From a virus: 26,768 bases of DNA. The stretch is from IMG/VR virus record IMGVR_UViG_3300033143_005437, positions 1 through 26,768 of that record; one strand, given 5' to 3'. Below, in pieces: positions 1 through 26,768 of the stretch. Below the pieces are notes generated by a model, which was not told where the DNA came from, did no database searches, and saw only the letters and a list, made by a program, of their open reading frames with translations. Position 1 is the first letter of the stretch; every line of letters begins with the position of its first letter. The position numbers and the translations under genes are program-made.

Positions 1-1
1 A

Positions 2-1753
2 AATGAGATTATTAAATCAATCCAATCAGTTTTAAGTTCAAGTCAATTGGAGAATGGTGTATCAGCTTCGCTGATCACCATCTCGGAAGGACTTCAAGAT
101 GTTCAATCAGTTATTTTAAAATTGATTAATATAGACCCTTTACTTTCAAATGAGTATCTGTATAGCAGTATAGAGTTAAATCAAGCTGTATCAAGCTTAC
201 AAGGCGTTATATCAGAAGGAAAACAAGACACGGAAGTAATAAAATTAATATTGTCAGATGCTGAACAATCAATCCAGGCAATTATCAATGATGTATCCAA
301 TTTATCAGATCTTTTTGGAATTCAAAAATTACTTGGTTCTCTTTATGAAATTCCTACTCAATTTTCATCTATTGATTATAAAATTTATTTAGATGGAACA
401 GATATTTCAAGTTTGATTAGTTCAGAAATCACTATTGAAAAAAATCAAAGTAATATACATAATGCAATAAGTTTTTCTTCAATATCTCAAGATTTATTTG
501 ACAAAGCAGATCCCTCAAATCTTCAAGGGGAAATGAGAATTGAGGTGCATATTGGAAATTCCGTTATGTTTTTCCTTCTTGAAGAACGAACACATACTTT
601 TGAAGGTACAGTTTCTTATTGGGGCAGGGATATTACCGCAAAAGAATCTTCTCCATGGGCTTCCTCTGTTTCTGTTTCTTTATCTGAATGGACTTCAGCT
701 AAAGATTTATGTGAATCATTGGTTGTTTATACCGTAATTAATTGGGATATTCTTGATTGGATGCTTCCAGATAATTATGAAAGTACAGGAACACCTATTG
801 AAATCATACAAGAAATTGTTTCTGAAATCGGTGCTATTATTAGAGCAAATGACGATGGTTCTTTATATATTAGATATCCTTTTCCTGTAAGACCTGTTGA
901 TGTTAAAATAGCAAGTTCAATTCATTCTTATTCATCTGCTATGGTTTATGGTGTTGATTATTCAGAAGAAAAAAAAGAAGGTTATAATATTGTCACTGTA
1001 ACTGCTGACACAAATGATAAAGTTGCGCCGATTCTTGAAGTTGAGGATACTATTGGTGATTCCAGAATTATTGGAGAAGAAACATATATAAGAGCTTTTT
1101 ATTATGAAGATCCTTCAATTGAACCATCTGTTTTAATACAAGATCAAACAGATGGTTCTATTACTTTTTTAAATAAAGATAATTATGAAGTAACAGAAAT
1201 AATAACTTTTATTAATGGTTATGGTTCTTCCAGTTATCCAATATTAGGAACTTTAAAAGAAATTTCATGGCTTGGAAGAGGTAGTGCAATTTTAACCTGG
1301 GATCAATATTCAACAGATATTATTTTAGAGAATGAGGATACTTGTCTTGCAGAAATAACTTATGATTCCGAATATTATCGTTATAAAGTATCAGAGCATA
1401 GCGTAGAAGAGCTTTTAATAATTTTTGAGATACAAAGTACATTTCTTTCTTCTGTACAAGTTATAACAGCTCCTATTGATTCTGACAAAGAAGGGGATGA
1501 AATAACAACCAGTCTTTTGACAAGTCAAGCAACATTAATTAAACGAGGTGAAATCTGGATTGATTCAAATAAATATGATAACGAAATAATAACTTTTGAA
1601 TCTCCTTTCTTAGAAGATATTAATGATGGTTCGATTGTTTGGTTTGAAACTGATAGAATTACCCCTGGGAATTATCAAATAATGGATTCGAGTATTTCTA
1701 TTTCAGGACCAAAAGTTGTTAATAAAATGGAAATAAAAAAATGGCAAATATAA
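2..1753 (+). CDS. Baseplate/tail hub-like structural protein, 5' partial
   Basis: The frame is open from base 2, so the gene starts upstream of the window; no start with a convincing ribosome site is visible. About the first 110 visible residues are Ser/Gln/Ile-rich with helical, coiled-coil-like spacing. From the stretch IDYKIYLDGTDISSLIS onward the protein is beta-rich and resembles tail hub proteins of the gpD/gp27 type: a short domain with a ligand-like DGTDI segment, then a central part with RYPFPVRPVDV. The next gene encodes a small OB-like protein and overlaps by 13 bp, an order common for a hub and its partner. The hub role is an inference from general pattern and context; that it is a virion protein is more secure. 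It could instead be a tail-fibre adaptor. Confidence 0.6.
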   Translation, partial: NEIIKSIQSVLSSSQLENGVSASLITISEGLQDVQSVILKLINIDPLLSNEYLYSSIELNQAVSSLQGVISEGKQDTEVIKLILSDAEQSIQAIINDVSNLSDLFGIQKLLGSLYEIPTQFSSIDYKIYLDGTDISSLISSEITIEKNQSNIHNAISFSSISQDLFDKADPSNLQGEMRIEVHIGNSVMFFLLEERTHTFEGTVSYWGRDITAKESSPWASSVSVSLSEWTSAKDLCESLVVYTVINWDILDWMLPDNYESTGTPIEIIQEIVSEIGAIIRANDDGSLYIRYPFPVRPVDVKIASSIHSYSSAMVYGVDYSEEKKEGYNIVTVTADTNDKVAPILEVEDTIGDSRIIGEETYIRAFYYEDPSIEPSVLIQDQTDGSITFLNKDNYEVTEIITFINGYGSSSYPILGTLKEISWLGRGSAILTWDQYSTDIILENEDTCLAEITYDSEYYRYKVSEHSVEELLIIFEIQSTFLSSVQVITAPIDSDKEGDEITTSLLTSQATLIKRGEIWIDSNKYDNEIITFESPFLEDINDGSIVWFETDRITPGNYQIMDSSISISGPKVVNKMEIKKWQI

Positions 1754-2001
1754 ATAATTTATTTTCAAATGAAAAAAAGGAAGTAACAATTTCCAGAGTA
1801 ACCGGATTAGGTTCTACTGGGGAATTTAAAGTTTCTGTAAATGGATTAATTAGAAGAGTAAATTCTGCTATATCAGAAACAATTAAAGTTGGTGATACTG
1901 TAATTCTTAATAAATCACCTCATGGAAAATATTATATTGTAGGAATTACAATTGGATTAGGAAATTCAAATAACGTATTGGAGGTTTTTAAAAATGGCTA
2001 A
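1741..2001 (+). CDS. Small OB-fold-like tail/baseplate protein
   Basis: An 86-residue protein. The middle (TISRVTGLGSTGEFKVSV, then VGDTVILNK and YYIVGIT) alternates short beta strands with glycine turns, as in the OB domains of baseplate hub or spike proteins. It starts inside the last codons of the hub-like gene (13-bp overlap) and its end overlaps the next start by 8 bp, so translation is probably coupled. No catalytic residues or membrane segment are seen. The OB assignment is inferred from strand pattern only. Confidence 0.6.
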   Translation: MANINNLFSNEKKEVTISRVTGLGSTGEFKVSVNGLIRRVNSAISETIKVGDTVILNKSPHGKYYIVGITIGLGNSNNVLEVFKNG

Positions 2002-2530
2002 TTCTTCTTTGACAATAAGTTTTTCTACAAGTGTAGTAGATGCTAATTTATATATTGATATGGATTTAGATGACGAATTAAATGAAGGTAATACTTCTTT
2101 TGCTTTTGGTAGTGGTTCTGTTTATTTTAGATTATTTACTAATTGTTCTAATGTAAGTTTTATTGCAAGTGAAAGCGAGGGCACTTCCCCATCAAGCACA
2201 ACTGGTGAAGGAAGTGAAACTGCGGAAATAACGGAAATAATCATTTTTGCACAAGATCCTGCTTCCGTTGAAGACAATAACACTTCTTTGTCTTATGCTG
2301 CTGAAAGTTTTTCTGCATCTGCAATTTCAGCGGTTTCTTGTGGCACAGTTTCCCTTGATCCAAATGATAGTTTAAATAAAACAGTAATAGCAAGTCAACA
2401 CGGTGTTGGTGTTTATGAAGCTTCCTATGATGCAAAATATCACAGCATAAGTATTGAAGCACCCACAATGCCTTCTGGTTGGGATACTGAAGAAAGTTAC
2501 CCTGTAGTTATTGTTGCTGTGGGATCATAA
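1994..2530 (+). CDS. Beta-rich virion protein of unknown function
   Basis: A 178-residue, Ser/Thr/Asn-rich acidic protein with no signal peptide or membrane segment. The start is well supported by GGAGG eight bases ahead of the ATG. The sequence is built of short strands separated by polar loops, including a flexible Ser/Gly/Thr/Glu stretch around residues 55-75, which suits an exposed structural protein. It lies between the hub/OB pair and further structural genes in the same direction with almost no spacing, so it is probably a tail or baseplate component. I do not recognise the family. Confidence 0.6.
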   Translation: MANSSLTISFSTSVVDANLYIDMDLDDELNEGNTSFAFGSGSVYFRLFTNCSNVSFIASESEGTSPSSTTGEGSETAEITEIIIFAQDPASVEDNNTSLSYAAESFSASAISAVSCGTVSLDPNDSLNKTVIASQHGVGVYEASYDAKYHSISIEAPTMPSGWDTEESYPVVIVAVGS

Positions 2531-2531
2531 T

Positions 2532-3314
2532 ATGACATCTTCATATATTACTACAAATTTTTCTTCTGAAAGCACATCTTCTGATCTTTCAGCGGAATTA
2601 GAACTTGATGGTGAATACCATGTATCTTTATATGGAATTGAAAAAATATCTTTTTCTATAAATGAATTGGTGTATTTAAAAGTACGTCCAATTTATAGTG
2701 TAGAACCATATACAATTCAAATATCTTCTGGTTCTTGTAAAAAAGTAAATCAGGGTAATGTTGAAGAAATTGTGGAATATTTATCATTTAAAAATACTAC
2801 TTCAGCTTCTTTATCATACATGCCAATAGGTTGTATTTCTACAGAATGGAGTGCTGGGAGTGCTGGTTCTGTTTTAATATCTGGAAATGTTATCACTATT
2901 CCCTCTTCTGCATTAGCTATTTTAAAATGCACTTATGAAATTGAATTTGATCGTTTATGTTTAACTGCTCCTTCTAATTTATCAGATGAAGAGATACTTG
3001 TAATGGTTGGTTCTGATCTGTATGGGTATGCAGATATATCAGTTGATTATTCTGGAGGTATTGGGATTATAACAGACATTACATTAACTATTAAAGATGT
3101 AATGTCTGATGATATTATCCCAGATGCCACAATAGAACTTTCTAAAGAAGGTATTGTTCTTTTTACTGGTACTTCTAATGCAGAAGGGGAAATTACAATT
3201 CAAGGAATTTGTTCTACTGGAGAAACTTATGATATAAAAACAACAGCTACATCATATTTTGATTCCGATGTTGATTATTTAAATAATGATTCTTTTACGG
3301 TTCCTGTGGATTAA
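2532..3314 (+). CDS. Virion protein with C-terminal Ig/carboxypeptidase-regulatory-like domain
   Basis: The ATG at 2532 is one base after the previous stop and is preferred over the in-frame ATG at 2511, which lies inside that gene. The product has 260 residues. The first two thirds is beta-rich and unrecognised. The last ~80 residues (from ITDITLTIKDVMSDDIIPDA, with the pattern TGTSNAEGEITIQGI) look like a carboxypeptidase-regulatory or Ig-type beta sandwich, in which a DG/EG turn follows a T-x-N-x-G motif. Such modules serve as spacers or sugar-binding decorations in phage tails. Structural role inferred from context. Confidence 0.6.
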   Translation: MTSSYITTNFSSESTSSDLSAELELDGEYHVSLYGIEKISFSINELVYLKVRPIYSVEPYTIQISSGSCKKVNQGNVEEIVEYLSFKNTTSASLSYMPIGCISTEWSAGSAGSVLISGNVITIPSSALAILKCTYEIEFDRLCLTAPSNLSDEEILVMVGSDLYGYADISVDYSGGIGIITDITLTIKDVMSDDIIPDATIELSKEGIVLFTGTSNAEGEITIQGICSTGETYDIKTTATSYFDSDVDYLNNDSFTVPVD

Positions 3315-3318
3315 TGAT

Positions 3319-6012
3319 ATGGTAAATTTTACAATTCATTTAAGTTCAATAGAACCTACAACAATTGAAAATAAAACTGTTTCTTCTGCATTTACTCAAG
3401 AAGATGGAGGCATTGCTATACCGATGCTCCCAGTAAATGCAGCAAATTCAGATATAAATATTGAAATTTTACTTAGAAAAACTGTTGATAATTATGTTCA
3501 TGCTGTTTTTGGACCAGATAGTCCTTACATAAGTTGGGAAAGAACCTATATTGAATTTGAAAATTCTGATAAAATTTCACCTCAATCAAGTATAACAATA
3601 GAATTTAAAAATCCTGTAAATGGTAGAAGGGCTGAATCATATTGGGGAAATTCAACTGTAAGTGCAAAAAATTCAGGTGAAATAACTGAACATTACCCAT
3701 TCATTGTTAAAAACTTTTTCTCTGATGGCTTTAATTTAGGAGAAATCCCTGAAAGTTCTTCGGGTGTTTGGGAAAGAACTGTTCCTGAAACATATACACA
3801 TATAGAGACTCAACCCATAGTTAGACCTGGGGAATATTTATCTCTTAAATGGGAACTTAGAGTAAATGGCAAGACATTTACATCATTATCAATGATATGT
3901 CCGTATGATACACCGTTGTTTACTGGTGGATGGATTACAGGCAAAACTGGAGAAGGTGTTGATGTCCGTTATTCTGTTGAAGTTTTCGGTGATATAATAA
4001 CAAATATAATCCCTACAGATTTTTATGACTATCAAGTTGGTAAATGGGTTTATTTAATGAAAACAGTTACTTTAACATTAGACCCGGATCAAGATAATAA
4101 ACAAATGTATGGTTCCTCTGGAATTTCTTCCGATAATTCATCTTCAGTTAGTACAGTTTTTACTGATACTAATAGCGAAAGAGTATTACTTGGATTAGAT
4201 CCGTTAACAATAAATTCTAAATTAAATACAATGGCACAACTACATGCTGATGATATGGCACGGAATACATTTGTTTCGCATGATGGATCTGATGGATCTA
4301 CCACAGCATCAAGATTTGAAGATTCAAATTATTCTGATGGTTACGTATCGGGAGAAGATTATTTAGCAGGGGAAAATGTGGCAGGATATTATCAACCAAG
4401 TGTTGTAGTAGATGAATGGATGGGTTCACCTGGACATAGAGCAAATATAATAAATACTATATTTGAAGAAATAGGCATAGGGGTTGCAATAGGGGCTGAT
4501 GGTTATTATTACTATTGTCAAGTTTTTGGTTATAAAAGTTGGGGGGATGGTGATAGTACTTATGATGGGAATTACAGAATCGTTCCTTTTAATTTTAAAG
4601 GGCCAATGAATACCGAATGCGCTGTTCCTTACGAAGATGCTATTGACTTAGATTCCGCTATAAATTTTGAAGAAGTTTTTGATATGATAACTTATGAATC
4701 TATCATCTCAAATATTGATTATGATAATGATACTGCCACAGTAACAACATCAACAGGTGAAGTACAAGATGATGTTCCAATTTTTTATTATTGTGATGGT
4801 TCTATTACTGATGTTGCTGGTGGAGCAGGTGCTTTTACTGATGGTGATCAAGTTATTGTTCAAGCACCTGAATCAGGTGACACTTCCCAATTTAAAATAA
4901 TTGGTTTTCCTGATGAGATAAAAATATGTGGTGATGGTTATTTATATTGCGAAAGCAATCATGGAGATTGTTTTTTTTGGGATATGGAATTAAATAATTA
5001 TGCTGAAAATATAAAAGATAATAATGGTCAGACAATAGTAAGTTGGCCTATTGAAATTAGCAATATTACCAATTTCAAAAGTAGACTAACAGCCATTGGG
5101 TCTAATGCAATTCAAAGCCAAGAGATACAAGATGATATTATTTGGACCGGCGGGATTACATATACAGGTAATGGTGTTTGTCTTCCCTCTTACGACCCGA
5201 ATAGGTCAATTGGTAACTGGTTAGGCGAAATCGAAGTTTTTGATGAAAATGGCGATGAAGTTATATTATATTACACCAGGGAAACTGAAGGAGAGGCTTC
5301 GTACCAGGGATATATCAACACATCAACTTTTGAATACCCTGCTGTTGTGGATGATGCTAACTGCAAATCACATGAACTTACATCATTGTCAAATGTTGGT
5401 GGTATAAGGGGTGTTCTGGTTAGCAAAAACGCTGACACCTTTGTGAGTGATAAATGGGGCTATACAATACCTCTTGAGTTTTGTGATATCGGAATGAAAT
5501 GGCTTACTTGCCCATATAAATATTATGAAGATGTACAAGAATATTCTTATGTTTATGAGATAAAATCACCATTTTCTGAAGGGGAGGATATAGATTTTGA
5601 TATATCTGTTGATATAAATGGAATATATTCAATAGATAACTACGAATATATTGATTATGGACTTTGTTCAGGGTCAGAAATAGATGGACTTGACCATGTA
5701 GAAGAGGAGTTACTATCTTCAGAATTTAAACTAAAAAGCCTGATTGTTGATAGTAAAAATCCTTATATGATTGTTGCGGCTCAAAACGTAAGAGAAATAA
5801 GAACTATCACCAGAGGACCAACTCATGATGATGGCACAGAAACAACGGACGAAACCATAAAAAGTTGGGATGTTTTTTCAGGAAAAGATACAGGAACTCC
5901 ACCTGATCCTATGAATTTAAACCCATTTGAATTACCTGCAAACAATGATTTGAGAGTAGCAATTGAAAATCTTGTTGATGATGAATTGACAAAAATAGAA
6001 TTTTTATTTTGA
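3319..6012 (+). CDS. Large virion protein with an embedded CAP (SCP/PR1-like) domain
   Basis: 897 residues from the ATG at 3319, four bases after the preceding stop; an in-frame ATG at 3286 lies inside the upstream gene and lacks a ribosome site. Residues about 285-408 form a CAP domain: LHADDMA (H309), SHDG (H321), GENVAG (E352), VVDEWMG (E366) and SPGHRANI (H373), ending in YYYYCQVFGY. These match the His/Glu cavity of the family, whose members act outside cells and whose chemistry is often unclear. The ~280 residues before it and ~490 after are beta-rich, and residues roughly 470-540 (including DYDNDTATV and DGDQVIVQ) resemble an OB/spike-type fold. No signal peptide is seen, as expected if it is assembled into a tail. 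It may degrade or bind host surface material. Confidence 0.75.
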   Translation: MVNFTIHLSSIEPTTIENKTVSSAFTQEDGGIAIPMLPVNAANSDINIEILLRKTVDNYVHAVFGPDSPYISWERTYIEFENSDKISPQSSITIEFKNPVNGRRAESYWGNSTVSAKNSGEITEHYPFIVKNFFSDGFNLGEIPESSSGVWERTVPETYTHIETQPIVRPGEYLSLKWELRVNGKTFTSLSMICPYDTPLFTGGWITGKTGEGVDVRYSVEVFGDIITNIIPTDFYDYQVGKWVYLMKTVTLTLDPDQDNKQMYGSSGISSDNSSSVSTVFTDTNSERVLLGLDPLTINSKLNTMAQLHADDMARNTFVSHDGSDGSTTASRFEDSNYSDGYVSGEDYLAGENVAGYYQPSVVVDEWMGSPGHRANIINTIFEEIGIGVAIGADGYYYYCQVFGYKSWGDGDSTYDGNYRIVPFNFKGPMNTECAVPYEDAIDLDSAINFEEVFDMITYESIISNIDYDNDTATVTTSTGEVQDDVPIFYYCDGSITDVAGGAGAFTDGDQVIVQAPESGDTSQFKIIGFPDEIKICGDGYLYCESNHGDCFFWDMELNNYAENIKDNNGQTIVSWPIEISNITNFKSRLTAIGSNAIQSQEIQDDIIWTGGITYTGNGVCLPSYDPNRSIGNWLGEIEVFDENGDEVILYYTRETEGEASYQGYINTSTFEYPAVVDDANCKSHELTSLSNVGGIRGVLVSKNADTFVSDKWGYTIPLEFCDIGMKWLTCPYKYYEDVQEYSYVYEIKSPFSEGEDIDFDISVDINGIYSIDNYEYIDYGLCSGSEIDGLDHVEEELLSSEFKLKSLIVDSKNPYMIVAAQNVREIRTITRGPTHDDGTETTDETIKSWDVFSGKDTGTPPDPMNLNPFELPANNDLRVAIENLVDDELTKIEFLF

Positions 6013-6027
6013 TAGTGCGTTAACATT

Positions 6028-6060
6028 TAAATAATTTAAGTATTTTTATTAAATTATTTA
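6028..6060. other. AT-only inverted repeat between structural genes
   Basis: An 11-bp perfect inverted repeat (TAAATAATTTA and its complement TAAATTATTTA) around an 11-base loop, just after the CAP protein gene. The stem has no G or C, so it is a weak hairpin and no better than a poor terminator or processing site. Confidence 0.25.
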
Positions 6061-6080
6061 TCAAACAATTCAAAGAAGGA

Positions 6081-6272
6081 ATGAAAATTTCAAGAATGCT
6101 GTACCCAATTTTGATTGAATGCGTGAGAAAGATTCAAAAGGGGATCATAGATACTCATAACATTCCAATCAAGTTATTTGAGACAGGGAGAGATTTTGAG
6201 TGCCATAAAATATTGATTAATAAAGATAGAACAAAAGGTATGTATATAACTCTTAACCTTGAAACAATTTAA
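6081..6272 (+). CDS. Short protein resembling the N-terminal half of a phage M15-type peptidase
   Basis: 63 residues. The stretch IPIKLFETGRDFECHKILIN followed by KDRTKG has the shape of the start of phage M15 D-Ala-D-Ala peptidases (an FET-x-R segment, then leucines and a G/D-R-T turn). The zinc and catalytic part of that family (S-x-H-x(6)-D and a later H) is absent because the frame stops. It may therefore be a remnant, or an unrelated small protein. AAGGA abuts the ATG, which is poor spacing. It sits between the large virion protein and the fibre module. Assignment is from pattern memory only. Confidence 0.4.
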   Translation: MKISRMLYPILIECVRKIQKGIIDTHNIPIKLFETGRDFECHKILINKDRTKGMYITLNLETI

Positions 6273-6287
6273 TTAAACTGTTAAACT
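6259..6287 (+). promoter_or_regulatory. Possible sigma70-like promoter ahead of the fibre module
   Basis: TTGAAA (6259-6264) and TAAACT (6282-6287) are separated by 17 bases, upstream of the genes at 6316 and 6653. The -10 matches consensus at only four of six positions and the region is AT-rich, so chance is a real possibility. Confidence 0.25.
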
Positions 6288-6315
6288 ATTACATAAACAA
6301 GGAGGAAAAATACAA

Positions 6316-6645
6316 ATGGAAAAACGTGTACCAGTAGACCCAGCCGGAAATATCGCAGCAGTTGGTAGTTCTGGATTTTCAGAATCTTTAACAGCTAATG
6401 GTTCTTGGCAAGAAATCACTCTTGCCAACGAATGCAAAACTTTAAATATCCAGTGCGATGCTGGTGATAATGTTTATACCCACATTGATAACCCGGTTGA
6501 ATTTCATTATTGTTTTAATTCTGATGGAACCGGTAGAGGTTATTGTTCTGGATTAGAATTATCTATTGCTTGTGAAATAGGGGAAACCGTTTGTTATGTC
6601 AAAACAACCGCTGATCTTGTTTTTTCTATTAATGGTTTGAAATAA
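6316..6645 (+). CDS. Small beta-rich virion protein ahead of the tail fibre
   Basis: 109 residues, with a strong AGGAGG ribosome site. The composition (Gly, Ser, Asn, several Cys) and strand pattern (SFSESLTANGSWQEITLANE onward) resemble the small accessory proteins, often of tail-fibre or decoration type, coded just ahead of phage fibres. It ends eight bases before the fibre gene, with that gene's AGGAGG in between, so the two are very likely made together. No enzyme motif or membrane segment. Specific role unknown. Confidence 0.65.
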   Translation: MEKRVPVDPAGNIAAVGSSGFSESLTANGSWQEITLANECKTLNIQCDAGDNVYTHIDNPVEFHYCFNSDGTGRGYCSGLELSIACEIGETVCYVKTTADLVFSINGLK

Positions 6646-6652
6646 GGAGGTA

Positions 6653-9481
6653 ATGATGCATTCTGGAATAAAAACAAAAACCCCTTCTGTTTCACAAGGC
6701 AAATTGGAAGCTTATGTTGCTGCCCAAATTGCTGGAGGTGTGACTTATGAAGGTGGTTACAATGCTGATACAAACACTCCCGATCTTGATACTTCCCCTT
6801 CCGGGATAATGAAAGGGGAAATGTATACTGTCACAGTAGCAGGAACGTTCTTCACAGCCGTTTTAGAAGTTGAGGATGTCCTAATATCAGAAAAAGATGA
6901 TCCTACGTTAGAAACAGACTGGACTATCATAAATAAGAATATCCCTATCAGTGAAGTTTTGCATAATGCTTTATCTGATTTGCAAGGTGGTATTTGGCAT
7001 TTAACTGAAGAGGAAAAAACAAAGGTTGGTTCTCTTCTTAATGCTCATGTAGATTCACCAATGATTATTTCTGGTGGAGAAATTTCAGAAGGAACTAATG
7101 CCGGTACATTTAAAGTTGCCGCATTGACTTCGCTTCTCAGGATTACAGATGACGTTCTGGGTGTTCTTTCTTACGAAACATTAGCAGAACAAGACAACCA
7201 GGCAATAACAGCAGCAGATACCACATATTTTATTTGTTTAGATTACAATGGTGGTACTCCGCAGATTGTTTTAGATACCACTAATCCTTATACAAGGACA
7301 TCTTCACCTGATAGAACACAGATTCCCATTGGAAAAGTAATGAAAGATTCCAGTGACAATGTTCATTTTATTTCTGGTGGTTATAATTTCCAAGATGCAC
7401 CTGAAAAATTTCATACACGAATAATGACTCTGCATAATCATACTTTAGCAAGTGGTTCTGCAATTGCCTATTCAGGAACAAATAATTTTACTATGGAGGT
7501 GGGTAGTGTATATGGAGGTGTTAATTCATACGATTTAAATTCTTATAATTCTGCTTCTGTAACTTTTATACCTGTGTATGGTGATGTCCCTGGAACTGGT
7601 TTTACAGAAGGGGCAGCAAGAAACACAATTGATTTTGCACATTATGACGATGGTTCGGGAACGCTTGCAGATGTTAATAATGCGAAATTTGCTTGTTTCT
7701 GGATTTATAGACATATTGATGATGGCGATGTTTATGTTATATATGGTTCTTGTAATGGATCTCTTGCTGAAGCTGAATCAGCAGAAGAACCTGATAAACC
7801 AACGCATTTAACTGATTTTGGGATTCTCATAGGAAAAGTTGTCACACCGAAAGCTGGTGGTTCTTTTGCATTGGTTCAAATGATTACAGATACTAAATTT
7901 GCCGGTACGTCTGCTTCTGACCATGGGAATTTAACTGGTTTGGAAGATGATGACCATCCCCAATACATTAAAGATTCTGAATTTACTGCTGCTGATGAAG
8001 TTATGGTTGGTACAGGGGCAGGTACTTTTACGAAAGTAACCCTCGGTGCTTCTGAAATTCTTGGTAAAAAAGCAACTGGGAATGCAGATAACCTGACTGC
8101 TTCTGAAGTTCGTACTATTTTAAATATTGAGGACGGTGCTACAGCAGACCAAACAGATGCAGAAATACTTGCAGCATTTGAAAATGAAAATCAAGGTGTA
8201 TCAACAACTGATACTCCTGAATTTGTTGGGTTGACTATTAGTGGTGTCCCAATCACAAACGATTATGTATATGGAATTCGTTATAATGAAACAACCGATG
8301 TAATAACAAAAGGTGTTATTGTAAACGGTATATTTGTTGAGTCTGAATATACAGATTACCCAATACAAAATGCCCATAGTAGAGTATTGAAAGATTGTAT
8401 TACAGGTGAAGAACATTATCTCAATTCATCTGATTCAAATTATTTACAAGATGGTGTAACCGCTGCAACTTTTGACGGTACTGCTGGTGATGTTTATAGT
8501 AAAAGTCCTAAGTTTTATGAGTTGTGGTGTAGAGACGAAACCTATATGTATGTGCTTGTTTCATTTTCTGCTTTTTCTTTTAATGGCTATACTGCAATAG
8601 TACCTCCTCATTTTAACGGAAAAGATTTTTATTATTATGATTGTTTTGAAGGTGTTTTATACGATGATTCTGCATCGGCAGTAATTACTGGTGATGGTAC
8701 TTCCAGTGCTGATAATGCTAATGATTCTATAAGATCATTGCCTGGATTTAAGCCATGGGCATATCAAACACGTCCTGATTTTAGAGTTTTATATAGAAAT
8801 AGAGGTGGAAACACACATCAACAAAGTTGGAGCAGTTATCAAAGTCTCACTGCTTTGTTTGTAACTAAATATGGGACGTGGGACTCTCAAACAGCTCTTC
8901 CAGGGTATACGGATGCTTCTACATATTCTTATGATTATGTACGTAATACAGGAAGAACATTGGGATTAGGTAATACTGATGGTTCTATTTTAGTTGCTTT
9001 AGGAACTACTGATTCTGATTTGGCAGGAATAGTTGCAGCGGATAAATATATTGCTAATTCTTTTTTAGGAATAGAAAATATATTTGGACATTTGTGGAAA
9101 ATTATAGATGGGATAAATATTGATAATACAATTGGTTTATGTAAAGTTTATACTTCTACGGATTACTTAAACTTTGCTGATAATACTGCAATTAATTATA
9201 TGGATACAGGACAAGCCCCTGCTTTTGGGGATAATGATGGTTATATAAAAAGTGTTTATGGAGAAGGAAACTATGCTCCTTTATATCCTAAAACATTGGG
9301 TGGTTCTTCTTCTACATATTTTTATGGTTATCATTATAATACAAGTGGTGATTGGCGGCTTATGACTTCGGGTGGGCATCTTTCGGTTGGGCTGAAGTCG
9401 GGTCTCTGTACTTTCGCTGCGAGTACTTCTTCTGCTAATCGTGATTCGTCTGTCGCTTCTCGGGGTGGGGTTATGTCTTAA
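6653..9481 (+). CDS. Tail fibre/receptor-binding protein with DGR-diversified C-type-lectin-like tip
   Basis: 942 residues, preceded by AGGAGG; a second ATG follows at 6656. The N-terminal ~100 residues resemble fibre attachment regions. The middle carries widespread fibre signatures: DHGNLTGLEDDDHPQY (about 423-437) and GATADQTDAEI (about 496). The last ~370 residues look like a C-type-lectin/formylglycine-enzyme-type fold, including GIENIFGHLWKIIDG (about 806-820), a segment typical of DGR target proteins. Residues 899-942 are encoded by the variable region. Positions where the template would give Asn carry His909, Val912, Thr920, Ala922, Ser924, Thr925, Asp931 and Ser933, which are the expected ligand-contact sites. 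The stop codon directly follows the VR. It probably binds the host receptor at the fibre tip. Confidence 0.88.
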   Translation: MMHSGIKTKTPSVSQGKLEAYVAAQIAGGVTYEGGYNADTNTPDLDTSPSGIMKGEMYTVTVAGTFFTAVLEVEDVLISEKDDPTLETDWTIINKNIPISEVLHNALSDLQGGIWHLTEEEKTKVGSLLNAHVDSPMIISGGEISEGTNAGTFKVAALTSLLRITDDVLGVLSYETLAEQDNQAITAADTTYFICLDYNGGTPQIVLDTTNPYTRTSSPDRTQIPIGKVMKDSSDNVHFISGGYNFQDAPEKFHTRIMTLHNHTLASGSAIAYSGTNNFTMEVGSVYGGVNSYDLNSYNSASVTFIPVYGDVPGTGFTEGAARNTIDFAHYDDGSGTLADVNNAKFACFWIYRHIDDGDVYVIYGSCNGSLAEAESAEEPDKPTHLTDFGILIGKVVTPKAGGSFALVQMITDTKFAGTSASDHGNLTGLEDDDHPQYIKDSEFTAADEVMVGTGAGTFTKVTLGASEILGKKATGNADNLTASEVRTILNIEDGATADQTDAEILAAFENENQGVSTTDTPEFVGLTISGVPITNDYVYGIRYNETTDVITKGVIVNGIFVESEYTDYPIQNAHSRVLKDCITGEEHYLNSSDSNYLQDGVTAATFDGTAGDVYSKSPKFYELWCRDETYMYVLVSFSAFSFNGYTAIVPPHFNGKDFYYYDCFEGVLYDDSASAVITGDGTSSADNANDSIRSLPGFKPWAYQTRPDFRVLYRNRGGNTHQQSWSSYQSLTALFVTKYGTWDSQTALPGYTDASTYSYDYVRNTGRTLGLGNTDGSILVALGTTDSDLAGIVAADKYIANSFLGIENIFGHLWKIIDGINIDNTIGLCKVYTSTDYLNFADNTAINYMDTGQAPAFGDNDGYIKSVYGEGNYAPLYPKTLGGSSSTYFYGYHYNTSGDWRLMTSGGHLSVGLKSGLCTFAASTSSANRDSSVASRGGVMS
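9348..9478 (+). repeat. DGR variable region (VR)
   Basis: 131 bp at the very 3' end of the fibre gene, aligned without gaps to 9507-9637. I count 26 mismatches, all opposite an A in the TR: 16 to G, 7 to C and 3 to T. The remaining 13 or so TR adenines and all other bases are identical. Homology ends at the shared TTATGTCT; the next bases are the fibre stop codon in one copy and unrelated sequence in the other. Changes reach to within nine bases of the 3' end, so the unmutated homing segment must be short. Confidence 0.95.
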
Positions 9482-9506
9482 AATTTTTTTACAAGTAAAT
9501 ATAATT

Positions 9507-9637
9507 GTGATTAGCAGATTATGAAATCAGGTGGGAATCTTTCGAATGGACTGAAATCAGGTCTCTGTAATTTCAATGCGAATAATTCTTCTACTAATCG
9601 TAATTCGAATATCACTTCTCAGGGTAGGATTATGTCT
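9507..9637 (+). repeat. DGR template repeat (TR)
   Basis: 131 bp, the donor copy for 9348-9478. Read in the frame of the VR it is dense in AAT codons (Asn at the positions of fibre residues 909, 912, 920, 922, 924, 925, 929, 931 and 933), the usual DGR design in which AAY codons can become many amino acids. In that frame it also has a TAG where the VR has TGG (Trp901). An open frame of 63 codons runs through it from 9521 but is best seen as a by-product of the repeat. It is expected to be transcribed as the non-coding template RNA. Confidence 0.95.
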
Positions 9638-9748
9638 ATAAAAATTAACTTTTTTATATTTACTTTGGCTCTTGCCAGAATAGGATGTCACACAACAGAA
9701 GTTAGTAGGTAACCCGAAAATTTCTTAAAAGACATAAATGGAAAATAA
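9638..9748 (+). other. Spacer between TR and reverse transcriptase
   Basis: 111 bp without a supported gene. In studied DGRs this part of the RNA folds and helps prime cDNA synthesis. Two small hairpins can be drawn: TGGC-TCTT-GCCA at 9666-9677, and GTTA-loop-TAAC at 9701-9713. Both are short, so structure here is only suggested. Confidence 0.4.
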
Positions 9749-10871
9749 ATGAAACGTCATGGTAATTTATATTTTAAAATCTGTTCTTCTGAAAATATAA
9801 GAACAGCACATATAAATGCACAGAAGAATAAAAAACATTATTCTTCTGTAAAGGAAATAAATAAAAATCCTAAAAAGTATTTACAAGAAATAAAAAAAAC
9901 AGTTAGAAAATAAAACTTTCATAAATTCTGAATATGAAATCTTTATTAAAAAAGGAAAAAAAGACAGGGTTATTTATAAACTCCCTTATTTTCCTGATAG
10001 AATAGTCCAACATGCTATCATGAATATATTAGAACCTATATGGAAAAGTATTTTAATAAGAGATACTTATTCAGCTATAAAAAATAGAGGGATACATGAT
10101 GGTGTAAAAAGAATGAAAAAATTTCTCTCGAATAAAAAAGAAACAAAATATTGTTTAAAAATGGATATTAGAAAATACTATCCAAGTATTGATAATGAAA
10201 TATTAAAAACAATAATAAGGAAAAAAATAAAATGTGAAAACACATTATGGTTATTAGATGTTATAATTGATTCTGCTAAAGGCATTCCTATTGGAAATTA
10301 TTTATCACAATACTTTGGTAATTTATATTTATCACCATTAGATTACTGGATAAAACACGAAAAAAGAATTAAATATTATGCCCGATATTGTGATGATTTT
10401 TTAATTCTTCATAATGATAAAAATTATTTACATTCATTAAGAAAAGAAATAGAAATATTTCTTAATGAAAAACTTAAATTAAAATTAAAAGGCAATTTCC
10501 AAGTATTTCCTGTAAAAGAACATGGGATTGATTTTTTAGGTTATGTATTTTTTCATAATAAAGTGCATGTAAGAAAAGATATTGTCACTTCATTTTATAG
10601 AAAAGTTAAAAATATAAAAAAGAATTGGAGGGAATTAAAATATACAGAAATAATAAATACTGTAATGAGTTATTATGGTTGGTTGACATATGCAAACCAT
10701 AATGGATTGTGGAATATGATAATTGATAATGAAATGAAAATTATTTTTAAAACTATTTGCAAAGAAAATAATATCAAAAACCCTTTACTTAAAAGGAATA
10801 TAAAATATGGTTCAATCAGATATTTATCCAGAAATAAAAAAACTTCAAAATTGCATTATGGTTCCTTATGA
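9749..10871 (+). CDS. DGR reverse transcriptase, broken by a frameshift at an A8 run
   Basis: Two frames together make one protein of about 373 residues, a normal DGR length. The first (9749-9913) begins MKRHGNLYFKICSSENI, a typical DGR reverse transcriptase start. The second, open from 9894, continues KDRVIYKLPYFPDRIVQHAI, then the catalytic-Asp motif KMDIRKYYPSID, GIPIGNYLSQYFGN (IGxxxSQ, the DGR form of the QGxxxSP motif), YARYCDDFLIL (YxDD box) and GIDFLGYVF. The join lies at eight adenines, 9892-9899; one A fewer would make a single frame. The first ATG of the second frame (10020) comes after the first conserved block, so it is unlikely to be a true start. The break may be a sequence error, a real inactivating mutation, or be corrected by slippage. 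Confidence 0.88.
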
Positions 10872-11253
10872 TATCGAAGAGGTTACTATTGATGAATCTG
10901 TTTTTTATCAATATAAAATTTATAGAAATAAAAATATTTCCATGGATATAACCAATAATGATGTTATCAAAACTTTAAAACTTGAAATCTTAAATATCAA
11001 AAAGAAAGAAAAACTGAATGCAGGTTTTGAAGTTAACGGTATTTTGTTTGATTACGATAATAATGCAAGAATTGCTTACAGAGAGCTAAAGGATACTTTT
11101 AGAGACAATCCATCATTCTTAACTTCATGGAAGGCTTCAGAAGGACAATGGATTACCATGGATGCTGAAATGTTTTCAATTATTGAAATTGCTGGTAAAT
11201 CCCATATTTCAAAAATATTTAATTGGCTTGCAATAGAGCAATCAAAATTGTAA
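10807..11253 (+). CDS. DUF4376-like phage protein, possible fibre-assembly helper
   Basis: 148 residues. The last ~90 (KLNAGFEVNGILFDYDNNAR, then SFLTSWKASEGQWITMD) match my memory of the DUF4376 domain: a helix, a G-F/V-V-x-G-I-x-F-D-x-D turn, then W-K-x-x-D/E-G. Those proteins sit beside tail-fibre genes in many phages and are thought to aid fibre assembly. AAGGA seven bases before the ATG supports the start, giving a 65-bp overlap with the reverse transcriptase end; an in-frame ATG at 10858 is a weaker choice. It is acidic and does not look like the basic four-helix Avd protein of DGRs. Confidence 0.65.
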   Translation: MVQSDIYPEIKKLQNCIMVPYDIEEVTIDESVFYQYKIYRNKNISMDITNNDVIKTLKLEILNIKKKEKLNAGFEVNGILFDYDNNARIAYRELKDTFRDNPSFLTSWKASEGQWITMDAEMFSIIEIAGKSHISKIFNWLAIEQSKL

Positions 11254-11267
11254 AAGGGAGGGATAAA

Positions 11268-11681
11268 ATGGGATGGTTTTGGCAAGAATGGAAACCAGAG
11301 ATATCTGGAGTGATATCAAGTGGTAAATTGTATCGGAAGTTGCGGAAAATCTGCCCAGAAGCGCAGGTGATTTGCATGGATCGGGAATATCAGATCCCTG
11401 CTGATCCGGCTGATGTCATTTGGCGATGTTCACCACGGTATTTTGTTTATCAAAAAGAATCCCGCGATTGCGACGACAGCGTGCGGATCGCCAGGGGGTG
11501 GTTATCTTCAAAGAATTTCGGTGATCTGCTAGTAATGGATTGTGTGATCAACCCCCATGGCCCTGGCCCTAACCATGCTCTCCTGGCGTTTTTGGATGGA
11601 GATAAAATCGTTTTTGGAGAACCGCAAACCGGTAAAATGAGGACGTTTGAAAATGTTGAAATAATTCGATTGATTGCATAA
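11268..11681 (+). CDS. GC-richer protein with Cys-His papain/transglutaminase-like pattern
   Basis: 137 residues from the ATG at 11268, preceded by GGGAGGG; an in-frame ATG at 11223 lies inside the upstream gene. The order SRDCDDSVRIARGWL (Cys), then GPNHALLAFLDGDKIVFGEP (His, then Glu), followed by QTGK, is the Cys...His...Glu arrangement of papain-like/transglutaminase-like folds. A peptidase or amidase acting on the cell wall would suit its place just ahead of holin-like genes, but that is inference. Base composition stands out: sampled 60-bp rows are 52-58% G+C, against about 20% in a nearby reverse transcriptase row. This suggests recent gain from a higher-GC source, possibly the host or another phage. 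Confidence 0.6.
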   Translation: MGWFWQEWKPEISGVISSGKLYRKLRKICPEAQVICMDREYQIPADPADVIWRCSPRYFVYQKESRDCDDSVRIARGWLSSKNFGDLLVMDCVINPHGPGPNHALLAFLDGDKIVFGEPQTGKMRTFENVEIIRLIA

Positions 11682-11905
11682 TGGAGCTGACAATGAACGG
11701 AACTATAACCAGGGCTGATTTTGACAAGGGCGACATTGACGAAAAGTTAGGTATTATTTTTGAGACACTCCAAAGTAGAGAACAAACCTGCATGCTAAAA
11801 ATAACTAAACTTGAAAAACGAAAGAAATTTGACACTGTTATTGGTGGTATGGGTGGTATTGTTGGAGGGTTTATTGCAGCCTGGGCATGGGTTAAATTAA
11901 AATAA
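11681..11905 (+). CDS. Small one-span membrane protein, holin/XhlA-like
   Basis: 74 residues if translation starts at the ATG overlapping the previous stop (TAATG); a second ATG at 11693 has a better-spaced GGAG and would give 70. A charged helical N-terminal part (KLGIIFETLQSREQTCMLKI) is followed by one glycine-rich membrane helix (TVIGGMGGIVGGFIAAWAWV) and a short basic tail, the layout of XhlA-type holin accessory proteins. Two small neighbours in the same direction and the terminator after them fit the end of a lysis cassette. Confidence 0.6.
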   Translation: MELTMNGTITRADFDKGDIDEKLGIIFETLQSREQTCMLKITKLEKRKKFDTVIGGMGGIVGGFIAAWAWVKLK

Positions 11906-11917
11906 GGAAATGAAAAA

Positions 11918-12085
11918 ATGAATTTTGATGCTGTTATAGTTGAATTTGTGACTAACAATTATCTAACTTTAACAATCGTATTTACGGCATTGAAAGGCAT
12001 AGCAAAAATCACCCCCTTTGCATGGGATGATTCTATTGTGTCTTTATTGTTTGGTGCTTTTAAGTCAATCAATCCTAAAACATAA
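11918..12085 (+). CDS. Small hydrophobic protein, holin-module candidate
   Basis: 55 residues. AAGGA lies about seven bases before the ATG. A hydrophobic stretch (YLTLTIVFTALKGIAKITPF) is followed by AWDDSIVSLLFGAF and a short polar end. Small proteins of this shape (hydrophobic helix, then W-x-D-D) occur next to phage holins, and its gene directly follows a holin-like gene. It is the last + strand gene before the terminator. The function is not known, and membrane insertion is likely but unproven. Confidence 0.55.
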   Translation: MNFDAVIVEFVTNNYLTLTIVFTALKGIAKITPFAWDDSIVSLLFGAFKSINPKT

Positions 12086-12150
12086 TAACGTTTGATAGAG
12101 GGGACATAATGGAAGGGTCATAGAAGGAAAGAAACTCATTGTAAACGAAC

Positions 12151-12199
12151 AGAAAAGGGCTTTAACAAGATATGTATTGCCTTGTTAAAGCCCTTTTCT
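12151..12199. terminator. Perfect 19-bp inverted repeat, bidirectional terminator
   Basis: AGAAAAGGGCTTTAACAAG (12151-12169) and its exact complement (12181-12199) flank an 11-base loop. On the + strand the stem ends in TTTTCTTTTTATT; on the - strand it ends in a shorter T-rich run. It lies between the end of the virion/lysis block and the end of the - strand block, which is where a two-way intrinsic terminator is expected. Confidence 0.88.
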
Positions 12200-12204
12200 T
12201 TTTA

Positions 12205-12621
12205 TTAAATGGAATTAATCATATTGATTAGTGTTTTGGCCCTTTGACCTGCCTGATTAAACCATTTTGAATCTTTAATTTCTGCTGCAACACCGGGCCA
12301 ATCTTGTCTTTCTGCTTTCTTGATCATGTTTTTAAAAGAACGAAAACCTTTAGGACCAAGATTAAAACGAAGATCTACAAAAACTAACCAAGCATTTGAA
12401 GGTATTAAATCATACGTTTTTGAAAATATTTTTATTAAATCAGTCTCACATTCGGCTATGTCATTTTTCAAAAGGTATTCGGCTTCCTTTCTTGATATTC
12501 CTTTATCATCAAGGTTGCGGCCATAACCAACAGTGCATAAGTAAGGGAATCTCCGATAACTTTCATGGAGTTTAAGTTGTTTCATTATTTTTTCTTCAAA
12601 ACTTTCAGCTATAAAAGTCAT
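12205..12621 (-). CDS. GH24 phage lysozyme (endolysin)
   Basis: 138 residues. LHESYRRFPYLC, VGYGRNLDDKGISRKEAEYL and, later, FVDLRFNLG are the hallmarks of T4/P22-type lysozymes, which cut the glycan strands of peptidoglycan. Glu20 is the catalytic acid, and Thr30 probably fills the place of the conserved Thr. Relatives I know have a few more residues between the Cys and the GYGRN motif, so the active-site loop appears shortened here. No signal peptide is seen, so release needs a holin, perhaps the convergent + strand small membrane proteins. It overlaps the preceding gene by four bases (ATGA) and is last in the - strand block. Confidence 0.88.
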   Translation of the reverse strand: MTFIAESFEEKIMKQLKLHESYRRFPYLCTVGYGRNLDDKGISRKEAEYLLKNDIAECETDLIKIFSKTYDLIPSNAWLVFVDLRFNLGPKGFRSFKNMIKKAERQDWPGVAAEIKDSKWFNQAGQRAKTLINMINSI

Positions 12622-12794
12622 TTTTTTATTCTATTTTTTAATTTCTTCTTTGGTTCAACCATTTCTTCCATTGCTTTTAAAATAAGTTTAGTCATTGAAA
12701 TACCTTTATCAAAAGAATAATATCGAAACTTAGTATGCAATTCTTTTGGAGTATTTACTGTAATCATAACTGAATCATTAGAAAGATTAGACAT
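12618..12794 (-). CDS. Ribbon-helix-helix DNA-binding protein
   Basis: 58 residues. A strand VMITVNTPKELHTKF is followed by a helix, GISMTKLI, and a second helix LKAMEEMVE. This is the ribbon-helix-helix plan of CopG/Arc/ParD-like proteins, which bind DNA as dimers through the paired strands. The tail is Lys-rich. An AGGGGA ribosome site precedes the ATG. Its stop overlaps the lysozyme start (ATGA), and the previous small gene ends two bases before it, so it is part of one tightly packed unit. It may regulate phage transcription; no matching operator was identified. Confidence 0.65.
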   Translation of the reverse strand: MSNLSNDSVMITVNTPKELHTKFRYYSFDKGISMTKLILKAMEEMVEPKKKLKNRIKK

Positions 12795-12795
12795 A

Positions 12796-12957
12796 TTATT
12801 CCCCTTTTTTAATTTTCCTTCTCAATTTGCAATCTTTAAAAGATAATCGCCATGATATCTTTTTAGAATACAAAAACAAACAAGATTTAATGAATTGGGA
12901 TTTTAATTTATCACCGTCAATTCCTATTTGAAAAGGATTTCCATATTTGAACCACAT
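12796..12957 (-). CDS. Small basic protein of unknown function
   Basis: 53 residues starting MWFKYGNPFQIGIDGDKLKS and ending in a Lys/Arg-rich tail. AAGGG stands five bases before the ATG, and its stop lies one base before the next ATG, so its end also supplies the next ribosome site. That packing is the main support for it being real. No recognised domain. Confidence 0.5.
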   Translation of the reverse strand: MWFKYGNPFQIGIDGDKLKSQFIKSCLFLYSKKISWRLSFKDCKLRRKIKKGE

Positions 12958-13015
12958 CGTAACCCTTGATAATCATTTATACCACCCTATACTATTTTAT
13001 TAAACATATTTCACC

Positions 13016-13498
13016 TCAATAAGTAAGGGTATCATTTAATTGATTATATTTAATACCGACTTTTTCAAACATATCAACTGAACGTTTTCCATCATGATAA
13101 AAATTTTTAACAATTACTTTTTTAATTCCACAAGCAATAATAGACATCGCACAATTATAACAAGGCGTCATTTTACAATATAAAGTTGAACCATTTAAAG
13201 AAATTCCATATTTTGCAGCAAAATATATTGCATTCGCTTCAGCATGTATTGTTCTGGTACAATGTCTTGTTTCTTTTTCTTTTCCGATTGTAAACCTTGT
13301 TTCCATAAGATGACCAACATCATCACAATGAGGAAGTCCAGGAGGTGCACCAGCATACCCAGTAGAAAGTATTCTGTTATCCTTAACAATAACACAACCA
13401 ACTTTTCCACGATTACAAGTTGATCTTGTTGCAACTGCTTCCATAATATAGAAGAAATAATCATCCCAGGTTGGTCTTATATTTTTACATTCAATCAT
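13016..13498 (-). CDS. Deoxycytidylate (dCMP) deaminase
   Basis: 160 residues, close to the usual phage and ComEB-like length. It converts dCMP to dUMP, feeding dTTP synthesis for phage DNA. HAEAN (His85, Glu87) and PCYNC (Cys113, Cys116) form the zinc and catalytic site of the cytidine-deaminase fold. The conserved N-terminal segments RSTCNRGKVGCVIV and GYAGAPPGLPHCDD match the dCMP-specific branch; the additional His and Cys in the latter may hold a second zinc. It lies among small genes at the distal end of the replication block. High confidence in the family; allosteric control by dCTP/dTTP cannot be judged. Confidence 0.93.
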   Translation of the reverse strand: MIECKNIRPTWDDYFFYIMEAVATRSTCNRGKVGCVIVKDNRILSTGYAGAPPGLPHCDDVGHLMETRFTIGKEKETRHCTRTIHAEANAIYFAAKYGISLNGSTLYCKMTPCYNCAMSIIACGIKKVIVKNFYHDGKRSVDMFEKVGIKYNQLNDTLTY

Positions 13499-13500
13499 TT

Positions 13501-13674
13501 TTATTCTTCCTGTTCTACTCTAAAAGCTTTCCATTTTTCAAAATCAACTCTTCCATTGTCATAAATCTTAATAGCGGATGTTCTCAACATCTGATATAAA
13601 TCACCGTTTGCCATTTCAATTACTATATCATTTTTTCCAGTTCTCTTTAAAATAATACCTGTTTCAATTTTCAT
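13501..13674 (-). CDS. Small protein of unknown function
   Basis: 57 residues, starting MKIETGIILKRTGKNDIVIE and ending KWKAFRVEQEE. It starts within the ATGA at the stop of the upstream gene, indicating coupled translation. The beta-strand-rich N-terminal half and a W-K-x-F segment give no family I recognise. Confidence 0.55.
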   Translation of the reverse strand: MKIETGIILKRTGKNDIVIEMANGDLYQMLRTSAIKIYDNGRVDFEKWKAFRVEQEE

Positions 13675-14060
13675 TTTTTTCTTAGCATTTTCCTTTTCTT
13701 TTTTATTGGTTTATCTTCTTTTTCAATTTTCTTTTTAGGAATCTTTTCCAGATCCTTTATAGGAATAGTTTGATTAAGCTCTGAGATGAAGTTTAGGAAG
13801 TCTGAATGCAATGACCCCAGTTCATCTTTTAAAGCTCTTAAATCGCTTGTATCAGAATCTAACATGTTCAAAGACATGTGCTTATTCCACAGCATTGATA
13901 GACCATTTTGACTTGGTGGAAAAAATGCAATGGAAGGATAATTAACTAAACCAATATTCTTTCCTTTTTCTGTTATTGTTTTCTTAACAAGAATGAAATT
14001 TGTGGTATCCATTTTGAAGTGGTAGTCATCATTTATTTTGTAAAGTTTTTCTTCAGACAT
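13671..14060 (-). CDS. Hypothetical protein with Lys-rich tail
   Basis: 129 residues. The N-terminal ~65 look like beta strands (FILVKKTITEKGKNIGLVNY), followed by helices (LRALKDELGSLHSDFLNFIS) and a strongly basic C-terminus of about 25 residues. Such basic tails recur in this block and may aid nucleic-acid contact, though poly-Lys is also what an AT-rich genome tends to produce. It directly follows the DUF5664 gene with no gap and overlaps the next by four bases. Function unknown. Confidence 0.6.
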   Translation of the reverse strand: MSEEKLYKINDDYHFKMDTTNFILVKKTITEKGKNIGLVNYPSIAFFPPSQNGLSMLWNKHMSLNMLDSDTSDLRALKDELGSLHSDFLNFISELNQTIPIKDLEKIPKKKIEKEDKPIKKKRKMLRKK

Positions 14061-14699
14061 TTATTTCTCCTTTTTGTTAGGACGGTCATCGAATTCTGGT
14101 TTTGTTTCTAAAGTATTGTAAATTGAAATTAAACAAAAAATAGCAGCACCGAGGTGATGGACTTCTATTCCAAATTCTCCTAAAGATTCTTCATCTAAAT
14201 CTTTTCCTTCATAATAAAATTTAGAAAGATGCCGCATACAAGCATCCATCATTGTTGTGGTATGAAAACCTTTTCTCCAAGATTCCCTGTTATATTTTTT
14301 TAAACCAACCCTATAAGCTGGTTCTAAAACTTTAATCAAGACATCTAAAGGAATTAAACTGGGCTGCGGTTTATCCTCTTTTACGTTATTTTTTGGACCC
14401 CTGTCTTTATTTTTAGGAATATATTCTTGAGGAGTACAAAAATCTAAATTTTGTTTAGGTTTCCATTGGTCATATCCCTCACATATATTAGGGTTGTTAC
14501 AATCACCACCGAAACCTTCTTCATATCCACAAGTTTCACATATTTGTTCTATCATTCCAATCTCCTTTATTGTGACATTGATAAGTTGTGTTTTGATTTC
14601 TTCTATTGGTTTCCATTTGCAAAGTGCTTCGCAACATTCTGAGCATGGATACACTCCCATTGATTTTGAACAATGGATGCAATTTTCACAATCTTTCAT
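14061..14699 (-). CDS. Cys-cluster protein with DUF5664 (dATP/dGTP diphosphohydrolase-like) domain
   Basis: 212 residues. The N-terminal ~85 hold two Cys clusters (CENCIHCSK...CSECCEALC and CETCGYEEGFGGDCNNPNIC), which probably bind zinc. The C-terminal ~95, from KPQPSLIPLDVLIKVLEPAY through KKYNRESWRKGF, MMDACMRHLSKFYYEGKD and EVHHLGAAIFCLI, match the DUF5664 family, linked to an all-helical, MazG-like nucleoside triphosphate diphosphohydrolase fold. The Glu, His and Asp residues of those helices would bind Mg2+. It may trim dNTP pools together with dCMP deaminase. The Cys-rich extension is unusual. Its ATG directly follows the stop of the Rad50 C-half gene. Confidence 0.7.
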   Translation of the reverse strand: MKDCENCIHCSKSMGVYPCSECCEALCKWKPIEEIKTQLINVTIKEIGMIEQICETCGYEEGFGGDCNNPNICEGYDQWKPKQNLDFCTPQEYIPKNKDRGPKNNVKEDKPQPSLIPLDVLIKVLEPAYRVGLKKYNRESWRKGFHTTTMMDACMRHLSKFYYEGKDLDEESLGEFGIEVHHLGAAIFCLISIYNTLETKPEFDDRPNKKEK

Positions 14700-15317
14700 T
14701 CAACCTTCCTTTACAATAGATTTATTTCCAATTTTTTCTACCGTGAATATCTTGTCTGCTTCATTTGCCAATTCTATTCCGTGAGTCACTATTATAAATT
14801 GAATACCAAGTTCTTTACTTATTTCTTTAAGAACTTTTGCAGCTAATAAATGTCTTTCTTTTGCCAAAGCTCTGAACGGTTCATCTATGATTATAATTTT
14901 TCTGCAATTTTCTTTTAATACCATAAATGAGGTCTTTAATCCAATGCTTGCAAGATCAGCAGTGCCATGACCGCATCCATCAAGGGGATCTAAACTTCTA
15001 ATCTCTTTACCATCACTTCTTTCAAATAGTAAATTACATTCCATTGAATTTCTTTTTGGGACAAATTCAACTTTGAAATTATAAGGATCATCCATGACAC
15101 CATGAAGTAAAGCAGACACAGCACCAGATAATTGAACTTCAAGATGTTCCTGGGTTACTTTAGAAGCAGCTTGAACAACAGCTTGTGATTCCCTTAGAAC
15201 TTCAAGACTTTCCAGGGCCTCATCAATCTTTCTTTTTGTTTTGCTTACATCATGTTTTTTTGTTTTTAAAGTGTTTTCGAACTCAGTAAGTTTTTTATTT
15301 ATGGTTTGGAGATTCAT
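14700..15317 (-). CDS. Rad50/SbcC-like ATPase, C-terminal half (split protein)
   Basis: 205 residues. It begins with ~60 residues of coiled coil, then an SMC-type signature (GCGHGTADLASIGLKTSF), Walker B and D-loop (IIIIDEPFRAL) and an H-loop (FIIVTHGIEL). There is no Walker A and no zinc-hook CxxC; both are in a separate gene at 16588-17652. The two products should join to make one Rad50-type head that works with the Mre11-like nuclease at 15629-16591 on DNA ends (T4 gp46/gp47 are the model). Its frame starts three bases after the small coiled-coil gene ends. Confidence 0.85.
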   Translation of the reverse strand: MNLQTINKKLTEFENTLKTKKHDVSKTKRKIDEALESLEVLRESQAVVQAASKVTQEHLEVQLSGAVSALLHGVMDDPYNFKVEFVPKRNSMECNLLFERSDGKEIRSLDPLDGCGHGTADLASIGLKTSFMVLKENCRKIIIIDEPFRALAKERHLLAAKVLKEISKELGIQFIIVTHGIELANEADKIFTVEKIGNKSIVKEG

Positions 15318-15319
15318 AG

Positions 15320-15574
15320 TTATTCCCCATCACAAATATCTTCAAATTCTTTTTTGAATTCATCAACCATAGTTTCAAATTCTTCTTCTAATTCTCTAAT
15401 TTCATTATTAATTTTTTCTAATTTACTTTTTGCTTTCTTAATAGTGGAACAACCAAGTTCTTTTAATTGTTTCATCAATTGTTCTTTTTTCCATTCTGCT
15501 TTTTCTTTCTTTTTCAATTCCAATTCAAGTTCTTTTTTTAATTCCTCAAATTCTTTTACGGTGTTATTTGACAT
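15320..15574 (-). CDS. Small coiled-coil protein in the Rad50/Mre11 module
   Basis: 84 residues, nearly all Glu/Lys/Leu heptads (EELKKELELELKKKEKAEWK, later ELEEEFETMVDEFKKEFED), so a long helix pair or dimeric coiled coil. A single Cys sits near the middle in KELGCSTIKKAK. Its place between the Mre11-like gene and the Rad50 C-half suggests it may be the other coiled-coil arm of the split Rad50, or an accessory strut, but it has no CxxC. Coils mutate freely, so similarity alone cannot settle this. Confidence 0.65.
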   Translation of the reverse strand: MSNNTVKEFEELKKELELELKKKEKAEWKKEQLMKQLKELGCSTIKKAKSKLEKINNEIRELEEEFETMVDEFKKEFEDICDGE

Positions 15575-15632
15575 TTCTTTTTCCTTTTATTTTTATTGGT
15601 TTATTTCTTTTCTTTTTAATTTGGTCAATCAT
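15564..15632 (-). CDS. Possible 22-residue basic micropeptide
   Basis: A frame starting in the ATGA at the Mre11-like stop and ending TAA a few bases into the next gene; the peptide begins MIDQIKKKRNKPIKIKGKRN. It fills the otherwise empty 54-bp gap and would couple translation across it. Lys-rich frames arise easily in A-rich spacers, so it may be only a coupling device or chance. Confidence 0.25.
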   Translation of the reverse strand: MIDQIKKKRNKPIKIKGKRNVK

Positions 15633-16591
15633 TTCTTTTTCCCTTCCATAAGCAAAGTACATGTGATCATTAATTCCAATACCGTTTCTTTTGCTTCTTT
15701 AGAAACACCACCCTTTGATAGTAACTTGTTGAGATTCTTTTCAAAATTTGGTTTAGTTGTTCCTGATTCTTTTAATATATTTGTAAAATCCTCAATCAAA
15801 GGTTGGGACTCTTCAATTACATTTTGTTTCTTTTCATCAATTTTTATTTGTTTCAGATTAAATACCTTTTTACTTTTCAAAATAGGGACTCTGATTTTTT
15901 CAACTGAATTATTACCTGTATTAATAACATAAACACATGGTTTGTATTTTAATTCAGATTTAGTTTTTCTGCAAATAGAACCACAATTAATAAGTTTTCT
16001 TTTTCCTTTCTTTACAATGAATGGGCGATGGTTATCACCGACAAGAATCAAATCTGCATATTTGTATTTCTTTAAAGTCTCAGAACCTAAAGAATATTGA
16101 GTCCTGTCAATCTGACCTTGTAGTTCTTTGAAAGTCAATTCATGAACCAGGAGGATATTTTTTCCATGTGCTTTTGGAATCACGGGTGTCTCATTCCAAC
16201 CGGCACCATAAAAATTAGTTCCAATATAACTATAAGGGATTTCAGATACATGAGTAAAAACCCCGGCTGAAACCAAAATACCGTATGGAGTGTTAATAAA
16301 ATCAGGATTATGAAATCGTATATCATGCTGACCAAATGTGGTTATTATTTTATTACTCAGATTTCTTGATATGTATCTATAAAATATTTTACATAACCGA
16401 TTGATAGTGGAGAAAGGAATACCAGTCTTATCAAAGATATCTCCAGATATTGTGATAAACATAATATTGTTATCAATAGCATAATCAACTAACCATTCAA
16501 GTTTTGCAAATATTTCATTTTCATATTCACCAGTACGATACTTTGGATTTCTATTATCAAGATGTATATCGGAACAAGAAAGTATTTTCAT
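15629..16591 (-). CDS. Mre11/SbcD-like nuclease (T4 gp47-like)
   Basis: 320 residues from the ATG at 16591, inside the ATGA at the stop of the Rad50 N-half gene; an ATG at 16615 lies within that gene and adds residues not typical of the family. The metallophosphoesterase motifs appear in order: SDIHLD (Asp8, His10), GDIFD (Asp51), GQHD (87-90, where most relatives have GNHD), LLVHE, and GDNHRPF. These bind two metal ions and cut DNA ends when driven by the Rad50 ATPase. The C-terminal ~100 residues are helical and Lys/Glu-rich and probably bind the Rad50 coil base. It is sandwiched between the two Rad50 halves. Confidence 0.88.
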   Translation of the reverse strand: MKILSCSDIHLDNRNPKYRTGEYENEIFAKLEWLVDYAIDNNIMFITISGDIFDKTGIPFSTINRLCKIFYRYISRNLSNKIITTFGQHDIRFHNPDFINTPYGILVSAGVFTHVSEIPYSYIGTNFYGAGWNETPVIPKAHGKNILLVHELTFKELQGQIDRTQYSLGSETLKKYKYADLILVGDNHRPFIVKKGKRKLINCGSICRKTKSELKYKPCVYVINTGNNSVEKIRVPILKSKKVFNLKQIKIDEKKQNVIEESQPLIEDFTNILKESGTTKPNFEKNLNKLLSKGGVSKEAKETVLELMITCTLLMEGKKK

Positions 16592-17652
16592 AAGACACCC
16601 CCACATAAAGGACAAACCTTTAATTGTTTTTTAAACTTGTTTAATTTCTTTTCTTTTAACACCACTTGTTTTTTTCTAAAGACAACCTGATTAAAAATTT
16701 CCTCATGATATTCCATAACTTTTTCCAATTCCTTTAAACTGTTTTTAAGTATATCAAGTTTTCCTTTACTTTGCATTATATTTTTAGATTTCTGAGAAAG
16801 ATTTTTTAGCTGTTTAAGCTGCTTAGTTTCATTTCGTATAGCGTAGTATTCATAAATGATAGAATCAAGTGTATGAGCACTTTCCTGAGCTTCAGTGATG
16901 TGTTTTCCAGCATCAATTATCACATTGCTCATCTCTAAAGCTTTTTCAGTTTTTTTCATTGAAGAAAGCTCGTGATTTATTCCATGGAAATCTGAAAGAA
17001 TATTAGTTAATTCAGAACTGAGGTATTTATTATCCTCAATTTTGATTTCTCTTTTTTCAATTTTTTGGAACCTGCTACGAGCTTTTGTTATCCATTTCAG
17101 GTTTTCAATTTCTTTTTCAATTTCTTCAAGTAAATCATTATTATGAGATATTGAGGAGTTGGTTTCAGTCAGTTCAGATTTGATTTGCTTTATGACAAGT
17201 TCCATCAGGTCGAGATTAGCAACTTTATTAAAAGCAGAAGCAACCTGTCCTCCAGTTTTATCAAGCAGAAAATAATATTCTGACTGAGATTGTATATTAG
17301 CTTCAGAAAGTTTTGTTATGTTTTGAACCTCTTTAGGCACTTTCCCTTTCAAAGCAGAAAACGGTTCATCATAACCGGAAACTCTGTATTGATTTATATT
17401 TTTCCCTTTTTCTCTGATAGCCCAGGAACCATCAGTAAATTTCCCTTTAACTGAAGTTAATTCCCCTTTAGGCGTATTCCAATTGATAAATTTATCACCG
17501 AGAGGTTTGTTTAGAATAAGAAGTCTCAATGCCCTGACAATAGCAGACTTTCCAGAATCAGTATCTCCAATTATAACATTAAGACCTTCGCAAAATTCCA
17601 TTTTTGTTTTGCAATGAGATTGGAAATTCCTTATGCATATATTTTTTATCAT
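16588..17652 (-). CDS. Rad50/SbcC-like ATPase, N-terminal half ending at the zinc hook
   Basis: 354 residues. The N-terminus (NICIRNFQSHCKTKMEF) and Walker A (GDTDSGKSAI, about 29-38) are Rad50/SMC-like, with a Q-loop region (AISQ-type counterpart IQSQSEYYFLL). From about residue 155 the protein is coiled coil, and it stops right after CPLCGGVL (Cys347, Cys350), the CxxC of a Rad50 zinc hook. It therefore has the ATP-binding lobe, one coil arm and the hook, while Walker B and the signature motif lie in 14700-15317. The gene order N-half, Mre11, small coil, C-half excludes a simple frameshift. Two N-halves could dimerise through one zinc. Confidence 0.88.
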   Translation of the reverse strand: MIKNICIRNFQSHCKTKMEFCEGLNVIIGDTDSGKSAIVRALRLLILNKPLGDKFINWNTPKGELTSVKGKFTDGSWAIREKGKNINQYRVSGYDEPFSALKGKVPKEVQNITKLSEANIQSQSEYYFLLDKTGGQVASAFNKVANLDLMELVIKQIKSELTETNSSISHNNDLLEEIEKEIENLKWITKARSRFQKIEKREIKIEDNKYLSSELTNILSDFHGINHELSSMKKTEKALEMSNVIIDAGKHITEAQESAHTLDSIIYEYYAIRNETKQLKQLKNLSQKSKNIMQSKGKLDILKNSLKELEKVMEYHEEIFNQVVFRKKQVVLKEKKLNKFKKQLKVCPLCGGVL

Positions 17653-17867
17653 TCCTTTAAACCTCTATACTTCATAGCTGTTTTATGTTTAAAGTTTTTA
17701 ATGCCTGTTCCCAGAACATTTTCAATTTTCAATAAATCATTTATTTCAAGTTGTAATTCAAAGTTCTTAGTTTCAATAATTTCTATTTCTTTTTTTAATT
17801 CAGATATCGTTTTATAATCACTGAATCCCCCGATTATCATTACACATATTATGAAAATTCTTATCAT
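17649..17867 (-). CDS. Small protein with N-terminal hydrophobic segment and coiled coil
   Basis: 72 residues from the ATG at 17867, which overlaps the ligase stop (TGATG); a GTG at 17870 is an alternative. The first ~14 residues (MIRIFIICVMIIGG) are hydrophobic, like a signal anchor, and a Glu/Lys/Leu helix follows (ELKKEIEIIETKNFELQL). It overlaps the Rad50 N-half start by four bases. A membrane-anchored coil in a replication operon is odd: it could tether the Rad50/Mre11 module or be a spanin-like piece. Function unknown. Confidence 0.55.
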   Translation of the reverse strand: MIRIFIICVMIIGGFSDYKTISELKKEIEIIETKNFELQLEINDLLKIENVLGTGIKNFKHKTAMKYRGLKE

Positions 17868-19285
17868 CACACACCTTCAATATATTTTGTTGAATCCGGT
17901 GAATCTTTATCAGTCCTTATGCAATTATCATCAGGGTATTCAAACCGTGGAAGATAAAGACTTTTGGGATTTTCTTCTCTTTTACTGTCAATAACACTTT
18001 CAAAAGTCACCCCCACAATCTTACCGATATATGAATCAAATTCCATTATTCTTTTCTTATCAATAATAGCATTCCCCTTTTCATCAAAGGAACCAATACC
18101 TTTAAATCTTTGAGAAAGACCACCACTTATATCAACAATAATGCCCCTATCACCGGAAGCGCATCTAAAAGCACCTAAACACTTTTCAAATTTCCCATTC
18201 TTTGCCCCATACTGCCAACTGATAATTTGAAGTTCGCATACCTTTTCAGATTTGATTTTTATTTGATCACCACTTGTGTTGTTTTTCCATTTTGCTTTGA
18301 AATTCTTTATTACAATCCCTTCTTCACCAGAATTTATTAATCCCTCTGCCCATCCCAATGCCTCTTTTTCTGTTTCAACAAATCTAAAAGAAACTGGTTC
18401 CACTCTTAATGCTCTATGGGAGGTATAACAAACATTCCGTTTTGTTAAATGATGGAGAACTGAATGGAACCTATCCATATAAATAATTTTTGAAACCTCT
18501 TCTTTCCAATCTTTAAGAGGAACCATATCCCAAACAACAAGAAATACTCTGTTGGACTCTTCTTTAGATATTGTCCCTTTCAAAGCCTTGTTGATAATGC
18601 CATTTCCAGTTTGCCTATCCATAACCTCAGTCATAGATTTGTCTTTGTAAATCAGAAATTCCCCCATAAGAACAACGGGAGTGCTTCCAAGAGGAAATAC
18701 CCTATTAATAGTTTTCTTCAAAGAACGTGTTGCAAATTTAAACTTAGAACCAGTTCTGGAAAGAAACTTTACCTTACCATTTTCTAAAATAGCATTGCAA
18801 AACATTCCGTTCATTTTTATCTGTGCAATAGCAGGGTATGTGATTTTATGAAGTTTCTTATTTGTAGAACACCGTTGATAAGGAGTTCTTTTAATTGTTC
18901 CTGATCTTGCCTTGTTTATAAGCTTTGCAGAGAAACCACTTCTTAAACTTTTAGTGAGTATTTTTCCAACAACCTCTCTTGAATAAATACTTTGACAAAG
19001 ATTAGCAAGGTCTTGTTTTTCAAAATCAGTAGCCCCGAGCTTCTTAGAGATTTTAAGCAGGAATTTGAATATTTCTTTCTTCCTTTCTTTAGGAGAAAAA
19101 ACAGAAGTAATTGTTGTATCTGATGGGGGGAGTTTCTTGATATTAAAATGTTTGTTTTCATTCAAAGCATATTTAACAGTTTTTCTAAACCATACATTTT
19201 CAAGGTATACTTTAAGTAATTCAATTTTATCATTGCTTCCAGGAGTTGCTTTTATGTGGTTTAATTTCTTTAAGACACTTTTCAT
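17867..19285 (-). CDS. ATP-dependent DNA ligase
   Basis: 472 residues, the length of T4-type ligases. It seals nicks by forming a Lys-AMP intermediate. Motif I is QIKMNG, with Lys157 as the likely AMP-bearing residue and Asn in place of the more usual Asp (KxDG). LSRTGSKF matches motif Ia-like, LMGEFLIY motif III, EEGIVIKN motif IV and DQIKIK motif V. An N-terminal helical DNA-binding domain of ~140 residues precedes the nucleotidyl transferase, and an OB domain follows from about residue 350. It lies between nuclease genes and the Rad50 module, fitting joining of Okazaki fragments and recombination nicks. Confidence 0.9.
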   Translation of the reverse strand: MKSVLKKLNHIKATPGSNDKIELLKVYLENVWFRKTVKYALNENKHFNIKKLPPSDTTITSVFSPKERKKEIFKFLLKISKKLGATDFEKQDLANLCQSIYSREVVGKILTKSLRSGFSAKLINKARSGTIKRTPYQRCSTNKKLHKITYPAIAQIKMNGMFCNAILENGKVKFLSRTGSKFKFATRSLKKTINRVFPLGSTPVVLMGEFLIYKDKSMTEVMDRQTGNGIINKALKGTISKEESNRVFLVVWDMVPLKDWKEEVSKIIYMDRFHSVLHHLTKRNVCYTSHRALRVEPVSFRFVETEKEALGWAEGLINSGEEGIVIKNFKAKWKNNTSGDQIKIKSEKVCELQIISWQYGAKNGKFEKCLGAFRCASGDRGIIVDISGGLSQRFKGIGSFDEKGNAIIDKKRIMEFDSYIGKIVGVTFESVIDSKREENPKSLYLPRFEYPDDNCIRTDKDSPDSTKYIEGV

Positions 19286-19288
19286 TTC

Positions 19289-19852
19289 TTATCCTTTCAG
19301 ATTTTTAAACATCATTGAAGAACCGTATAACTCAAAAAAGAAATCAATGGAAACAACTGTGTAACACATTTTATTACCACACTTAATGGTCCAATATCCT
19401 TTTTTCTTTTTCATCTTATTTCTGACATGCTCAATTTCCGATTGTAAATTCCAATTATTTTTACGGGTGATATGCTGAGTAAATATTTTTGGATTTCTTT
19501 TGTTATTTTTCATCAAGATTTTAAATAGCTTTGATTCCATAAGAACAACAGATTTCATTCTGTTTTTTTTCATTACAAGCAACCAGTATGGAAATCCTTT
19601 TACATTTGTACTTGCTTGTTTTATGAAAGGACCATGACTCCAGAATTCACAACATTTTGCTTCACATGCAAAAGGGAACAATCTTTTTGCCTCCCCTATA
19701 AGTATTAGGTCACAACCGCTTTGGCCCATCATTCTACCGCAGATTAGCTCATCTTTTCCGCAAGGTATTCCTGTGAGTTTTGACACTCTTTCAGCGAGAT
19801 CGTTTTGTTGGTTTCTTGCTTTTGCTTTTCTACTCGCAACCGATATTGTCAT
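19289..19852 (-). CDS. PD-(D/E)XK nuclease-like protein, possible resolvase
   Basis: 187 residues. The N-terminal part (RNQQNDLAERVSKLTGI with Glu21, then GQSGCDLILIG with Asp48, and FACEAKC with Glu64 and Lys66) has the E...D...ExK layout of the PD-(D/E)XK superfamily. A conserved-looking K-Q-A-S helix and a VMKKNRMKSVVLM strand follow. Phages use such proteins as Holliday-junction resolvases or restriction-like nucleases, and the recombination gene neighbours favour the former. The C-terminal ~80 residues are not recognised. It starts 23 bp inside the preceding gene, with AAGGA eight bases before the ATG. Confidence 0.65.
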   Translation of the reverse strand: MTISVASRKAKARNQQNDLAERVSKLTGIPCGKDELICGRMMGQSGCDLILIGEAKRLFPFACEAKCCEFWSHGPFIKQASTNVKGFPYWLLVMKKNRMKSVVLMESKLFKILMKNNKRNPKIFTQHITRKNNWNLQSEIEHVRNKMKKKKGYWTIKCGNKMCYTVVSIDFFFELYGSSMMFKNLKG

Positions 19853-20051
19853 TTTTAATTTCCTTGTATTCCTTCATAGTCATTACATTGAAAACTCTTT
19901 TATTCCCGAACATCTGTTCTAAACCGTCTTTGGTTTTTTCAAGATAATCAGGATGAACTCTGATATGATCATTATATATCGAAGCCCCTTTTATTGGAAC
20001 ACCTTCAGAATCAATCTGTTCTTCATCTTTTACTATAACCGATGGAATCAT
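19830..20051 (-). CDS. Small protein of unknown function
   Basis: 73 residues. The ATG at 20051 is preferred because it overlaps the exonuclease stop as TAATG; an ATG at 20081 would overlap by 31 bp. It starts MIPSVIVKDEEQIDSEGVPI and later has NDHIRVHPDYLEKT and NVMTMKEYKEIK. It ends in TAG, the rarest stop in this window. No family recognised. Confidence 0.55.
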   Translation of the reverse strand: MIPSVIVKDEEQIDSEGVPIKGASIYNDHIRVHPDYLEKTKDGLEQMFGNKRVFNVMTMKEYKEIKNDNIGCE

Positions 20052-20917
20052 TAGAATTTCCCATTTAAAATGTTTTGCCATTCCTTAAAAGTTTTTCCTT
20101 CAATAAATGAATACATGGAATATTTTTTACAAACAAATCTTAAACCGTCAATAGTAAGTTTATCCTTTTTGAATTTAGGAATCATGGTTCCTTCATACGG
20201 AAGCGTTACAAGCTTTCTATTTCGCTTGATGATTTTACTGCCACTTCTGATTTTTTCATAAGTTTTTGTTCTGGGATTCATTTGATTTGTAATATAAGAA
20301 ATGGCTTTTGATTCACCTACTCCAGAAATACCTATCACATTATCGCTACGACAACCACCAATGGCTTTGATCTCAGACCATTGAAGTGGTTTAATTCCTT
20401 TTTCTTTTTCAAATGCTTTTGCAGTATATGGAATTTTCCTATTTGCATTATAAAATGGTGCATAATCAAGAAGCTGGAACATATCCTCATCAGAAGTAAC
20501 CATGATGTAAGACCGTTTTGTTTTTTTCTTTTTCAATATAGCACCAAAAAAATCATCTCCTTCATAACCTTCTTGCAAAAATATGTTTCTAAAACCAATT
20601 TTAGGAAGGACAAATTGTCTGACAACATCAAATTGTCTGAAATTATCTTTCATCCTTTCTTTTTCTTCCTCTGTGAGTTCCCCGCGCTTCTTTTTACGGG
20701 GGTTCTTGTATTCTGGATATATTGATGCCCGTTTAGATTGTTTGCTGTCACAGAGGAACATAAACTTGTTTGTTTTGAATTTATGAGCAAGTGTTTTTAC
20801 ATCTTTTAAGAATCCAAAAATAACTCCAGATCCTTCACCGTCCTTATCATGTAAACCGGCAAAGCTAAAAGATGCTTTATAAAGTAAATATGGGGTATCA
20901 ATCAAAAGGGTTTTCAA
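20051..20917 (-). CDS. 5'-3' exonuclease / flap endonuclease
   Basis: Acidic-cluster motifs of the FEN/T5-exonuclease family: LLIDTPYLLYKA near the start, FLCDS, YEGDD, TSDEDMFQLL, and the helix-hairpin GGCRSDNVIGISGVGESKA, where the second metal Asp lies in SDN. It removes RNA primers and flaps, like T4 RNase H. The proposed start is the TTG at 20917 (giving MKTLLIDTP, the usual family beginning), preceded by GGAGG ten bases away; ATG at 20935 or 21007 would add residues and increase overlap with the upstream gene. With this start it has 288 residues, a typical length. The exact start is uncertain. Confidence 0.87.
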   Translation of the reverse strand: MKTLLIDTPYLLYKASFSFAGLHDKDGEGSGVIFGFLKDVKTLAHKFKTNKFMFLCDSKQSKRASIYPEYKNPRKKKRGELTEEEKERMKDNFRQFDVVRQFVLPKIGFRNIFLQEGYEGDDFFGAILKKKKTKRSYIMVTSDEDMFQLLDYAPFYNANRKIPYTAKAFEKEKGIKPLQWSEIKAIGGCRSDNVIGISGVGESKAISYITNQMNPRTKTYEKIRSGSKIIKRNRKLVTLPYEGTMIPKFKKDKLTIDGLRFVCKKYSMYSFIEGKTFKEWQNILNGKF

Positions 20918-21113
20918 TTTTAATAAACCTCCCATCTTCCATTTGTGATATAGAACGATTCCATTTAACATCTTTTTTTCTATCATAATATTTATAAAAC
21001 GGTTCACACGATTCTTCTAACAAATCGTTGTCAACAGGCATGACAATAATTTCATATTTATTGTCTTTTTTAATATGTTTAATAATATCATTTATTTTAA
21101 AAAGTGTTTTCAT
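20898..21113 (-). CDS. Small protein of unknown function, beta-rich
   Basis: 71 residues beginning MKTLFKINDIIKHIKKDNKY and ending WNRSISQMEDGRFIKIENPF. The pattern (F-K-I-N-D-I-I-K-H then strands and D-G-R-F) suggests a small SH3-like barrel, but this is only a guess. Its ATG directly follows the UvsX stop, and its end overlaps the exonuclease start by about 20 bp. Confidence 0.55.
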   Translation of the reverse strand: MKTLFKINDIIKHIKKDNKYEIIVMPVDNDLLEESCEPFYKYYDRKKDVKWNRSISQMEDGRFIKIENPFD

Positions 21114-22175
21114 TTAAAACCTCCTTTTTTCTTTTCTTTGAACAAGAAACATTTTTTCAATGTCTTCCCACACATCAATAACCTTCTCTCTGAGATCTTC
21201 TTCAAAATCATTTTTTTCAATATGACTCACAGCAGCATCCAAAACAGAAAAAGCTTTATCAACTGCCCAGTAAACAGTATTAGCAGTTGAGTCTTTCAAC
21301 CACTGAAGATTTGCCCTGATATCATCTATACCTACACCAAATATAATATATAAAGGGGCAGTACGGAAAGGCTCATCAACAGAAGATTTTGCAATTATAC
21401 ACTCAGAAAGAACACCAACGGACTTACTTACTTCTTTTGATTTTTTATCATATTTATATTTCTTCTTTTTAATTAACTTCATTTTCATTTTGATCTTGAT
21501 TCTAAGAGATGAATAATATTTAACTGCCTCACCTCCTGGAGTAACATCACCGTAATCCCCAGGAAGGAGTTGATTAGTAAATATCATAATCTTATTATTC
21601 TTTGCGATCCTCCTTGCACCAGTCCTACAACCAGCGTGCATAGCTTTTGCTTTTGCTTGTCCTCTTTTATCTCCTTTTTCCATTTCAAGTTCAGTTGATA
21701 GAGCAGCGATACTATCAGCACCTATCATGTTAATTACTTTTTCATTTGGTGGTTCCCAATCATGTAGTATCTTGAAAACTTCATCCACAGTATCAACTCT
21801 ATGATAATTCTTATCAGTGATATTAAGACCATATGTTTTTGTGTATGGTCTATCAAGTCTTGCTTCAGGATCAACAATCTTAACTTCACCACCTTTATAC
21901 TGTATGGAAGCACCGATTTCACACATTAAAGAGGACTTACCAGCACCGCTTGGTCCATATATCTCAATCATAATTCCACCAGGAATACCACCTCCCCTGA
22001 TACGTCCCCCAGAAATAGCAAGGTCAAGAAGTGTTGAACCAGTAGAAACAATGATATCAGTATTGATAGGAGTGTATATCTTTTTTGGATGGGAACAGGC
22101 TTTTTTAATGTTTTTTAATTTTTCTCTTTTTTCTGATTTTTTTAATTTCTTTTTTCCTATTATTTTTGCTGCCAT
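21114..22175 (-). CDS. uvsX: UvsX/RecA-like recombinase
   Basis: 353 residues. It polymerises on single-stranded DNA and drives ATP-dependent strand exchange. The Walker A is GPSGAGKSS (74-82), EIGASIQYKGGEVKIVDPEA follows with the catalytic Glu region, and GADSIAAL is the Walker B. IMIFTNQ with its terminal Gln, and TPGGEAVKYYSSLRI, match the RecA core. A Lys-rich N-terminal ~35 residues may form the polymerisation helix. It is the central gene of this recombination block (gp32-like, UvsY-like, gp44-like, gp46/47-like). Its first 71 bases overlap the end of the preceding gene, an unusually long overlap, but no later ATG is available before Walker A. Confidence 0.9.
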   Translation of the reverse strand: MAAKIIGKKKLKKSEKREKLKNIKKACSHPKKIYTPINTDIIVSTGSTLLDLAISGGRIRGGGIPGGIMIEIYGPSGAGKSSLMCEIGASIQYKGGEVKIVDPEARLDRPYTKTYGLNITDKNYHRVDTVDEVFKILHDWEPPNEKVINMIGADSIAALSTELEMEKGDKRGQAKAKAMHAGCRTGARRIAKNNKIMIFTNQLLPGDYGDVTPGGEAVKYYSSLRIKIKMKMKLIKKKKYKYDKKSKEVSKSVGVLSECIIAKSSVDEPFRTAPLYIIFGVGIDDIRANLQWLKDSTANTVYWAVDKAFSVLDAAVSHIEKNDFEEDLREKVIDVWEDIEKMFLVQRKEKRRF

Positions 22176-22371
22176 TTCTTTCTATTTCCTTTAAACGTTT
22201 TTCAGCAAATTTAATTATCTGTTTGCTTTCTTTGATTGTATTCTTACACCACTTTTTTTTAGCAAGTTCAAATACATTGAAACCAGGAAGATCACAAATG
22301 GAAGTACCGCAACACTCAATAAATACTTTGCACTTATGACACTTAGTTTTATCGATACACTTAATTGTCAT
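22105..22371 (-). CDS. Cys-rich small protein, probable zinc binder
   Basis: 88 residues. Six Cys fall in the first 26 residues (KCIDKTKCHKCKVFIECCGT, then SICDL), followed by a helix and a Lys/Arg tail. This suggests a zinc- or metal-binding knuckle. Its final 71 bases overlap the UvsX start in another frame. It could equally end earlier if the UvsX start is misplaced. Family not recognised. Confidence 0.5.
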   Translation of the reverse strand: MTIKCIDKTKCHKCKVFIECCGTSICDLPGFNVFELAKKKWCKNTIKESKQIIKFAEKRLKEIERNGSKNNRKKEIKKIRKKRKIKKH

Positions 22372-22410
22372 ATTGTCCTTTCGTCATTATTCCACATAAG
22401 GGTTTCTATA

Positions 22411-22659
22411 TTAGAAACCCTCATAAATAACAGGCCCTGACGATACTATATTTGGGTTATGAGTTGTGGAGATTTCATCTTGAGACAATTCCTTACCAGA
22501 ATTATCACATGTTCCTGGATAACCATTAATTAGAAATAGACATCCCTCTGCATGGTAATATACAAATTTTTCCAAACGTGATTTATATATAGCTTTGCAC
22601 CCTAAACCACAAATAGGACAGTTATATCGAGTGATCGTTCCATTGATAAATGCCATCAT
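22411..22659 (-). CDS. Zinc-finger-like small protein
   Basis: 82 residues. YNCPICGLGCKAIY and, later, YYHAEGCLFLI give a C-x2-C-x3-C...H-x3-C arrangement typical of a small treble-clef or zinc ribbon. Its start has two adjacent ATGs (22659, 22656); GGAG suits the second better. The final third is polar and unstructured. Role unknown; DNA or protein contact is possible. Confidence 0.6.
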   Translation of the reverse strand: MMAFINGTITRYNCPICGLGCKAIYKSRLEKFVYYHAEGCLFLINGYPGTCDNSGKELSQDEISTTHNPNIVSSGPVIYEGF

Positions 22660-22770
22660 TTCTCCATGAGACTTTATACACTATTAAATTGAGTTTTAGT
22701 ATGCGGGATCGGACAACCAATTTATTAGACTGGGACTGTTTCAGCTTTATATTCCTACCCGCAAATTATG
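22660..22770. other. Intergenic gap with dispersed inverted repeat
   Basis: 111 bp between the single-strand-binding protein stop and the next gene. It has TGCGGG (22702-22707) and CCCGCA (22758-22763), a GC-rich pair in an AT-rich setting that could close a structure of about 60 bases, for instance a leader or a processing site. No tRNA, riboswitch or promoter that I would call. Confidence 0.35.
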
Positions 22771-23874
22771 TTATTTCTTTTTACGTTTCTTTACAACCTT
22801 AGTTTTGGAAGCATTCATTTCATCAATTGCTTCTTCAACATCTTCATATTCTTCCTCACAAAGAAGTTTATCTTGTTTAGATTCTTTTTTCATAACTTTA
22901 ACACCCAGAATCTTTGCGAGTTTCTTTTTCTTTTTAAAAGACAAATCTTCAAGAAGGTCTTCTACATCTTCATCTTCATCTTCATCTTCGTTTTCTTCTT
23001 CATCTTCATCTTCATCTTCATCTTCATCTTCATCTTCATCTTCGTTTTCTTCATCGTCATCTTCGTTTTCTTCATCGTCATCTTCGTTTTCTTCATCTTC
23101 TTCATCTTCTTCATCCATGTCATCGTCATCCAGAAGGGCTATTGTTTTAATTTCTTCATAAGATAATATTTCAAGAAACTCATCAAGGGGGACACTTGCT
23201 TGATCAAGTATCTCATCTGAAATAGGCTCTTCACGACCAAGAAGTTTATACCCCTCAAACCGTGTCATTACTCCTTTTCCTTTTTTCTCAAATTCAATTG
23301 TCTTACCATTATCGGGATCAGCAAATGCATCATAACCACCAGTTCTACGGTTTCTGGAAACCGCAATTATATTTGCTTCAGTTGTATAATGTGAAGCTTC
23401 CCAAACCTGAATACCTTTTGCTTCCTCTTTTGGATTATCATAACAAATAATATAATAGACAACCCTTCGTTTTGGAAATAACGCTTTTAAAGCTTGCTCA
23501 TTATGACCTTCTGTATTTTGAAGTTTTTCAGCGGCTTCACAAATAGGGCATTTTTTATCAAAATTTCGGGCAGGGCAAAGAACAGAACATTTGTTGGTAC
23601 CAACATATGTATGTGCCCAAACATCAATATTATATGCAGCAGTGCCTTCTTTAACATTAGGATGATTATCACCGGCAATAAAAGGGATGATATCAATACA
23701 ATGATCCCCTTCTTTACAATAAAATTGGGGAAGTTTACAATCATCTGAAATATATGTTTTAAAACCAATACCATCTTTTGTATTGTAAGAAGCTTTGGTT
23801 CTTTCCATCAAAGAGTCTTTTGCTTTCTTGCCAAGTTTTTTACGGAATGCACTTATTTTTTTACTTTTCGCCAT
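22771..23874 (-). CDS. Single-stranded DNA-binding protein, gp32-like, with long Asp/Glu tract
   Basis: 367 residues. A basic N-terminal segment (MAKSKKISAFRKKLGKKAKD) resembles the cooperativity arm of T4 gp32. Within the core, C96-x3-C100-x8-C109-x2-C112 (KCSVLC...KCPICEA) with nearby His88 is a gp32-type zinc site. About residues 247-308 are almost only Asp, Glu and Asn, coded by tandem repeats, and ~55 residues with basic clusters and an acidic helix follow. In T4 the acidic tail is at the very C-terminus and recruits partners such as UvsY and UvsX; here it is internal. It coats single strands during replication and recombination and is encoded upstream of UvsX in the same operon. Confidence 0.85.
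   Translation of the reverse strand: MAKSKKISAFRKKLGKKAKDSLMERTKASYNTKDGIGFKTYISDDCKLPQFYCKEGDHCIDIIPFIAGDNHPNVKEGTAAYNIDVWAHTYVGTNKCSVLCPARNFDKKCPICEAAEKLQNTEGHNEQALKALFPKRRVVYYIICYDNPKEEAKGIQVWEASHYTTEANIIAVSRNRRTGGYDAFADPDNGKTIEFEKKGKGVMTRFEGYKLLGREEPISDEILDQASVPLDEFLEILSYEEIKTIALLDDDDMDEEDEEDEENEDDDEENEDDDEENEDEDEDEDEDEDEDEEENEDEDEDEDVEDLLEDLSFKKKKKLAKILGVKVMKKESKQDKLLCEEEYEDVEEAIDEMNASKTKVVKKRKKK
22971..23130. repeat. Asp/Glu-coding tandem repeat inside the ssDNA-binding protein gene
   Basis: The + strand shows many CATCTT hexamers in a row and a 21-base unit (TCTTCGTTTTCTTCATCGTCA, one part) repeated about 2.6 times around 23040-23100. On the coding strand these give D/E pairs and N-E-D-D-D-E-E units. 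Copy number can change easily by slippage; the period of three or its multiples keeps the frame. Confidence 0.85.
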
Positions 23875-23894
23875 TTTACTTAATTCCCTTTTAA

Positions 23895-24170
23895 TTACAT
23901 TAATGGTTTTATTGCTGCGCCTTTAAACCCTTCTGCAACATATCCTTTATTAAAATCAGGTTGTTTAATAACTGGTTCTGAATCAATTTCTATTCTGGAC
24001 ACATCCATCCATCTTGAATCTGGCAATGTTCCGTCTTCTTTAATTTTCGGAGTGATAATAACCTGAATACAACCGTAAAGATCAAAACTGATTGAAGTTA
24101 CAACACCAGAAATACCAGTTACTTTGTCAGTCCTTTTTCTTCCCAACATGTCTAAATGCTTTTTAATCAT
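23895..24170 (-). CDS. Small beta-rich phage protein of a widespread unknown family
   Basis: 91 residues. LGRKRTDKVTGISGVVTSIS then DLYGCIQVIITPK, and later SRWMDVSRIEI, follow a pattern I have seen in small phage proteins of unknown function: G-x-K-x-x-D-K-V-T-G-x-x-G, Y-x-x-G-C and W-x-D-V-x-R. It is probably an SH3- or KOW-like barrel. It lies just upstream of the single-strand-binding protein gene. Function unknown. Confidence 0.55.
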   Translation of the reverse strand: MIKKHLDMLGRKRTDKVTGISGVVTSISFDLYGCIQVIITPKIKEDGTLPDSRWMDVSRIEIDSEPVIKQPDFNKGYVAEGFKGAAIKPLM

Positions 24171-24188
24171 TTTTCTTTTTTCTTTTAA

Positions 24189-24482
24189 TTAAAATAATTC
24201 TTGTTCAAGCAGTAATTCATCACATTTTTTAATAACGACTTCTGAGTCCCATTGTTTATCTTTAATATGATCAGCAATACTTATTGCTTGATCTACCTGG
24301 GTATTTGAATACGTTGTTGGATGCCTCAAAATATCCATAAAGCAATTTTTATGGTAGTATATCTTATTTTTTGAATAGATGCCCCAATCATCTATACAAT
24401 TTAAGTCATTTATATTGACATATTCGTTACACAAACAGCATTTCTTTTTTCCATTAAAAAGAGAAGCAATAAATCTTTTCAT
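24189..24482 (-). CDS. Small Cys/His cluster protein
   Basis: 97 residues. KKKCCLCNEYVNINDL and, later, YYHKNCFMDIL form a C-x2-C...H-x2-C zinc-finger-like element near the N-terminus; the rest is helical and acidic (QVDQAISIADHIKD). It starts in the ATGA at the end of the UvsY-like candidate gene. It may bind nucleic acid or another replication protein. Confidence 0.55.
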   Translation of the reverse strand: MKRFIASLFNGKKKCCLCNEYVNINDLNCIDDWGIYSKNKIYYHKNCFMDILRHPTTYSNTQVDQAISIADHIKDKQWDSEVVIKKCDELLLEQELF

Positions 24483-24994
24483 TGTTTGTGCTCCTTTTTC
24501 TTTTTCCTTTTAATTAAACGTGTGCTTTTATTTAACTTCTTAACCATTTTTTTCTTTTTACTCGTTTCAACTTCTTGTTTAGCATCAGATGAAATTCGTG
24601 GACTACTCCAATAACCAGAAAGATAAAGTTTAGCAAGATGTTCCAGTGCTGATTTTTTATGTTCAAATGCTTGTTTAGCAGAACCAAATATCTCAGCTTC
24701 ATACTTTAACTGTAACCACTTATCAATAGCTTTAATGACTTTCTTATCCGTTTTGATAACAGCATCAACAGAAGCAACCGTTATCTTATCAATGCTGAAT
24801 TTCCCAGGATCAGCAAGAATTGATTTGTTAAGTTCCGCTTTCACAATCTCAATATTTTCTTTTGCCCTATCACGAAGTAAATTAGCATTTGCAAATTCAT
24901 CAGAATATTTAAGGAATAAACCGGCTTGTCTCTGCCATTCCCAATCAAGGGAATGTTTGGCAATCTCCAAGTCTTTTTGATAACCATCTTCCAT
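24479..24994 (-). CDS. Helical protein, candidate UvsY-like recombination mediator
   Basis: 171 residues, mainly helical. LFLKYSDEFANANLLRDRAK, AELNKSILADPGKFSIDKIT and KYEAEIFGSAKQAFEHKKSAL, then HLAKLYLSGYW, follow a pattern common in small phage proteins beside RecA/UvsX genes. The layout (N-terminal tyrosine helix, K/R coil, central break, then a helix ending A-F-x-H-K-x-A-L) is like UvsY, which loads UvsX on gp32-coated strands. The basic C-terminal ~35 residues would fit DNA binding. UvsX and gp32-like partners are in the same block. This is an inference; the identity is too low to claim from reading alone. Confidence 0.5.
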   Translation of the reverse strand: MEDGYQKDLEIAKHSLDWEWQRQAGLFLKYSDEFANANLLRDRAKENIEIVKAELNKSILADPGKFSIDKITVASVDAVIKTDKKVIKAIDKWLQLKYEAEIFGSAKQAFEHKKSALEHLAKLYLSGYWSSPRISSDAKQEVETSKKKKMVKKLNKSTRLIKRKKKKEHKQ

Positions 24995-25017
24995 TGATAT
25001 TTCCCTCCTTTATATAT

Positions 25018-25260
25018 TTAAAGAAATTTATCCATTTTTTTAAGAATTGTTTTTACTATATCTCTAACTTGAGTACCTGATAACTTTTTACCTTCACCAT
25101 CAAAACAAATAGGCACTGCTTCCATTAAAAATTTCTCAGTATGATCTCTACCCATTTCTTTTTCTCTAATATAATAGAGTGCTTTATCTATTAGTGGAGA
25201 CTTCTCTTCCTTAACTTCTTTAATATCTAACCATTTTTTAAAATATTTAAAATCATTCAT
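25018..25260 (-). CDS. Small helical protein of unknown function
   Basis: 80 residues, rich in Lys, Glu and Asp, starting MNDFKYFKKWLDIKEVKEEK. Phe/Trp and helical spacing suggest a globular helical domain. A GAGGG ribosome site lies before the ATG, and it is the first gene after a promoter-like site. No family recognised. Confidence 0.5.
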   Translation of the reverse strand: MNDFKYFKKWLDIKEVKEEKSPLIDKALYYIREKEMGRDHTEKFLMEAVPICFDGEGKKLSGTQVRDIVKTILKKMDKFL

Positions 25261-25290
25261 TGTTATATTTCCCTCTTTTATTTATGATAT

Positions 25291-25319
25291 ATGATATCAC
25301 ATAGAGATAAGGAATACAA
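25291..25319 (-). promoter_or_regulatory. Possible sigma70-like promoter with overlapping palindrome
   Basis: On the - strand TTGTAT and TATCAT are 17 bases apart; the -10 matches five of six positions, the -35 three. GATATCATATATC overlaps the -10 and is near-palindromic, a possible operator. It falls in the 62-bp gap after the clamp loader gene, one of the few larger gaps in this block, and would drive the genes from 25260 leftward. Confidence 0.35.
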
Positions 25320-25322
25320 GCA

Positions 25323-26246
25323 TTATGTATTAATAGCTTCAAAACAATCTTTGATAAATTTTGGCTTTCCACCGTCAAAATAATTATCTGAAAATATATC
25401 AATAATAACAGCAGCTTTTATGTTCCCTCTATTTAAAAGTATACCACCCATTATGTTTAATATATGCCTTCTAACAGATTCAGGGTCAGTAACCGTGATA
25501 GCTTTTATAGCATCAGCAACTTGTTTCCATTTTGTCCCTTTATTCAACATCAACATGCACAATTCATATACACCACTTTCATCAGGAATTCCTGAAGAAA
25601 CAACCTTCAACATCTGTTTCTCTTTTTTCATCCCTGACACAGCATCTAAAAGTTTTAAAGCATCCCTGGAAGCACCATAAGAATTTTCTATGATAGTATT
25701 TTTAACTTCTTTAGGGAATTTTTTGATTCTTTCTTTTTTCAGAATCCTGTCAATAAGTTTTGACATTTGCTTTGTATTGAGCGGTGTTGTTTCAACTATT
25801 GTTGCCCTTGACCGCAAAGCCCTAATTAATTTCTCAGGATTTGTTGTGCAAAGGAAAAAGAAGGTTTTCTTAGGAACATCCTCTAACATTTTTAAAGCAG
25901 CAGCCTGTCCCGTGGCTGTGATTTGGTGGCACTCATCAAGTAGGTATATCTTATTTCCACCTGTAAATGAATTGTTCTTTGAAGATGACCTGATTTCCCT
26001 TATTGTCCCTATGCCCCTATCATCAGAAGCATTAAATTCATGAAAATCCATATCAGAACACTTTAATTTTTCTTTCATAATCCGGGCAATAGTCGTCTTA
26101 CCTGTTCCACTTTCCCCAATAAATAAAAACACTTTTGGAATGTCTTTCATATCTTTTTCAAGAATGTTTTCCAACATAGAAATAGCACCTTTATTTCCTG
26201 CTACTTCATCAAAATCTTTAGGTCTATACTTTAATGGTAAACTCAT
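25323..26246 (-). CDS. Sliding-clamp loader ATPase, gp44/RFC-like
   Basis: 307 residues. PLKYRPKDFDEVAGNKGA at the start is the classic RFC/DnaX opening. Walker A is GESGTGKTT (44-52), NASDDRGIGTIR the sensor/RFC box, YLLDECH (101-107) the Walker B, and TTNPEKLIRALRSRA holds sensor 1 and an arginine-finger region (SRA here where many have SRC). It loads the polymerase clamp using ATP, as T4 gp44 does with gp62; no gp62-like gene is evident in this window. It overlaps the upstream zinc-ribbon gene by four bases (ATGA). Confidence 0.9.
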   Translation of the reverse strand: MSLPLKYRPKDFDEVAGNKGAISMLENILEKDMKDIPKVFLFIGESGTGKTTIARIMKEKLKCSDMDFHEFNASDDRGIGTIREIRSSSKNNSFTGGNKIYLLDECHQITATGQAAALKMLEDVPKKTFFFLCTTNPEKLIRALRSRATIVETTPLNTKQMSKLIDRILKKERIKKFPKEVKNTIIENSYGASRDALKLLDAVSGMKKEKQMLKVVSSGIPDESGVYELCMLMLNKGTKWKQVADAIKAITVTDPESVRRHILNIMGGILLNRGNIKAAVIIDIFSDNYFDGGKPKFIKDCFEAINT

Positions 26247-26554
26247 ATAACCTCCTTTCTAATATAATAAGAACCACAATTTCTACATCTCACAGAATAA
26301 CAATTATCACCATCTTGATTTAAATAAGGATTACTACAATCTTGCACATCACCTCCACATAATTTACAAAAATGTTTAGGTGGAATCCATCCTAATTTAA
26401 TCAATGCTTGTCTTATTTCTAATTCTTTTAAATCCATTATGTCATAGCTTGTGATTGTTTTTGTACCATCATAAACACTGTAATTTATCATCCTAATTTC
26501 ATCTTTACCTACTATTTTCACATCTGTTTCAAAACTGACTTCATTCATATTCAT
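26243..26554 (-). CDS. Zinc-ribbon protein of unknown function
   Basis: 103 residues. The first ~65 are strands and a helix; CKLCGGDVQDCSNPY and CYSVRCRNCGSYYI form a four-Cys zinc ribbon in the C-terminal third. It starts inside the last codons of the DNA polymerase gene (14-bp overlap); an in-frame ATG at 26548 is an alternative with better spacing from GGAG. It is flanked by DNA polymerase and clamp loader genes, so a replication role is plausible but unproven. Confidence 0.6.
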   Translation of the reverse strand: MNMNEVSFETDVKIVGKDEIRMINYSVYDGTKTITSYDIMDLKELEIRQALIKLGWIPPKHFCKLCGGDVQDCSNPYLNQDGDNCYSVRCRNCGSYYIRKEVI

Positions 26555-26768
26555 TCATCTCCGCAAAATTTCCATTGACTTTAGACACATCTATATCAAT
26601 GCCAAAAGGCACATTAATCCATTTAAATTTTTTCAACACATCAACCTCACAAACCCTTTTAATTATTTTTACAACATGCTTTGTTTCTGAAAGAGGTCCA
26701 TCAAGAACCATACTGTCGTGAATCTGTCCAATGAATTTTGTTTCCCATTTTTCTCTATGAGAAATCTT
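26541..26768 (-). CDS. Family A DNA polymerase, C-terminal fragment (5' end off window)
   Basis: The last 75 codons of a gene that enters from the right edge. TKFIGQIHDSMVLDGP is polymerase motif C of the family A (Pol I-like) palm, whose His-Asp binds catalytic metal, and the helix VVKIIKRVCEVDVLKKF and the end strand WINVPFGIDIDVS match the usual end of this domain. This supports a phage that brings its own replicative polymerase. The rest of the gene cannot be judged. Confidence 0.8.
   Translation of the reverse strand, partial: KISHREKWETKFIGQIHDSMVLDGPLSETKHVVKIIKRVCEVDVLKKFKWINVPFGIDIDVSKVNGNFAEMNEYE

Follow-up and report, generated by a model that had tools for sequence, protein, structure and literature searches.

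Can the phage from which this DNA derives rewrite the tip of its tail fibre? A first-pass annotation, made from the letters of the window (the whole 26,768-nt stretch of viral DNA that was analysed), proposed that it can, by means of a diversity-generating retroelement (DGR). The DGR call itself was supported: the variable repeat (VR) and the template repeat (TR) differ at adenines only, the reverse transcriptase (RT) falls among DGR RTs, and the target protein has a lectin-type C-terminus. The cassette is therefore a phage DGR of the ordinary kind. Its present activity is another matter. All features given below lie on the plus strand.

The repeat pair

Between positions 8500 and 11500, the top direct repeat was formed by the VR (9348..9483), at the 3' end of the target gene, and the TR (9507..9642), between the target and the RT; each copy is 136 nt long, and the two are 79% identical. 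The VR was assigned from this direct-repeat search and from the mismatch count. A recount over the 131 nt at 9348-9478, which contain 39 TR adenines, reproduced the earlier figures exactly: 26 of 26 mismatches were at TR adenines, where the VR has G at 16, C at 7 and T at 3, and the hypergeometric P of this bias was 4.2e-18. The whole 136 nt contain 28 mismatches, one of which is at a TR thymine, and the last changed TR adenine lies 4 nt short of the repeat end. In the target frame, the TR holds a TAG codon at 9512..9514, and its counterpart in the VR (9353-9355) is TGG (Trp901).

No second VR for this TR was found in the window, and DNA folds of 9455-9530 and 9471-9515, where a hairpin behind the VR was sought, were no better than shuffles (z -0.30 and -0.10). 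The 106-nt spacer between the TR and the RT (9643..9748) was defined by position, and relatives have similar distances. By analogy with phage BPP-1, in which the corresponding RNA stretch recruits and primes the RT according to excerpts of PMC12875486, this spacer may be part of the TR RNA and have the same role.

The target protein

The target gene (6653..9481) encodes a tail-fibre-like protein of 942 aa, the C-terminal ~400 aa of which form the DGR variable-protein domain. Residues 479-937 matched the tail family phrog_5302 (E 4e-42); the sequence had no PDB match at E <= 1 and matched no Pfam or NCBIfam family. When the TR and VR were translated, 18 residues differed within 901-940; the same comparison also counted residue 899, which lies just outside the repeat. 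An AlphaFold model of residues 538-942 (mean pLDDT 86, pTM 0.90) had as its best PDB structural match the variable protein TaqVP (5vf4; Z 24.6, Foldseek E 2e-8). Other DGR variable proteins scored much lower (TvpA, Z 13.4; Mtd, Z 12.9) and were tied with enzymes, namely PvdO (Z 13.0) and formylglycine-generating enzymes (Z 11-12). TaqVP excepted, DGR variable proteins are thus not separable by fold from formylglycine-generating-enzyme-like enzymes. The lectin-like C-terminus read from the sequence agrees with this model, which predicts that the target ends in a C-type-lectin-like domain folded like TaqVP.

Classification of the RT

The IGxxxSQ and YCDD motifs reported earlier were confirmed as IGNYLSQ and YCDD, and the RT matched Pfam RVT_1 (E 8e-17) and the PHROG reverse transcriptase profile (E 2.5e-98). 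The best NCBIfam match was a group II intron RT model at 106 bits, far under its cut-off of 300, and no DGR model gave a match in that database. In a tree of 35 rows, of which 30 are chosen relatives and in which the outgroup consists of group II RTs only, without retron or other RTs, the window RT was on the DGR side, separated from two group II intron RTs by a split of 100/99, and it grouped with BPP-1 Brt and with a plasmid RT adjoining an annotated avd gene. Placement outside the DGR clade, the outcome that the first-pass annotation had named as counting against its call, did not occur. An Avd gene was sought by PF05635, the sole Avd form searched; this family had no match at E <= 1 in the window and passed its cut-off in 0 of 14 control genomes. 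The ORF overlapping the 3' end of the RT gene (10807..11253) was weakly similar to phage tail families and, under the cut-off, to DUF4376, and had no match to Avd.

The RT gene changes frame at a run of eight adenines

No intact RT gene is present in the window. The gene consists of two parts in different frames, 9749..9913 and 9894..10871, which join at a run of eight adenines (A8) at 9892..9899. The upstream part has 54 codons (MKRHGNLYF...), ends at a TAA in its own frame, and is homologous to and in frame with the rest of the gene in relatives. The downstream open frame provides the remaining 324 residues (from 9897) with the motifs LPYFPDR, IGNYLSQ and YCDD; it has no ATG, GTG or TTG ahead of the ATG at 10020, which itself lies behind the first conserved motif. 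The ORF annotated earlier from this ATG is accordingly only the 3' part of the RT gene, and the conserved N-terminal 50 residues are in the other frame. The genotype can be classed as a DGR whose RT gene is disrupted.

Across both parts, 80 of 86 residues conserved in relatives are retained, and 27 of 151 other RTs retain no more of the conserved positions than this one. This retention, together with zero non-adenine mismatches in 131 nt of VR and TR, suggests from sequence comparison that the break is recent. With the RT out of frame at A8, the RT is probably off or made only through frameshifting, and the cassette is most likely inactive now. The RT need not be dead, as frameshifting might join the halves, and a working RT in trans might serve the cassette.

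Among the 167 related RTs listed, 160 are in frame at the break site, 6 are cut by an end and 1 is broken, so that a frameshift conserved across the family was rejected; the A8 run itself is also found inside 11 of these 167 genes. The 160 in-frame relatives, which need no recoding, also weaken the view that some of the product spans both frames through RNA polymerase slippage or ribosomal frameshifting on A8, with a low, regulated RT level as the result; we consider this unlikely. The conserved residues on both sides of A8 speak for such recoding, as do two precedents described in partial texts: in Citrobacter rodentium, transcriptional slippage on a poly-A tract restores tssM (PMC4256274), and AT-rich Buchnera shows single-nucleotide transcriptional deletions in homopolymers (PMC5574713). 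The C. rodentium tract, however, has 11 adenines and slips by insertion in that account, whereas the tract here has 8 and the RT needs the loss of one position or the gain of two; and deletions of the Buchnera kind are rare in E. coli in the same excerpt of PMC5574713.

The break recurs in a sister contig (L002), which overlaps window positions 1-13246 at 99.9% identity, with 2 substitutions and a 10-bp insertion, and shows no difference at A8. An exact-pattern scan of viral contigs with part of the TR/VR, adenines left open, matched this contig only, so that a population of VRs could not be collected. Neither the window nor the further part of the sister contig contains a tRNA, and no clue to the host came from this source. 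An assembly or sequencing error at the homopolymer, with an intact RT in the real phage, is improbable in our view. The DiGReF authors gave the same caveat for broken DGR RTs in the part of their survey that deals with them (PMC3521204), and the 10-bp insertion of the sister contig, a tandem duplication that shortens the target to 863 aa, could itself be an assembly fault. Against an error, the same A8 was found in two records, although these are possibly not from separate samples and might share one mistake, and other ORFs of the window that hold 8-base runs stay open (e.g. 47-1753, with an A8 at 969).

It is very improbable that another DGR RT in the same cell serves the cassette in trans and leaves its own RT free to decay. 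For Thiohalocapsa PB-PSB1, the available portion of PMC10907252 reports disrupted DGR loci and activity in trans, but the RT halves here are without decay beyond the break. A cassette that is now inactive remains the preferred reading, and the frame-broken RT serves as a reminder that a clean VR/TR pair is no proof of a currently active DGR.

Variation among related loci

Related loci were taken as the best 80 of at least 576 viral relatives and the best 80 of 358 genome relatives; as best-scoring matches they form a non-random sample biased towards intact matches, although the query itself started behind the break. Members of the RT lineage come from phages as well as from Bacteroidota and other genomes. 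An adenine-biased VR/TR pair was found at 145 of the 167 related RT loci listed. Among them, 12 distinct locus pairs shared the same TR and did not differ over the 247-300 bp that precede the VR; 3 of these pairs are among the same three contigs, and pairs with L065 and L067, which are L003 and L004 again, were excluded. The VRs differed in 6 of the 12 pairs, and all of the 91 differing sites summed over them were TR adenines. Judged from these sequences, mutagenic retrohoming is indicated for relatives.

The VR of the sister contig is identical to that of the window, which carries little weight because 6 of the 12 near-identical relative pairs also have identical VRs. With a frame-broken RT and this identical VR, the claim that the phage switches receptor specificity, which was drawn from Bordetella phage, is unsupported as stated.

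Adenines before G are nearly always G in the VRs of this RT lineage

The context of each TR adenine was compared in 201 VR/TR pairs, after exclusion of gapped pairs and of those with <80% of mismatches at A; codon counts used a limit of 70% at A (206 pairs). In the lineage of the window RT, 325 of 346 TR adenines before G inside rewritten tracts were G in the VR. In 500 shuffles, the highest count was 152. Distant RT lineages do not follow this rule. Inner adenines before G became G at 10 of 25 sites in the BPP-1 RT set versus 226 of 240 in the window lineage. The lineage sets are not separate clades, and set D, whose L372 is the contig of L029, overlaps the window lineage.

Selection or shared descent, in place of the enzyme, might produce this pattern if the VR requires Gly, Arg and Trp codons while the TR drifts to A, and if one homologous column is counted repeatedly. 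Changes from CAG to CGG (62/64), CAC to CGC (117/122) and AGC to GGC (165/182) restore conserved residues; as no G follows the A of CAC, the change there is due to selection or to fixed differences at the ends. Most inner AG sites are CAG (198 of 240), with GAG and AAG sites becoming G in 71% (14 sites) and 75% (8 sites), respectively, and G is also common at inner synonymous sites before T (16/28) and C (4/8). We nevertheless hold this explanation to be doubtful. At inner synonymous third positions, 70 of 76 adenines before G became G (50 TRs), but before another A the figure was 12 of 37; the G fraction, as a mean of 27 TR clusters, was 0.91 for AG versus 0.28 for AA, 0.57 for AC and 0.23 for AT; and the AG sites lie between other rewritten adenines. 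In addition, G stood in every separately rewritten VR of one TR at 207 of 224 AG sites, far above AA (49/504), AC (115/600) and AT (18/420).

Fixed VR/TR differences outside the copied tract were rejected as the cause for sites inside rewritten tracts. Near the repeat ends such differences are likely, e.g. A to T at one column in 90 of the 93 short-type pairs listed. A mechanism in which the 3' neighbour serves again as template, put forward in excerpts of PMC12875486 for the AC and ACC contexts of BPP-1, was also rejected, as it predicts A to C before C, which was seen at 24 of 1066 sites.

That DGR RTs have lineage-specific context codes, and that in the window lineage an A 5' of G is hard-wired to G while the rest are randomised in a cassette perhaps switchable through A8, is a proposition to which we give an even chance; the prevalence of CAG among AG sites and the frequent G at synonymous sites before T and C keep it at this level. 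Under such a code, TAG would be written as Trp, CAG as Arg and AGN as Gly; the product would stay the same if the first G of a GG in the TR drifted to A or back, and an in-frame TAG would be harmless. TAG codons of TRs over the 206 pairs were TGG in the VR in 6 of 6 cases, and 14 of 136 distinct pairs, the window included, have an in-frame TR stop, with the frame unsure for four targets whose ORFs are under 240 nt. On these counts, the TAG in the window TR was rejected as a sign of TR decay.

Considering these results, we regard the following joint explanation as probable: an ordinary phage DGR, with a VR made by a once-working RT, now inactive through the A8 break, and with two-mode copying. 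By inference from BPP-1, reverse transcription of an RNA copy of the TR would introduce errors at adenines, and the resulting cDNA would replace the VR, altering residues on the lectin-type domain at the tail-fibre tip. The present VR would have been written by a working RT of the same lineage, in which A before G may nearly always become G while other adenines scatter over A, C, G and T. The assembled genotype, out of frame at A8 and most likely inactive, may then reflect either a loss that happened recently or a slippage-prone tract in its "off" state.

The context rule is the most novel part, and its comparative result outweighs in importance the cassette, which is one more phage DGR. If near-deterministic change of A to G before G is true, the usual account, in which adenines of the template are simply randomised, is incomplete. 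The repertoire sizes and stop-codon risks that are predicted for many metagenomic DGRs, of which PMC8144416 reports >30,000, would then be different, and TRs for engineered hypermutation should be designed with the RT lineage in mind.

Comparison with known systems

The cassette resembles the BPP-1 DGR (mtd, TR, brt, avd) in its adenine-specific VR/TR differences, its RT motifs (xGxxxSQ and YxDD), a tail receptor-binding gene that encodes a lectin-type domain and carries the VR at its 3' end, and one TR near the RT. BPP-1 has Avd and a hairpin behind the VR, whereas PF05635 at E <= 1 and the two DNA folds gave neither here; the window also differs in its out-of-frame RT and in a last changed TR adenine 4 nt from the repeat end. 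In DGRs with inactivated RTs of the DiGReF survey, VR and TR likewise differ only at adenines, and one RT is broken by a frameshift, according to the relevant portion of PMC3521204; unlike those cases as described there, the break of the window is at an A8 tract and common to two contigs.

The novelty claimed earlier for target and layout is weak, given the adenine-biased VR/TR pairs at most related loci listed and the crAss-like phages in which homologues of the target are immediate neighbours of the RT. The literature already has a DGR from a crAss-like phage whose target gene is tail-associated (excerpt of PMC7290462). Among the rows listed, crAss-like RTs are 44-51% identical to that of the window, and the C-terminal halves of targets near or beside the RT in cr50_1, cr115_1, cr53_1 and cr60_1 are 23-25% identical, although the N-terminal ~500 residues of the window target are its own. 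In IMG/VR contig 3300027580_000051, the target is 53% identical over 413 residues and the RT 47% identical, with the same VR-TR-RT order; its RT, in contrast, is in a single frame, and its TR codes Trp as TGG where that of the window has TAG.

The DGR cassette of the window

Two direct repeats of 136 nt each lie at 9348-9483 (upstream copy) and 9507-9642 (downstream copy). All 26 mismatches over 9348-9478 fall at adenines of the downstream copy (39 of its 131 nt there are adenines; P = 4.2e-18), bearing out the adenine-only pattern claimed in the first-pass annotation, and comprise 16 changes to G, 7 to C and 3 to T. The upstream copy, the variable repeat (VR), forms the 3' end of a 942-codon target gene; the downstream copy, the template repeat (TR), sits between the target gene and the reverse transcriptase (RT) gene. 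Eighteen of residues 901-940 of the target differ between TR and VR, and no third copy of the repeat was found within the window, a virus record of 26,768 bases in IMG/VR. The cassette is a real, ordinary phage diversity-generating retroelement (DGR); in the genotype as assembled, its RT gene is split between frames. We infer both retrohoming by this DGR and receptor change through it.

A PHROG tail family matches target residues 479-937 (E 4e-42). A model of the C-terminal 405 residues, built together with 29 relatives, reached pLDDT 86 and pTM 0.90; its top match among solved structures was TaqVP, a variable protein of DGRs (Foldseek E 2e-8; by VIA, Z 24.6, rmsd 3.0, 268 aligned), in agreement with the lectin-like C-terminus proposed earlier. 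The next scores, Z 13.4 for TvpA and 12.9 for Mtd, were level with those of PvdO (Z 13.0) and formylglycine-generating enzymes (Z 11-12) of the same fold class. By this prediction the variable residues belong to a lectin-type domain, which the window's DGR has in common with others. Homologues of the target are found near an RT in crAss-like phages, and IMG/VR contig 3300027580_000051 carries one of 53% identity. An Mtd_N domain was detected in 1 of the 30 aligned target relatives (E 5e-14), which ties the target family to BPP-1 Mtd. Among the tail genes, a 908-aa protein (3286-6012) contains a CAP (cysteine-rich secretory protein) domain (E 3e-18).

The 3' part of the RT gene (9894-10871) matches RVT_1 (8e-17), the PHROG reverse transcriptase family (2.5e-98) and PDB 8ub7 (4e-38), which we take to be the BPP-1 enzyme. 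In NCBIfam a model for group II intron RTs scored best, but its 106 bits are far under that model's cut-off of 300. In a 35-row tree, the window RT clustered among DGR RTs, BPP-1 Brt included, and apart from two group II intron RTs (support for the split 100/99); the placement outside the DGR clade that would have spoken against a DGR did not occur.

The RT gene is broken at an adenine run

The RT gene is split over two reading frames that join at an A8 run (9892-9899). The N-terminal part, with the conserved first 50 residues, runs from the ATG at 9749 to a stop at 9913 in the other frame. In the downstream frame, no ATG, GTG or TTG was found upstream of the ATG at 10020, which is located behind the first conserved RT motif. 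The identical break is present in a near-identical sister contig (L002). Among the matches listed (the best 80 of at least 576 viral and the best 80 of 358 genome relatives, intact matches being favoured), 160 of 167 other RT loci were in one frame across this region, 6 were cut by a contig end and 1 was broken; in this last locus, L029, the N-terminal part of a related DGR RT (about 3880-4000) is also in a different frame. No decay is seen in the window RT beyond the frame break: of 86 positions that relatives conserve it retains 80, and 27 of the 151 relatives retain as few or fewer. Broken DGR RTs alongside clean VR/TR pairs have a published precedent (PMC3521204).

Adenines followed by G mostly become G in the RT lineage of the window

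The outcome at TR adenines was counted by context in 201 VR/TR pairs of the window's RT lineage (167 TRs, 4731 TR adenines) and was found to go with the 3' neighbouring base. At inner sites, defined as lying 20 nt or more from the 3' end and 15 or more from the 5' end, adenines before G (AG sites) had become G in 226 of 240 cases, and in 62 of 68 in the window's own subclade. Within tracts bounded by other changed adenines, 325 of 346 AG sites (146 TRs) were converted to G, the rest being unchanged (14) or T (7), with none to C; when outcomes were shuffled inside each pair, the maximum of 500 runs was 152. The mean fraction to G over 27 TR clusters was 0.91 for AG, 0.28 for AA, 0.57 for AC and 0.23 for AT. 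CAG accounted for 198 of the 240 inner AG sites (97% G); GAG, AAG and TAG gave 71% (14 sites), 75% (8) and 90% (20). In the window, 6/6 AG sites became G versus 10/33 other adenines (Fisher P = 0.0025).

Inner synonymous third positions became G in 70/76 cases before G, 12/37 before A, 4/8 before C and 16/28 before T, many of the synonymous sites being one homologous position. Protein selection thus does not fully account for the rule. A further count took 85 groups of VRs, each group sharing a TR from which its VRs had been rewritten separately; 59 groups consist of several VRs at a single locus, and the groups overlap and are not fully independent. All members had G at 207/224 AG, 49/504 AA, 115/600 AC and 18/420 AT sites. 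We infer that the enzyme itself is the source of the context rule.

Two or more VRs per TR were seen in L005, a related DGR locus, and 58 others. Short-type cassettes show near-fixed TR/VR differences near the 3' end, beyond the random zone (A to T in 90/93 pairs, in one column), perhaps a mark telling VR from TR.

The context rule depends on lineage

At loci retrieved with BPP-1 Brt and with a related plasmid RT, 10/25 inner AG sites became G (Fisher P = 1.3e-10 versus the window's lineage), or 5/15 by the tract rule. Loci retrieved with the ANMV-1 RT gave 8/61, with 50 unchanged, and those retrieved with a Bacteroides phage RT, a set overlapping the window's lineage, 66/83. Binned by bits to the window RT, the three sets gave 66/82 (>=200), 8/31 (150-200), 5/20 (100-150) and 0/26 (<100). 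Selection for an unchanged codon may depress the figure in distant lineages, where AG sites are few. For BPP-1, published work shows that the error profile is governed mainly by the 3' neighbour and that G incorporation is raised before C (PMC12875486). In the mostly open-access journal literature covered on DGR sequence context and mutation spectrum, no report of the AG rule was found.

Present state of the cassette

The sister contig (IMGVR_UViG_3300033148_009018) overlaps window 1-13246, differs from it at two substituted positions and carries a 10-bp tandem duplication; VR and TR are identical. Twelve distinct pairs of relatives with identical TRs and no difference over 247-300 bp upstream of the VR were compared. 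A shared VR is what an inactive cassette would give, yet 6 of these 12 pairs likewise had a common VR. In the other 6, the VRs differed at 91 sites in sum, all TR adenines, and relatives therefore do vary their VRs. As the RT frame is broken, an "off" state is favoured for the window cassette, which is presumably inactive at present; its VR carries the signature left by a functional RT from its lineage.

The duplication in the sister contig lies at window position 9211, in the target gene upstream of the VR; with it, the VR is no longer in frame and the target stops at 863 aa. The duplication is either an assembly fault or real. Where that contig (L173) extends beyond the window's left end, its positions 3918-4026 repeat window 1-109 (109 bp, 92% identity). 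A 256-aa ORF of the sister contig, at L173 15645-16412, matches HNH endonuclease and terminase-small-subunit families alike. In the window, an inverted repeat at 12148-12202, between the two convergent gene blocks, is perhaps a bidirectional terminator.
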